Positions 1 through 64,000 of a stretch of DNA of 64,000 nt are shown here, piece after piece. Made by a program: the position numbers and the translations under genes. The first letter of the stretch is position 1. The number at the start of each line of letters is the position of its first letter. Source of the stretch: Sulfurimonas sp. Lineage in GTDB: Bacteria > Campylobacterota > Campylobacteria > Campylobacterales > Sulfurimonadaceae. A model generated the notes under the pieces. That model ran no database searches. It was not told the origin of the DNA and saw only the letters and a list, made by a program, of their open reading frames with translations. The stretch is taken from NCBI RefSeq assembly GCF_028714975.1, contig NZ_JAQTLH010000006.1:61534-125533 (forward strand). The letters are read 5' to 3'.

Positions 1-1
1 A

Positions 2-1321
2 AAAGATATTTTGGATTTTCAAGCTCATCATGATGCTCTTACAGGACTTCCCAATAGGATTTTATTTAGCGACAGACTAGAACAAGCCATCCAAAAAGCA
101 AAACGCCAAAAAACAGAGTTCGCGCTTCTTTTTATTGATTTGGACAGATTTAAGCAGATTAACGATTCGTTAGGACATATGTTTGGAGATAAAGTTCTAA
201 AAGTTATATCAAAAAGATTGCAGGGAATCGTCCGCAAGGAAGATTCCTTGTCGCGTTTAGGGGGTGATGAGTTTATACTTCTTGTGGAAGATTTAAAAGA
301 AGAGATAGATGTTTCTGCACTTGCAAAAAAAATTATTTTAGTTCTAGCCGAGCCGATTATTATAGAGAACAATACGCTTTATATTACTACTAGTATCGGT
401 ATAAGTATTTTCCCAAAAGATGATACGGATGCGGATAATCTTTTAAAATATGCCGATGCTGCTATGTATAGGGCTAAAGAAGAGGGCAGAAATAATTATC
501 AATACTACTCGGCAGAGATGACGGAGCTTGCACTTAAAAGAGTCGTTATGGAAGCAAGCTTAAGAAAAGCATTGGAAGATGGAGAGTTTATCGTCTACTA
601 TCAGCCGCAAGTAAACGGCAAAACCGGTGAGATAATCGGTATGGAAGCGCTGGTTAGATGGAAGCATCCGAGTGAAGGACTGATTTATCCAAATAGTTTT
701 ATTCCATTGGCTCAAGAGACAGGACTGATTATAGCGATTGACCAGTCAGTAATGAAAATAGCTATGAAGCAGGTGGCCGAGTGGTATAGCAAAGGTCTCA
801 ATCCCGGAATATTAGCGTTAAATCTTGCTATGAAACAGTTAGGGCAAGAGAGCTTTTTAGAGACACTTGTGACAATAATGCAAGAGAGCGGATTTAAGCC
901 GGAGTGGCTGGAACTTGAGGTTACGGAGGGTGAGATTATGAAAAACCCCAAAAGCGCTATTGAAGTTCTAAAAAAGATTAGCGATATGGGCATTGAAATC
1001 GCAGTTGATGATTTTGGTACTGGATACTCATCTCTCTCATATCTAAAGCGGCTCCCGATTGATAAGCTAAAGATTGACAAGTCATTCGTAGACGGACTTC
1101 CTGACGACGAAGAGGATGTTAGTATCGCAAGAGCTATTATTGCTCTTGCACATAGTTTAAAATTGAGTGTTATTGCCGAGGGTGTTGAAAACAGAGAGCA
1201 AAAAGAGTTTTTGGTAAAGAACGGATGCAGTCACATCCAAGGTTATTACTACTCTAAACCGATACCATCAGACGAGATGGAAGAGATATTAAATAATAGA
1301 GATACGAAGTTTAATAATTAA
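2..1321 (+). CDS. GGDEF-EAL protein (5' truncated by window edge)
   Basis: RLGGDEF motif, EALVRWKHP motif, downstream EAL-domain DDFGTGYSSL; the reading frame is open upstream of the called TTG start at 11. Confidence 0.9.
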   Translation, partial: KDILDFQAHHDALTGLPNRILFSDRLEQAIQKAKRQKTEFALLFIDLDRFKQINDSLGHMFGDKVLKVISKRLQGIVRKEDSLSRLGGDEFILLVEDLKEEIDVSALAKKIILVLAEPIIIENNTLYITTSIGISIFPKDDTDADNLLKYADAAMYRAKEEGRNNYQYYSAEMTELALKRVVMEASLRKALEDGEFIVYYQPQVNGKTGEIIGMEALVRWKHPSEGLIYPNSFIPLAQETGLIIAIDQSVMKIAMKQVAEWYSKGLNPGILALNLAMKQLGQESFLETLVTIMQESGFKPEWLELEVTEGEIMKNPKSAIEVLKKISDMGIEIAVDDFGTGYSSLSYLKRLPIDKLKIDKSFVDGLPDDEEDVSIARAIIALAHSLKLSVIAEGVENREQKEFLVKNGCSHIQGYYYSKPIPSDEMEEILNNRDTKFNN

Positions 1322-1404
1322 AATATACAAAAAAAATAGAGTTAGTGCTATAATATTTTGTATCTATAATTTTTAATAATATTTATTAAAACAGGAGATC
1401 TAAA

Positions 1405-2685
1405 GTGAAGGTAATACAAAAATATTTTCCTGATATAGAAAAATGTGTTCAAGATTTTAATATTAATATTGAGAGTCTACAGTCTAATAACACTAATGAA
1501 CTTCTCTATAGCAGTGTGATAACGGAATATAAAAAACTGTTTTTAAATCTTTTACTCTCTACTTCCAAAGAGGATATTGAAAATAATACTACGGTATTAG
1601 TGCACTTTGCGATTGAACATGATATATCCTATCTATTTTTATACAGTGAATTTATCACCGTTGTTCGTAAACTGCTAGGCAGCCTCCTTGAAAAAAAAGA
1701 TTTTAAGCATATAGATGAGCTTAATCATTTTTTTGCAGAACATGAGCATCGTATTACCGAGTTATATCTGCAAAATTTTTTAAATCAGCTTAAGCTTAAA
1801 AGCGAACTTCGCCTCTCCCGCATTGGGTTGATGCCTGATAAAAAGTTTATGGTGCATTATGAAAACCATATCAAGTGGGTAATAAACCTTATAAATTATG
1901 TTCAAAAAAAAGAGTATGATAACGGATATCCTGAGTTAAACCCTACTAAATGCGAATTTGGTAAATGGATGGGCTGCGCTACAACTTCTTATGTGCTCTC
2001 TACTACCCATTTTAAAGTGATAGAAAAACTACATATAAATCTCCATGACTTGGCTGCAAATGTTATTAGCTATTGCAAACGAAATGAGTTTCGTCCTGCA
2101 ACTCTTATTCATCTTATGCAGCGGATTGACTACTATTCGCTTGAGATAGGAAGCGAGATAGCTTTTTTAAATGAAATTGAAGAGAGTGCTAAAGACCCTC
2201 TTACTCATCTGCTGACTAGACGGCTGTTTAACAAGATAATGTTAAACAAGCTTGATATTGCCAAAGCGACCGGCAGAGAATTTGCTTTGATGATGTGCGA
2301 TTTGGATCATTTTAAACTTGTCAACGACACTTACGGTCACAGTGTAGGAGATATAGTGCTTAAGCACTTCTCCAAAGTATTAGAAGATACTCTTAGAAAA
2401 TCGGATTATATCTTTCGTTTCGGCGGCGAGGAGTTTATGATTTTACTGCCTATGACGGATAGAGAAGAGACTCTTATGCTTGCTCAAAAAATATGTGATG
2501 TAACTGCTTCAAAAGAGGTAATTGTTGAGAATATATCCATCCGCTATACCGTAAGCATAGGAACGCTCTCTATTTTAGCCGATAGCAAAACGATTGTTGA
2601 TCAAGATACGGTTGACCGCTATATCGCTCAGGTCGATGAGAAACTTTATCTTGCCAAAGAGCGAGGTCGAAACCGTGTTGAATAG
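1405..2685 (+). CDS. Diguanylate cyclase with CZB-like zinc-binding region (DgcZ-like)
   Basis: RFGGEEF motif; CEFGKWMG preceded and followed by His residues, as in CZB domains. Confidence 0.8.
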   Translation: MKVIQKYFPDIEKCVQDFNINIESLQSNNTNELLYSSVITEYKKLFLNLLLSTSKEDIENNTTVLVHFAIEHDISYLFLYSEFITVVRKLLGSLLEKKDFKHIDELNHFFAEHEHRITELYLQNFLNQLKLKSELRLSRIGLMPDKKFMVHYENHIKWVINLINYVQKKEYDNGYPELNPTKCEFGKWMGCATTSYVLSTTHFKVIEKLHINLHDLAANVISYCKRNEFRPATLIHLMQRIDYYSLEIGSEIAFLNEIEESAKDPLTHLLTRRLFNKIMLNKLDIAKATGREFALMMCDLDHFKLVNDTYGHSVGDIVLKHFSKVLEDTLRKSDYIFRFGGEEFMILLPMTDREETLMLAQKICDVTASKEVIVENISIRYTVSIGTLSILADSKTIVDQDTVDRYIAQVDEKLYLAKERGRNRVE

Positions 2686-2729
2686 TTGAATATATGCTTT
2701 GATATAACAAGATTGCAAACAAAAAAAAT

Positions 2730-2759
2730 TTGACTAATGTGTGCCACTTATGGCATAAT
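2730..2759 (+). promoter_or_regulatory. Putative promoter with overlapping operator of the HTH-Fic pair
   Basis: TTGACT at 2730-2735, 18-bp spacer, CATAAT at 2754-2759; inverted repeat TGCCA-CTTA-TGGCA (2742-2755) overlaps the -10. Confidence 0.5.
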
Positions 2760-2776
2760 TATCAAAAGGATTTGCT

Positions 2777-3157
2777 ATGATGAGATTAGAATTAATAGAT
2801 AAAATAGAACAAAGACGAAAACAGCTTAATATTACCATTGATAATCTTGCAAAACTCAGTAATCTTGGTTTAAGAACTGTTCATAGATTTTTTGCAGGTG
2901 AGGATGTTAAGCTAAGTACAATAGAACATATCACAAATCTTCTTGGTGTTGATTTTGCAGGTAATGAAATTATTCCTTTAAAGCAACTGCAAAAACAAAG
3001 AGCTAAACAAAAAGCCATCTTTATGGCATCTTTAGTTCAAAGCACCTCTGCTCTTGAGATGCAGGGTTTAGAAAAAGATAGTTTAGAAAAAATAATTTAT
3101 AAATTTGAAAAAGAGTTTCTAAGCGGTTCTTATACAAACAGATTGTGGGTTGCATAA
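2777..3157 (+). CDS. HTH (XRE-like) protein paired with Fic, mobile mystery protein A-like
   Basis: N-terminal HTH-like region; CDS overlaps the following Fic CDS. Confidence 0.65.
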   Translation: MMRLELIDKIEQRRKQLNITIDNLAKLSNLGLRTVHRFFAGEDVKLSTIEHITNLLGVDFAGNEIIPLKQLQKQRAKQKAIFMASLVQSTSALEMQGLEKDSLEKIIYKFEKEFLSGSYTNRLWVA

Positions 3158-3759
3158 TGATTGATAGCACCAAACCAATTGATTATGCAACACTACTTAA
3201 TGATACTTCAGGATTAAAGCTTTCTCACTTAAAATCTTACACACTTAAAGAAATTTACATAAAAGAAGCAGAAAATATTGCAAATGCAACTTTAAAATAT
3301 CTCTCTGCACAACCTACAAAAAAAGATACACCTTTTACTTATGAATGGCTGCTTTTTCTTCACAAAGAAATGTTCGGTGATGTATGGGAGTGGGCAGGTA
3401 AACTAAGACATAACGAACTCTCAATCGGCATAAAGGCGTATTTAGTGCCAATGGAATTAAAAAAACTCTCTGATGATATAGAGTATTGGAATAAAAATAA
3501 AACATTTGATATATATGAAACTGCTGCAAGAATTCATCATAGAGCAGTGCAAATCCATCCTTTTTTAAACGGAAACGGTAGATGGTCCAGAATGCTGGCA
3601 AATATTTATCTCAGACAAAACGGTTCAATGCCTGTTAAATGGCAAGAAGATTTACTCGCAAAAGAAAATCCTAAAAGAAGTGACTATATTCTGGCATTAA
3701 AAAAGGCTGACAATGGAGATTATAAAGATTTTATACAAATGCATACAATTACATACTAA
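3145..3759 (+). CDS. Fic domain protein (mobile mystery protein B-like)
   Basis: HPFLNGNGRWSR Fic motif. Confidence 0.85.
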   Translation: MGCIMIDSTKPIDYATLLNDTSGLKLSHLKSYTLKEIYIKEAENIANATLKYLSAQPTKKDTPFTYEWLLFLHKEMFGDVWEWAGKLRHNELSIGIKAYLVPMELKKLSDDIEYWNKNKTFDIYETAARIHHRAVQIHPFLNGNGRWSRMLANIYLRQNGSMPVKWQEDLLAKENPKRSDYILALKKADNGDYKDFIQMHTITY

Positions 3760-3856
3760 TTAAGAAACACAACTAAAAAACAGATGTTAGCTCCGGCTTG
3801 TACGCTAAAGCATAATTTTTCTCAAGCGCATCAATCCCAGAAGATATTAGACTATT

Positions 3857-4504
3857 TTACACCTTCTTGCTAAGCGCTTCTATATTGTTGCTGTTGCCCA
3901 AAACAACCAGTATATCGCCCGCTTCAAGAATATCATCATTTTCAAACGATGTATGCCACTCTCCTTGATGTTTGTATGCGATTGGTTTTACTTCAAACTC
4001 ATCTTTAAATAGCGCAGAGAGTATTGAAGTTCCGACCCAGAATGACGGAACGGTCATTTTGGCAAGTTTCATTGTGATAGAGAGATCAATAGTCTCATAG
4101 TGAATATTTTTAACAATTTTTTTAACAAGTTTTTTTGCAGACTCCATCTCGGGGTAGATGACTTTTGCGGCACCAAGTTTTGAGAGAATTTGACCGTGAA
4201 CCTGCGTTATAGCTTTGGCAATAACCGTTTCTATTCCAAGTTCTTTTAGCGCCATAACCGTAAGTATGCTTGCTTCAAGATTTTCTCCAATGCTTACAAT
4301 CGCAACTTCCGCATCGGCAATTCCCGCTTCAAGAAGTGCTTTTGGATCTGAAGAGTCAAGAACAATTGCGTCTTGTACGAACTCGCTTATATCTTTTACT
4401 TTCTCTTCACTATGGTCTATAGCAATAACTGCTTCACCTTGCTGTGCCAATCCTTTGGCAACATGGTATCCAAATTTTCCTAGTCCAATAACAACATATG
4501 TCAT
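3857..4504 (-). CDS. K+ uptake regulatory subunit, RCK/TrkA-N (KtrA-like)
   Basis: Single RCK N+C organisation, VIGLGKFGYHVAKGLAQQGEAVIAID Rossmann motif; adjacent to TrkH-like membrane protein. Confidence 0.9.
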   Translation of the reverse strand: MTYVVIGLGKFGYHVAKGLAQQGEAVIAIDHSEEKVKDISEFVQDAIVLDSSDPKALLEAGIADAEVAIVSIGENLEASILTVMALKELGIETVIAKAITQVHGQILSKLGAAKVIYPEMESAKKLVKKIVKNIHYETIDLSITMKLAKMTVPSFWVGTSILSALFKDEFEVKPIAYKHQGEWHTSFENDDILEAGDILVVLGNSNNIEALSKKV

Positions 4505-5799
4505 ATAATCACCTTTCCTTCTGCATATTTAATACGGGTTTGCACCGCTTTGCCCACTATGACGATAGTAAATGCAAAAACACCGATTCTACCCATCAAC
4601 ATAAGCAGAATAATGTTAACTTTTCCTAAATCACTAAAGAGCGCACTATAACTTAGTACACCGCCGTTTCCGGTAGATACGCCTACCGTACCGAATGCCG
4701 AACAGGTTTCAAAGAGAGTTCTGACAAAGTGAAGATTTTCGCTCTCATTTAATATAATTGTTGAAATCATTATATAAAATGAGGCAACAAAGATAATTGC
4801 ATACGCTTTGTTGATTTGATACGGAACTAGACTTCTGTTAAAAATATGCGGGTTGTTTTGACCGCGAAGAGTGTACCAAACCCCGATGATAGCTAGTGCC
4901 AGAACCGTGGTTTTAATACCTCCGGCAGTTCCGCCCGGACTACCGCCGGTAATCATAAAAACAGTTCCGAAAAAGAGATCGGAATCATTGAATGTAGAAA
5001 AATCGATACTGTTAAATCCTGCAGTTCTGTAATTTACCGACGCAAACCAAGCAGCCATGATTTTTTCCCAAACGTCCATATTGCCGAATGATTCCGGATT
5101 ATTCCATTCTAAAGAGAGAATAATTGCCATTCCGGCAATAATGAGGATACCGGATGACCATAGAACCAGTTTAGCATGAGTAGAGATGCGTGTTAGTGAT
5201 TTTTTACGGTAGTTGTAGAGTTCTAAAAGTACCATATATCCCAACCCACCGAGAATTATCAACAGCGGAATGGTAATGTTTATAACTAAATCATTTCGAA
5301 ATCCCATCATATTGTCGCTAAAAAGAGAAAATCCGGCATTGTTAAAAGCTGATACGGAGTGAAAAAAACCAAACCATACCGCATCGCCAAGCGGCATATC
5401 TACCCAAAAACGCAATGATAAGATAAGTGCGCCGCTAAGTTCAATAATGATAATACTGGCAAAAACGATTTTCAAAAAACGAAAAATTCCGCTCATCCCC
5501 GGATAGTTTAACGACTCTTTGAGGATAAGACGGTCGCGATATCCAAGCTTTTTACGACGCATAACAGCCAAAAAGGTAACCGCCGTCATATAGCCTAGAC
5601 CTCCGATTTGAATCAAAGAAAGGATTACGACATGTCCAAAACTTGTGAAGTCAACAGGAGTGTCTTTTACTATGAGTCCGGTTACGCATGCGGCAGAGGT
5701 AGCAGTAAAGAGGGCATCTATGATAGTTAGGTTACCATTATGGGCAAATGGAAGCATTAGCAAAAAAGCACCGACTCCGATGAGAATAACAAAACTCAT
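4501..5799 (-). CDS. TrkH/KtrB family K+ transporter membrane subunit
   Basis: Multi-TM; TAGFN and SPGGTAGGIKT selectivity-filter/gate motifs. Confidence 0.9.
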   Translation of the reverse strand: MSFVILIGVGAFLLMLPFAHNGNLTIIDALFTATSAACVTGLIVKDTPVDFTSFGHVVILSLIQIGGLGYMTAVTFLAVMRRKKLGYRDRLILKESLNYPGMSGIFRFLKIVFASIIIIELSGALILSLRFWVDMPLGDAVWFGFFHSVSAFNNAGFSLFSDNMMGFRNDLVINITIPLLIILGGLGYMVLLELYNYRKKSLTRISTHAKLVLWSSGILIIAGMAIILSLEWNNPESFGNMDVWEKIMAAWFASVNYRTAGFNSIDFSTFNDSDLFFGTVFMITGGSPGGTAGGIKTTVLALAIIGVWYTLRGQNNPHIFNRSLVPYQINKAYAIIFVASFYIMISTIILNESENLHFVRTLFETCSAFGTVGVSTGNGGVLSYSALFSDLGKVNIILLMLMGRIGVFAFTIVIVGKAVQTRIKYAEGKVII

Positions 5800-5877
5800 A
5801 AAAATAATTTTTACATCTTGCGTTTGCGTAGGAAATCCTTAAAAAAAGTAGATGAAATTATATCACAAATTTGCATA

Positions 5878-6906
5878 TTAAACTATTAGAGAAAGTATGC
5901 CCTCAGCTACTTTGCTAAGCGGTAGTTGTTTCTCGACGGCTCCGATGTCGTAAGCGACTTTGGGCATACCGTAAACTACACAGCTTGCTTCATCTTGTCC
6001 GATTGTATCGGCTCCCGCATTTCTCATGGCTAGTAGTCCTTTTGCCCCGTCACCGCCCATTCCCGTCAAAATTACGCCTATTGCGTTTGAGCCGGCAATT
6101 TTAGCAACTGAGTTAAACAAAACATCGGCAGAGGGTCTATGTCCCGAGACTTTTTCCCCGTTTCCTATCTCAACATAGTATCTAGCTCCCGAGCGTCTAA
6201 CAACCATATGATAATCCCCCGGAGCAATGAGAGCAACCCCCGGAATAATCGAGTCACCGTTTTTTGCCTCTCTAATCTCCATCGCACATAGCGTGTTTAA
6301 TCTTTGTGCAAACAAAGCGGTAAAGTTTGCGGGCATATGCTGAACTATAACCATTCCGGGTGCATTTCTCGGAAGAGCTATTAAAACATCTTTTAGTGCT
6401 TCCGTTCCGCCTGTCGATGCGCCGATAGCTACTATTTTATTTGTGGTTTGTGCTAGTGAAGTTTGATTTGCCATCTGCGGAGCGGAGAGTATTTTTTTAA
6501 ATACTTTTGCTTTTGAAGCAGCTTTGACCTTGGCGATAAGCTCATCACGCATCTCGTCTTTTCCGTCATATATGTGAGAGTGAGGCTTCGGCACAAAATC
6601 AACCGCTCCGGCTTCTAGGGCTTCAAGCGTTGTTTTGGCTCCGCTTTGCGTGAGTGAAGAGACCATAACGACGGGTAGGGGCATATAGTGCATAAGCTTT
6701 TTTAAAAATGTAATTCCGTCCATTCTAGGCATCTCTACATCAAGGCAGACAACATCGGGGCGAAGCTCTACTATCTTATCTCTTGCGACATAAGCATCCG
6801 ACGCTGTTCCTACAACTTCTATGGAAGGGTCCGAACTTAAGATATCGCTAAGTACTGCTCTGGCAGTTGCGCTGTCGTCTATGATTAATACTTTAATAAT
6901 GGGCAT
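5878..6906 (-). CDS. cheB: Chemotaxis methylesterase CheB
   Basis: N-terminal REC and C-terminal methylesterase (IGASTGGTEAL, QHMPANFTALFAQRL, LTGMGGDGAKGL). Confidence 0.95.
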   Translation of the reverse strand: MPIIKVLIIDDSATARAVLSDILSSDPSIEVVGTASDAYVARDKIVELRPDVVCLDVEMPRMDGITFLKKLMHYMPLPVVMVSSLTQSGAKTTLEALEAGAVDFVPKPHSHIYDGKDEMRDELIAKVKAASKAKVFKKILSAPQMANQTSLAQTTNKIVAIGASTGGTEALKDVLIALPRNAPGMVIVQHMPANFTALFAQRLNTLCAMEIREAKNGDSIIPGVALIAPGDYHMVVRRSGARYYVEIGNGEKVSGHRPSADVLFNSVAKIAGSNAIGVILTGMGGDGAKGLLAMRNAGADTIGQDEASCVVYGMPKVAYDIGAVEKQLPLSKVAEGILSLIV

Positions 6907-7386
6907 TTACATATCTCCAAAGTTTGATTTAGCGGTATATTTCAACAACACTTTGCCTTGTTCTAAGTTTAACTGAATCTTTCTGCCGCTGTTACCGCCG
7001 ACATCTTCGGCAACTATTTTTATCTTGTAATCATTTAAAATCTCTCGTGCTACTAAAATATTTTTCTCCCCAACCATCATAGTTTGGCAAGATGAGAAGT
7101 TTATAGAGGCACCGCCGAATATTTTTGCTTCCATCGTATTGCTTTTTGCACCTTTGTCAATCATACTTTCTATCAGTTTTGGAATTGAGATATTGCCGAA
7201 TTTTAAAGATTGTAAGCCATTGCCGTTCCAAAACGGGAGCAGATAGTGATTCATACCGCCTACACAGACTCTTTTGTCGTACAGACAAACTGCTACACAC
7301 GAGCCTAAAACGGTAGATATCAATATCGGCTCGGTATCGACATGGATTTGACCGACATGTATAAAGTTAGAACCTGTTTTTATCAT
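6907..7386 (-). CDS. cheD: Chemoreceptor glutamine deamidase CheD
   Basis: TVLGSCVAVCLYD, GGMNHYLLP, KIFGGA motifs. Confidence 0.9.
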   Translation of the reverse strand: MIKTGSNFIHVGQIHVDTEPILISTVLGSCVAVCLYDKRVCVGGMNHYLLPFWNGNGLQSLKFGNISIPKLIESMIDKGAKSNTMEAKIFGGASINFSSCQTMMVGEKNILVAREILNDYKIKIVAEDVGGNSGRKIQLNLEQGKVLLKYTAKSNFGDM

Positions 7387-8204
7387 TAGAGTTCTATAGC
7401 ATCATCAAACGAGTCAAATAAAAATTCGTTAGAACCGCATGCCTGAAAATCCTGCATTGCTTCATCTAGCGGTAATTTAACTTTAAAGGTTACAAAGTTG
7501 TTATCTATGTCGTACTCTACGCTTCCGCCTAAACTCTCGCAGAGTTCGCGAACAATGCTAAGACCTATACCAAGACCGTGGCGGCTATCGATTTTTTCAC
7601 TAAAACGGGTAAATATTTTGGGTATCTCTTTAAGCTTAGGTTCACTGCTCTCATTTTTTATAAGCAGTGTAAGTATGGACTTCTCTGTACTTAAGATGAT
7701 ATCGACAACCCCGTTTTGCGGGCAATGCATACAAGCGTTTGAGATTAGATTTTTTGTGATAATATAAATCTTTTTCGGGTCTGTTACAATTTTCTTTTCA
7801 ACTAAATTTTCTACATTTATCTCAATATTTTTATCTTTAATTATATATTTTAGACTCTCTAAGGCTTCATCAATAATCTTTTTAATCTCAAGGAGCGCAT
7901 GGGTGTTGTTCATATTTCCGCTCTCTATTTCGGCAACCGTTATAAGATTTTGGATTTTAAAATCAAGGTCTGATGCTTCTTGGCAAATAGTTGAGAAAAT
8001 TTTCTCGTTGCCGTTTTGAATTTTTAAGTGAGGCAGCATTCCTAAAATAGCCGTCATCGGGTCGTTTAATTTATTGGCTATAAGAGATAAAAAAAGTGTT
8101 TTTGCTTTATCGCTATCTATGAGTTTTTTATTTAGCTCTAAAATTTTTTTACTTAAAAACTCTACCTCGTTTTCAAGAATTTCTATTTTGGATAAATTTT
8201 GCAC
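7386..8204 (-). CDS. Histidine-kinase-like protein with degenerate H-box
   Basis: HATPase N-box (NLISNACMHC) and GLGIGLSIVREL; H-box position reads NKLNDPM. Confidence 0.8.
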   Translation of the reverse strand: MQNLSKIEILENEVEFLSKKILELNKKLIDSDKAKTLFLSLIANKLNDPMTAILGMLPHLKIQNGNEKIFSTICQEASDLDFKIQNLITVAEIESGNMNNTHALLEIKKIIDEALESLKYIIKDKNIEINVENLVEKKIVTDPKKIYIITKNLISNACMHCPQNGVVDIILSTEKSILTLLIKNESSEPKLKEIPKIFTRFSEKIDSRHGLGIGLSIVRELCESLGGSVEYDIDNNFVTFKVKLPLDEAMQDFQACGSNEFLFDSFDDAIEL

Positions 8205-8206
8205 TA

Positions 8207-9574
8207 CTAAATACTCCCTATTTTTATCTCTAATTTTATTAACATCTCTGTAATCTCTTTTGAATTTTCTTCTAGTTTTGAATTTTCAATATAAAAACTT
8301 CCGCTCATACTATTTACCAAAGATATCTCTTGTGTTGTTTGTGCGATTAAATCTTTTAGTTGTAAAAATATTTTGCCAAAACCCTGTGAATCATCATTGT
8401 ATCTTGCCGATTCAATAATTCCATAAACCTGAACATAGCCTAAATACATTATTTGCTGCTCAAGCTCATCTAAACAAGTTATGGTTTTTCTAATAGATTT
8501 GTTCATTGATAGCGGTAAGAGGGCTAACTTTTTATGGTTGATTTTTACCAATTCAAAGAGAGTTTGGATATTTTTGTTCAACTCTGGGGTATAAACTTTA
8601 GTTTTATTATCGATTTGCTCTTGAATAAAAAAAGTTACCATTTCCATCTGCAGACTTATGGATGAAACTAGAAAAATAGTCTCGTTTAAAAATTCCGACA
8701 AAGATTGAGAAAGGTTATATATGTTTCCGATAAGAATATCATTCTCTTTGGAGTTGCTACGGATATCACTTGCAAGTACGCTAAATGTTTCTCCTCCGTC
8801 ATCTTTAAGCTTATAAGATGCGATTGAGGCATTTAGAGACAGCAACACAATCTCTCTTGCAAGAGCATTTAATGCCAAACTTTTTTCCTCAAACATAGAT
8901 TTGATTTTATTAAATGTATCGATTTTTTCAAACCATCTGCCGTATTGGTCGAGCAATGTTTTGCTGGAAGTAAAAATTGATTTCATACAAAGACCAAATT
9001 CAGAAGTTTCAAAATCAAGCTCTTTTACATAAGATTTGTTAAGTAAAAGCAGTTTTTTTCTCTCAAGCAGTTCGCCCAAGAGAGCTTCATTCATAAAATG
9101 AGTGTAATCTCTGTAACCGAATTTGTTTAAAAGCTCTAACAACAGCGCTTCACTTTGAGGCATCTCAAGCTTACTCTCCGCCATAAGCAGTCTAAAATAA
9201 ATCTCTTTTACGGATGTAAACAACGAACTAGTTGGCTTAAATCTGATGGAGATATATCTATCTTCTAAAGGAAAAACTGCTGCAATAACCCAGTAGTATC
9301 CTCCACTTTTTGTTCTATTTTTAACATAAGCTACAATAGGTTTGTCGGCTTTTATGTAATCCCAAAAGGTTTTAAATACCGTGCGAGGCATATCTTGATG
9401 GCGTACAATATTGTGAAATTGACCTACAAGCTCATCTTTTGCATATCCGCTGATGCGCACAAAAGTTTCATTTCCTGAAACTATAGTACTTTGGTTATCA
9501 GTGATCGAGAAAAATAGTTCGTGTATATCAAACCTTGCTTCTTGTTCCGTTGAATTATTTTTTATACTTTGCAA
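8207..9574 (-). CDS. Aer-type PAS protein with MCP-like C-terminal segment
   Basis: PAS (RISGYAKDELVGQFHNIVRHQDMP) and IVLLSLNASIASYKLKDDGGETFSVLASDIRSNS resembling the MCP hairpin tip. Confidence 0.75.
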   Translation of the reverse strand: MQSIKNNSTEQEARFDIHELFFSITDNQSTIVSGNETFVRISGYAKDELVGQFHNIVRHQDMPRTVFKTFWDYIKADKPIVAYVKNRTKSGGYYWVIAAVFPLEDRYISIRFKPTSSLFTSVKEIYFRLLMAESKLEMPQSEALLLELLNKFGYRDYTHFMNEALLGELLERKKLLLLNKSYVKELDFETSEFGLCMKSIFTSSKTLLDQYGRWFEKIDTFNKIKSMFEEKSLALNALAREIVLLSLNASIASYKLKDDGGETFSVLASDIRSNSKENDILIGNIYNLSQSLSEFLNETIFLVSSISLQMEMVTFFIQEQIDNKTKVYTPELNKNIQTLFELVKINHKKLALLPLSMNKSIRKTITCLDELEQQIMYLGYVQVYGIIESARYNDDSQGFGKIFLQLKDLIAQTTQEISLVNSMSGSFYIENSKLEENSKEITEMLIKLEIKIGSI

Positions 9575-9583
9575 CTGTTTTTC

Positions 9584-10423
9584 CTATAATTTTTTATAAA
9601 TCGAAGAACCTGATAGTTTTAGTGTTTCTTTATGTGTCGTCAAAGATTCCGAACTTCCTAAAAAAAGCGGAGATCCTTTACTCAGCAGCTGAGCAAATCG
9701 TCCTATTAGCTGATGTCTGGTTTCATCATCAAAATAGATCATTACATTTCTGCAAAAAATCATATCAAATTTGTTTTTGAAAAAAAACTCATCCGTGACC
9801 AAGTTATATAGTCTAAATGTCACTTTGTCTCTTAGAAACGGTTTTATCTGATATTTGATTTCATCATTATTTTTTATTTTTTCAAAAGATTGTACAACTA
9901 TATTTTTTGGAAGCTGTTCTATCTGTTTGAGTTCATAGCAGCCTGCAACAGCGTGAGTTAGAACTTTTGACGAGATGTCCGTTGCCAAAATCTTGATATC
10001 CCAACTCTCAAAGTCCGGCAAATGGTTTTGCAAAAACATCAAAATAGTATATGGTTCTTCCCCACTTGAACATCCTGCCGACCAGATTCTGATTTTTTTA
10101 TCTCTCTTTGTGGATATCAACTCAGGCAGATGCTCTTGCAGCCATCTCCATTGTGCTTCTTCTCTAAAAAACGATGTTACATTCGTGGATATGGCACTTA
10201 CAAAAAAGAGCAGCTCTTCACCGCTTAAATCGTTGACTAGGTAGTCGTAATAATCTCTAAACGATTGCAGTTTTAACTCATGCAAGCGTCTATTTAAACG
10301 ACCTTTTATTAGCATACTTTTTTGTTCGGAGAGAGAGATGCCGACTCTCTCGTAAATGTAGGTGCGAAAAAGTTTAAACTCTGATGGATTTAGCTCAATA
10401 TCATACATGAGAAATTTCACCAA
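9584..10423 (-). CDS. cheR: Chemotaxis methyltransferase CheR
   Basis: IWSAGCSSGEEPYTI, ILATDIS, DMIFCRNVMIYFD motifs. Confidence 0.95.
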   Translation of the reverse strand: MVKFLMYDIELNPSEFKLFRTYIYERVGISLSEQKSMLIKGRLNRRLHELKLQSFRDYYDYLVNDLSGEELLFFVSAISTNVTSFFREEAQWRWLQEHLPELISTKRDKKIRIWSAGCSSGEEPYTILMFLQNHLPDFESWDIKILATDISSKVLTHAVAGCYELKQIEQLPKNIVVQSFEKIKNNDEIKYQIKPFLRDKVTFRLYNLVTDEFFFKNKFDMIFCRNVMIYFDDETRHQLIGRFAQLLSKGSPLFLGSSESLTTHKETLKLSGSSIYKKL

Positions 10424-12518
10424 GCGGACGCAACTCGTCTACATTTAAAATGAGTGCGATATCGCCGTTTCCGAGTATCGCGCCGCCTGATATCTCCTTG
10501 AGTTTTGAGAGTGATTTGCCTAAAGTCTTAATTACAACCTGTTGTCGTCCTAAGAGCTCGTCAACAAGAATCGCTATTCTGCCTGCTTCGGTCTCTACGC
10601 AAACCAAAATAGCATCCCAAGCTTCTATCTTTTTTGCATTCAAATCAAAAACATCGCTTAGCCTAATTATGGGTATACACTCCCCGCGTAGGTTCACAAA
10701 CTCGCCTTTGCCTTTAAAAATATGTACAATCTCCCTTTGCGGGCGAAACGACTCCACGACGCTAAGAGTAGGGATTATGTATGTTTCATCGGCGGTTTGT
10801 ACAAGCATCCCGTCGATAATGGCTAATGTTAGGGGTAAAATTATAGAAAATGTCGTACCTTGACCCTCTTTGGAGTCTATCTCTATCTTGCCGCGAAGTT
10901 TTTCTATGGAGGTTTTTACGACATCCAAACCGACACCGCGTCCTGAGAGGTCGCTGATAACTTCTGCGGTTGAAAATCCCGGCTGCATGATAAGAGCAAA
11001 TATTTGCGAGTCCGTTAGATTTTCGTTTTCGCTTACAACACCTCTTTCTATTGCTTTTTTCAACACCCTATCTTTGTTTATCCCTCTGCCGTCGTCACTT
11101 ACGCTTATGACGATATTGCCGCTTTTGTGAAATGCTTTTAGAGTGATAACTCCCTCTGCATCTTTACCGGCACTAACTCTCTCATCGCCGCAAGACTCCA
11201 AGCCGTGGTCTATCGCATTGCGAATAATGTGTATAAGCGGGTCGGAGAGGTTGTCTATCATAGTTTTGTCAATCTCCGTCTCTTCGCCTTGTATGATGAG
11301 ATGAATCTCTTTGCCGGTCTTTTTGGAAGTGTCCCTAACAACTCGTTTCATCTTCTCAAAGGTATCTTTGATTGCAACCATGCGAAGACTCATAACTCTG
11401 TCTTGAATCTTTTTCGTAATTTTTGATAGGGTCTCTATGGTGCGATTAATCGATTCGTCTTCAATAGAGCGGATTTTCTCGCTTTGAGCTATAAAGTTTT
11501 GTGCGATTACCAACTCTCCGACGGAGTCAAACAGTTCATCAACCTTAAATGTATCTATGCGGATTGTCGATTTTGGCATGTTTGCATTTGAAGAAGTTGT
11601 AGATGTTTTTGAAGCTGTGCTTTCTACCGTCTCCGATGTTTTGCTTAAAGAAGAGATGCTTTTTACCTCTGCTTGCGTTTTTTGCTCTACAACGAGCGGC
11701 GCTATTAAAGCAATACTGTATTCGTGGTCAAATAAAAATTCAAAAACTTCTTCAACTTCCGTATAAACAAAAGGCGTTAATATAACGATAGTTACTTTAG
11801 TTATGCTGTTTTCGTCGCTTTTAAACTCATCTAGCGTTTGAATATTTTGCATATCAAAAAAGCTCTCCAAATGAGTTGTTCTCTCTCCTAATATTTTTAG
11901 AAAAACAAAATAGTCAAATCCCCGTTTGTAAGAGTCGCTATCTAGCGTTAAATCGATTTTATACAGATTTAACCCATCTGTTTGTATACTTTGATGAAAT
12001 TTTATACTTTTTTCTACTTCATCCCTTTGTTCATCTTCTTGCTCGTCTAAAGTGTCCAAAGCAAATTCAAAAGCCAAATCTTTTAATGTCTCTTCGCTCT
12101 TTTGCTCTATAACGGGCTTAGGTCTGTTTTTCTTGATATCAAGTAATATTTTTATTTTTTCCAAACACTCCGCATAACTCTTTGGCAATATTTCGATGGA
12201 ATCCAGTTCGCATCTCATTACCTCTCTGACAACATCCACGCTCTCGACAAACAGCTCTAAATTATTCTCTTCTATGCTCTCTTTGGTTGAGCGATAATAA
12301 TCAAGCAAATCCTCAAAATGGTGAACGAATTCGCCTAGTCTTGTAAATCCAAAAGCGTTAGAGTTGCCCTTTAGAGTATGAACACCGCGAAATATCTCAT
12401 TTAGCAGCTCTAAATCATTTGAATTCTCTTCAAAACGAATAATGTCCACATCTAGTTTTTCAACTATTTCGCCTGCTTCTTCTATGAAAATTGCTTTGAG
12501 TTCTTCTTGTTTAGTCAT
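10401..12518 (-). CDS. cheA: Chemotaxis histidine kinase CheA
   Basis: HPt (HTLKGNSNAFGF), HATPase (NAIDHGLE, GRGVGLDVVK), C-terminal CheW-like domain. Confidence 0.95.
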   Translation of the reverse strand: MTKQEELKAIFIEEAGEIVEKLDVDIIRFEENSNDLELLNEIFRGVHTLKGNSNAFGFTRLGEFVHHFEDLLDYYRSTKESIEENNLELFVESVDVVREVMRCELDSIEILPKSYAECLEKIKILLDIKKNRPKPVIEQKSEETLKDLAFEFALDTLDEQEDEQRDEVEKSIKFHQSIQTDGLNLYKIDLTLDSDSYKRGFDYFVFLKILGERTTHLESFFDMQNIQTLDEFKSDENSITKVTIVILTPFVYTEVEEVFEFLFDHEYSIALIAPLVVEQKTQAEVKSISSLSKTSETVESTASKTSTTSSNANMPKSTIRIDTFKVDELFDSVGELVIAQNFIAQSEKIRSIEDESINRTIETLSKITKKIQDRVMSLRMVAIKDTFEKMKRVVRDTSKKTGKEIHLIIQGEETEIDKTMIDNLSDPLIHIIRNAIDHGLESCGDERVSAGKDAEGVITLKAFHKSGNIVISVSDDGRGINKDRVLKKAIERGVVSENENLTDSQIFALIMQPGFSTAEVISDLSGRGVGLDVVKTSIEKLRGKIEIDSKEGQGTTFSIILPLTLAIIDGMLVQTADETYIIPTLSVVESFRPQREIVHIFKGKGEFVNLRGECIPIIRLSDVFDLNAKKIEAWDAILVCVETEAGRIAILVDELLGRQQVVIKTLGKSLSKLKEISGGAILGNGDIALILNVDELRPLGEISHV

Positions 12519-12774
12519 GATATGTCCAATGCAGTGTTCCGTGAACAGGGGAGGTTGAGCCCATTTTTTCTAAAAAAGGTATCTCTATTTCGGGGCGAGT
12601 TTTCTTTATGCTTACCAAAAGAGAGAGCAGTGCGCCCGATGTAAGCGTAGAGTTCTCTTCTACCTCAATTTTTTCGATATATTCGATTCTAGGACGAATA
12701 AACTCTTCAAAATTTATAACTTCGTCCATAGACATATTTAAGTCTATGGTAACTTCATCGCCGTTGATTTGCAT
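12511..12774 (-). CDS. Small STAS-like protein in chemotaxis operon
   Basis: 87 aa, start/stop-coupled to cheA; predicted small alpha/beta pattern. Confidence 0.45.
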   Translation of the reverse strand: MQINGDEVTIDLNMSMDEVINFEEFIRPRIEYIEKIEVEENSTLTSGALLSLLVSIKKTRPEIEIPFLEKMGSTSPVHGTLHWTYHD

Positions 12775-12775
12775 T

Positions 12776-14419
12776 TTAAAATTCTTTTAAATCGTCTTCA
12801 TGCAGAGGAAAAATCTCTTCGGCTTTGTTCGGTATTACTCTTTTTGGAGCAACTTTAACTGTTTTATGCATCATTTGCGGAGTTTTGATATCCGGTTGAT
12901 GAACGAAATCCCTTTTTGTTTTAACGACTGCAACATCGGTATCCATTCCGACCATTTTTGCTAAAATGTAAACGGCTTCCATCATTGAAGTTGCCTGTGC
13001 GCTTAGTTCCTCTGCGGCAGCGGCAGCTTCTTCCGAATTAGCGGCAACTTGTTGAGTTACTTGATCTACTTGTCCCATTGCTTGATTTATCTGCGTCATT
13101 CCCTCGCTTTGCTCTTTTCCTGCTATGGAGATTTCACCGATTAGATCTGAGACTTTTTTAGATTGCTCGACTATCTCTTTAAAAGATGTGTGCGTTTCAT
13201 GAGCGATTTGATTTCCCTCTTTTATCTGTCCGAGTACTTCTTCTATTATCACCGATGTCTCTTTTGCCGCCAAAGCCGCTCTTTGAGCAAGGTTTCTAAC
13301 CTCATCGGCTACTACCGCAAATCCAAGTCCATGCTCACCCGCGCGCGCCGCTTCTACCGCTGCATTTAGAGCAAGTAGGTTTGTTTGAAACGCTATCTGA
13401 TCAATCGCTTTGATGATTCCGGAAATCTTCGTAGCCGACTCCATGATGGCGCTCATAGAACGGGAGAGGTGTTCGCCTTTTTCATAACCTGCACGAGCAG
13501 AATCATTTGCATTTTTTGCCAAAATATCGGCTTGAAGCGCATTGTCCGTGTTTTGCGTATTTATCGCGGTACTTTGTTCTAGTGTCGCACTAACTTCTTC
13601 CACGCTTGCTGCCTGTTCGCTGGCACCCTGCGCTAAAGAGGATGACGAAGAGGCAACTTGAGAGCTTGCGGAAGTGATTTGAGTCGCACCGTCTCTTATA
13701 GAAGTTACGCTCATAGTGATTGAACGCGTAATTGAGCGGATAATTATCGTTGCAAGGGCGACTGATAATATCACGGATATAATGATAACCATCATAGAGA
13801 GTTCTCTATATGAAGCGGATTGCTCTTCTGCTCGCTTAGTTGTTTTAACCATATTATCTTTGTTTATAGTGTATAGTTTTTGTAAATTTTCTTCCATACT
13901 TATACGCAAAGCAGTAATGTTTTTAAGGTGTTCGCCTATTTTGCCAAAGAGTATCTCGTTTTGTTCCAAATCACTGCTCTTAGATAACCCGTCGATTACA
14001 TCCGCTTTGTAAATCTCATTTCTTTTTCGCCACTGCTCGTAGTCGGCGATAAACTTTCGCCACGCATCTGCTTCTTCGCCTACGGGCATAACTTTTTTAT
14101 AGTTGTTCATCCCTTCGTCGATTCTATCAAATGCTTTTTGCATAAGTTCGGATACATTTTGCATCTTTGTTTTCATCTCAGAATCGCCTTTGAGTCCGGT
14201 AGAACGATTTACTTGAACTGCAAAGAGTAAAACACCGTAACGAACGGTTCCTACACTCATTAGTGAATTGGCACGAACTTCTCCGAGTTCTTTAACATCT
14301 ACCTCCCATGCATTTACCGCCTTATACCCTAAAAATCCTACAATCGCCAATGCAATTATTAAAACCGCCGTTAGCAACATCAACTTACTTCTTAGTAACA
14401 TATTTTCTAACCAACCCAT
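12776..14419 (-). CDS. Methyl-accepting chemotaxis protein
   Basis: N-terminal TM + 4HB-like sensor, HAMP region, [36 protein letters not shown]. Confidence 0.95.
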
Positions 14420-14469
14420 TTTAAACCCCTTCTATTAATTTAAAACGCCAAAGGAAGTAATTCCTTCGG

Positions 14470-14499
14470 CTACGCTAGCCGCTTTGGCACTAAAGCTTG
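14470..14499 (+). repeat. Dispersed intergenic repeat, copy 1
   Basis: CTACGCTAGCCGCTTTGGCACTAAAGCTTG followed by GATGC-ATTAA-GCATC hairpin. Confidence 0.85.
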
Positions 14500-14504
14500 A
14501 TGCA

Positions 14505-14999
14505 TTAAGCATCAGATGTATTACTGTTTTGTATCTGCTCTAAATCTATGATTTCATCAGCTTCAAAAAGCTTGATAACATCTAAAATCATCACGACATT
14601 CTCACCCATTTGCGCAACTGCCGAGATAAAATCAGTATCTATATAACTTCCGAATTTCGGCGGTTCACTAAGGCTTGCTTTATCGATTGAGGCTACCTCT
14701 TCAACCCTGTCTACGATAAAGCCGATATTAACTTTTTCAACCTCAACGATAATGATGGCAGTATGCATATCCGCTTCTCTGCTCTCCATCGCAAAACGCA
14801 GTCTGGTATCCACTACGGGTATGATTGAGCCGCGCAGGTTGATAACCCCTCTCATAAATTTAGGTATCTTAGGTACGCCCGTAATCTTCATCATAGCGAT
14901 AATCTCTTTGATACGCTCTATTTCGATTCCATACTGCTCATCTCCTAAAAAAAAGGTGAGATAGCGTTCCTTTTTTGATTGTGGTAAATTGGGTTTCAT
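14505..14999 (-). CDS. cheW: Chemotaxis coupling protein CheW
   Basis: CheW fold: MRGVINLRGSIIPVVDTRLRF. Confidence 0.95.
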   Translation of the reverse strand: MKPNLPQSKKERYLTFFLGDEQYGIEIERIKEIIAMMKITGVPKIPKFMRGVINLRGSIIPVVDTRLRFAMESREADMHTAIIIVEVEKVNIGFIVDRVEEVASIDKASLSEPPKFGSYIDTDFISAVAQMGENVVMILDVIKLFEADEIIDLEQIQNSNTSDA

Positions 15000-15001
15000 G
15001 T

Positions 15002-15388
15002 TTATACTCCCAATACCATTTTGATTGATTTTACAAGCTTCTCATCGCTGAAAGGTTTTACCATCCATCCGGTTACGCCTATCTCTTTACCCGCCATTTT
15101 TATCTCGTTTGAACTCTCTGTCGTTAAGATAATAATCGGTTTGGTCTTATATCTATTATTTGATTTTATAGCCTTTGCCAAGTCCAATCCGTTCATTTCC
15201 GGCATATTGATATCGCTTATAAGCAGATCAAAATTTTCACTCTCATTTTGAAGCGCATCTAGGAGTTTTAGCGGATTTAGATATGATTTAAACTCTATCG
15301 CACCGCTTTTAACCATCTCCTCGAGTGCCAACTCCGCCATCGCTACTACTGCTTTGGAATCATCAACGATTATTACTGTTTTTGCCAT
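15002..15388 (-). CDS. cheY: CheY-like response regulator
   Basis: Single REC domain: IIVDDSKAV, LLISDINMPEMNGLDLA, GWMVKPF. Confidence 0.9.
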   Translation of the reverse strand: MAKTVIIVDDSKAVVAMAELALEEMVKSGAIEFKSYLNPLKLLDALQNESENFDLLISDINMPEMNGLDLAKAIKSNNRYKTKPIIILTTESSNEIKMAGKEIGVTGWMVKPFSDEKLVKSIKMVLGV

Positions 15389-15415
15389 CTTATTCTCCTT
15401 AGGTTTAGGTTTAAA

Positions 15416-16807
15416 TTAAAAAAATTCCATATCATTGTCATCATCAACATCAATCTCCTTATTGCTCATGATACCCTCTATCTGCATGCAAGAGCTAAAA
15501 AACGAACTATCGAGATAGTGGATGTCTTGCGTATCTTGAAGTTCAAAAATATGCTTTCTCCATGATACGAGATCATATCCCAAATTTTCCAGCAACATAA
15601 TAAGCGTTCTTGTTTTAGCCGGGTCTTGTACGACTACATAGGCTTTTTCTTTTAAAAAAATCCCCAGTGAAGTCAAAGCGTATGCAAGTGCGGTAAACTC
15701 AAAGAGAGAGTTGATAGTATGGGCATAAACATCGAGTACTCCGTTTGCAAATTTTTTGAGATTTTCATCATTAGGCATCTCTTCAAATGTCGTTAGTTTT
15801 TCCCTCCACTCTTCATCCAAGCTTGCCAAATCAAGAATCTCGTCTAAAATATCTCCGCCGATATCGCAGACATAATCGGCTGCGGTAGTTTTTTGGGTAA
15901 AACTTTGTCTTAAAAGTTCTCTCTCTTTTGATGCGACGGTGTGAATCTCTTTGGTAATCTTTAGTTCGACTATCTCTTGAACTATCTCTTTTGTTGAGGT
16001 TGTTTTCTGTGCTTCAAAATTTGAATTTTTTTCTTCGATATATTTTTTTAGTTTAGCGCAGAGTATATTTTTTTGAACAATAAATTCCGATTCAAATGCG
16101 TTTAGTATCTCACTCATTCTCGGCTCTAAGACAATCATATTTTCAAATTTAATCGTTATATAAACCTCTTCATAGCTCTCTTCGACTATGATGCTCAAGT
16201 TTTCTTGATTTTTTGTTCCTTGGCGCATAAGTTTGTAAAATAGCTCTACAATCAAATCAAGTCTGCCGCATGCCACGACATCCTTGCTTGCACACTGATC
16301 AAAGAGCCACATACCAAAATCCATCATCGATTCGGTATCAGTGATATCAAAAATAATCCTAAATGAACGGATATCGCTATTAAACGGATTTAGCGCATTT
16401 TTTCTTGAGAGAGTTTTAAATTGTCCCTGTTTTAAACGAAGGGATGCGCCTATGCTTTGGAGTTTAAATAAAATCAGCTCTTTATCAATCGGTTTATGTA
16501 TGTAGGTGTCAACTCCTATATCGCTCATATTTTTTTGCATATTTGGATCAGTAACGGCAGATACAATAATAATGACAGTCTCGGGATATAGGTTTTTTAT
16601 GATTTTTGATGCCTCATAACCGTCCATTTTTGGCATCATAACATCCATAAGTATGATATCAGGAAGCCAATCTTGAGCTAGTTCCACGGCTTCAAGCCCA
16701 TCCTCTGCCTCTTTTATCTCAAAATTTTCCAATTTTCTGCATATAGCCCTTAAAACTAAACGATTATCTTCTACATCATCAACTATAAGAAGTTTTAACT
16801 TACCCAT
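15416..16807 (-). CDS. Response regulator with long uncharacterised C-terminal region
   Basis: N-terminal REC (LLIVDDVEDNR, IILMDVMMPKMDGYEA). Confidence 0.85.
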   Translation of the reverse strand: MGKLKLLIVDDVEDNRLVLRAICRKLENFEIKEAEDGLEAVELAQDWLPDIILMDVMMPKMDGYEASKIIKNLYPETVIIIVSAVTDPNMQKNMSDIGVDTYIHKPIDKELILFKLQSIGASLRLKQGQFKTLSRKNALNPFNSDIRSFRIIFDITDTESMMDFGMWLFDQCASKDVVACGRLDLIVELFYKLMRQGTKNQENLSIIVEESYEEVYITIKFENMIVLEPRMSEILNAFESEFIVQKNILCAKLKKYIEEKNSNFEAQKTTSTKEIVQEIVELKITKEIHTVASKERELLRQSFTQKTTAADYVCDIGGDILDEILDLASLDEEWREKLTTFEEMPNDENLKKFANGVLDVYAHTINSLFEFTALAYALTSLGIFLKEKAYVVVQDPAKTRTLIMLLENLGYDLVSWRKHIFELQDTQDIHYLDSSFFSSCMQIEGIMSNKEIDVDDDNDMEFF

Positions 16808-16812
16808 TTCTG

Positions 16813-18393
16813 CTACTCTTTTGTTATAATTTTTTTAGCTTTTAGCCTAAAACAGCTGCCTACGCCCTCGGATGAAGTTACCTCTAAAGCAATTTTCATG
16901 GCATTAACATATTCTCTTACTATACTTAGTCCCAAACCGGTACCGATATCATTGCTCCTAGCCTGTTCAAAAGGTTCAAATATGCGTGATAGTTTCTCAT
17001 TTGGTATACCTATTCCGCTATCTTCAACTTCAATCCAGTATTCATCCCCAACTACGCTTAGATGAATCGATACAAACCCCTCTTTTGTAAATTTAAAAGC
17101 GTTTGAAATCAAGTTTATTAAAATTTGATTGAATTTAAAGTTATCACATATTATTAAGCCGGAAATAAAATCTATTTTTAATCTATAATCTACATTTTCC
17201 TTAGTGTTTAAGCTTGAACAGCTCTCATAACTCTCTTTGACAAGCTTTACAACATCATGGATACCGATGTTAAAATGCTCCTTTGTAGATTTGAGTTTTG
17301 AGATATCCAGCAGAGAATTGATAAGATTTAAAAGATTTTTAGAGTTTACATTAGCTCTTTGAAGATACAATTTCACCAATTCTCGACTCTCTTTATCATC
17401 TAAAATCTCATCATACATCTCTAATGCTTGATCCGTAAAATTTATAATCGCATTTAACGGTGTTCTTAGTTCATGAGATACCTTATCAAAGAACTTACCT
17501 TTTGCCTCAAGAGCTTGCACGGCTTCTTCTTTTGTCTTAACCGTATCCGTGATTTCATCTTGAATGGAAAGATACTCTATGATTATGCCTTGCTGATTTT
17601 TAATTGGAACGATAGTCGTGTTAAAAAAATGACTCTCTCCCTCTCTGTCTACATTTTCGATAATGCCTTTATGAACCTCACCGTTATTTATGGTTTGGAT
17701 GATTGAACTATAGTATCTGTATGTTTCATTTTTATTACAAAGAATTTTGATATTTTGACCTATCAGCTCTTCTTGGGTATGTTTTAGAGTTTTGCAAAAT
17801 GCGTCGTTGGCATAAGTGATATTTCCGTTAATGTCTATCTTTACAACCAAATTTGATATATTTATTGCGTTATTGTATTGGTTTAGTAAAAACTGTGTCT
17901 CTTCCTTGTTTTTAGAAACTGACCTTAAGTTGTACTCTAGAGTATTTTTATATCCCATTATTTCGCTGATATCTGTCATAATAACTATAAAAACATTTTG
18001 GGATAGCTCAAACTGCTTAATTGAGATGTTAAATTCATGAAGTCTGTTTATGCCGATTATGCCCACACGATAGTAATCTCTATCTTTTTTATGAATATGC
18101 TCAAACCATCTTTTGTTTTGGTAACCGTCATAAATATAACCGTATTTATCTATTTTTTGAAAAACCGACGGGAAAAAAAAGTTTTGGTCAAAAATATCGA
18201 TATCTTGAGCCGCAAAAAAATCCACAAACGCTTTGTTAGCATCCATAATCGTGTCGCCGTCGGTTATAACTACGAGATTTTCGGTAATGTTAAATAACGC
18301 TTTGTAGTATCTAAAATCAGGATTGTTTTTTTTGATGTTTTGCTTAAGTTGTGCTTTTGGAGTAAGTAAAATTTCAGAGTTGTTTTCTTGCAT
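16813..18393 (-). CDS. PAS-domain sensor histidine kinase
   Basis: PAS repeats, canonical H-box VSHELRTPLNAI, HATPase GTGLGLSIVREY. Confidence 0.9.
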   Translation of the reverse strand: MQENNSEILLTPKAQLKQNIKKNNPDFRYYKALFNITENLVVITDGDTIMDANKAFVDFFAAQDIDIFDQNFFFPSVFQKIDKYGYIYDGYQNKRWFEHIHKKDRDYYRVGIIGINRLHEFNISIKQFELSQNVFIVIMTDISEIMGYKNTLEYNLRSVSKNKEETQFLLNQYNNAINISNLVVKIDINGNITYANDAFCKTLKHTQEELIGQNIKILCNKNETYRYYSSIIQTINNGEVHKGIIENVDREGESHFFNTTIVPIKNQQGIIIEYLSIQDEITDTVKTKEEAVQALEAKGKFFDKVSHELRTPLNAIINFTDQALEMYDEILDDKESRELVKLYLQRANVNSKNLLNLINSLLDISKLKSTKEHFNIGIHDVVKLVKESYESCSSLNTKENVDYRLKIDFISGLIICDNFKFNQILINLISNAFKFTKEGFVSIHLSVVGDEYWIEVEDSGIGIPNEKLSRIFEPFEQARSNDIGTGLGLSIVREYVNAMKIALEVTSSEGVGSCFRLKAKKIITKE

Positions 18394-18567
18394 TTTCCAG
18401 CTTTATCATATTAACTTTACTTATGTTACTACAAAAAAATCAGGATTAAATAGTTGTTAAATAAAATTATTTGAAAAATATCTCAAAAGTAACTTTATGT
18501 AACTAACTAACCTTAAATGCTTTTTTTGTTATAATTTTGTCACATATAAAAATCGGGATATATATTC

Positions 18568-20343
18568 ATGAAAAAACTTATCTTATTTCTCTTCTCATCT
18601 ATTTTATTATTTGCGGCACAGCCGAAGTTTCTGATGCCGGAGGAGGCGTTTAAACCATCCGCCAAACTAAATGAGAAGATGCAGATTGAGGCAACCGTTG
18701 AGATAGCAAAAGATATCTACCTTTATGTAAACACTCTTAAGTTAAATGTAAAAGAGGGTTCCGGCATAGCTGTTAAAAACATTGACGCTCCAAAAAGCGT
18801 AGCACATAATGATGAACAAGTTTATCTTGAGTCGCCGAAATTTGTCGTACATCTAAAAAAAGAGCCAAATGTTGCAGGAGTTAAAAAAATAGAGTTTGAA
18901 CTCTCTTACCAAGGATGTTCGGAGCAGGGTCTTTGCTATGAACCGGAGACGAAAGTTTACGAGTTTGAGGTAGATACTTCAAAGCTTGAAGGCGGTGAAG
19001 CATTAGCCAAAATAGAGAATAAGACAGAGAACAAAACTGAAGTAAAACAGGCGACAAAAGAGCTTTCTGAGAGTGATTCCATCGCCGATACGATTAAGCA
19101 TAGCAGTCTTGGTTTGGTTCTTCTTACCTTTTTGGGTTTTGGGCTCTTGCTCTCTCTTACTCCGTGCGTATTCCCGATGATTCCTATCATTTCAGGCATT
19201 ATTATCTCTCAAGGGGAGGGTCTGACAACCAAAAGAGCGTTTATGCTATCCATCGTCTATGTACTGGCTATGGCGGTTGCTTATACAATAGCGGGAGTTT
19301 TGGCGGGACTGTTCGGTTCAAACTTGCAAGCAGCACTTCAAACTCCGTGGGTTATCTACTCTTTTTCGGCTGTTTTTATTGCACTCGCACTTAGTATGTT
19401 CGGTTTTTATGAGCTTAAACTTCCAGACTCTTTTGTTGCAAAAATAAGCTCAAATCACCACTCAAGCCGCGGCGGTTATATAGGTGTAGCTATAATGGGC
19501 TTTTTATCTGCTCTTATAGTCGGTCCTTGCGTTGCGGCTCCGCTTGCGGGTGCTTTGGTCTACATCGGTCAAACAGGCGATGCTTTTCTTGGCGGAATGG
19601 CTCTTTTTTCTATGAGTATAGGAATGGGACTTCCGCTTATTTTAGTCGGTGTGAGTGCCGGTAGATTTATGCCTAAACCGGGTGCATGGATGACTATGAT
19701 TAGTGCGGTATTTGGTGTTATGATGCTGGGAGTGGCTATTTGGATGCTTGAGAGGGTAGTGGAGAGTTATGTCATTATGCTTCTTTACTCTATGCTAGGA
19801 ATCGGTTTTGGACTCTACTTGGGGGCATTTGTAAATGAGGCTCACATATTTAGAAAAAGTGCGGGTATGATTATCTTTATCTACTCGACACTCCTTTTTA
19901 TCGGTGTTATGGGCGGCTCAAGCAGTATGACTAAACCGTTGGAGTTTTTAAAACCAACCGTAACGACAGCGTCTGCGGTAGAAAAATCTTCACATCCGAA
20001 ATTTCAAAAAGTAACTACTATAAAAGAGTTAGATGAACTGCTTGGCGCAAACAGAGGTAAAAAAATATTGCTTGATTTTAGCGCACAGTGGTGTGCCGTA
20101 TGTAAAGAGCTTGATGAAAAAACATTCTCAAATGAAGCCGTAAAAGCTAAAATGAGCGAGTTTGTACTTATTCAAGCAGATGTTACGCAAAACACTCAAG
20201 AGCAAAAAGAGTTAAGCAAAAAGTACGGTGTTTTCGGTCCGCCGGTTATCATCTTTTTTGATAAAAATTTAGAGGTTATAAAATCCAAAACTATCGTCGG
20301 GTTTATTCCGCCTGATGAGTTTTTAAAACATTTAGATAAATAA
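18568..20343 (+). CDS. dsbD: Thiol:disulfide interchange protein DsbD
   Basis: N-terminal DsbD domain, TM domain (SLTPCVFPMIPI), C-terminal thioredoxin (CAVCKELD). Confidence 0.92.
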   Translation: MKKLILFLFSSILLFAAQPKFLMPEEAFKPSAKLNEKMQIEATVEIAKDIYLYVNTLKLNVKEGSGIAVKNIDAPKSVAHNDEQVYLESPKFVVHLKKEPNVAGVKKIEFELSYQGCSEQGLCYEPETKVYEFEVDTSKLEGGEALAKIENKTENKTEVKQATKELSESDSIADTIKHSSLGLVLLTFLGFGLLLSLTPCVFPMIPIISGIIISQGEGLTTKRAFMLSIVYVLAMAVAYTIAGVLAGLFGSNLQAALQTPWVIYSFSAVFIALALSMFGFYELKLPDSFVAKISSNHHSSRGGYIGVAIMGFLSALIVGPCVAAPLAGALVYIGQTGDAFLGGMALFSMSIGMGLPLILVGVSAGRFMPKPGAWMTMISAVFGVMMLGVAIWMLERVVESYVIMLLYSMLGIGFGLYLGAFVNEAHIFRKSAGMIIFIYSTLLFIGVMGGSSSMTKPLEFLKPTVTTASAVEKSSHPKFQKVTTIKELDELLGANRGKKILLDFSAQWCAVCKELDEKTFSNEAVKAKMSEFVLIQADVTQNTQEQKELSKKYGVFGPPVIIFFDKNLEVIKSKTIVGFIPPDEFLKHLDK

Positions 20344-20345
20344 AA

Positions 20346-20520
20346 CTAGATTGCCACGCTTGTAATTAAGATTGCCGCGGCTGAAGCCTCGCAATGACAG
20401 AGTCCCGTCATTGCGAGAAGCAAAGTGACGAAGCAATCTCTTCCGCCACTGTGAGCAAAGTGCGGTAGTCTTAATGACAAAGTCCCGTCACTGCGAGCGA
20501 AGCGCGGCAGTCTATAAAAT
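20346..20520. repeat. Intergenic repeat block with two diverged ~80-bp-spaced units
   Basis: AATGACAGAGTCCCGTCATTGCGAG (20393-20417) and AATGACAAAGTCCCGTCACTGCGAG (20473-20497). Confidence 0.8.
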
Positions 20521-20539
20521 AACTCCATAAAGGTAAAAA

Positions 20540-21937
20540 ATGGAACCTCTTAGCATCATAAGCATAGTCGCTATCTCAAGCGTTGCTTTAGGTTTGATAT
20601 ATTGGCTTAAAAAAAGTTTGGAAGCAGGCGATGCGATGCGTCAAGAGGTTGGGGCGTTGCCTTTTTTACATCGGCAGATAAGCGAGCTAAAAGAGAATAT
20701 CTCGACACTTAATCAAGAGCTTTTAAAAAAAAATGAGACGATGGAGACACTTAGGGAAAATTATGCACTCATAAGAGAAAAAAATTCCGAACTTCAAGCA
20801 AACCTATATGCACAGCAAGAAAATAATATAAAACTGCAAACGGAGTTTAACGAGCAGGGCAAGAAACTAGAACTTAAACTTAATGAAATCATGCAAAACT
20901 CTCTTGAAGGCAAACTCAAAAAGTTTGATGAAACTTCCCTAAAATCGCTAGATACCATCTTAAAACCGTTTAAGGAAAATATCGACTCTTTTAAGAAAAA
21001 GATTGAAGAAGCAGAAATTAGCAGCGTGAAAAAATTTGCCGAACTCTCCAAAGAGATAGAACAGGTGACAAAAGCAGGTATGAATATCAGCCAAGAGGCG
21101 CAAAATCTCACAACTGCTCTCAAGGGCAAAAAGCAGACTCAAGGGAGTTGGGGTGAGATGATACTTGAGAGCGTTTTGGAGTATTCGGGTCTTTTAAAAA
21201 ATGTTCACTATCAAACTCAGGAGAGTTACAAAGACGAGCAGGGCAAAACCAAACGACCTGATGTTATTATCAAACTCCCGCAAGAAAGAACCATGATAAT
21301 CGACTCAAAAGTCTCTTTAGTTGATTATGACAACTATATCAGAGCGCAGAGTGATGAAGAGCGCGTTATTGCCGTTGAGGGTATTATAACCGCTTTTAAA
21401 AATCATATAGATATACTTGACTCAAAAGATTATGCACACTATAAGATAGGAACTCTGCAATATGTCTTTATGTTTATCCCGATTGAGGGAGCGTTTGCAT
21501 TAGCCGTTCAAAAAGATCCGACCCTTTACGAATATGCACTTAAAAAACATATAGCCATCGTAAATCCCTCCACTCTTATCGTCTCTTTGCGAACCATATA
21601 TCTTTACTGGCAGAGTGAAAAATCAAACTCTCTGAGCATCAAACTCTTTGATGAAGCGGGAAAACTTTACGATAAAATGGTCGGTTTTGCGGATAATTTT
21701 CATAGAATGGGAAGCCAGATAAAGACGCTAAGTTCAACTTACGAAAATTCCCAAAAGCAGCTAAGCGAGGGAAGCGGTAACATACTAGGAAGAGTTGAAA
21801 ACTTAAAAAAACTCGGTGCAAGAGCTTCAAAAACACTTAAAGACTCAAAAATAGAGTTTAGCGAGTTTGACGAAGAGAACCTTGATATTTTCGTAGCAGA
21901 TGATGAGATTGAACTTTTAGAAGAGCAAAAGCATTGA
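20540..21937 (+). CDS. rmuC: DNA recombination protein RmuC
   Basis: TM + coiled coil + RmuC core (QGSWGEMILESVLEYSGL, RPDVIIKLPQERTMIIDSKVSL). Confidence 0.93.
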   Translation: MEPLSIISIVAISSVALGLIYWLKKSLEAGDAMRQEVGALPFLHRQISELKENISTLNQELLKKNETMETLRENYALIREKNSELQANLYAQQENNIKLQTEFNEQGKKLELKLNEIMQNSLEGKLKKFDETSLKSLDTILKPFKENIDSFKKKIEEAEISSVKKFAELSKEIEQVTKAGMNISQEAQNLTTALKGKKQTQGSWGEMILESVLEYSGLLKNVHYQTQESYKDEQGKTKRPDVIIKLPQERTMIIDSKVSLVDYDNYIRAQSDEERVIAVEGIITAFKNHIDILDSKDYAHYKIGTLQYVFMFIPIEGAFALAVQKDPTLYEYALKKHIAIVNPSTLIVSLRTIYLYWQSEKSNSLSIKLFDEAGKLYDKMVGFADNFHRMGSQIKTLSSTYENSQKQLSEGSGNILGRVENLKKLGARASKTLKDSKIEFSEFDEENLDIFVADDEIELLEEQKH

Positions 21938-21950
21938 AAAATAATCTTAA

Positions 21951-21978
21951 TTAGTATATACTTCTAAATATATACTAA
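21951..21978 (+). promoter_or_regulatory. Putative VapB operator
   Basis: Perfect 10-bp inverted repeat TTAGTATATA-8 nt-TATATACTAA, 21 bp upstream of the vapB start. Confidence 0.6.
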
Positions 21979-21999
21979 ATTGAAGTTAAGGAATAAAAA

Positions 22000-22239
22000 A
22001 TGACGGCAGTTGCAAAAATATTTAAAAATGGTCAAAGTCAAGCTGTTAGATTGCCTAAAGAGTTTAGATTTGAGAATCAAGAAGAGCTTTTTGTAAAAAA
22101 AGTTGAAGATGGAATTATTTTATTGCCTACTAATGATAAATCGGTGTGGGATCATATGTTTGATAAACTAGATGAATTTTCGGATGATTTCATGCAAATA
22201 AGAGTACAACCTATTCAAAATAGAGAGGAACTATTTTGA
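22000..22239 (+). CDS. vapB: VapB-type (AbrB/SpoVT-fold) antitoxin
   Basis: TAVAKIFKNGQSQAVRLPKEFRF; overlaps PIN toxin gene. Confidence 0.9.
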   Translation: MTAVAKIFKNGQSQAVRLPKEFRFENQEELFVKKVEDGIILLPTNDKSVWDHMFDKLDEFSDDFMQIRVQPIQNREELF

Positions 22240-22640
22240 ATAAAAAATTAATGCTTGATACAAATATATGTATTTATATCATAAAAAATAGACCACAAAC
22301 TGTAAGAGAAAAATTAAAAGAGTTTGATGTCGGTGATTTGGCAATATCATCAGTAACGGTATCTGAACTTTATTATGGAGCTTATAAAAGTTTACATATA
22401 GAAAAAAATCTTCTAGCGTTAGAGCATTTTTTAAGACCATTTAATATTGTTGATTATGATACAAAGGCTTCTATAGAATATGGAAGAATAAGAGCTACTT
22501 TGGAAAAATCCGGCAACATTATCGGTGGACTTGATATGATGATAGCAGCTCATGCATTATCGAATAAAATGATTTTAGTTACAAACAATACAAAAGAGTT
22601 TGAAAGAGTTGAAAATCTTAAGATAGCAAATTGGGTTTAA
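22236..22640 (+). CDS. vapC: VapC PIN-domain toxin
   Basis: LMLDTNICIYIIKNRP, VSELYYGA, GGLDMMIAAHAL. Confidence 0.92.
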   Translation: MNKKLMLDTNICIYIIKNRPQTVREKLKEFDVGDLAISSVTVSELYYGAYKSLHIEKNLLALEHFLRPFNIVDYDTKASIEYGRIRATLEKSGNIIGGLDMMIAAHALSNKMILVTNNTKEFERVENLKIANWV

Positions 22641-22706
22641 AATAGAAAAAATGGAACTATGTTATTTAAATTGCTTTAAAAGATGCTAAAAAATGGAAAA
22701 ATAGTG

Positions 22707-23105
22707 ATGAAAATAAGAGTCTATTACGAAGATACTGATGCAGGCGGGATAGTTTATCACTCAAATTATCTAAATTTTTGCGAGAGAGCTAGAAGTGAAC
22801 TGTTTTTCAAAAAAGGGCTTTCGCCGGTTTTAAAAAACGGTCACTTTGTAGCAAAAAAAATAGAAGCCGATTATATCGCTAGTGCAAAGTTGGGTGACGA
22901 GTTGTATATAAAAACAGAGCTAGTCGGTATGAGGGCGGCTTCATTTGAGCTTTTGCAAACTATTTTCAAGGATGAGGGTGCGTCTTTGGGGCACAAGAAG
23001 ATATTTGAGTTAAAAATATTGCTTGTTTATACCACTTTTGACGGAAGACCTCAAAAAATTGCGCAGGATATCAAAGAGCTTCTTTCTCTACTCTTCATCG
23101 CTTAG
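22707..23105 (+). CDS. ybgC: YbgC/YbaW-type acyl-CoA thioesterase
   Basis: IRVYYEDTDAGGIVYHSNYLNFCERAR hotdog motif; start set at internal Met preceding KIRVYYEDTD. Confidence 0.9.
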   Translation: MKIRVYYEDTDAGGIVYHSNYLNFCERARSELFFKKGLSPVLKNGHFVAKKIEADYIASAKLGDELYIKTELVGMRAASFELLQTIFKDEGASLGHKKIFELKILLVYTTFDGRPQKIAQDIKELLSLLFIA

Positions 23106-24428
23106 TCCGTATGGGACAAAGCTGGAGAGAGAAGGTTTTGTTAACACTATCGGATATATCATCTGGTTATTTTGCATCTCTATACTATACTCTCTATTTT
23201 CGCCGCTTATAAGGTGAGTAAAATAGTCTACGCCGACAGTTGTCGTATAGTTAATCCAGTCATAAACTATATCGTTTGATAAAAAGGAGTTTATCTCTAT
23301 AAGAACATCTTTATTTTGGGTAATCGAATTTGCTATTATCATCTTTTTTCTATCTTGGTACTGCGTCATAGAGAGCAGTAGCGGGTTATAGTTTGTTTGG
23401 GTTGATAAAACATTCATTATATTCGTATCATAAAGCGTCAGCTGAGATATGATCATTCCGCTTTTTACTATCGGCGTATTTATAAAAAACGACCCACCGT
23501 TTATTTTTGAATTGTCATTTATCTGACTCTCTAAATTCGTTATCTTCTGAGGGATAGAATATTTTATGACGGTTGGATTTCTGACCTCTGAATTTTTAGT
23601 TTTAAATGCAGACTCCTGATAGCTAGAGAGTTGTTTGCCTATTTCAGATTCGTCATAAAATATAACAAGCGGTGATGTTGATTTGCTTAGAAGCAGATCG
23701 CTCTGGGCACGATAGTCAATTCCGCCGTAGTAGAAAAATTTAGAGTTTGAATGAGTGTCCTTTTTGTTGATGGTAGGGAAAAATATATTGATTTGAGGAT
23801 TTATTTGTGAGACTACGCTCTCACCCTCTTGAGTTAACGGAGCTATAATATAATTGAAACCGTCCTCTTGAATTTTTTTAAGTGCACTAGATATCTCTTT
23901 GCTGCTTTCATCTTCTATTTTATAGCTTTTTAGCTCAAAAGGGTATTTTTTCGACATTAAATATGCAAATGAAGCGTTTGTCGTAGATGCTGCATATCTG
24001 GTGATTTTTTTATACGGCAGAAGTAGGGCGATACGAATTTTATCTTTAGAAGCAATTTTAGAAGTAGCTTGATAAGTGGCTTCATAAGTCGCTTCGGAAG
24101 CTGTTTGAGAAGCTGTTTGAGAAGCTGTTTGAGAAGCTGTTTGTGGCACAACTTGTGCAGTGGCAGTTTGTTTTACATTAAACATAGCCAAATACTTCTC
24201 TTTTACTTTTCCAATTTCTACATCTTGAAACTTAGTACCGGTATTGGATAAAAAAGAGAATAAAAAACCCTCTTTAAGATATTTTTGCATGCATTTTTCA
24301 TTACACGCATAAGGGTCTAAATTGAGTACGGCTATCTTTGGTAGCGGTACGCTTGAAATCAAATAACTCTTTGCAAATAAAGAAATCGGAAATAGCAGTG
24401 CTAAAAAATATAGTTTTTTCATATACAA
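23088..24428 (-). CDS. Secreted, periplasmic binding-fold-like protein with QTAS repeat
   Basis: N-terminal signal peptide; IRIALLLPYKKITRYA and FYDESEIGKQLSSYQESAF resemble type-1 periplasmic-binding/LpoA-like folds. Confidence 0.5.
   Translation of the reverse strand: MYMKKLYFLALLFPISLFAKSYLISSVPLPKIAVLNLDPYACNEKCMQKYLKEGFLFSFLSNTGTKFQDVEIGKVKEKYLAMFNVKQTATAQVVPQTASQTASQTASQTASEATYEATYQATSKIASKDKIRIALLLPYKKITRYAASTTNASFAYLMSKKYPFELKSYKIEDESSKEISSALKKIQEDGFNYIIAPLTQEGESVVSQINPQINIFFPTINKKDTHSNSKFFYYGGIDYRAQSDLLLSKSTSPLVIFYDESEIGKQLSSYQESAFKTKNSEVRNPTVIKYSIPQKITNLESQINDNSKINGGSFFINTPIVKSGMIISQLTLYDTNIMNVLSTQTNYNPLLLSMTQYQDRKKMIIANSITQNKDVLIEINSFLSNDIVYDWINYTTTVGVDYFTHLISGENREYSIEMQNNQMIYPIVLTKPSLSSFVPYGLSDEE
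24097..24144 (-). repeat. 12-bp tandem repeat (4 units) encoding QTAS tetrapeptides
   Basis: GAAGCTGTTTGA x3 plus GAAGCTGTTTGT; degenerate units continue on the 24061-24096 side (SEATYEATYQATS). Confidence 0.95.
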
Positions 24429-25075
24429 CTCTTTATGGTTTTTAAATCATTAAATGTTACTTTCTTGTCATCTGGATTTCTAAGCAGATGATTTGGGTGA
24501 TAAATCGGAATCAGCTTATAATCTTCAAAGTAAACGACATGTCCTCTTACGCTTTGAAAATTTTCATTTTCTGATGTAACTTTAGCATAAGCTTCTTTAC
24601 CTAAGGTAACAACTACTTTTGGTTTTATAAATTCTATTTGTGAAAATAGATAATTTTTGCATGAATCCCACTCTGAACTTGACGGTGTGTTCGAGTTTAA
24701 AGGTTTGCACTTAACTGCATGCGTAAAATATACATCTTGAACTTTTAAACCTAAAACATTCTCTATCATATCTTTTAGCATTTCACCGCTTCTACCGCAA
24801 TAGTAGGAGTTTGTACTATCTTCGCTTAGCGAAACGGTGTAGTCGATTATCATGACATCTGCATTTGGATTTCCGTAACCGCTCATACTCTGAGACCTTG
24901 ATTTGCTAAGGTCGCACAGATGGCATGTGGATATATCTCTTTTTATTTCATCAAGATTATGAGGCTTTTCATTTGAACTTTTTTGATTTACTAAGAACGA
25001 ATCACTATATTCAAAACCGAGAGCTTTTAATCTATAGAGGTTTTGAAGAAGAAGCAGGTTCTGAAAAGAGTCCAA
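24419..25075 (-). CDS. Family 4/5 uracil-DNA glycosylase
   Basis: CHLCDLSKSRSQSMSGYGNPNADVMIID, CGRSGEMLKDMI, IPIYHPNHLLRNP; TTG start at 25075 with AAGG 6 nt upstream preferred over ORF-track start 25162. Confidence 0.85.
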   Translation of the reverse strand: MDSFQNLLLLQNLYRLKALGFEYSDSFLVNQKSSNEKPHNLDEIKRDISTCHLCDLSKSRSQSMSGYGNPNADVMIIDYTVSLSEDSTNSYYCGRSGEMLKDMIENVLGLKVQDVYFTHAVKCKPLNSNTPSSSEWDSCKNYLFSQIEFIKPKVVVTLGKEAYAKVTSENENFQSVRGHVVYFEDYKLIPIYHPNHLLRNPDDKKVTFNDLKTIKSCI

Positions 25076-25111
25076 TTGTAACCTTAATTGAGTTGAAATA
25101 GTGATGAGAGT

Positions 25112-25128
25112 ATATTTAAAGTGTGGTT
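25112..25128 (+). repeat. attL core direct repeat
   Basis: ATATTTAAAGTGTGGTT, identical to 33967-33983. Confidence 0.85.
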
Positions 25129-25232
25129 GATTTCGGCTTAAAGTTTTGCAGTAACTTTGCAATAAAATAAGGAAAATAGCACCTCTATAAATCTGTTTTC
25201 TTAGTTATTTTGCAGTCTTTTTGCACAAAAGT

Positions 25233-25249
25233 GGTACAAAAACGGTACA
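25233..25249 (+). repeat. Putative integrase/Xis arm-type site, left
   Basis: GGTACAAAAACGGTACA, identical to 33917-33933; contains GGTACA twice at 11-bp spacing. Confidence 0.6.
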
Positions 25250-25690
25250 GTAGATTTTTGATTATTACATATTTTATGCACATTTAATATATTCATTTAT
25301 CTTCTATCCATATTATTAATTAGAGAGGTAATATCTACTTTTTGTATGGTTGATTCTTGTTCTTTTTGGCTCTGAATACTGGAAATTCTAAAACGACTTA
25401 ATAAAAACTATGAAAGACTAAAAAAACGAGAACTCTACAACCATATCAAAATATTTTAAGTTCTTCATAAATAGTTTGTTTTTAGGCACAGTATGGACAT
25501 ATTTTTATACTAATGTATAATGTTTTCATTAAATATATATAATTAAGTTAACTGATTCTATAATCTAACAATTATCACATTAAAATAACATCAATGATTC
25601 TCATATTCATTAGATTATTTATTATTTGGAAGTGTCGTTTGCTTAACTTCAAACCATATTTATAGTGTTTATTTAAAAGGAGAGTAATGT

Positions 25691-26740
25691 ATGAGTTTTG
25701 AAATGTTAAATTATAGCGATGTAATGAAAGCTACAAAAGAACAACGAAGATACCTACTACTAGGTAATGGTTTTAGTATGTCTTATAATAGAGATAGGTT
25801 TTCTTTTACTAGTTTATTAGAAAGCGCAGTAAAAAATAAACTTATAGAAGAATCAAGTGCAGTTTATCAAATCTTTAAAGAGTTTGATACTAAAGATTTT
25901 GAAGAGGTTGTTAAACTTCTAGAAACATCAGTAAGGGTTTTAAAGAAGTATGGTGTGCTACATCGTGCTGATGAGAAAAAGATACTTGATGATTCTATTT
26001 TACTTAAAAAACATTTAGTTGAAATCATAACAAATAATCACCCAGAAAAAATAACAGAAATATCTGATGAGGAATATTTAAATAGTGCTAGTTTTATTAA
26101 TAACTTTGAAAAAATATACACTCTTAATTATGATTTGCTATTGTATTGGAGTACTATTAAACTCATGGATTTTATTATTCAAGGTAAAATCAAAAAAGGT
26201 AGATTATCTCCAACTGATGGATTTCATGAGGATGATGAGTTTGGAAAAGACTATGTTATATTTGGAAATGATAGTTCCCCGCAAGAGATATATTTTTTAC
26301 ACGGAGCACTACATATCTTTGATAAAAAAAATAAAATTATAAAAAATACATATTCTAGGACAGATATTGCTTTAAAGGAACAAACACTTGAAAATCTAAA
26401 AAATGATATTTATCCTATATTTGTTTCAGAGGGAACGAGTGAACAGAAACAAGCCAAGATTATTCATAATGCTTATTTGAATAATTGCTATAAAAGTTTA
26501 AGTTCAATAGGTGGTACAAAAGAGCCAAGCAATTTAATAATTTTTGGAACATTACTAAAGACAAATGATACTCACATTAGAGAGGCAATTTTAAAGAATA
26601 AAGTAAAAAATATTTATTTTGGTATATCATCTGAAGCAGAAAAAAACTCATTAGAAGAATTTTCTAAGAAGTTAGCAAAAGCAAGAGTGCCTAAAAAAGT
26701 ATTCTTCTATGATTACGCTACAGTAACAGTTTGGAGATAA
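25691..26740 (+). CDS. DUF4917-like (possibly SIR2-like) protein
   Basis: RRYLLLGNGFSMSYNRDRFSFTSLLE and YTLNYDLLLYW motifs. Confidence 0.6.
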   Translation: MSFEMLNYSDVMKATKEQRRYLLLGNGFSMSYNRDRFSFTSLLESAVKNKLIEESSAVYQIFKEFDTKDFEEVVKLLETSVRVLKKYGVLHRADEKKILDDSILLKKHLVEIITNNHPEKITEISDEEYLNSASFINNFEKIYTLNYDLLLYWSTIKLMDFIIQGKIKKGRLSPTDGFHEDDEFGKDYVIFGNDSSPQEIYFLHGALHIFDKKNKIIKNTYSRTDIALKEQTLENLKNDIYPIFVSEGTSEQKQAKIIHNAYLNNCYKSLSSIGGTKEPSNLIIFGTLLKTNDTHIREAILKNKVKNIYFGISSEAEKNSLEEFSKKLAKARVPKKVFFYDYATVTVWR

Positions 26741-26795
26741 TTAATATGAATATAAAAATTTTACCAGTTTATAATAGTAATTCAAGTGCTAAACT

Positions 26796-27284
26796 ATGGA
26801 AATAGATTTTAACGCAATCATCAATGGTGCTTTATCGTTTGTTGTTTTATTAATACTGAAGGCATTGCTTGACTTTAAAATTGCTCCGTTTTTTGTTAAA
26901 TATTTTTATTGGTTGCCAGTCAGGAATTATTTTAGAAGTAAACCAACTCAAATTACCGGAGATTGGGAACAATTATGGGGTTCGGCAAAAAGTGAGAACT
27001 TTCTTGAAGATATAGATAGACATAGTTATACAAATATTAAACAATTTAATTCTTATTGCTATGCTGAATTTATCTCAAAGGGAATAACATACATTATTTT
27101 TGGAAGAATAATTAATAACCATTTTGTTGGTGATTGGTATGACAAAAAAGATGATTTAGGTTATTATGGAGCTTTTCAGCTAGAAATTACTAATTCAAAT
27201 AATATGAATGGAATGTGGATAGGTCATTCAAAAGTAACTCATATAGTCAAGGGTGACAAGTGGAGTTGGAAGAAAATAGAATAA
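26796..27284 (+). CDS. Hypothetical protein: N-terminal TM + beta-rich domain
   Basis: Hydrophobic segment GALSFVVLLILKALLDF then GDWEQLW...GRIINNHFVGDWYD...MNGMWIGHSK beta-barrel-like pattern. Confidence 0.5.
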   Translation: MEIDFNAIINGALSFVVLLILKALLDFKIAPFFVKYFYWLPVRNYFRSKPTQITGDWEQLWGSAKSENFLEDIDRHSYTNIKQFNSYCYAEFISKGITYIIFGRIINNHFVGDWYDKKDDLGYYGAFQLEITNSNNMNGMWIGHSKVTHIVKGDKWSWKKIE

Positions 27285-27385
27285 TTGTCAATGTGAAAAA
27301 TAAGATTTTTTATATATTCATTATTTGAATTATAAATGAAGTATTTTAAGTTTTATTAGGTTCACTTTAGGATACAATATTTCCG

Positions 27386-27556
27386 CATTTCCTAGCTTGG
27401 CTTAAATCAGAATAGATTTTATAGCTTGTTGCCAGGTGTATAGCCTTGGTCGAATTTAATTGTACCGCATTGTTTGTAAAGCCCTTCTTTTAGAGCTTTG
27501 CAACATTCGTTACAAAGCTCTAAAAGAATGTCTTTACATCTTAAAAGTAGGAAATG
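27386..27556 (+). ncRNA. Retron msr-msd ncRNA (predicted)
   Basis: a1 CATTTCCTA (27386-27394) and a2 TAGGAAATG (27548-27556) are perfect complements; TAGC context gives candidate branching G at 27395; msd hairpin 27475-27538; followed by effector and RT. Confidence 0.82.
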
Positions 27557-27557
27557 A

Positions 27558-27579
27558 GAACAGGACTTCAATCCTGTTC
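27558..27579 (+). promoter_or_regulatory. Hairpin/inverted repeat between ncRNA and effector start
   Basis: GAACAGGA-CTTCAA-TCCTGTTC perfect 8-bp inverted repeat, 11 nt before ATG 27591. Confidence 0.6.
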
Positions 27580-27590
27580 TAAAATATTTA

Positions 27591-28496
27591 ATGTCTATTA
27601 TCTCGTATGAACAGGTTAAAGAACGTATTGAAGAACTTATCTTCATTTTTAAAGCACCAAAATCACTTAAAGAGCATTTAGAAATTGTATTTGTCTTTGG
27701 TGGAACTAGCAAAAATCTACAAGATACTACTCGCGAACAATTTTTATCTTATGCAATTTCTTGTGATACACCTTTTAAGTTTATTACAATTGAAGCTATC
27801 TATAATGATTTAAAAGAATTTAGTAATATTGGACATGGTATTACCGCAAAAAGAACAGCATTAGTAGAGTTAGAACTATATGCTATCAAACAATCTTACT
27901 CATTAGTTATTTTTCCTGAAAGTGTAGGCTCATATGCTGAATTGGGCTATTTTACAGCAATTCCTGAAACAAAAGCAAAAATTTATGTTGCTAACCATTA
28001 TGATTTTGCAAGTGCAAACTCTTATTTAAACCATATTATAGATGTCATTCATAACAATAAGGATATCAGACCATTACTCATGGATTTTAAGTCTGCAACA
28101 AAGACTACAAAATTCGAAGAACTGATTACAAATCTTACTAAAGATTACACTAATAAACATTCGTCAGTCAGACTTACAGAAAGTGAATTGTTTCCATTGT
28201 CGGTTACATATGAAATTATTAAACTACTTCCTACTTTAACATATAAACAATTGCAAATGGCAACGGAAATGATTTTAAAAGAATTTACTTCTGTATATAA
28301 AAGTAAAAATTTCACAACCATAATATCAATATTAGTAGTTTCTGATTTAATTAGAAGAGTTATACTAGAAGATTTTATCTATTTTACTCCAGTTAATAGT
28401 GAATACTCATTATTAGATATAAAGTTGACGGAACGGGAAAAAGCAAGACTGCTTTTTTTACAACTTCAATATAAAGAAGAAGGAGAAGCTGTATGA
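27591..28496 (+). CDS. Retron effector: nucleoside deoxyribosyltransferase-like N-terminus + C-terminal HTH-like region (type II-A)
   Basis: VFVFGGTSKN, SLVIFPESVGSYAELGYF motifs; position between ncRNA and RT, overlapping the RT start. Confidence 0.8.
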   Translation: MSIISYEQVKERIEELIFIFKAPKSLKEHLEIVFVFGGTSKNLQDTTREQFLSYAISCDTPFKFITIEAIYNDLKEFSNIGHGITAKRTALVELELYAIKQSYSLVIFPESVGSYAELGYFTAIPETKAKIYVANHYDFASANSYLNHIIDVIHNNKDIRPLLMDFKSATKTTKFEELITNLTKDYTNKHSSVRLTESELFPLSVTYEIIKLLPTLTYKQLQMATEMILKEFTSVYKSKNFTTIISILVVSDLIRRVILEDFIYFTPVNSEYSLLDIKLTEREKARLLFLQLQYKEEGEAV

Positions 28497-29434
28497 GCTA
28501 TTTTCAAAATGCAATAGAAAGTGAATTTTCAGAGACTTTTTCTTATTTATATAAGTTTGCATATAGTGCTTCAAGAAGATATAAAACTTATTCTATTCCA
28601 AAACGTACATCAGGTAATAGAATTATTTCTCAACCATCTAGAGAACTTAAAAGTTATCAACGGTATATAATTTCTAGTATTTTGGAACAATTTCCTATAC
28701 ATGAGTCTGTATATTCATATCAAAATAATAAGAATATTAAAAAGATGGCAACTAATCATTTAAATTCAAGGTTTCTATTACGAGTTGATTTTAGTAATTT
28801 CTTTCCGTCAATTAAAGGTGAATATCTTAGAGAATTTTTTCAAAAGAATATGCACTTCTTAGAGAATCCATTAACTGATACAGATATTACTTTAATAAAT
28901 CTTTTTGTATTTAGAAGTAATAAACTTACTATTGGTGCCCCTTCTTCTCCTATCATAAGCAATATAATATTATATGATTTAGACGAATATTTATCTAATA
29001 TATGTACAAAAAAACGAGTTACATATACTAGATATGCTGATGATTTATATTTTTCTACATCAGAGCCTAATACATTAAACGAAATATTGCAATTATTAAA
29101 AGAGTATTTAAAAGATTTTTTTATTAAATTATTGGTTAATGAAGATAAAAATATTTTTACGTCCAAAAAAAGACGACGACAAATTACAGGATTGACGCTT
29201 ACGACTAGTAATAGCATATCTATTGGAAAAAAGAAAAAAAGAGAAATCAGGACTCTAATTTATAAATATTCTACAAACAATATAGAGCTTAATGAACTTA
29301 GCTATTTAAAAGGTTATCTCCCTTATTTATATTCAATAGAACCATCCTATATAGATAATTTGAAGAGAAAATATTCGGATAAAATTATTCAAGAGCTTTT
29401 GCCATTAAAGCAAAGTAATATACCTATAAAATAA
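28493..29434 (+). CDS. Retron reverse transcriptase
   Basis: RVDFSNFFPSI, GAPSSPIISNIILYDLD, YTRYADDLYFS; QITGL near C-terminus matches the VTG region. Confidence 0.93.
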   Translation: MSYFQNAIESEFSETFSYLYKFAYSASRRYKTYSIPKRTSGNRIISQPSRELKSYQRYIISSILEQFPIHESVYSYQNNKNIKKMATNHLNSRFLLRVDFSNFFPSIKGEYLREFFQKNMHFLENPLTDTDITLINLFVFRSNKLTIGAPSSPIISNIILYDLDEYLSNICTKKRVTYTRYADDLYFSTSEPNTLNEILQLLKEYLKDFFIKLLVNEDKNIFTSKKRRRQITGLTLTTSNSISIGKKKKREIRTLIYKYSTNNIELNELSYLKGYLPYLYSIEPSYIDNLKRKYSDKIIQELLPLKQSNIPIK

Positions 29435-29442
29435 AATCTAAT

Positions 29443-30573
29443 ATGTCTTTAGTATTAACAAAACAAGAAATAGACTTTATATTCAACACTCTAATGCCCC
29501 TTAATTTAGGTAAAATAAAAGAAGGTGAATATAAGTCAAAACTTCAACTATTTTTAAATGCACACAATCCAGAAAAACTAACACTTCTAGATACCAAACT
29601 AGAAGAAGAAAATATCACAAAAGAACAACATTACGAAAAGGCTTTTGAAGATACAATAAATTATTTCTTTTTGGAACAAATAGCCAGTAAAGAAAAACGA
29701 TATTTTTCTAAATCAAATCTCTATGATTTTAAAGATGACATATTTTATTTATTTCAATACAACAGTTTTTATCATTATGAAAAGTACATAATATCTGTTC
29801 AATTTTATATGTTTCTTGGATATCTATATAACACATTTAAAACATTAGAAGAATATTCAAGAGACGAAAGACTGTCTCGTGGAACAGCATTTCTAACAAG
29901 CAGTTATAAAGATGGTTTAGAAGCTCCTTTAAATTTTGTTCGTAAACAACTTGATGAATATCAGCCATTTTCTGCCGTAACTGATTTTGGGCATGATAGA
30001 TTAAAAATAAGTAGATTTTCTATAAAAACCTTTCGTAACCATATAAATATAGCTAATTTTTTTATTACATTAAATGCAATGCATGGTTTTAACAAGTTAA
30101 AAATAGAACTCTCAGATGGTGAAAAAAAAGGTTTTGAGCAGGTATTTTCTTATTTAAACGGTTTGAAGACCTCTAAAGATGAAGTTATACGTAGCTTTAT
30201 GATTAAGGCATATTTCCCTTACTATAAAAAAGAAACAATCAATAAATCTAGACTAGCAAAAATAGTTCATAATTTGGCAGAAAATTTTTTCCCAAATATA
30301 GTTTATGTAAGAGAGGGCGGAAGCTATACAATAGGCTTGAGTCCAAAAGTTTTCAACTATAATATCTATATAAAAACGGCATTAAATGAAAATACTATAT
30401 ATGCCTACGACCATAAAAAAGAATATACATGGCTCATTAAAGGCTCTGTTAATGATGCATTGAAATTAATAAAAAGAATGTATTTAGACGAAGGTCACGA
30501 TGAAATAGTAAATCATCCATTATTTGATAGAACGATAAAAAAACTCGTTAAAAGCCCAATATATCCACTCTAA
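29443..30573 (+). CDS. Hypothetical protein immediately downstream of retron RT
   Basis: 376-aa ORF 8 nt after the RT stop, same strand; no recognised motif. Confidence 0.7.
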   Translation: MSLVLTKQEIDFIFNTLMPLNLGKIKEGEYKSKLQLFLNAHNPEKLTLLDTKLEEENITKEQHYEKAFEDTINYFFLEQIASKEKRYFSKSNLYDFKDDIFYLFQYNSFYHYEKYIISVQFYMFLGYLYNTFKTLEEYSRDERLSRGTAFLTSSYKDGLEAPLNFVRKQLDEYQPFSAVTDFGHDRLKISRFSIKTFRNHINIANFFITLNAMHGFNKLKIELSDGEKKGFEQVFSYLNGLKTSKDEVIRSFMIKAYFPYYKKETINKSRLAKIVHNLAENFFPNIVYVREGGSYTIGLSPKVFNYNIYIKTALNENTIYAYDHKKEYTWLIKGSVNDALKLIKRMYLDEGHDEIVNHPLFDRTIKKLVKSPIYPL

Positions 30574-30722
30574 AAACTCCTATACTTCTCATTAGTTGGA
30601 AAAACTCCTTTATATCAGCCTAGGTCTGACAGTACATAATTTCGTATGATACAGAGTTGCAACAGAATAACCAAAAATGACTAGCTAGTCTCCAAAAAAC
30701 AAATGTCATAGGAGACAAAAAA

Positions 30723-30983
30723 ATGTTAAAACTAAGTGCTGTGTTACTGAACACATTTAAAACAGACGAGTACACAAACAAAGAAACTGGAGTAGTAACT
30801 CCCTCACGTTCAAAGCTACAGCTTTTAATAAAAAAGCCAACTAAAAACGGCTCTATAAAACAAGAGCTCATTGACATAAGTGTCAAAGAAGAAGTTTATC
30901 TCAAACACAAAGATTCAATAGGAAAAACTATTGAGATTGATGTAGGCTATTTCGGTCAAGGAATAACTTTCTTCGGTATCTAA
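30723..30983 (+). CDS. Small protein, filamentous-phage gpV/RstB-like (tentative)
   Basis: 86 aa, beta-rich; AGGAGAC RBS; directly precedes a Rep gene. Confidence 0.45.
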   Translation: MLKLSAVLLNTFKTDEYTNKETGVVTPSRSKLQLLIKKPTKNGSIKQELIDISVKEEVYLKHKDSIGKTIEIDVGYFGQGITFFGI

Positions 30984-30991
30984 CCATAAAG

Positions 30992-31222
30992 CTCAGATAT
31001 TTTACAAATATTTGAGATGTAACGAGCTGTAATAGATGTCGGCTTGTGACGCCTAAGTCACAAGAGACATCTATGCAAGCCGTTACCAATCACACCAATA
31101 ATCATGAAAAATAAATAGTTGCATTGATACTTCTCTGAGGCAAGAGGCTCCATATTTATATGGAGAAAGTATCTGAGAAGTGTCAATTAAATAATTGCTA
31201 GGGGGTTCTAGTAACACCCCCT
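30992..31222. other. Cluster of four strong hairpins upstream of rep; candidate replication origin
   Basis: Stem-loops at 30992-31016, 31021-31085 (core 31034-31072), 31124-31186, 31200-31222. Confidence 0.55.
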
Positions 31223-31260
31223 GACGTAAGTCATAAAGAATATATATAAAGGAATTTACT

Positions 31261-32577
31261 ATGAAAGAAAAAGATATAAAAAATACACCTCATATCAGCG
31301 GTATAGATGCACTCTATTATTTTGCTCAAAGTGGCGGTAAATATGATGAGTTTTATGAAAACATTATAGAGCAGATAGAATATAAAAAAGCAGAGTTTAA
31401 TGCTCTAAATTATGCCTATGATGATAATGACCTAATCATCACTATAAATGATATAGATGTAAAATATAGCGGTATGGGCAGAGACGGTTTTCTCTGGTTT
31501 AACCATGACTTCTTTAGAGTTGGATTTAAAGACTCCCAAAAAGCTCAAAATATTCACAACATCAGAGTTCAGCTTAATGCTATCGGAATATATACGCTTG
31601 GCATAAAATCTTTGCTAGAGTATATCAACACGCAACTCTTAAAAGGTGCTCTGCTTAGTACAAACTATTTTCCAGTAACTAGAATAGATGTAAATATATT
31701 TGTACAGCATAACTTCAACTATCTACGCAAAGAGATGATACTCTCTAAGAAGAAAAATCACTCTGCAAACATAGCAGAGCGTTCAAGCGGTTATGAACTT
31801 GAAACCTACTATGTAGGTAAAAAACCTTTTTTGCTTAGAATCTACAATAAGATGAAAGAGTTGGAGACTGCATCAACCGCAAAAAAAGAAATTATGTATA
31901 ACTACTTCGGAGTCAATGGACTGGATATTAAAAAACCTGTATTTAACGTTGAGTTTGAACTTCACCGTGAGTTTTTAAAAGAGTACGGCATTGATACTAT
32001 AGAGGATGCATTAAGTCGTTCTCAGAGCTTGTTTGAGCTTGGATGTAAGTTTATAAAGCTGATTGACTCATCATCACTTACAGAGGCTCAAATTAACTCA
32101 TCAAACCGCAAACGAGCAGATGTCTTGCCTATTTGGGAATTTATCTCCACTCACTATGACAATAAAGATTTTATGCAGATAACTACACCTTTGGAGAAGA
32201 TAGAGAAGATATCTTACAGATACTCTTTAGAAGATGCCCGTAAACCTATTAAGAGACAGATTACAAGATTGCTGCTGCATGATAATGCTCCTACACTCTT
32301 TTACTTCTTGGAACTGTTACAGAGTGCTGAGGAAGATTACAAGCTCCGCCAAAACATCAAAAAGTTTCATAATGAACATAAAGAGGCAGAGAAGCCGAAA
32401 ATCACGGATGACTTAAGAAGCTACTCGGATGATGGATTAATAAGCTATGAAAAAGCACTCTCCAAAGAGATGAGCGGTGTAATGCCTGACAATGAACTTT
32501 ATGACGAGCTGCTCTATAAGTATGATGCCATTGATGATGAGCTTGTAAGACGCGGTCTTAGAAAAATACCTTTCTAG
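31261..32577 (+). CDS. Replication initiation protein, Rep_trans-like (rolling-circle)
   Basis: TRIDVNIFVQHNF, KKPFLLRIYNKMKELE, VFNVEFELHREFLKEYGIDT. Confidence 0.65.
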   Translation: MKEKDIKNTPHISGIDALYYFAQSGGKYDEFYENIIEQIEYKKAEFNALNYAYDDNDLIITINDIDVKYSGMGRDGFLWFNHDFFRVGFKDSQKAQNIHNIRVQLNAIGIYTLGIKSLLEYINTQLLKGALLSTNYFPVTRIDVNIFVQHNFNYLRKEMILSKKKNHSANIAERSSGYELETYYVGKKPFLLRIYNKMKELETASTAKKEIMYNYFGVNGLDIKKPVFNVEFELHREFLKEYGIDTIEDALSRSQSLFELGCKFIKLIDSSSLTEAQINSSNRKRADVLPIWEFISTHYDNKDFMQITTPLEKIEKISYRYSLEDARKPIKRQITRLLLHDNAPTLFYFLELLQSAEEDYKLRQNIKKFHNEHKEAEKPKITDDLRSYSDDGLISYEKALSKEMSGVMPDNELYDELLYKYDAIDDELVRRGLRKIPF

Positions 32578-32587
32578 GAGTTAGCTT

Positions 32588-32869
32588 ATGAATGTAGAAT
32601 CATTTGAAAATTTAGAGTTAATTCCAAAGCTTTTAATGCAGATAGAATTGATGGCTGAGAGAATGGCTAAATTGGCACCGCCTCTTACCAGTAAAAAAGA
32701 AGTAGCAAAGTTTTTAAACAAATCGGAACGAACTATTAACAACTACATAGAGCAGGGGCTTTTAAGGGAAAATCATCATTTCTATAGGAAAAATGGTAAA
32801 ATTCTTGTGTTTATAGAGGATGCTATTTTGAAATTTCGTGATGAGCGAGATAAAGGAATAGTAAAGTGA
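32588..32869 (+). CDS. MerR/excisionase-type HTH protein
   Basis: LTSKKEVAKFLNKSERTINNYIEQGLLRENHHFYRKNGKILVFIEDAILKF; overlaps the integrase start. Confidence 0.75.
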   Translation: MNVESFENLELIPKLLMQIELMAERMAKLAPPLTSKKEVAKFLNKSERTINNYIEQGLLRENHHFYRKNGKILVFIEDAILKFRDERDKGIVK

Positions 32870-33945
32870 GAAAGTTAAGATTTAAAAACCGTAACGGTAT
32901 TTTATATTTTGGCGTGGGCGATAAGCTCATATCGTCGAAATTAAAATTTACGAATGTAAATAAAAATATTATTATCGGAAAGTTTAGAGATGGCAGATTA
33001 AATGAGGATTTAGGCATAGGTGTCAATGAAGGCACACCTATGATAAATAACTTGTTAAGAGAAGTTGTAAAAGATAAAGCCGTGTTTGTTAAACACAAAA
33101 CAAATATCGCTTACAAATCTACTTTAAAAAACATCTTGCCATATTTTGAAAATAGGTTAATAACCAGTATCAAGCCAATAGATATAAAAAAATGGCACGA
33201 TATCCTCATAGCTAGAGGATTAAAGAGGCAGGCAATATCAACTGCACGAGTTCTTTTAAAAGAAGCTTTTAATATCGCCATAATGAGTGAATTTGTAGAG
33301 ACTAATCCAGTAATGATGGTTCAGATTCCAAGTATGAAAAAAGTAAAGAAAAAACAGAAGCCTTTTACTTTGGATGAGATTGATTTAATCCTAGATAATT
33401 GTCCAAATCAGCATATAAAAAACTTTCTCGGCATATCTTTTTTTACAGGGATGAGGTCGGGTGAAGTTTTAGCACTGGAATGGGAAGATATTGATTTTGA
33501 AACAGATACGATATCAATATCAAAAACAATTGCACAGGGCATAATAAATACGCCAAAAACTTATTCAAGCCATAGAGATATTGAGATGTTGCCAAGAGCT
33601 AGATATTTTTTTAAAAATCAGCAGCTCCAAACCGGTATGCAAAACAGTTATCTGTTTCTCAATACAAAAAACACTTATTATGGAACTAGTTTAGCTTTGT
33701 ATAAAAACTATAAAAGTATTTTAATGAAGCTAAATATTGAAACAAGAACATTGCACAATACAAGACATACTTTTGCAAGTATGATGTTGAATAATGGAAT
33801 AGACCCAATGTGGGTATCAAATACTTTAGGTCACGAAAACCTAGATATTACCCTCAGAGTTTATGCTCATTTTATGCCTAAAAAAGAGAAGATGGTCATA
33901 GGGTTTTTAGATAAGCGGTACAAAAACGGTACAAGCCATCTCTAA
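32866..33945 (+). CDS. Tyrosine recombinase/integrase
   Basis: GMRSGEVLALEWEDID (R), HNTRHTFASMMLNNG (HxxR), LGHENLDITLRVYAH (H...Y). Confidence 0.93.
   Translation: MRKLRFKNRNGILYFGVGDKLISSKLKFTNVNKNIIIGKFRDGRLNEDLGIGVNEGTPMINNLLREVVKDKAVFVKHKTNIAYKSTLKNILPYFENRLITSIKPIDIKKWHDILIARGLKRQAISTARVLLKEAFNIAIMSEFVETNPVMMVQIPSMKKVKKKQKPFTLDEIDLILDNCPNQHIKNFLGISFFTGMRSGEVLALEWEDIDFETDTISISKTIAQGIINTPKTYSSHRDIEMLPRARYFFKNQQLQTGMQNSYLFLNTKNTYYGTSLALYKNYKSILMKLNIETRTLHNTRHTFASMMLNNGIDPMWVSNTLGHENLDITLRVYAHFMPKKEKMVIGFLDKRYKNGTSHL
33917..33933 (+). repeat. Putative integrase/Xis arm-type site, right
   Basis: GGTACAAAAACGGTACA, identical to 25233-25249; lies inside the integrase 3' end. Confidence 0.6.
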
Positions 33946-33966
33946 CCCCCGCAAGGCAGGAGCCAC

Positions 33967-33983
33967 ATATTTAAAGTGTGGTT
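33967..33983 (+). repeat. attR core direct repeat
   Basis: ATATTTAAAGTGTGGTT, identical to 25112-25128. Confidence 0.85.
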
Positions 33984-34051
33984 AAAATTTACTTTTTTGG
34001 ATAAAATTACGTAATAAAAATCAAGAGTTTTGCATTAAAAGGGAAAAGATA

Positions 34052-36007
34052 GTGACAAAAAAAATATCGGCAATTTTAGCAAGCATCTCCGTAGTAGCAC
34101 TTTTTTGGTACTTGGTAGGGGAGGTGTTTATCTTAAAAGATAATAAAAACTCTTTTTCAAAACTAGAGTGTGTTTCTTATGCACCCTTTTCAAAAGATCA
34201 ATCTCCATTTTCCTTTGCGGATGGAATGGTAGTTTCAGAGGATTTGGTAAGAAATGACTTAGCGTTATTATCAAAATACACTGATTGTATAAGAACATAC
34301 TCAACCGTTGGACTAGAGATGATTCCTCGTATTGCTAGAGAAAACGGTCTTAAAATGTATATGGGTGCATGGGTAAGCAGTGATAAAATCTTAACGCAAA
34401 AAGAGATAAACGCGCTTATAAAACTGGCAAAAGAGAATCAAGATATAGTCAAAGCCGTTATTGTAGGAAATGAAGTTTTGCTTCGCGGCGATGCGACAGA
34501 GACACTCTTGGCAAACTACATCAAACAGGTAAAAGCAGCACTTCCAAATACTCAGGTTACATATGCCGATGTATGGGAATTTTGGGTTAAACATCCGCGA
34601 ATAAAAGAAGTTACGGATTTTGTAACGATTCATATATTGCCGTACTGGGAAGACAACCCTATGAACATAAATAAATCCATCGGTCATTTGGCGGATGTAA
34701 GAGGCGAGGTTGAAGCCGTTTTAAAAGATAAAAATATTTTAATAGGCGAAACAGGCTGGCCATCAGAGGGCAGGGCACGAGAAGACGCTATCCCTAGTAA
34801 GATAAATCAGGCGGTTTTTGTTAGAGAGTTTGTAAAATTAGCCCAAAAAGAGGGGTGGAACTACAACATCATAGAAGCGTTTGACCAACCGTGGAAAAGA
34901 GTAAGTGAGGGAGCCGTGGGCGGTTTTTGGGGACTTTTTAATAAAGACAGAGTCGATAAAAAAGTTTTTGACGGCGATGTTTCAAATTTTCCAAATTATA
35001 AACTATTAGCACTCGGCTCTATCACTCTTGTGGTACTATTTTCGTTTTTGCTAAAAAATGCACAAATCAGAACAAGAGAAATACTCCTTTTTGGTGCATT
35101 AAATACTCTTTTTGCCATCTTGTTTACACTTCAAATCGAGCAGTATAGCGTTACGGTAAGAACAGCTGCAGAGCTTTTATGGGCGCTTTTAGTTATGTTT
35201 GTACATATTTTAATATACTATTTTCTACTTGCCAATATTGCATATGGCAGAAAACCTCAAATATTATCGCTTAAGGAAATTTTTGCCAAAAAACTAAAAG
35301 GTCCTGACTCGTCTCTTATGATACTTTTTTACGCTTCGTTTGTTTTTGTAACCATTTTAAATATTTCTCTTGCCTTTGACGGAAGATATAGAAATTTTGA
35401 GATATATATTTTTGCTATTTCGATTATCTCTTATTTGTGGCTTTATAGAGATAAATTTAAGAGTATGGAATTTGGCAAATTTGAAAAGGCATCTTTTTTA
35501 ATTCTTGCATTAACATCAATTGCTGTTTTTATAAATGAAACATATCTCAATCTCTTCTCAAATGTATGGATTTTAATTTCGCTTGGATTTGCCTATATTT
35601 TATATAGCGGAAGTAAAAAAACGGCATATAGCGAACTTAAAATTTTTGGGTTGTATATGGCGGTATTTTTGGCGATTTTTGCCTATTTAAAATACGGTTT
35701 TTTAACAAATAGCGATTTTGCGGCAGAGTGTGGCAACTCATCAGGCTCTTTTTTATGTGATGCAAGAGCCTCTCTTGCGCTGTTTTTGTATCTTGGGAAG
35801 TTTGGAATTGCGGCAGTTATTATTGCGATTACTGCGTTTTTTGTGAATAATAAATATTTGACTTTCTTTGCACTCTTTATGAGTATCGGAGCCGTTTTGA
35901 TGAATAACACCTTTTTAGGTGCGGTAGCATTTATTTTATCTATGTTTCTTGCTTTAAAAAGTTTAAGTAACATTATTGAACATACCGATAAAAAAAGAGT
36001 TTTGTAA
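34052..36007 (+). CDS. Membrane-anchored GH17-like (beta-1,3-glucanase-type) glycoside hydrolase
   Basis: VKAVIVGNEVLLRGD, ILIGETGWPSEG, EAFDQPWK catalytic-region motifs; multiple C-terminal TMs. Confidence 0.85.
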   Translation: MTKKISAILASISVVALFWYLVGEVFILKDNKNSFSKLECVSYAPFSKDQSPFSFADGMVVSEDLVRNDLALLSKYTDCIRTYSTVGLEMIPRIARENGLKMYMGAWVSSDKILTQKEINALIKLAKENQDIVKAVIVGNEVLLRGDATETLLANYIKQVKAALPNTQVTYADVWEFWVKHPRIKEVTDFVTIHILPYWEDNPMNINKSIGHLADVRGEVEAVLKDKNILIGETGWPSEGRAREDAIPSKINQAVFVREFVKLAQKEGWNYNIIEAFDQPWKRVSEGAVGGFWGLFNKDRVDKKVFDGDVSNFPNYKLLALGSITLVVLFSFLLKNAQIRTREILLFGALNTLFAILFTLQIEQYSVTVRTAAELLWALLVMFVHILIYYFLLANIAYGRKPQILSLKEIFAKKLKGPDSSLMILFYASFVFVTILNISLAFDGRYRNFEIYIFAISIISYLWLYRDKFKSMEFGKFEKASFLILALTSIAVFINETYLNLFSNVWILISLGFAYILYSGSKKTAYSELKIFGLYMAVFLAIFAYLKYGFLTNSDFAAECGNSSGSFLCDARASLALFLYLGKFGIAAVIIAITAFFVNNKYLTFFALFMSIGAVLMNNTFLGAVAFILSMFLALKSLSNIIEHTDKKRVL

Positions 36008-36110
36008 AAAAAATCAAATTTTTTAAATATTAGTTTTTTAAATATAAATATGGTGTAAAATCTTTTTACATATGCTAAAATAAAAAATCGAGAAAATATA
36101 GGGAGTTGGA

Positions 36111-38276
36111 ATGTTTAACAACATGTCGATTAGATTAAAAATGGCACTTATGGTTTTTGTGCCCGTGATTGTAATTTTTATTACGCTTGGGATAAGCAGT
36201 TATAAAAATTATCAAGAGGTTCAGGCTTTAAAAAGTATAAGTTTGATGGTCTCTTTTGCTACAAAAGCGAGTGAATTGGTACATAACCTTCAAAAAGAGA
36301 GAGGCGCATCGGCTGGATTTATAAGTTCAAAAGGTACAAAATTTTCATCTGAACTTCAAGCAATCAGAAAAGATACTGATAAAGCTTTAACGGAAGCTAC
36401 AAAAAATTATAAAGAAGATTTGGATGTAGGACATCTCTCAAAAGATTTACAGGCAAAAGTCGCAAAAGCATTTGAGAGTTTGTCTAGAATTGGGTCAATA
36501 AGAAGCGGGGTAGACTCACTAGGCGTTGCGGTAAGCGTTCCTGTGGGTTATTATACTGACTTGAACAATGATTTTATTTTATCCATTGAAGAGATGGTAA
36601 AAATGAGTTCAAATGCAGAGATGAATAATCTAATTAACGCTTTTGTAAATTTCTTATCTGCAAAAGAGAGATCCGGGATAGAGCGGGCAGTTCTTTCATC
36701 TACTTTTTCTCAAGATAAATTTGCTCCGGGATTTTATGAAAAGTTTATAGGACTGCTTAACGGTCAGGAAATTTTTACAAATAAGTTTCTATTTTTAGCA
36801 CCTGCGGAGATTAAGAATTTTTATGAAGAGAGTATGAAGTCAAAAGAGGTATCGGAAGTTGAGCGAATGAGAAAAGTTGCTCTTGAACATCCAAACGGCG
36901 GATTTGAGATAGACGCGACTTATTGGTTTGCTACAATAACCGGTAAAATTAATTTGCTAAAAAATGTCGAAGATGCCGTAGCTAAAAAAATAGAGCAACA
37001 GGTTTCGCATTTAAAGAATATTGCATTTAACACTATGTTAATTGAACTGGCTGTAAATCTTGCCGTGATACTTTTTATACTTATTTTTACTTTTATTATC
37101 TCAAATACATTGACAAAAAGGGTAAACAGATTTAAAAATGAGATAGATGATATCGTCTCGTCAAAAGATTTTTCTAAAAAAATTACAAATTGCGCAACCG
37201 ATGAGATAGGTTTCATACAGCAATCTGCAAATCATCTCTCAAGCGTTGCAAATAGAGCGTTAGAGGAAGCAAAAGAGAGTTTAGAGAAATCAAATAAGCA
37301 TTTTTTAGAGAGTCAAAAGCAGCTAGAAGCAAATATGCTTACGCTTTCCTTGACTGCACTTTTAAATGAAGGTGCATCAAGCGGTGTGGGAAGCGTTCAG
37401 GCAGGTTTGGCGCACAATATGGAATCTCTTAAAAATATAAACGAAAAAAATGCTCAAACAGAAGCTATTGTAGAAGAGGTAAAAAGTTCTACTCGTGAGA
37501 TGGAAGAGTCCTTAAATAGCATTTCGCTTAAAATGCATGAAAGCAGAGAGAACTCAGACCAACTAAACAATAGTGTTAATGAGATTACAAATGTCATATC
37601 GCTTATAAAAGATATAAGTGATCAGACAAATCTTCTGGCACTTAATGCTGCCATCGAAGCTGCTCGTGCAGGTGAGCACGGTAGAGGATTTGCGGTTGTT
37701 GCAGATGAAGTTAGAAAACTTGCAGAGAGAACGCAAAGAGCGACAAGTGAAGTTGAAGTAAATATAAATCTGCTAAAACAAAACAGTTCGTCGATGCAGG
37801 AATTTTCAGAACATATGGATAGAGAAGTTTCATCGTCTTTGGAAAAACTTGAGGTATTCAATGATAGTTTACACTCTTTGGTAGACGGTGCAAAGGATAT
37901 TCAACTTTCAAACAAAATGATTTCAAACGAGCTTTTTATAACTCTTGCAAAACTAGATCATATCGCATTTAAACTAAGCGGATATAGCGCCGTGTTTAAG
38001 GATGACCATAATTTTAAATTTTCGGATCACACTAGTTGCAGATTTGGTAAATGGTATTTGGGGGATGCAAAAGAGTCATTTGGAGCGACTGCTTCTTATA
38101 GCAAAATCGATCCTATTCATAAAACGGTGCATGACAAGGTTAGAACAATACCTGAGTATATCAAAAATGATGCAATTAAAAATTCAGATAACATTATTAA
38201 AGCATTTAGCGCTGCAGAAGGTGCTTCAAAAGAACTTTTTGTTACTTTAGACAGTATGGCAAATGAGATAAAGTAA
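36111..38276 (+). CDS. Methyl-accepting chemotaxis protein with NIT-like sensor and C-terminal CZB domain
   Basis: [17 protein letters not shown] (NIT), [37 protein letters not shown] (MCP), CRFGKWYLG (CZB). Confidence 0.9.
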
Positions 38277-38305
38277 AGTTTTTATCATATGATGCTAGAT
38301 CCTGA

Positions 38306-38347
38306 ATCAAGTTCAGGATGACCGAAATCAAGTTCAGGATGACCGAA
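38306..38347. repeat. Perfect 21-bp tandem duplication inside an intergenic palindromic repeat
   Basis: ATCAAGTTCAGGATGACCGAA twice; block flanked by CTAGATCC and GGAATCTAG. Confidence 0.9.
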
Positions 38348-38405
38348 ACTCCGTCATTCCAAGCTTGACTTGGAATCTAGTTAATGGTTTAATCAGAGAG
38401 TTGAA

Positions 38406-38792
38406 TTACTTAGTTATTTCTACAATTTTTGGAGTCGATTCCCAAATGCCGTGTTTAGTGCAGTACGCTTGAGCAGTAAGTTTTAGTTTGCTTCCTGTTG
38501 GGATAATGTTAAAAGTAACCGTTGCATGTGCTTTCATATTTCCTAAAGTTCCGGCTAGAAAATCAGCACGCGCCAAAAGAGTTTCGCCGTTATACAGCGA
38601 CATATTAGCTATATAGTGGTCAACATCATCCGGATGAGCATACTCATTTCCCATTTTAACGGTTATGCTAAACATCTCTCCCTCTTTTGCGCTATCTTGG
38701 CAGTGAATAAACGGTGAATGACGGTCTATATAATCTTTTTTGCTTTCTCTCTCTACTGTGTCTATATCTACATAACGATTGATTATCGGCAT
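38406..38792 (-). CDS. Superoxide reductase (neelaredoxin/desulfoferrodoxin family)
   Basis: RHSPFI, KMGNEYAHPDDVDHYI, AQAYCTKHGIWE iron-ligand motifs. Confidence 0.88.
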   Translation of the reverse strand: MPIINRYVDIDTVERESKKDYIDRHSPFIHCQDSAKEGEMFSITVKMGNEYAHPDDVDHYIANMSLYNGETLLARADFLAGTLGNMKAHATVTFNIIPTGSKLKLTAQAYCTKHGIWESTPKIVEITK

Positions 38793-38985
38793 ATTAATTC
38801 CTTTTGTTTTTTTGTTTAAATGCTATTTTAGCTCTAATCTCATTTAGATAAAACGGCATTTCAGGTTTATTTCTCATGATTAAGATTTGTTTAATTTATA
38901 AGTATTTAACAAAAATATAGATAGAATCGCGTTCCATAATTTAACTTTTTGCAAAATTGTAAAAAGTTTTCTGGCTCGCAAGAGG

Positions 38986-39015
38986 CAAGCTTCAGTGCCA
39001 AAGCGGCTAGCGTAA
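38986..39015 (-). repeat. Dispersed intergenic repeat, copy 2 (inverted)
   Basis: CAAGCTTCAGTGCCAAAGCGGCTAGCGTAA, reverse complement of the same box with two differences. Confidence 0.85.
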
Positions 39016-39068
39016 TAAAATGGGCTTTGCTCATTTTATGTATAAATCCTAATAAGAAGAGTCTATTT

Positions 39069-41090
39069 ATGATAAAACCACTACTGATTGAGATTGGTGT
39101 AGAAGAGCTTCCTGCCATTCCGCTTTTAAAAGAGTTAAAAAATATTGAGAAGAAATATGCCGACATTTTAGAAAAAAATTCACTTTTGTGTGAGTTTGAG
39201 TTTTACTATACTCCTCGTCGTTTGGTTATTTGGCACAGAGAGTTTAAAACCGAGCAAGATGACTCTACGGAGGAGTTTTTTGGTGCACCTTTAGAAGTCG
39301 CATATAAAGACGGCAAAGCAACGCCTGCTGCAGAGGGATTTGCTAAAAAATGCGGCGTAACTATGGAAGCAATCGGTTCTGCACAAAAAGGCGGCAAAGA
39401 GGTTCTTTACTATAAAAAAGAGGTTGCAGGAAAGCCGTCGATTGAGCTAATCGGCGATATTGTCGATACATGGATTAAATCTTTGGATTTCGGCAAATCT
39501 ATGCGATGGGGAAGTTTAAGCGAGAGTTTTATCCGTCCTATCCGTTGGGTAAATATACTTTTTGGCGATGAGTCTGTAAATGTAGAACTCTTTGGCGTAA
39601 AATCGGCAAAAAAGACTTTTGTACACCGCATTAGCAATTTTAATTCAGTCTCAATTAACGGGGCAAAAGAGTATTTTGAAGTTTTAAAAGCCGGCGGAGT
39701 AACACTTTTCCCAGAACTTAGACGAGAGAGTATTTTAAACAACTTCTCTTTGCTTGAAAAAGAGAGCGGTATTAAAATAGAGTGTGATGAAGACCTGCTT
39801 GATGAAGTTGTAGCTATTACAGAACATCCTACTGCAATTTTGGGTTCATTTGACGAAGAGTTTTTAAAACTTCCTCCCGAAGTTATCATTACTTCTATGA
39901 AAGAGCACCAAAGATATTTTCCGGTTTTTAAAGACGGCAAGTTGATAAATAAATTTGTTGTAGTTTCAAATGCTCTGACAGATGATTTTTCCAAAGTTAT
40001 TGAGGGAAATGAGAGAGTTCTGCGCCCTCGTTTGGCTGATGCGCTTTTCTTTTACAACAACGATTTGAAAAAGGGACTTAGTACAAACGGACTGGAAAAA
40101 GTCGTATTTATGAACGGTCTTGGAACGGTTGCCGACAAGATAGAGCGCGAGAGAAAAATCGCAAATGCTCTTTTTGATATGTACAAACCAAAAGAGTCAA
40201 GCAAAGAGATGTTAAATCGTGCCGTATCTCTTGCAAAAGCAGACCTAATGAGCGAGATGGTATATGAGTTTACAGAGCTTCAAGGTCTTATGGGATGTTA
40301 CTATGCAAAAGCACTCGGGGAGAGCGATGAAGTCGCAACTGCGATAAAAGAACAGTATTTGCCAGACGGTGAAGATAGTGCGCTTCCTTCAACGCCTATG
40401 AGCGCAATTGTAGCCATGAGTTTAAAACTTGACACTCTTATAGGACTCTTTAGCGTAAATCAAATTCCTACAGGCTCACGCGATCCGTTTGCACTTCGTC
40501 GTGCGGTCAACGGACTTATAAGAATAACAAAAGAGCATAATTTAGAGTTTAATATAGTTGAAACTCTAACTATGCTTAGCAAGGATTATGCAGAGTTTGA
40601 TATCTCAAAACTTGAAGCATTCTTTTTAGAGAGATTAAGACAATATTTTAAAGTAAATCCGTCTATCATAGAAGCCGTACTTGCTTCGGGGGAGAGAGAA
40701 CTGCTCTCTATCGGTAAAAAGATAGATGCGTTAGAGACTATGGTAAAGAGCGAAGGTTTTAGCGAATCTTTTTCAACATTTAAAAGAGTTGCAAACATTA
40801 CTAAAGATATCGATATGTCAAATGAGTTTAGAGTCGATGTTAAGCTATTTGAAGCAAAAGCAGAAGAAGCTCTTTTTGCTAAATATAGTGAAGTATTATC
40901 ATCTAAGTACGACTCATACGAAGAGGAGCTTGATGCGCTTTTAGGTCTTAAACCGCAGCTTGACAAGTTTTTCGATGATGTAATGGTAAATGCCGAGGAT
41001 GAAAAAGTTAGAAATAACAGAAAATCTCTAGTTGCTTCTATATACAAAAGTATCCTAAAAATTGCAGATATTAAAGAAGTGAGTATTTAA
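39069..41090 (+). CDS. glyS: Glycyl-tRNA synthetase beta subunit
   Basis: MIKPLLIEIGVEELPA start (in frame with ORF-track start 38949), LFYTPRRL-type motif, NQIPTGSRDPFALRR. Confidence 0.95.
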   Translation: MIKPLLIEIGVEELPAIPLLKELKNIEKKYADILEKNSLLCEFEFYYTPRRLVIWHREFKTEQDDSTEEFFGAPLEVAYKDGKATPAAEGFAKKCGVTMEAIGSAQKGGKEVLYYKKEVAGKPSIELIGDIVDTWIKSLDFGKSMRWGSLSESFIRPIRWVNILFGDESVNVELFGVKSAKKTFVHRISNFNSVSINGAKEYFEVLKAGGVTLFPELRRESILNNFSLLEKESGIKIECDEDLLDEVVAITEHPTAILGSFDEEFLKLPPEVIITSMKEHQRYFPVFKDGKLINKFVVVSNALTDDFSKVIEGNERVLRPRLADALFFYNNDLKKGLSTNGLEKVVFMNGLGTVADKIERERKIANALFDMYKPKESSKEMLNRAVSLAKADLMSEMVYEFTELQGLMGCYYAKALGESDEVATAIKEQYLPDGEDSALPSTPMSAIVAMSLKLDTLIGLFSVNQIPTGSRDPFALRRAVNGLIRITKEHNLEFNIVETLTMLSKDYAEFDISKLEAFFLERLRQYFKVNPSIIEAVLASGERELLSIGKKIDALETMVKSEGFSESFSTFKRVANITKDIDMSNEFRVDVKLFEAKAEEALFAKYSEVLSSKYDSYEEELDALLGLKPQLDKFFDDVMVNAEDEKVRNNRKSLVASIYKSILKIADIKEVSI

Positions 41091-41125
41091 GTAGATTTTT
41101 TGAATTAAATTTTGATACAATAAAT

Positions 41126-41165
41126 AAATTGGAGAGATTTCAAGCGTTTTGCGGCTTTCCAATTT
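41126..41165 (+). promoter_or_regulatory. 5'-UTR hairpin upstream of host-attachment-like gene
   Basis: AAATTGGAGAG...CTTTCCAATTT 11-bp stem with one G:U. Confidence 0.4.
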
Positions 41166-41186
41166 TATTACAAAATAGGAGTTATC

Positions 41187-41618
41187 ATGTTATCAAAACT
41201 TATTATCGTCACAGATTTACAGCGTTACAAACTATTTACAAATAAACAAGATCCACTAGGGAGAGAGTCGGTCGAACTTCTTGAAAGTGCCGACAGTTTA
41301 GACATTCATCAGAGATTAAGTGAAAAAGTAACTGATAGAAAAGGTAATTTTCAAAGTTCTCGTGGCAGCGGTTCGGGTGAAGATCACAATCTTGCTCTTG
41401 AAGAGGAGCGCAGACGCATTAAAGAGATTGCAAAACAGATCTCTCAAGCACTTCATAACCATAGTTGTAAATCTTGGTATCTTGCTGCGCCTAAAGCGAT
41501 TAACAATAAATTAGTAGAACTGCTTGAGCCTGCTCTTAAAGATAAGTTGGAGATAAATCTTCATGCTGATTTGACAAAGATTCCCGATAACGAGTTGTTA
41601 GAACATTTTACTAAGTAA
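41187..41618 (+). CDS. Host attachment protein-like
   Basis: Small protein with IIVTDLQRYKLF start, RRIKEIAKQISQAL and LHADLTKIPDNELLEHF end, as in the host-attachment family. Confidence 0.65.
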   Translation: MLSKLIIVTDLQRYKLFTNKQDPLGRESVELLESADSLDIHQRLSEKVTDRKGNFQSSRGSGSGEDHNLALEEERRRIKEIAKQISQALHNHSCKSWYLAAPKAINNKLVELLEPALKDKLEINLHADLTKIPDNELLEHFTK

Positions 41619-41666
41619 AAGTAGTTTAGGAGAGCTTCAAAAAAGAGGCTCTCCTTTATTGAGGAT

Positions 41667-42401
41667 TTAACTTGTTTTTATAATTGACGGCGGAAAAGTT
41701 GAAAACGCTTTTTTAAAAGCGTTCGCTCTTACATCTCTGAATTTTCCAGTAGCAAGAGGCGGCAGAAAGTATGCCAGCTCTAGGCTCTCTTTTACATCAT
41801 AATTGTTATCATACATGTATGCTACCTCTTTTCCCAGTTTTACGGCTTGTGCGGCAAGATTTCTTGCATAGGTAATAATATTTTTATGATGCTTATCAAA
41901 CTTATTTCCCGAACCAAAAAATACAAATTTACCGCTTAGGCGAATATTTAGGTAGTCAAGATAGTTAAGCCCTTTATCGTATCTTGTGAGTTGATTACTT
42001 GTGTATTTATCCAAGTCTGCATCAAACTCTTCAAGTACCGTAGTCGGCTCAATATCGGGTCTATTTAAACCAAAAAGATATTTTATCTCTATAAGTTTGC
42101 CCCTATATCCGTCTTTGATGGCTGAAGAAAAGAGGTTACAGTAGTTGTCAAAATTTAGTTCGCAATATTTACCGTCAAATACATAACCCTGAGAAGCGAG
42201 TTTAGTGTTGCAGTTGTATCCTACGGGAGAAATAGTCGGGTTGTATAAGAAGATAGTTCCTGCAACAGTTTTACGCTTGTTATCAAGCATTTTTTGCAGC
42301 TGTTCTATATCTATGATTTCATCGCTTTCTTGTATATAAATATATTGCTCCGTGAGATATTCCATATCAAAGCTTGTTGAGAATTTTCCAAATGCTTGCA
42401 A
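41667..42401 (-). CDS. Hypothetical protein
   Basis: 244-aa ORF, no recognised motif. Confidence 0.6.
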   Translation of the reverse strand: MQAFGKFSTSFDMEYLTEQYIYIQESDEIIDIEQLQKMLDNKRKTVAGTIFLYNPTISPVGYNCNTKLASQGYVFDGKYCELNFDNYCNLFSSAIKDGYRGKLIEIKYLFGLNRPDIEPTTVLEEFDADLDKYTSNQLTRYDKGLNYLDYLNIRLSGKFVFFGSGNKFDKHHKNIITYARNLAAQAVKLGKEVAYMYDNNYDVKESLELAYFLPPLATGKFRDVRANAFKKAFSTFPPSIIKTS

Positions 42402-42488
42402 ATTAAATCCTAAAATTATTTTATGGAATTATACTATACAAAAAAGAAAACTTTTTGCTTTGTTTGTATAAGATATAGATTATAGACT

Positions 42489-44321
42489 GTGAGGAATTTT
42501 TTAATGTATAATGGTTTTAGACGCACTGTTTTATTTTTTTTGTTTTTTGTATTTATTACGCAGCTCAGCGCATTAGAAGTTTTTAAAGTTAATGATAAGA
42601 CGCAAAAGATTAGTTTATCCAAGCATTCTGAACTCTTTTTTGATGCACAAAACCATTTTACATATGAAGATGTATCCAAAGATTTATTTAATGATAATTT
42701 TAAACCTGTAAAATCAGAATCATCTTATATCGGTTATACAAATGATACTGCCTGGATGCGTTTTAGCATGTTAAATGATTCGCATGAGCTTTTTGAGGGT
42801 AAAATAGAAATACCTGTTTCATGGGTGAGTGGGATGTCTTTTTATGTAAGAAAAGGTGAAGAATTAAATGTAACAAATTTTAGTCCGGCTTTTTCGTCTA
42901 AGGCCGGAGAAGTTTATGCAAAATCTCTCTTTTTTCCGATAACAATAGAGCCGTCGCAAAATGCCATAGTTTATATAAAAGTAAAAAGCAAAGGCGCTTT
43001 AACGCTTGCTCCGCAACTTTATTCACAAAAAAAAGCAATAGAGCGTTTGGCATATATCACTATGTTAAACGGTGCATTGATTGGTATAGTATTTATTATG
43101 CTTTTTTATAATGTAAATAATTATTTAAAATTTAAAGATAAAAATTATCTGTTTTATGTGCTTTATTTGGTGAGTTTATTCTTTTTAATGGGTGTTTATT
43201 ACGGATACGGTATTTACCCGTTTTCTAAAAACGGCTCGATATATAATGAAAATATCTCTTTAGCGATGTCGGCATTTACTCTTTTTACAAGTATGTTGTT
43301 TACTAAAAGTTTTTTAAATCTAGACAGATATCTTCCAAATAGTGAGCGTTACTTTTTTATTTTACTTTTGCTCTCTGCGCTTCTTGGCGGTTTTGGTTTT
43401 ATAATGGGTGATAGTTTGATTTCACTTTATGTCGTTATGCTTTTTTCGTTAATATCTTTCCTATTTTTGATATTTGTTTCTGCTTTTTCATTGCATAAAA
43501 AGATTTCAGGAAGCATTTACTTGTTGTTGGCATGGCTGTCATTAGCATTGGGAGCATTAGTGTCATTAATGGCAGTTTTAGGCTTTATGCACTATTATGA
43601 TTATATGTATAATTTTTATGCTTTTGCGGTTATATTAAATATTATGATGATCTCTTTTGCATTGACCTCCCGCGTTGAAGATATTGAGATGCAGTGTGAG
43701 CTTGAGGTTAAAAAAGAGCATGAAGTAGCCGATAGACTCAATTTATCAAAAAAAGAGTTAAGAGAGTTAAATGAAAAACTAGAGCGTAAAGTTCAAAGCC
43801 AAGAGCGGGAACTTTTAGCAAAAGCAAAAGAGAATGAAAAATTTTCTACAAAAGATGAAGTAACCGAAATCTACAACAAGGCAAAACTTGAAGAAGTATT
43901 AACAGATGAGCTTCATAGATCAAAAAGATACTTATATAAATTTAGTGTAATAGTAATCAATATTGACGGTATGAAAGCCATAAACGATACTCACGGTTAT
44001 CAGGTCGGAAATTCGGTTATGAAAGAGATGGCTGATTTATTTATGCGCAATATTCGCTATTTGGACACAATCGGTCGCTGGAGTGAGAGCGAATATCTAA
44101 TAATTTGCCCTGAAACCGATGCTGAACATGCAGTTATAGTTGCGCAACATCTCCAAAAATTGATAGAAAAAAATAAATTCTTTTTTATAGGAACGGCTAC
44201 GGCTAGTTTTGGAGTAACGGGCTATAGTGCTGATGATACTATGCAAGATATAATGAAAAGAGGTTATGAGGCACTTACAAAGGCTAAAGAGAGCGGTAAA
44301 AATAGAGTAGAGATGCTCTAA
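42489..44321 (+). CDS. 7TMR-DISM receptor with GGDEF-like domain (degenerate signature)
   Basis: N-terminal DISM extracellular region, 7 TM segments, C-terminal GGDEF fold with WSESEY at the signature. Confidence 0.85.
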   Translation: MRNFLMYNGFRRTVLFFLFFVFITQLSALEVFKVNDKTQKISLSKHSELFFDAQNHFTYEDVSKDLFNDNFKPVKSESSYIGYTNDTAWMRFSMLNDSHELFEGKIEIPVSWVSGMSFYVRKGEELNVTNFSPAFSSKAGEVYAKSLFFPITIEPSQNAIVYIKVKSKGALTLAPQLYSQKKAIERLAYITMLNGALIGIVFIMLFYNVNNYLKFKDKNYLFYVLYLVSLFFLMGVYYGYGIYPFSKNGSIYNENISLAMSAFTLFTSMLFTKSFLNLDRYLPNSERYFFILLLLSALLGGFGFIMGDSLISLYVVMLFSLISFLFLIFVSAFSLHKKISGSIYLLLAWLSLALGALVSLMAVLGFMHYYDYMYNFYAFAVILNIMMISFALTSRVEDIEMQCELEVKKEHEVADRLNLSKKELRELNEKLERKVQSQERELLAKAKENEKFSTKDEVTEIYNKAKLEEVLTDELHRSKRYLYKFSVIVINIDGMKAINDTHGYQVGNSVMKEMADLFMRNIRYLDTIGRWSESEYLIICPETDAEHAVIVAQHLQKLIEKNKFFFIGTATASFGVTGYSADDTMQDIMKRGYEALTKAKESGKNRVEML

Positions 44322-44322
44322 A

Positions 44323-45039
44323 TCAACACCGATATTTGATTTTACTCAAATACAAACCGTTGCTTTTTGCAGGTTTTATTTTGTGTCTTTTTTTACACTC
44401 TAGCTGTTCTCTTATCTCGTTGGCGTCAAGAGTTAAAAGAGCTCCGACCATCAGTCTGATTTGACTTCTTAAAAATCCGTTTGCTTCAAAGTTTAGGATT
44501 ATAAACCCTTTATGTCTATATGCAAAAGCTCTGTATATAACTCTAGTCGTGCTCTTTATATCACTTCCGCTTTTCATAAACCTTTTAAAATCAAATTCGC
44601 CGCAAAAAAGTTTTATATTTTTCTCTATTTTCGTAAAATCAACGCTATCTAAAAAAGTCACATAATTATCTTCAAAAGGGTTGCTTTGCCCCTCTTTTAT
44701 AATGTATCTGTAAACTCTTTTTTTTGCACTGTATCTTGCATGAAAATCATCGTCTACTGCTTTTATGCTTTTTATATGAATGGATGATGGGAGCATATCG
44801 TTTAAAACTTTTTTGAGCTTTGTTAAATTGCTCCAAAATTCCGGTAAATCAATATGACAAACTTGTCCCGCAGCATGAACGCCTCTGTCTGTTCTTCCGC
44901 TTGGAGTTGCTTTTGAGTCTATATTTAATTGCCCCAAAGCACTTTCTACTCTTCCAAATATAGTATTTGGTGAACTCTCTTGTGTTTGAGAGCCTAGAAA
45001 ATTTGTGCCGTCATAGGCAAGAGTTAGGGCACATCTCAT
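44323..45039 (-). CDS. truA: tRNA pseudouridine synthase A
   Basis: LAYDGTNFLGSQ, SGRTDRGVHAAGQVCH. Confidence 0.95.
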   Translation of the reverse strand: MRCALTLAYDGTNFLGSQTQESSPNTIFGRVESALGQLNIDSKATPSGRTDRGVHAAGQVCHIDLPEFWSNLTKLKKVLNDMLPSSIHIKSIKAVDDDFHARYSAKKRVYRYIIKEGQSNPFEDNYVTFLDSVDFTKIEKNIKLFCGEFDFKRFMKSGSDIKSTTRVIYRAFAYRHKGFIILNFEANGFLRSQIRLMVGALLTLDANEIREQLECKKRHKIKPAKSNGLYLSKIKYRC

Positions 45040-46065
45040 CTAAAACTTGGCAACAATTGTTTTTTTATAGATTGCATATGTAGTTATAAGCCATCCAAAA
45101 GTTAAAACCGGCAAGGCATAAGCAGAGATAAGAAGTTGAAGCGACATGGCAAGAGCATAGTAGATGATAATTCCTAAAAATAAAAAGAGATAAATTTTTC
45201 CTTTTTGATGTCTTGCATGAATAATACCGATACTTGCAACGGCAAATAGACTAAGCATCGGAAAAATACTAAGTAAAATATTGGTTATTAACTTTTTCTC
45301 CATTTTAGACGACAACGACGAATCTTTAGGAAACCAATACTCTAGTGCTGTTTGATATTCATCTAAGTCTGTTTTCATAGTATCGTTTATAAACATAACT
45401 TCAAAATTTATTTGTGTAAATTTCTCTTTTGAGTAACTATACCCCTCTCCGGAGGTAAGCTTAAGTCTTAAAATTCCCGAATCATTTATGATTTGGGCCT
45501 GTTTTGCTCCTACCAAAACTTCTTCATTTTGTTTTTTGTTGAACAAAATTACATCAGAGTATGTCTCGTCGAGGTTATCTTTCCCGATATATAGTAACCA
45601 TTCACCGAATTTATGTCCAAATTCAGAAGCTGATAAATTGAATTTTGCTTCACTTTTTTTGTATGATAAAAAGTTGTATGAAAGCACTTTCGCATGTGGG
45701 AATAGTACGAAAAAATTAAAAAGAAGTATCGTAGATAAAAATAGGGCAGGAACAAAGAGTGTTTTTAAAATAAACTTAGGTTTAATTCCAAGAGCAAATA
45801 GAACGATTATCTCATTATCGTTTGAGAGTTTAAATAGAGTAAGCGTAGCGGCCACAAAGAATGATATCGGAAGTGTGTAAAAGAGAAGTTCCGGTAACAT
45901 AAAGAAAAAGAGCTTACTCATCTCAAAGAGAGATAGTTTGATTACGGCCGTATATGTAGCCATCTTTATCAAAAAAACTATAGATGCTATGGAGAAAAGC
46001 GGTAAAAATATCGATAAAAATAGAATAAAGAGAGACTGCTTTATATAGTTTTGTAATATTTTCAT
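45040..46065 (-). CDS. LptF/LptG (YjgP/YjgQ) family permease
   Basis: Six-TM YjgP/Q-type protein; ELLFYTLPISFFVAATLTLFKLSNDNEII. Confidence 0.85.
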   Translation of the reverse strand: MKILQNYIKQSLFILFLSIFLPLFSIASIVFLIKMATYTAVIKLSLFEMSKLFFFMLPELLFYTLPISFFVAATLTLFKLSNDNEIIVLFALGIKPKFILKTLFVPALFLSTILLFNFFVLFPHAKVLSYNFLSYKKSEAKFNLSASEFGHKFGEWLLYIGKDNLDETYSDVILFNKKQNEEVLVGAKQAQIINDSGILRLKLTSGEGYSYSKEKFTQINFEVMFINDTMKTDLDEYQTALEYWFPKDSSLSSKMEKKLITNILLSIFPMLSLFAVASIGIIHARHQKGKIYLFLFLGIIIYYALAMSLQLLISAYALPVLTFGWLITTYAIYKKTIVAKF

Positions 46066-46880
46066 CAGTAATTTGCCTCAATGTAGCTTAAAATCGGGCT
46101 GTCAAATATATATACTATAAATGTAGCCACAGCTAAAAACGGCACAAAAGGAACACGCTGCTCCTCTTTTGATCTATTCATTACAAATAGCATAACAGGC
46201 AGTGACAAAAGAGCCGATAAAAATATAGCAACAAGAGTGAGTTTAACTCCAAGAAGTGCTCCCATAGTAGCAGCAACCATTATATCCCCCTCTCCCATTG
46301 CTTCTATAAACGGGTATGTATGATAGTTTTTCGTCCAAGGCGTTATAGTTTTTTTTGCATGTCTGTGAGCTGATGAAGTAAGTGCATAAGAGATGGCAAA
46401 TCTTAGCAGAGTAAATCCGCCGGCAAAGAGCAGGGCGTTTTGAAAGTTTGCAGCGATTCCGCTTATACTCCATGCTCCAAATACCGCAAAGAGCAAAGCC
46501 AGAAGATTTAGCGAGTCAGGAATCATTTTGTACTTAAAATCTATCATAGAGAGTGCTAGTAGAGTTAAAAAACTAAATCCAATCAAAAGAGGGGGAAAGC
46601 TAAGTCCGAATTTATTTGCCAAAACCAAAAAAATCAAGCCTGAAGCGAGCTCGATAAGCGGATACTGAAGTGAAATTTTAGTATTGCAAAACGAGCATCT
46701 TCCTCGTAAAAAAATCCAAGAGAAAAGAGGTATGTTGTGCCAAGGTTTAAGAGGATTTTTACATGTCGGGCAGTGAGAAGCATCAAATACGATGCTCTCA
46801 TCTTTTGGAAGCCGTAAGATAATCACATTTAAAAATGAACCAAAAAGGGTTCCTAAGATAAAAGCCAATGCTAGTTCCAC
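46065..46880 (-). CDS. Prepilin peptidase (type IV, GspO/PilD)
   Basis: CPTCKNPLKPWHNIPLFSWIFLRGRCSFCNTKI and GEGDIMVAA. Confidence 0.95.
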   Translation of the reverse strand: MELALAFILGTLFGSFLNVIILRLPKDESIVFDASHCPTCKNPLKPWHNIPLFSWIFLRGRCSFCNTKISLQYPLIELASGLIFLVLANKFGLSFPPLLIGFSFLTLLALSMIDFKYKMIPDSLNLLALLFAVFGAWSISGIAANFQNALLFAGGFTLLRFAISYALTSSAHRHAKKTITPWTKNYHTYPFIEAMGEGDIMVAATMGALLGVKLTLVAIFLSALLSLPVMLFVMNRSKEEQRVPFVPFLAVATFIVYIFDSPILSYIEANY

Positions 46881-47557
46881 TATTTTAATCCTCCGAATCT
46901 TCTCTCAATTTTTGTAAAATCTTTTATAATTTTTTCTAATTCATTTGTCGTAAAATCAGGCCAGAGTGTGTCGGTAAAAAATAGTTCCGCATAAGCAGCC
47001 TGCCATAGTAAAAAATTAGATAGTCGATGATCTCCGCCCGTACGGATAATCAAATCAACATCATGTTTGCAATCAAGTGCATTTTTAAGCATCGCTTCCG
47101 TTATGTCGTTTTCATAATTTTTTATTCTGTTTACGGCTCTGATTATCTCGTCTTGTGCGCCGTAGTTAAGTGCAAGCGACTGAACTAAACCATCACAATG
47201 AGCGGTTTTTTCCTGAACATTTTTAATCGTTTGCTGCAGAGATTTTGAAAAAGCTCTTATGTCGCCGATTGCTTCAAATCTAATGTTGTGCTGTAGATAA
47301 TTTTCAAGTTCGCTATCTAAATATTTTTTTAAAAGTTTCATTAGATATTCGACTTCCAAACGAGGTCTTTTCCAATTTTCAGTTGAAAAAGCATAAAGTG
47401 TCAAGCTCTCGATATCATCATTTTTTGAACAAAACTCCGTTATTTCTCTGACTATTTTTGCACCGACTTCGTGACCCTCGGCTCTTTTTTTCCCCTTAAG
47501 CTCCGCCCAGCGACCGTTGCCGTCCATAATAATTGCTATATGTCTTGCTTTATTCAT
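46880..47557 (-). CDS. uppS: Undecaprenyl diphosphate synthase
   Basis: HIAIIMDGNGRWAE, LTLYAFSTENWKRP, DLIIRTGGDHRLSNFLLWQ. Confidence 0.96.
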   Translation of the reverse strand: MNKARHIAIIMDGNGRWAELKGKKRAEGHEVGAKIVREITEFCSKNDDIESLTLYAFSTENWKRPRLEVEYLMKLLKKYLDSELENYLQHNIRFEAIGDIRAFSKSLQQTIKNVQEKTAHCDGLVQSLALNYGAQDEIIRAVNRIKNYENDITEAMLKNALDCKHDVDLIIRTGGDHRLSNFLLWQAAYAELFFTDTLWPDFTTNELEKIIKDFTKIERRFGGLK

Positions 47558-47609
47558 ATAATTTTGTCCAAAAATTGTTTAATATCTATTGTAATTGTAC
47601 CTTTTTTTA

Positions 47610-48878
47610 TTATATCTTCTTTGCATGTTCTAAAATCTCAAATGCGACACTGAGTTTATCTGCCGTTGCAATAGACTCTGCTTTATCTGAAGTTATAAAA
47701 TCAACTTTGTTTGTGTCGCTTCCAAAACTTGAAGAATCTTTTAATATATTTAGACAAACTGCGTCTAAACCTTTATTTTCAATCATCTTTGAAGCATTCT
47801 CATGTGCATTTTTTTCATCCATTTCAGCCTTAAAACCGACGGTTATAATACCATTTTTATCAATAGCGCTTAAAATATCGATATTTTGTTTTAGTTTCAA
47901 ATCCCACTCGCTCCCAAGAGTCTCTTTTTTAAGTTTTCCCGTTTGCGTGTACGACGAGACATAGTCACTGACGGCTGCTGCCATAAAGAGGTATGGTTTT
48001 TTTTGAATCAGATGAATCTGTTCGTCTCTCATAAGCGTTGCTTTTGAAAGTTTGCCTTTTTTGGCGATGCGGATAGAATCGGTTAGATATTCTAGCATCT
48101 CGTTTGAACTCTCTACATCTATAGTGTATAGTTCAAGCGGCAAATCTTTGTCGAATTTACTTGAGATTAGATTTACATCCGCACCTTTGCAGTAGAGTGC
48201 GGCAGCTAAAGCCGAAGCCATCTTTCCGCTTGAAAAATTTGATATAAAACGAACTTCATCTATCTTCTCAATCGTTCCGCCACCCGTTACGATTACTCTT
48301 CTGTCTGCCCAAAACTCATCTTTTAAAAGAGCTTTTGCACAGTGCCAAAAAATCTCTATCGGTTCAGCCATAGCACCGTTTCCTACACTTTTGCATGCAA
48401 GCTCTTTTGTTTGCGTATCTACTATCTCATAGTTTGCAATACCCAGCATTTTAAGATTTGCTTTTGTAAAAGGGTTTTCAAGCATATTCGTATTTGCCGA
48501 GGGTGCAATTATTTTTAGGTGCGGATAGGCAAGCGCCGTTTGCAAAAGCATATTGTCGGCTATGGCATTTGCCAGTTTTGCTATAGTGTTTGCAGTTGCA
48601 GGAGCTATCACAAACAAATCTGCCCACTCTCCTACTTTTATGTGGTTATGATTTGTTGCCCACGACTCGTTTGTATCGTCCAATACTTGATTGCCTGAGA
48701 GAGTCTCAAAAGTAAGAGGCGTTACAAACTTTTTAGCGGCTTCGCTCATTACGACTTTAACCTCTGCTCCTGCTTTTGTAAGGATTCTTATGAGGTCGAG
48801 TGATTTATAAACTGCAATGGAACCGGTCACTCCAAGAAGTATTTTTTTACCGCTTAATAAATTTGACGGAATAAGCAT
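47610..48878 (-). CDS. coaBC: Bifunctional phosphopantothenoylcysteine decarboxylase/ligase
   Basis: ILLGVTGSIAVYKSLDLIRIL, APATANTIAKLANAIADN, TGGGTIEKIDEVRFISNFSSGKM. Confidence 0.95.
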   Translation of the reverse strand: MLIPSNLLSGKKILLGVTGSIAVYKSLDLIRILTKAGAEVKVVMSEAAKKFVTPLTFETLSGNQVLDDTNESWATNHNHIKVGEWADLFVIAPATANTIAKLANAIADNMLLQTALAYPHLKIIAPSANTNMLENPFTKANLKMLGIANYEIVDTQTKELACKSVGNGAMAEPIEIFWHCAKALLKDEFWADRRVIVTGGGTIEKIDEVRFISNFSSGKMASALAAALYCKGADVNLISSKFDKDLPLELYTIDVESSNEMLEYLTDSIRIAKKGKLSKATLMRDEQIHLIQKKPYLFMAAAVSDYVSSYTQTGKLKKETLGSEWDLKLKQNIDILSAIDKNGIITVGFKAEMDEKNAHENASKMIENKGLDAVCLNILKDSSSFGSDTNKVDFITSDKAESIATADKLSVAFEILEHAKKI

Positions 48879-48997
48879 ATTTTTTACCTTGTTTATTTAT
48901 TTTGTATTTTAACACGAAAAGTTGTTGATATAAATCAAGTATACTATTTTAATGTATGTTAAAATTTTAACTTATAATAATTAAAAGGATAGTTAAT

Positions 48998-50104
48998 ATG
49001 AATAAGATACTATTGTTAGCAGTAGCATTGTCATCGTTACTAATTGCTAAATCGGAGCTTGAGACATGTGTAAAGTGTCATCCGACAATCGTTGAAGAGT
49101 TTCAAGGCTCAATGCACAAAAAATCAACATTTTATGATGATGAAGTGCATAAAGCAGTTTGGGATAAGCATCCGTTAAAAGCAAAGGGTGATTACAATTG
49201 TGCAAGCTGTCACGCTCCAAAAGCTAAATCCGAAGAGGATTATAAACAAGGTATAACATGTACGACTTGTCATACTATAAAAGACATTGAGGAGCATAAG
49301 GTTATAAATAAAAATGTGTACGGCGAAGATAATAAAACATTTTATTCGGCTGAAGCAGGAAGAGAGAATGAGAAGGTAGTTTATAAAAAAGAGAGTTCAT
49401 GGTTTGGCATGAATAAAACTACAGTCGGCTCACCGTACCATAATATTGACTATACTAATGAAAAATTTTATACCGGTCAAGTTTGTATGGGATGCCACTC
49501 TCATAGGGAAAATTCACATGAGTTTATGCTTTGTGAAACGGGCAAAGAGGGTGCAAAAGATAAGCAAGAGAACTGTATAACTTGCCATATGCCAAAAGTA
49601 GAAGGCAGTGCAACTACGATTAGACAAAGTCAAAAGCACGCTTTTCACGGTTTTGCAGGTGCAAGAAAACATCCTGAGATGTTAACTCAATATGTTGAGT
49701 TTGATTTCAAAAAAACTAGCAGCGGCTTTGATGTAATCGTGGAAAACAAGGCTCCTCATAATTTTATGCTGCATCCGCTTAGAGTTGCAGAGCTTAGAGT
49801 AAATATCATAAGAAATTCTAAAGCTATACCGTTAAAAACTGAAACTTTTGTCAGAATAATCGGTAACGACGAGGGACCTTCTATGCCGTGGTTAGCAAAT
49901 AAAGTCGTACAAGATACTATGCTTAAAGCTAAAGAGAAAAAGAGCGTGAGTTACAGCGACGCAGTTCAAAAAGGCGATAAAATCGAGGTGCAACTCGGAT
50001 ATTATGTCGTAAATCCAAAAGCACTTAAAAATCTAAGCCTTGATGGAAATAAAGAGCTAGAAAAATTCACCATCCTTAAACAGAAATATTTTATAGTAGA
50101 GTAG
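48998..50104 (+). CDS. Periplasmic multiheme cytochrome c (five CXXCH)
   Basis: Signal peptide; CVKCH, CASCH, CTTCH, CMGCH, CITCH. Confidence 0.9.
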   Translation: MNKILLLAVALSSLLIAKSELETCVKCHPTIVEEFQGSMHKKSTFYDDEVHKAVWDKHPLKAKGDYNCASCHAPKAKSEEDYKQGITCTTCHTIKDIEEHKVINKNVYGEDNKTFYSAEAGRENEKVVYKKESSWFGMNKTTVGSPYHNIDYTNEKFYTGQVCMGCHSHRENSHEFMLCETGKEGAKDKQENCITCHMPKVEGSATTIRQSQKHAFHGFAGARKHPEMLTQYVEFDFKKTSSGFDVIVENKAPHNFMLHPLRVAELRVNIIRNSKAIPLKTETFVRIIGNDEGPSMPWLANKVVQDTMLKAKEKKSVSYSDAVQKGDKIEVQLGYYVVNPKALKNLSLDGNKELEKFTILKQKYFIVE

Positions 50105-50133
50105 CAAAAAGCTGCTCTACAACTTTAAATCTT

Positions 50134-50409
50134 TTACAACGCAACACCTTTGCCGATGTCTTCGTCGCTATACATGCTATGAGTTCCGTCACAAAAAGGA
50201 AAATTTTTGCTTGTCTTGCATAAGCAGATATGATACTGTTTTGTTTTTTCAACGATTACTTTTTTTGGCAAACACGCCGTCCCCTCATGGTTTCCGTCGC
50301 AAAAAACGCCATCTTTGCTTCTTCCGCATGCACAAATATAGTGCTCAACACCGGCTTCGAGCGTCACACCTTCAGGTTTGTTGGAAAATACGATAGCATC
50401 TTTACACAT
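50134..50409 (-). CDS. CDGSH-type iron-sulfur protein (two motifs)
   Basis: CACGRSKDGVFCDGNHEG and CLCKTSKNFPFCDGTHS. Confidence 0.9.
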   Translation of the reverse strand: MCKDAIVFSNKPEGVTLEAGVEHYICACGRSKDGVFCDGNHEGTACLPKKVIVEKTKQYHICLCKTSKNFPFCDGTHSMYSDEDIGKGVAL

Positions 50410-50552
50410 AAGTCATCCTTTAGTTTGTTTGAACTATTATAATGAGAGATTAAGTGTGTTGTCAAGGGTATATGATTATATTTGAGTAACAAAAATTACT
50501 CATTGAAGTGGATATAAAATAGTTTGAGCGGAAAAATCCGCTCATAGAAAAG

Positions 50553-50771
50553 TTACAGACCTGTAACGTTTTCTGCTTGAGGACCTTTTTCGCCTTGACC
50601 GATTTCAAAAGTAACTTTTTGACCTTCGTCTAGTGACACACGACCGTAGCCTGTGCTGTTGATTTGACGAAAGTGTACGAATACATCTTTACCGCCATCT
50701 TCTTGTTCGATAAATCCGAAACCTTTTTCGCTGTTGAACCATTTAACAGTTCCGTTTACTAATGCTGCCAT
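50553..50771 (-). CDS. Cold shock protein
   Basis: [28 protein letters not shown]. Confidence 0.97.
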
Positions 50772-51071
50772 TGTAATACCTTTGTGTTTGAATACACCTC
50801 ATTACCGGGGTGTTTAAAATCTAATATGAAGTTTTCTTTTAGGCGGATTATACTGTTAACTAGGTCATCAATGTAAAGCAGACTAAAGATGTAATTCGAA
50901 TCATCTTTTATTGACCGAAGTGTAGCTGAATAAAAAGAGAAAGTATATAGCTATTACCATTTCTTTTTCAAATAGCACTTTTTATACGAGCTGCACTCTC
51001 AACTCTTTGCCTAAAATATATGCAAAGTTTTGCAAAGTCGAGAGTTTTATATCTTGTGCATGATTTTCAAA

Positions 51072-51422
51072 CTAATTGGCTTTAAAATCTTCTATCATTT
51101 TTGTTACAATTTTTTTGAGTAGAGGTAAATCGTTTTTAATCGTATTCCAAACAATTTCATAGTCCACTCCGAAATATTCGTGGATGAGAAGGTTTCTAAA
51201 ATCTTTTAAATCTCTCCATGGAATTTGGTCATATTTTGATAATGTTTCAATTGAAAGATGAATGGTAGCTTCGCCTATAATCTCAAATTCTCTGATTGTA
51301 GCACTATATACAAGTCTATCCGTTGAGAATTTATCAATATCAAAACCATCTGTAAACTCTAAAATAGCGTTTGTAGAATCTAAAATATCATGCAAAAAAA
51401 GAAGCTCATCTCTTTTAGACAT
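51072..51422 (-). CDS. hepT: HepT-like toxin
   Basis: RNLLIHEY (RX4HXY) motif; overlaps MntA-like gene. Confidence 0.88.
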   Translation of the reverse strand: MSKRDELLFLHDILDSTNAILEFTDGFDIDKFSTDRLVYSATIREFEIIGEATIHLSIETLSKYDQIPWRDLKDFRNLLIHEYFGVDYEIVWNTIKNDLPLLKKIVTKMIEDFKAN

Positions 51423-51708
51423 AAACTATCTCTTTTAAAATTTTTTCTTTTGCGATTGGCTTTAGAGAGCTTTCTATGCCAAGGTCAACTTTGAGGTTAA
51501 AAGCTTCTTCGAGTTCTCTTTTGAGAGAAAAGAATGCGTTCAAACTTTTCTTTTCACGCAACATCTCTATGGCAATATCTATGTCACTCTCTTCTTTAAA
51601 ATCATCACGCACATAGCTTCCAAAGAGACCTATTTTTGTTACACCATATTTTTGAAAAAATTCATCTTTATGTTGCGACAAGAAATTTAATATAAAAGCC
51701 TTTGTCAT
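51415..51708 (-). CDS. mntA: MntA-like nucleotidyltransferase antitoxin
   Basis: GLFGSYVRDDFKEESDIDIAIE (GSX10DXD). Confidence 0.9.
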   Translation of the reverse strand: MTKAFILNFLSQHKDEFFQKYGVTKIGLFGSYVRDDFKEESDIDIAIEMLREKKSLNAFFSLKRELEEAFNLKVDLGIESSLKPIAKEKILKEIVYV

Positions 51709-51942
51709 AAAACGCCTTGTTTGAAACTAATTTACTGAAAAGATTATAACAAAAATAGATACTTTTTTGGTATGTAGATTTCTAAAGAAACATTTTTGCT
51801 TTGCAAAAAGTGGTTTCCTTGTTTTAGTTGGAAGCGCTGTGAGTAAAGCGAGAAAGTGCCTTTTGGGACATTGATTTATTTGGCACATGGATTTGTTGCA
51901 GATAACTACTTGTTGTTATCTGCAATCTAAATTATTCTAGTT

Positions 51943-52152
51943 TTATACTTTTGAATATTTATATGTACCTTTGATGTCAGATGCCAAATATCCACCAACT
52001 GAATCTGAATTAAGCAATTCAACAAATACGCCCTCTGGAACAGCAAAATATTGGTATGTACCGCCATTTTTAAACTCAACCTGTAAAGTTGAACTATCTT
52101 TATTATAACCAACAGCTTTCACATTACTTGATTCTACAAGTGTCATTTGCAT
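51943..52152 (-). CDS. KTSC-domain protein
   Basis: SSNVKAVGYNKDSSTLQVEFKNGGTYQYFAVPEGVFVELLNSDSVGGYLASDIKGTYKY. Confidence 0.8.
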   Translation of the reverse strand: MQMTLVESSNVKAVGYNKDSSTLQVEFKNGGTYQYFAVPEGVFVELLNSDSVGGYLASDIKGTYKYSKV

Positions 52153-52295
52153 AAATTTTTCCTTACTGTTTTATCTTCTCTATGGATTTGAATCCAACAT
52201 ATTTTAATTAACTCTCCGTTATGAGGATAGTCCTCCATTTTGATGCCTCACCATCTAGATTTTCTAAATATTTGCTGACATCATTATTTCTTCAT

Positions 52296-54374
52296 TCATA
52301 ATGCATTAATAGCGATAGTACATTCTTCAATAATAAACTCAGGAATCATTTCATATTTTGTTGGATTCAATTGACTAACATACTCATTTTCAATATGATA
52401 AGTTTCATTAATATATTTTTGTATTACATCACTAGGATGCCTACCAATATTAATAATTCTAAATAATTGTAATTTTTCATAGTTACTTTGAGAAGTTGTA
52501 TAGATAGATTTTAATGTCGCTTCATTTTTCATTATTTTTAACTGTTGAGTATAGTCAAAATTAGCATAAGTTATTTTGTTGTTAATTGATGCTGAAGCTT
52601 CACTTATTTCATCTTCATTCATTTCTACTTCACCAGTAGAGATGAATTTCATTGGAATTTCTCTTTTATGAAATAGATTTGCTAAAAGTTGATATTCTAA
52701 ACCTTTATTATCTAAAACTTCATAATATCTACGAAGATAAATTAATTTAATGATATTTTCTGGATTATGAGTAATATTTTCATTACACACTTGTGCAAAA
52801 GTCATAAGGTCATCTCTTACGATTGGTATCTCTTGAATTATTCCATTTCTTGATTTTAAAAAAGAAGCAACAGGCAATGGTTCAAAATTTCCTGGAAGAA
52901 TTTTTAATATATCTATAATTGGATCAATATCGTGTGTTAACATTAAAACAGTTTTACCTCTTAATGATTTTTCACCACGAAAAAGCCTTTCAATTATTGC
53001 AAACTTTTTATTTTTATCAAATGAGGATATTGGGTCATCAAGTATTATCAAGTCAGGATTTTTAGAAAGACAATCATACATAAATAGCATAAGTGCAAAT
53101 GCATTTTTTTCTCCATAGCTTAAATGTTGATTTCCTTTTTCAACTGATATGGATAAATCACAATGTCGTAATTTCATTTTATATTCTTGTCTTACTTCTT
53201 CAATCTCAATAGTGTATTTATATCCAGCAAAATGTAAAAAATCATTGATTTCTATTTTATAATTATCAATTTTTTTTCCTATTTGTTTTTTTTGATGTTT
53301 TATTTTTCCCTGCAATTCACTAGCTTTTTGAATGAGCCTATCTAATGATTCATTTAAAGGGTTGATAATTTCTTGAGTGTTAGTAGAATTTAATTCAGGC
53401 ATTAAAGACAAATCGATTTTTAAGCTTTCAATTTCTTCTTTCATATTAGTCACATTGTCAAAAGTAAAATAAGCAAGTTTTTGTAGTTTTTCCAATTGCT
53501 TTTTCAATAGATCAATTCGTTGTTTAACAATTTTAAGAAATGATTCTTCAGCTTCATTAATTGCTATTTTATTTTTCGTTATTTTTTCTATTGTTTCTTG
53601 TGCAGTATCAGTAAAATAAATTTTTAAACTTTCCATTACTGTTATGATATTTAATAAATAACTAATAGATTTATCATTGAATTCTTCACTTACTTTTTTA
53701 ATTGTTGCTATCTTACCATTTGTTGATGAAGTACAATAAGGACATTTGTCTGATAGCTCCAAAAATCCACTACCTGCAGTCTGCCATTTTATCCATACTG
53801 TATTTTGATTACTTTGTAAATATTCTGTATAGTCTTCTAAGCCAACAGGAATATTTTCAATTTTATTCCCATTCCCTAAAGCTTGAACCATTTTACTATT
53901 TTTCCCCATCCCGTCCTTTGTAGTACTAAATGTACCACTCAACGCTATTAAATCTTCAATTATTTTTGATAAATCTTTTTCTTGAAAAGTAGTTTTAATA
54001 TCAGAAAATAGGGTTTCCACAGCATGTAAGTTGTTTATATAATTTGCATCTTTTATAAATATTTCAAAGCTATTTTCAACTAATTCTTCTTGTTTGAATA
54101 CAAATTGATTTATATATTCTTCGTTAAAAATTACAATATTAGTAAAGTCTTCAGCACCTTCTACCGTAGATATAATTTCATCTAGATTTTCTTCTCTATA
54201 CTTAAAAGGAAGTAATCCTATTAAATTGTCTGGATTATTATTAGATTCAATAGCTTTTGCAATGGTACTTTTTCCTGTTCCATTAATACCATACTTAATA
54301 TTTAATTTACCAATTTCAATACTTATGTTTGCTTCATCAATGCTATTACAGTTTTTAATAATAATTTCTGGCAT
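52296..54374 (-). CDS. AAA ATPase (AAA_13/RloC-like) with CPYC motif
   Basis: NIKYGINGTGKSTIAKAI Walker A, CPYC, LSYGEKNAFALMLFMYD signature, PDLIILDDPISSFD Walker B. Confidence 0.85.
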   Translation of the reverse strand: MPEIIIKNCNSIDEANISIEIGKLNIKYGINGTGKSTIAKAIESNNNPDNLIGLLPFKYREENLDEIISTVEGAEDFTNIVIFNEEYINQFVFKQEELVENSFEIFIKDANYINNLHAVETLFSDIKTTFQEKDLSKIIEDLIALSGTFSTTKDGMGKNSKMVQALGNGNKIENIPVGLEDYTEYLQSNQNTVWIKWQTAGSGFLELSDKCPYCTSSTNGKIATIKKVSEEFNDKSISYLLNIITVMESLKIYFTDTAQETIEKITKNKIAINEAEESFLKIVKQRIDLLKKQLEKLQKLAYFTFDNVTNMKEEIESLKIDLSLMPELNSTNTQEIINPLNESLDRLIQKASELQGKIKHQKKQIGKKIDNYKIEINDFLHFAGYKYTIEIEEVRQEYKMKLRHCDLSISVEKGNQHLSYGEKNAFALMLFMYDCLSKNPDLIILDDPISSFDKNKKFAIIERLFRGEKSLRGKTVLMLTHDIDPIIDILKILPGNFEPLPVASFLKSRNGIIQEIPIVRDDLMTFAQVCNENITHNPENIIKLIYLRRYYEVLDNKGLEYQLLANLFHKREIPMKFISTGEVEMNEDEISEASASINNKITYANFDYTQQLKIMKNEATLKSIYTTSQSNYEKLQLFRIINIGRHPSDVIQKYINETYHIENEYVSQLNPTKYEMIPEFIIEECTIAINAL

Positions 54375-54392
54375 GTCTCTATCCTTTTAAAT

Positions 54393-56762
54393 TTAAAGTT
54401 CCACAACCACTTCAAACATCTCTTTTATCTCCATTTCGTGGCTTATCAAAAATATCTGTCTGTATTGCTCTTTGATAGTGTGGAAAGCTTCTAGTATCTC
54501 CATGCGTCTTGCTTCGTCTTGGCTTCCGAACACTTCATCAAACGCCAAAAAGCCGATGGAGCCGGCACCGCTAAGCTCTGTGAGTGTTTTTGAGATAGCA
54601 ATACGCAGAACTAGGTTTGCTAGGTCTATTTCTCCGCCTGAAAACCGTTCTATCGGGTACTTTTTGCCCTTGTCGTAGATGAAAAAGTCAAAGTCGTTGC
54701 TGACTTCTATGTGTTGGTATTTGCCTTTTGTGATTTGGCTGTACATCTCTGAGGCAAGTTCAGATATGCGCGGTGCGACTTTTGCGTTTAGTTTTGTCTT
54801 AAATTCTGCCAGACTTGTTTTGATTTTTTCATAATCGACTAAGTCCTCTTTTTTAGTCTCTACCTTTTTTAGCTGTGTTTCATTATTATCTAGTGCGCTT
54901 TGTACTGTTTTTATTTCGCCCTCTATTTTGGCGATTTGCACTTTTATATTATTTAGTATTGTTGTTTTTGACTCTACTATTTTAAGCAGTTCGTTATGCT
55001 CTTGAAGTTTTTGTTTATGCTTTGCTTCATCGTAGATAACAAGGTTAAACTCCGCTTCTTTGCTTTGATATACTGCTTTTAACTCCTCTATCTTTTTATT
55101 TACGCTTAGCAAATCTGATTTTACTATTGCGAGCCTTTTTAACTCGGTTTCTAAACTAAGTGCAAGTTTGTATTGCGGCTCCATAGCTATGAAAGAATTT
55201 TTGATGCTGTTATGCACTTTTTCATCGTAGCCGTACGCTTCCAGCTCTTTTAACTCATCTCTGTTTTTAAGCCCTTTTTGCTCTACGATTTTAAAATAGT
55301 CCCGTGCGTTTTTTAAGTCTTGAAGCTTGCTTTGGATGATATTTATATTTTTTGAAAGTTCCAAAAACTCTTTCTCTTTTACCTTTTTTTCTGCCTCAAA
55401 TGCACCTTTTTGGGTTTGTACATTTTGGAGCTGTTTTTTGTACTCGTCTATCTTTTTTTGGTGCGTCTCGTTTACTACAAAGGCAAGTGAGTTTATAACA
55501 TTGTCATACTCTTCTAAAAGCGGTCTTGTGCAGGTGGGGCAGGCACCTTCACTTCCTAGCTCTTTGAGTTTTGCTATCTTTGCATTTGTCATATCTATCT
55601 GTTTTTGCTCACCGGCTATCTCGGCATGCAGCTCATTTTCGATGGTCTGTTTGGTGTTTAGGGTATCTTGCAGGATTGCTATATTTTGTTCTAAATTTTT
55701 TGCATTTAGTACAAACTCATTATACGGTTCACAAGCTTTTTCAAGTGTGTTTATGTCAGATTTGCTTTTTGCGTACTGCTCTCTTAGTTGGATTTGCTCT
55801 TTTTGCAATCCCTCTTTTTTGAGGTGGAACTCTTTTGATTTTTCTTGCTCTTTTAGCTGCTCTTGCAGAGTTGCATACTCAGTTTTTATGCTTTGGAGTT
55901 TGCCAAGATGCTCCTGTTTATGTTCTAGCTCGTGAAGTTCGGCGGTAAGTTTTACCTGATTTATTATTTCTGAATTTTTAGAGTTTTTAACAAGTTCAAG
56001 TTCGGAAAAAATTTTTAGTTTTAGCTCTTTAGTTTTAGCAAAAATTTCAAGTTCTTTTTTAACTTGCACTTCTTGAAGTTTTATCTCTTTGAGCTCTTTA
56101 GTTTTACTTTGTGCATCTTTTTGCAGAGTTTCTTTTGCGGCAACGCTCTCTTTTATCTGCTCTTGTTTTGCTTTTACATCTTCGCTACTTAGCAAAACTT
56201 CATCAAAAGCTTTTATTTCACGACCTAGTTGACGGCTCTTCTCAACTAAAGAGTTTTCTACAAAGTCTATCTTCTCTAACCCAAGAAGACGGCGTATCAT
56301 CTTTTTTCTATCTTCATTTTTGAGCGTACTTAGACTTGTAAGTTCTTTTTGAGAGGCAAAAAGCGTGTGCATAAAGGCATCTTTGCTCATCTTTGTAAGG
56401 GAAGTTATGGAAGTTGTAACTTCTCTCGCGCCGCTGGTTATCAGCTCAGAGTTTTTGTATAGTTTTGCATTTGCACTTAGTGCTTTTCCGCGAAATTCGC
56501 GTACGATTTTGTACTCTGCAGAGTCAAACTCAAACTCAAGTTCTACGACTACCGCATCTTTAGCGTCTGCGTTTACATTTCTTACTATTTCTTTGTAACC
56601 TTTGTTCTTTAGTTCGCCATAAAGTGCAAAAAATATCGCTTCAAAAATTGTCGATTTTCCGCTTCCGTTTTTTCCGATGATGCCTATGAGCCCTTCGCCA
56701 AATTCTATCTCGTACGAGCTGTATTTTTTAAAATTTTCTAAGCGTAGTTTAGAGAGTATCAT
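54393..56762 (-). CDS. sbcC: Exonuclease SbcC
   Basis: Walker A GKNGSGKSTIFEAI, CPTC zinc hook in coiled coil, FSGGEIDLANLVLRIAIS; start at internal Met preceding ILSKLRLENFKKY. Confidence 0.93.
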   Translation of the reverse strand: MILSKLRLENFKKYSSYEIEFGEGLIGIIGKNGSGKSTIFEAIFFALYGELKNKGYKEIVRNVNADAKDAVVVELEFEFDSAEYKIVREFRGKALSANAKLYKNSELITSGAREVTTSITSLTKMSKDAFMHTLFASQKELTSLSTLKNEDRKKMIRRLLGLEKIDFVENSLVEKSRQLGREIKAFDEVLLSSEDVKAKQEQIKESVAAKETLQKDAQSKTKELKEIKLQEVQVKKELEIFAKTKELKLKIFSELELVKNSKNSEIINQVKLTAELHELEHKQEHLGKLQSIKTEYATLQEQLKEQEKSKEFHLKKEGLQKEQIQLREQYAKSKSDINTLEKACEPYNEFVLNAKNLEQNIAILQDTLNTKQTIENELHAEIAGEQKQIDMTNAKIAKLKELGSEGACPTCTRPLLEEYDNVINSLAFVVNETHQKKIDEYKKQLQNVQTQKGAFEAEKKVKEKEFLELSKNINIIQSKLQDLKNARDYFKIVEQKGLKNRDELKELEAYGYDEKVHNSIKNSFIAMEPQYKLALSLETELKRLAIVKSDLLSVNKKIEELKAVYQSKEAEFNLVIYDEAKHKQKLQEHNELLKIVESKTTILNNIKVQIAKIEGEIKTVQSALDNNETQLKKVETKKEDLVDYEKIKTSLAEFKTKLNAKVAPRISELASEMYSQITKGKYQHIEVSNDFDFFIYDKGKKYPIERFSGGEIDLANLVLRIAISKTLTELSGAGSIGFLAFDEVFGSQDEARRMEILEAFHTIKEQYRQIFLISHEMEIKEMFEVVVEL

Positions 56763-57867
56763 TATTTGCCTCCTCGTACTGCGCAAACAGCTCTTGTATC
56801 TTGTATTTTAGTCTATCAAATTCCTGTGGTCGGCTATCCTCTTTTATGTGTTCCAAGAAGTAATTTTCCAATGACAAGGCTTCTATATCATCTATATTTG
56901 TCTTATTTTGGGTATGTTTAAACTCTCTTTTTACGCTCACACTCATGGCTTCTGAAAAAAGATTTCTAATCTCTGAGTTTTGAATATCTATGGATTGCAA
57001 AGCACTCAGATTTGTGAGTTTTACCTCGACTATTGCGTCTTTTACATCGCTTGTCTCAATATTCAAAACAGAATTCTCATAATCCTCGCAATCAATCTCT
57101 TTTAAAATTATCGGACGGATTTTTATCTCTTTGTACTCGACAATCAGTTCATCATAGAGACTTACCACCACAAAACCTTTAGAGTTTCTTTTGTCGTTCA
57201 TAGATGTTCTCTCGGTTGAACCGCTGTAGTAGACATTTTCATGTTTGCCTACCGCTCCAAAGCCGTGCCAATGACCGAGTGCGACATAATCCATCATCTT
57301 AAATATATACTCTTTTTCGCTTGGGTAAACCCACTCGCCAAACTCCGCCATTAGATAAGCTGCTCCCACGCTGCAGTGCATCATCATAATATTTTTTTTG
57401 CTTTTATCAATTCTAGCTTCGCAGAGTTCTATTTGTGATAGTGCTTTTGTTTCGTCGTTCATGTGGGGCAGGGCGTGAAAGATTACGCTCTCAAACTCTA
57501 CCGTTTTGTACTCTTGATCGTAGCACACATGTATGTTTTTGAAGTTTTCAAATATTTTTAGTATCGGTGAAGAGAGGTTTGTCCTTGGTGTCGAGTGATT
57601 CCCTGCAATTAAAATAAACGGTATATTTAGCTCATCTATGATTTTAAACTGTTCCAGAGCAAAAGTGATAGCACGATTTGAGGGGCTTGAACGGTGAAAT
57701 AGGTCACCTGTATGAATGATGAAATCAGGTTTAATGATTTTAATTTGTTTAACTACTTGAGAAAAAGCATCATAAAAATCCGCTTCTCTTTGATTTATGT
57801 TATCTTTATTTAAGATATCAAGGTCGTTAAACCCTAGATGAGTATCACTAAAGTGTATTATTTTCAA
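56749..57867 (-). CDS. sbcD: Exonuclease SbcD
   Basis: KIIHFSDTHLGF, HTGDLFHRSSPSNRA, IAGNHSTPR, ALGHWHGF; likely TTG start at 57867 rather than 57915. Confidence 0.92.
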   Translation of the reverse strand: MKIIHFSDTHLGFNDLDILNKDNINQREADFYDAFSQVVKQIKIIKPDFIIHTGDLFHRSSPSNRAITFALEQFKIIDELNIPFILIAGNHSTPRTNLSSPILKIFENFKNIHVCYDQEYKTVEFESVIFHALPHMNDETKALSQIELCEARIDKSKKNIMMMHCSVGAAYLMAEFGEWVYPSEKEYIFKMMDYVALGHWHGFGAVGKHENVYYSGSTERTSMNDKRNSKGFVVVSLYDELIVEYKEIKIRPIILKEIDCEDYENSVLNIETSDVKDAIVEVKLTNLSALQSIDIQNSEIRNLFSEAMSVSVKREFKHTQNKTNIDDIEALSLENYFLEHIKEDSRPQEFDRLKYKIQELFAQYEEANNDTL

Positions 57868-58062
57868 GCAAAACCCCCGATAGTTTTTAAAAGAGCCTTT
57901 TGGATATTCTATCAAAAAAAGTTTTTATATGCAGCAACACTCTATTGATTGTTACTAGAATAAACAGCTTTTGTTAAAATTTCAAATATAGTTGCATTTC
58001 TTCAACTAATAAAAAGAAATGTACTAGAATGATAGCGATAAACTAAATTAAGGTAGATGTAG

Positions 58063-58869
58063 ATGACAAAGACACTTTTAAAAAATATTGATGCAATTCC
58101 ACCGCTTCCAGAGTCTGTACAGGATGTTGAAAAAATATATAGAGATGAAAACGGTACATTTGAGGATATGCAAAAGGCCATAGAAAAAGATCCTATCTTA
58201 ACGGCGGATATACTTCGTATAGCAAATTCGCCTATGTATGGGATATCCAGAACCGTAAACAGTGTAAAGCAAGCGGTTTCTTTACTCGGTAAAGATGCTA
58301 TTAGAGCGTTTGTTTTAAATAGTGCGGTTAATGCAAGTTTTAAGATAGATTTATCACCGTACAATATGACAAAAGAGCAGTTTGCTTATGCTTGTGAAAG
58401 ACAATTGGCACTTACCATAAATTGGTTTGTCCGTCGCCAGCCAAAACAGTTGGCAGTATTGGCTCCGGCTGCATTTTTGGTTGATTTAGGGCGTGTCATT
58501 ATCAGTAAAACGCTTATAGAAGACGGCAAAGCAGGAGTTATAAAAGAGGCGTTGGACAAAGCAGAAGATATCTCACATGCAGAAAAAAGTGCTTGCGGGG
58601 CGCAAACAACGGATGTCACGGCAACACTTTTCAACAACTGGAAACTTGATCCTGAAATCATACATGTAATTCGTTATAGTGATGATCCTGAGGGAACCAT
58701 AGATGAAGATAGAGAGATGGCGGCACAGCTAAAAGCTATAAGAGAAACTGTACTTCCAAACGGTGAGATAACAGAAGAATCCATAGCTGCTGCAAAAGCA
58801 ACTATCGAAGAGTTCGGGCTTGATTTAGAGAGTTACGAAAAAGCACTGGACATAGTTTTAAACTCTTAA
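58063..58869 (+). CDS. HDOD domain protein
   Basis: IPPLPESVQDVEKIYRDENGTFEDMQKAIEKDPILTADILRIANSPMYG. Confidence 0.92.
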   Translation: MTKTLLKNIDAIPPLPESVQDVEKIYRDENGTFEDMQKAIEKDPILTADILRIANSPMYGISRTVNSVKQAVSLLGKDAIRAFVLNSAVNASFKIDLSPYNMTKEQFAYACERQLALTINWFVRRQPKQLAVLAPAAFLVDLGRVIISKTLIEDGKAGVIKEALDKAEDISHAEKSACGAQTTDVTATLFNNWKLDPEIIHVIRYSDDPEGTIDEDREMAAQLKAIRETVLPNGEITEESIAAAKATIEEFGLDLESYEKALDIVLNS

Positions 58870-58902
58870 ATTATGTCAAGGTACCTCTCTTTAGAGGTAT
58901 CT

Positions 58903-60204
58903 TTATTTTTTAAAAAATTTATAGTAGAAGTCTTTTATTACTCGTAGTTTAGCACTGCTAACTGCAAGCTCTCCACTTAGGATTTTTCCGCTTCTAACCG
59001 TTGTTCCAGCCGCAATCATTACATCGTCTTCCAGTATTATGGGCGCGATTAATTGAGAGTCACTTCCAATAAAAACATTTTTGCCGATGGTAGTTTTATA
59101 CTTGTTTATCCCGTCGTAGTTACATGTAATCACTCCGGCACCGATATTTGTACCCTCATTAACCGTGGCATCGCCTATATAGCTTAAATGACCGGCTTTT
59201 ACCCCTTTTAGAGATGATTTTTTAATCTCGACAAAATTTCCTATATGTGTATCTTCTATGTTTGAATCCGGACGCAGATGTGCCATAGGTCCGACATCGG
59301 AGTTTTTTACAATGCTATCTTCTATGACGCTGTGCGCTTTGATGTGAGAGTTGATTATTTTAGACTCTCCCGTTATGCGGCACCCGTTTTCAACGATGCA
59401 CTCTCCCTCAAAAACTACGCCCTCTTCGATGTAAATAGTGGACGGAAGCTGCATAATTACGCCGCTATTCATCCAATTAGCCTTGATTTGGTTTTGCATA
59501 ATCTCTTCCGCAACGGCTAAATCAAGTTTAGAATTTATACCCTTAAAATGCTCCTCATCAACCAAAAGCGGAGTGATTTTTAAACCATCGGCTCTTGCCA
59601 TAGATATTACATCGGTCAAGTAGTACTCATTTTGAGCATTATCATTGTTTAACAGCGGTATATATTTGTCCAATATTTTTTTGGAAAATGCGTATACACC
59701 TGCATTTACGGTTGTTACTTGCAGCTCTGAAACAGAGGCGTCTTTTTGTTCTACTATCCTTTGAACTTGCCCGTTATCTATGATAACGCGACCGTATCCG
59801 TCGGGATTTTGAAGGTCAAAAACAGACATGACGATATCAGAATCACTCTTTAAAAAACCGTAAAGCGATTGGGGTGTGATGAGCGGCATATCACCGTTTA
59901 AAACCAGTACTTTTTCATTTTTGGTGCAGACATTTTTCATAGCGCCGCCGGTTCCGGGAAAGTTCAGATCATCTTGCACTACAAAGTTTATATCATCAAA
60001 ATATAAGCTCATCTGTTTTATAACAACCTCTTTTTGATGCGCAACGACAACTGTTATATCATCGCTTATTATACGGGATGATTTTATGATATGGTAAAGC
60101 ATCTCCTTGCCGCAAATCGTGTGTAAAACCTTTGCTTTGGCAGACTTCATACGGCTGCCTTTTCCCGCAGCCAAAATTACTATGCTTATTTTATTTTTGT
60201 CCAT
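58903..60204 (-). CDS. glmU: Bifunctional GlmU (UDP-GlcNAc pyrophosphorylase/acetyltransferase)
   Basis: [34 protein letters not shown], left-handed beta-helix C-terminus; start at internal Met MDKNKISI. Confidence 0.95.
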
Positions 60205-60297
60205 TTTTACTCTTTTTTTATTAGAGTTCTTGCAGAACTCTATTTTACACGCTAAATGAGCAATACCCAAAAGTGAGGGCACACGAAGCCCATTTAG

Positions 60298-60327
60298 CTA
60301 CGCTAGCCGCTGTGGCACTAAAGCTTG
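60298..60327 (+). repeat. Dispersed intergenic repeat, copy 3
   Basis: CTACGCTAGCCGCTGTGGCACTAAAGCTTG followed by CCTC-TTGT-GAGG hairpin. Confidence 0.85.
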
Positions 60328-60534
60328 CCTCTTGTGAGGCAGAAAGACTTCTCGCATAAATACGAGAGAATATAGTTATTCATTGCTAAAATTATACCTT
60401 TTCGCTCTTATATTTGAAATAAAATTAGTAAGAATTCTTTTTTTAGATAAGAGGCTAATTTTTTTTGTGGTATTATAAGACTAATATTTGTAATAATGTA
60501 TTTTAGCGGATTTGAGTAAGGCAGAAAATAAGTA

Positions 60535-61275
60535 ATGTTTAGATTTTTTTTATTGATTTTAGGGTTGGGTATAATCCCGATTTTCGGAGCAGAAGCGGTA
60601 GCGATTCCTACTATGAATTTTGAGCTCTCTGCTCCAAATACTCCGCAGCAGCTTGTCAGCTCTTTAAATGTACTTGTTCTATTAACACTGCTCTTTTTGG
60701 CACCGAGCATGGTTCTTGTTATGACGACTTTTACAAGATTTGTCATAGTTTTTGGTTTTTTGCGTCAAGCACTCGGTACACAACAAGTTCCCCCCACGCA
60801 GCTTTTGGTAATGCTTGCTATGATTTTAACCTTTTTTGTTATGGAACCTGTCGGTAAAAAAGCTTATGATGATGGAATAAAGCCTTATGTAGAGAAAAAA
60901 ATAGGCTATGAAGAGGCTTTTGACAAAACTACTCTGCCGTTTAAAAATTTTATGATTAGAAATACGCGAGAGAAAGATTTGGCTCTCTTTTTTAGAATCA
61001 GAAAAATGGAAAATCCTGCAAGCATTGCAGATGTGCCTCTTTCTATAGTCATTCCCGCATTTGTTATAAGCGAGCTAAAAACAGCTTTTGAGATTGGCTT
61101 TTTATTGTTTTTACCGTTTTTGGTAATCGATATGGTCGTAGCGTCCATACTTATGTCTATGGGTATGATGATGTTACCGCCTATCATGATAGCGCTCCCC
61201 TTTAAGATACTCGTATTTGTTCTTATCGACGGATGGAGTCTGCTCATCGGTAACCTGATAGCTTCGGTTAAATAG
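60535..61275 (+). CDS. fliP: Flagellar export protein FliP
   Basis: MTTFTRFVIVFGFLRQALGTQQVPPTQLL, MGMMMLPP, LLIGNLIAS. Confidence 0.96.
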   Translation: MFRFFLLILGLGIIPIFGAEAVAIPTMNFELSAPNTPQQLVSSLNVLVLLTLLFLAPSMVLVMTTFTRFVIVFGFLRQALGTQQVPPTQLLVMLAMILTFFVMEPVGKKAYDDGIKPYVEKKIGYEEAFDKTTLPFKNFMIRNTREKDLALFFRIRKMENPASIADVPLSIVIPAFVISELKTAFEIGFLLFLPFLVIDMVVASILMSMGMMMLPPIMIALPFKILVFVLIDGWSLLIGNLIASVK

Positions 61276-61283
61276 AAAATAAA

Positions 61284-62405
61284 GTGAACGGTATGAATTG
61301 TAAATATTTTGGCGAGTGTGGCGCGTGTAAGGTTTATGAAGGCGGCTATGAGCATCAGCTGGCTTTAAAACTTGAGTTAAATCAGGAGAGATTTCTTCCT
61401 TTTTACAGCGGCGATATATCTGCATTTGAATCACCACGCACTCATTATCGCTCAAGAAGCGAGTTTAAAATTTGGCATGACGGAGATACTCTTCATTACG
61501 CTATGAATCATATAGATAAAAAAGGCGTAGTTTTTATTGATGAATGTCCGCAGGTAAGCCGCTCTATATCCGCATTGATGCCAAAACTCTTAAAAGCTAT
61601 AAAAGAGAGAGATATCGGCTTTAAACTATTTGGTGTTGATTTTTTAAGCTCAAATAGCGGCGAGATAGCCGTTTCGCTTCTCTATCACAGAGCGTTGGAC
61701 GGCGTATGGAAAGAGCTTGCCTCTGAGATTGCAGCCGAGCTTGAAATATATATTATAGGACGAAGCAGAGGTCAAAAAGTCGTAATCGGGCAGGATCGTG
61801 TAACGGAGATTTTAAATGTGGACGGCGAAGAGTTTAGGTTTAACTATATAGAGAATAGTTTTACACAGCCAAACTCTCAAGTAAATGAGCAGATGATTAC
61901 ATGGGCATTGAAAAATCTCTTGGATGCGGATACGGATTTGCTTGAACTATATTGCGGTGCCGGAAATTTTACAATACCATTTGCCAAAAAATTTAGAAAA
62001 GTTTTGGCAACCGAGATATCAAAATCATCCATCAACGCGGCAAAGTCCAATATGGGTTTAAACGGTGTGCATAATATTGAGTTCGTACGAATGGGCGTTG
62101 AAGAGTTTGTACAGGCTCTTGATGGCGTACGGGAGTTTAACAGAATGAAAGAGATTGATTTAAAATTATATAATATCAATACTATATTCGTAGACCCGCC
62201 AAGAAGCGGAATGGATGAAGATACCTGCAGGTTTGCCGCAAGGTACGAGAATATTATCTATATATCTTGCAACCCTGAAACATTGGCTAGGGATTTGGCT
62301 ATTTTATGCCAAACGCATATAGTTTGCGATATGGCTCTTTTTGACCAGTTTCCATATACTCATCATGCGGAGATGGGCGTAAAATTAACTAGAAAAGGGC
62401 TCTAA
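61284..62405 (+). CDS. trmA: tRNA (uracil-5-)-methyltransferase TrmA
   Basis: SFTQPNSQVNEQM, LLELYCGAGNFTIPFAKKF, VDPPRSGMDE, YISCNPETLARDL. Confidence 0.93.
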   Translation: MNGMNCKYFGECGACKVYEGGYEHQLALKLELNQERFLPFYSGDISAFESPRTHYRSRSEFKIWHDGDTLHYAMNHIDKKGVVFIDECPQVSRSISALMPKLLKAIKERDIGFKLFGVDFLSSNSGEIAVSLLYHRALDGVWKELASEIAAELEIYIIGRSRGQKVVIGQDRVTEILNVDGEEFRFNYIENSFTQPNSQVNEQMITWALKNLLDADTDLLELYCGAGNFTIPFAKKFRKVLATEISKSSINAAKSNMGLNGVHNIEFVRMGVEEFVQALDGVREFNRMKEIDLKLYNINTIFVDPPRSGMDEDTCRFAARYENIIYISCNPETLARDLAILCQTHIVCDMALFDQFPYTHHAEMGVKLTRKGL

Positions 62406-62408
62406 AAT

Positions 62409-62642
62409 ATGAAAATAATAGTTGTAGCTTTAGTGATATTTTCATTTTTATATTCCGATGAGATAAAAAAAAGAGATTTAGAAAGTGAAAATAAAAAACT
62501 AATCGAAAAGATTAAAGAGTTAGAAAATCAAATTAAAAATTATAGCTGCAAATGTGACGATGAAAACAGTTTTTTTGAGCTGATGATGAAAAAAGAGTAT
62601 CAAGAAAAGAACTTGCAAATACAAAAAGTAGATGTGTACTAA
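62409..62642 (+). CDS. Hypothetical secreted coiled-coil protein
   Basis: Short signal-like N-terminus, Lys/Glu-rich heptad-like body; 3 nt after trmA. Confidence 0.55.
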   Translation: MKIIVVALVIFSFLYSDEIKKRDLESENKKLIEKIKELENQIKNYSCKCDDENSFFELMMKKEYQEKNLQIQKVDVY

Positions 62643-62700
62643 ATCGGTAGAGTTGTTAATGATATAATGTCAAAAAAAATAAAGAATTAAAAGATTATAT

Positions 62701-64000
62701 ATGAAAAAAATATTGATTATCGGTGACGGCGAAACAGCAGGGCATTTTATAAACAGAGTAATGGATACATACACCAGTGAAAATGTTTACTATGTAGTTC
62801 AAACCAAGTCTGAAAAAAATAAAAATATAAATTTACCTCGATTTAAGTTTTACGAGTTTGACCCTACGAGTTTATATAGATTGACCAATCTGCTAAAAAT
62901 GGAGTTTGCTCAAGCTATTATAGCTATGGATAATCAAGCCGATGTTGAGCATACGATAAAAAACATCAGAAGTCTAAAAAAACAGCTTCGTATTATTGTC
63001 TTAAACAAATGGAACTTGACAAATGAGGATGCAAATGTCGTTTTAATCAATACGAATGAGATCTTATCTTCAAGACTAATCGACTATTTGCCCAATGTTC
63101 CGGTTATCGCTCAAAATGTAGGATTGGGCGAGGGTGAAATAATGGAAGTTTTAGTTCCGTTTGGAAGCTCATTTGTTTACAAGCATATCGGCGTTATTGA
63201 GCAAAAAGATTGGCGAATCGTTGCGATATATAGAAATAGAAAACTTATCATGCCAAACCGCCGCAGAATGATTCAGCCAAACGATCTTTTGCTTCTAATC
63301 GGCGAACCTGCCGTGCTTAAGTCCGTTTACAAAGCAATTAAAAGAGAGTTGGGACAGTTTCCGGAGCCTTTTGGTTCAAATATTTATCTCTATCTTGATA
63401 TGAATTTGTTAAACCTAAAAACTGTTGAGAAGCTTGTCAAGAGATCTATATTCGTGCATAAAAAGTTTGGGCATACTCTTATTATAAAAATCGTCAATCC
63501 AAGCGATATCGATGTTATTTGGAAAATAAAAGAGTATAGAGACGAGAGTGTCATAATCGATATAAATTACGACACCGACAATCAAAAAGCAAGCTTTTTT
63601 AATGATATAAAATCTTATCATGTAGGTTTGGTAATCGTTTCAAATGAAATATTTAACGATTATGTTATGCGAACAACACTATATGAAGCGCAAATACCTG
63701 TTTTAAAACTAACAAAAAAAGAGCTCTCAAGCGTAAAAGATGCTTCAATAATTTTAGGAGACAATCGTGATTTAGAGAAAATTTCATCAATAATATTTGA
63801 TATTGCAGAACAGATGAATCTAAATATAGAGCTTTACAACTACTTAAATGAGCATCAAGAAGCAAAAGAACAAGTAATAGAACACTATTATAATCTTGCT
63901 ACAATTTTTTCAAAAAGTATTAAAATCATTAAAGAGAGTGAAAATCCAATCAAAAAGCTTAAAAAGAAAGATAATTTTATTCAGATTTTACCTTTTACAA
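62701..64000 (+). CDS. TrkA-N/C (RCK-like) domain protein, 3' truncated by window edge
   Basis: MKKILIIGDGETAGHFINRVMDTYTSENVYYVVQ; TrkA-C-like WRIVAIYRNRKLIMPNRRRMIQPNDLLLLIGEP; absent from ORF track because no stop lies in the window. Confidence 0.8.
   Translation, partial: MKKILIIGDGETAGHFINRVMDTYTSENVYYVVQTKSEKNKNINLPRFKFYEFDPTSLYRLTNLLKMEFAQAIIAMDNQADVEHTIKNIRSLKKQLRIIVLNKWNLTNEDANVVLINTNEILSSRLIDYLPNVPVIAQNVGLGEGEIMEVLVPFGSSFVYKHIGVIEQKDWRIVAIYRNRKLIMPNRRRMIQPNDLLLLIGEPAVLKSVYKAIKRELGQFPEPFGSNIYLYLDMNLLNLKTVEKLVKRSIFVHKKFGHTLIIKIVNPSDIDVIWKIKEYRDESVIIDINYDTDNQKASFFNDIKSYHVGLVIVSNEIFNDYVMRTTLYEAQIPVLKLTKKELSSVKDASIILGDNRDLEKISSIIFDIAEQMNLNIELYNYLNEHQEAKEQVIEHYYNLATIFSKSIKIIKESENPIKKLKKKDNFIQILPFT

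What the first reader, a model, noticed from the sequence alone, without database searches (positions are those of the whole stretch)
25691..27284. Two unknown genes upstream of the retron: candidate undescribed defence/abortive module
A DUF4917-like protein (LLLGNGFSMSYNRDRFSF, reminiscent of SIR2-like NAD-binding starts) is followed by a protein with one N-terminal TM and a beta-rich GDWEQLW...GDWYD...GMWIGHSK domain. That layout recalls TM + beta-barrel effectors such as CBASS Cap15. Same strand, in the cargo zone of an integrated element, directly 5' of the retron ncRNA. Family links are pattern recognition, not a search result.
Basis: inference. Interest (0 to 1): 0.72.

Follow-up and report, generated by a model that had tools for sequence, protein, structure and literature searches.

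The report
SIR2-like gene beside small membrane orphan
Next to a retron on a small mobile element lies a SIR2-like gene of an already listed anti-phage candidate family, probably an NAD-destroying suicide enzyme, and a very rare small membrane protein; nothing found shows that the two form one new defence module.

Summary
The two genes are real: 25691-26740 (349 aa) and 26796-27284 (162 aa), on an 8.9-kb integrated element (17-bp att repeat, empty sites found in sister genomes). Gene 1 is DUF4917 (PF16263, E 8e-54) and PADLOC candidate PDC-S21 (E 4.5e-102), so not undescribed. Its AlphaFold model (pLDDT 88) matches the SIR2 subunit of SIR2-HerA (E 6.8e-10), and the N-Y-D...H residues of the ThsA/DSR2 NADase pocket have apparent counterparts that are invariant in 19 diverse relatives. 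It is most likely a SIR2-type NADase effector. Gene 2 matches no family library and no solved structure. It has one strong TM helix and a beta-rich C-terminus; one homologue was found (40% identity, beside a type II R-M system, in a genome without DUF4917). The Cap15 comparison is neither supported nor excluded: no profile hit, one TM instead of two, no SMODS synthase in the genome, unusable model. The "module" is not supported: none of 30 other DUF4917 loci has gene 2, and type II-A retrons occur on sister elements without either gene. DUF4917 travels alone, in R-M loci, or beside DUF6232 in P2-like prophages. The element family has a conserved Rep/Int core and exchangeable, often defensive, cargo.

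The parts
25112..25128 (.). attL core ATATTTAAAGTGTGGTT
   Evidence: 17-bp direct repeat with 33967-33983; sister genomes G252 and G287 carry one copy and continue into the right flank, i.e. the empty site
25691..26740 (+). DUF4917 / PDC-S21 protein, SIR2 fold, predicted NADase effector
   Evidence: PF16263 E 8.2e-54; PDC-S21 E 4.5e-102; AF2 pLDDT 88; Foldseek 8sub E 6.8e-10; invariant N26-G27-F28-S29, T144xNYD148, H204
26796..27284 (+). 162-aa orphan: one TM helix plus beta-rich domain with three G-x-W motifs
   Evidence: no hit in Pfam, PADLOC or PDB and nothing meaningful in NCBIfam or PHROGs; one homologue, G116; hydropathy
27386..27560 (+). retron ncRNA (msr-msd) with a1/a2 stem
   Evidence: CATTTCCTA/TAGGAAATG pairing and long msd hairpin, -68.5 kcal/mol; no Rfam match
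27591..28496 (+). retron type II-A effector (NDT, STM3845/St85 family)
   Evidence: NF038232 102.5 bits, above cut-off 100; PADLOC NDT_II-A E 2.5e-24
28493..29434 (+). retron reverse transcriptase, St85 family / II-A
   Evidence: NF038233 311.7 bits against cut-off 235; RT_II-A E 1.9e-100
29443..30573 (+). 376-aa protein between cargo and element core
   Evidence: 57% identical protein at the same place in the element of G456 (L084)
30723..30983 (+). small ssDNA-binding-like core protein (weak G5P resemblance)
   Evidence: conserved in most elements; Pfam Putative_G5P in 5 of 9 members, best E 0.0069
31261..32577 (+). Rep-like core protein, marker of the element family
   Evidence: 38 of 200 genomes of the family; phrog_453 replication initiation in 5 of 9, best E 0.0062
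32588..32869 (+). excisionase-like helix-turn-helix protein (inferred)
   Evidence: homologues between Rep and integrase in related elements; function by position and sequence only
32866..33945 (+). tyrosine integrase
   Evidence: PF00589 E 7.6e-24
33967..33983 (.). attR core

Best explanation
These are two defence-zone cargo genes on an 8.9-kb integrative element that also carries a type II-A retron; nothing shows that they form a dedicated module. The first is a SIR2-like enzyme of the DUF4917/PDC-S21 family. It most likely stays inactive until a phage signal triggers it, then cleaves NAD+ and stops the cell, as ThsA, DSR2 and SIR2-HerA do. The second is a membrane-anchored, beta-rich protein of a very rare family. 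It may act alone or assist the first at the membrane. Shown here: coordinates, family membership, SIR2 fold (predicted model), conserved catalytic-type residues, mobile-element setting, lack of co-occurrence in the sample. Inferred: NAD+ cleavage, abortive outcome, the trigger, and any role for the second protein.
For: PF16263 E 8e-54 and PDC-S21 E 4.5e-102. AF2 model pLDDT 88, pTM 0.87; best PDB matches are SIR2 of SIR2-HerA, E 6.8e-10 to 2.2e-7, then Sirt2, ThsA and DSR2 at E 1.5e-3 to 7e-3. N146-Y147-D148 and H204 are invariant in 19 sequences, the others 29-47% identical to the window protein, and match in pattern the pocket residues N112/Y113/D114/H152 of ThsA and N133/Y134/D135/H171 of DSR2 (PMC11263360). 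DUF4917 recurs as mobile cargo: next to R-M genes, in P2-like prophages, on plasmids. No gene 2 beside 30 other DUF4917 loci.
Against: No NADase or phage assay is known to me for DUF4917; the only paper in the held library naming it lists it on a plasmid. TM-scores to SIR2-HerA are moderate (0.50-0.57). The counterpart residues were matched by motif, not by a residue-level structural superposition. Gene 2 has one homologue only, so absence of co-occurrence has little power; the two genes lie 55 bp apart on the same strand and may be co-transcribed.
Confidence: 0.66

Rival explanations
1. A true two-gene module: the TM + beta-domain protein is the membrane sensor or anchor that holds or triggers the SIR2-like NADase.
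For: Same strand, 55 bp apart. In 9 of 21 viral-contig DUF4917 loci a different small membrane protein (DUF6232) lies directly 5' of DUF4917, so small membrane partners may recur with non-homologous proteins.
Against: Gene 2 is absent from 30 other DUF4917 loci; its homologue stands without DUF4917 in the whole genome; seven other DUF4917 loci lie beside R-M genes; the DUF6232 loci are one group of related prophages.
Confidence: 0.17
2. The orphan is a Cap15/OptE-like (S-2TM-beta) effector that damages the membrane in answer to a nucleotide signal.
For: N-terminal TM plus beta-rich domain. The low-confidence model gives mostly calycin-type barrels (fatty-acid-binding proteins) as weak hits.
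Against: No hit to PF18153 or to any PDB sequence; one strong TM, not two; no SMODS nucleotidyltransferase in the genome and no cyclase seen in the element. Model pLDDT 44.5, so the fold is unknown.
Confidence: 0.15
3. The genes are accessory parts of the retron system.
For: Directly upstream of the ncRNA, same strand.
Against: Type II-A retrons in G439, G444 and G483 lack both genes, and none of these genomes has DUF4917.
Confidence: 0.03

Closest known systems
PADLOC PDC-S21 / Pfam DUF4917
   Same: Full-length match over the whole protein; candidate listed in the defence library
   Different: Nothing notable; this copy is 67% identical to one in a type I R-M locus of a sister species
SIR2 subunit of SIR2-HerA
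   Same: Closest solved fold; NYD and His pocket pattern
   Different: No HerA seen beside the window copy; 16% identity
ThsA (Thoeris) and DSR2
   Same: Same catalytic-type residues N-Y-D...H
   Different: No SLOG domain or long C-terminal sensor domain; 349 aa in all
Cap15 / OptE (S-2TM-beta)
   Same: Membrane anchor plus beta-rich domain (for gene 2)
   Different: One TM rather than two, no profile match, no nucleotide synthase found
Defence cargo spots of P4/P2-like elements (PMC9122126)
   Same: Small mobile element with conserved core and exchangeable defence cargo
   Different: Campylobacterota element whose Rep and G5P-like core genes weakly resemble those of filamentous phages

Membership tests
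DUF4917 / PDC-S21 | Profile match over full length above the curated cut-off | tested here: met
   183.6 bits against cut-off 28, profile 1-311/311; PDC-S21 339.9 bits
SIR2-like NADase effectors | SIR2 fold | tested here: met
   Foldseek E 6.8e-10, probability 1.00 to SIR2-HerA SIR2, on a predicted model; PADLOC SIR2 profile weak, E 7.7e-4
SIR2-like NADase effectors | Conserved catalytic Asn and His pocket residues | tested here: met
   N146, Y147, D148 and H204 invariant in 19 sequences; equivalence to ThsA/DSR2 by motif only
SIR2-like NADase effectors | NAD+ cleavage on infection | not testable with these tools
   needs an enzyme assay
Cap15 / S-2TM-beta effectors | Match to PF18153 | tested here: not met
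   no hit at E up to 1 for the protein, none in the genome
Cap15 / S-2TM-beta effectors | Two-pass TM element | tested here: not met
   one segment above 1.6 mean hydropathy in gene 2 and in its homologue
Cap15 / S-2TM-beta effectors | Beta-barrel nucleotide-binding domain | tested here: inconclusive
   AF2 pLDDT 44.5 without homologues; weak calycin hits, E 0.17 or worse
Cap15 / S-2TM-beta effectors | Linked cyclic-nucleotide synthase | tested here: not met
   no SMODS match in the genome; mCpol not searched by profile
Retron type II-A | RT, NDT effector and ncRNA | tested here: met

The most novel reading that the evidence does not exclude
A SIR2-type NADase that works with interchangeable, non-homologous small membrane proteins (the orphan here, DUF6232 in P2-like prophages) as its infection sensor or anchor, on an element that also carries a retron.
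Probability: 0.12. Interest if true: 0.7.

Novelty: new member of a known kind. Interest (0 to 1): 0.42.

Why it matters
It gives DUF4917, a name without a function, a structural reason to be tested as an NADase effector, with residues to mutate. It also points to a common family of small elements in this Campylobacterota family that trade defence genes, and to an orphan membrane protein worth a structure.

Tried and rejected
Sequence search of PDB with DUF4917 alone and with its profile gave no SIR2 hit; the fold search was needed. Searches for gene 2 in viral contigs, plasmids, phages and genome contigs found nothing. A two-sequence profile added only hits of 16-18 bits, several with stops inside, judged chance. 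AF2 of gene 2 alone gave pLDDT 44.5, so its Foldseek hits are not used as evidence of fold. Rfam found no ncRNA family. DUF4917 has no match in the phage collection at E 1e-5. The DUF6232-DUF4917 pair was not found in E. coli by DNA similarity.

Full report
What is there. Two ORFs lie at the stated coordinates on the + strand, 25691-26740 (349 aa) and 26796-27284 (162 aa). Codon scores are positive only in the annotated frame. A type II-A retron follows: ncRNA with a1/a2 pairing, a St85-family effector and a St85-family reverse transcriptase.

The element. A 17-bp repeat, ATATTTAAAGTGTGGTT, lies at 25112-25128 and 33967-33983. In two sister genomes (G252, G287) the left flank runs through one copy straight into sequence like the right flank, so the empty site is seen directly; a third (G572) has the left flank to the same point. 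The element is 8,855 bp and poorer in G+C than its flanks (0.298 against 0.36).

Gene 1. It is DUF4917 (PF16263, E 8.2e-54) and PADLOC candidate PDC-S21 (E 4.5e-102), so it was already listed as a defence candidate. I aligned it with 18 relatives from one genome contig and 17 viral contigs. The model from this alignment has pLDDT 88 and pTM 0.87. Its best solved matches are the SIR2 subunit of SIR2-HerA (E 6.8e-10 to 2.2e-7), then Sirt2, BcThsA and DSR2 with E 1.5e-3 to 7e-3. In ThsA the pocket is N112, Y113, D114, H152 and in DSR2 N133, Y134, D135, H171 (PMC11263360). DUF4917 has an N146-Y147-D148 and an H204, all invariant, plus an invariant N26-G27-F28-S29 start. The equivalence is by motif and order, not by a printed superposition. 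NADase activity is therefore likely but not shown.

Gene 2. It has no match in Pfam, PADLOC or PDB, and nothing meaningful in NCBIfam or PHROGs. Among 397 genomes of the phylum and 135 of the genus only one homologue was found, in G116, 40% identical over the full length. That homologue lies next to a type II R-M pair (D12 methyltransferase and restriction enzyme), in a genome without DUF4917. Gene 2 and its homologue share one strong N-terminal TM segment and conserved G-x-W positions in a domain predicted to be beta-rich. Without an alignment AlphaFold gave pLDDT 44.5; weak Foldseek hits to fatty-acid-binding-type barrels are a hint at most. OptE and Cap15 have two TM helices fused to a barrel (PMC12657218). 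Gene 2 shows one, has no PF18153 match, and the genome has no SMODS synthase.

Is it a module? I examined 30 other DUF4917 loci: four from Campylobacterota, 21 from viral contigs, five from plasmids, some of them near-identical. None has a gene-2 relative. Instead DUF4917 lies beside type I R-M genes (L009, L010, L019, L098, L101; L020 by the same layout), beside type III R-M genes (L008), or in prophages. In nine of the viral contigs a small DUF6232 protein, with two TM segments in most copies, lies directly 5' of it; in L012 this spot is between gpV and gpS of a P2-like prophage. The type II-A retron occurs in G439 and G444 on elements with the same core, and in G483 elsewhere, without either gene; none of these genomes has DUF4917. 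The module reading is therefore not supported, though the orphan is so rare that the test has little power.

Mechanism. Most likely DUF4917 is a SIR2-type NADase that lies idle until infection and then drains NAD+. The trigger is unknown; the protein has no long sensor domain, which leaves room for a partner. The orphan could be such a partner, or an independent membrane-acting protein. This step is inference.

Surroundings. The Rep-like protein marks an element family: relatives were found in 38 of 200 genomes of the family. The order, cargo - ~350-aa protein - small ssDNA-binding-like protein - Rep - Xis - Int, recurs, and the cargo changes: a retron I-C RT-Toprim gene, a type III R-M system, bSEFIR, AAA ATPases resembling PtuA/AriA, type II-A retrons, and proteins without a PADLOC match. 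Weak matches to a replication initiator and to G5P suggest a link to filamentous phages.

Noticed in passing
25112-33983 and L078-L097: Family of small integrative elements with conserved Rep/ssb/Int core and exchangeable defence cargo (retrons, R-M, bSEFIR, Septu-like ATPases, unknowns); Rep relatives in about a fifth of the genomes sampled from the family; core genes weakly resemble filamentous-phage Rep and G5P.
   Followed up: partly
L012-L015, L017, L018, L022, L023, L026: DUF6232 gene (two TM segments in most copies) directly 5' of DUF4917 in nine prophage contigs; in L012 the pair lies between gpV and gpS of a P2-like prophage.
   Followed up: partly
L010:9322-10626: A decayed DUF4917 gene whose C-terminal half is fused in frame to a type I specificity-subunit-like N-terminus, in a type I R-M locus.
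   Followed up: no
L094:7873-8604: A 243-aa protein with a nucleotidyltransferase-like GS...D.D motif upstream of a type II-A retron on a sister element.
   Followed up: no
26747-26806: A 19-codon ORF between gene 1 and gene 2 that overlaps the gene-2 start; possible translational coupling.
   Followed up: no
G000 contig C18:3965-5284 (L080): Second copy of the element's Rep/Xis/Int core in the same genome, near a contig end, 77% identical Rep.
   Followed up: no
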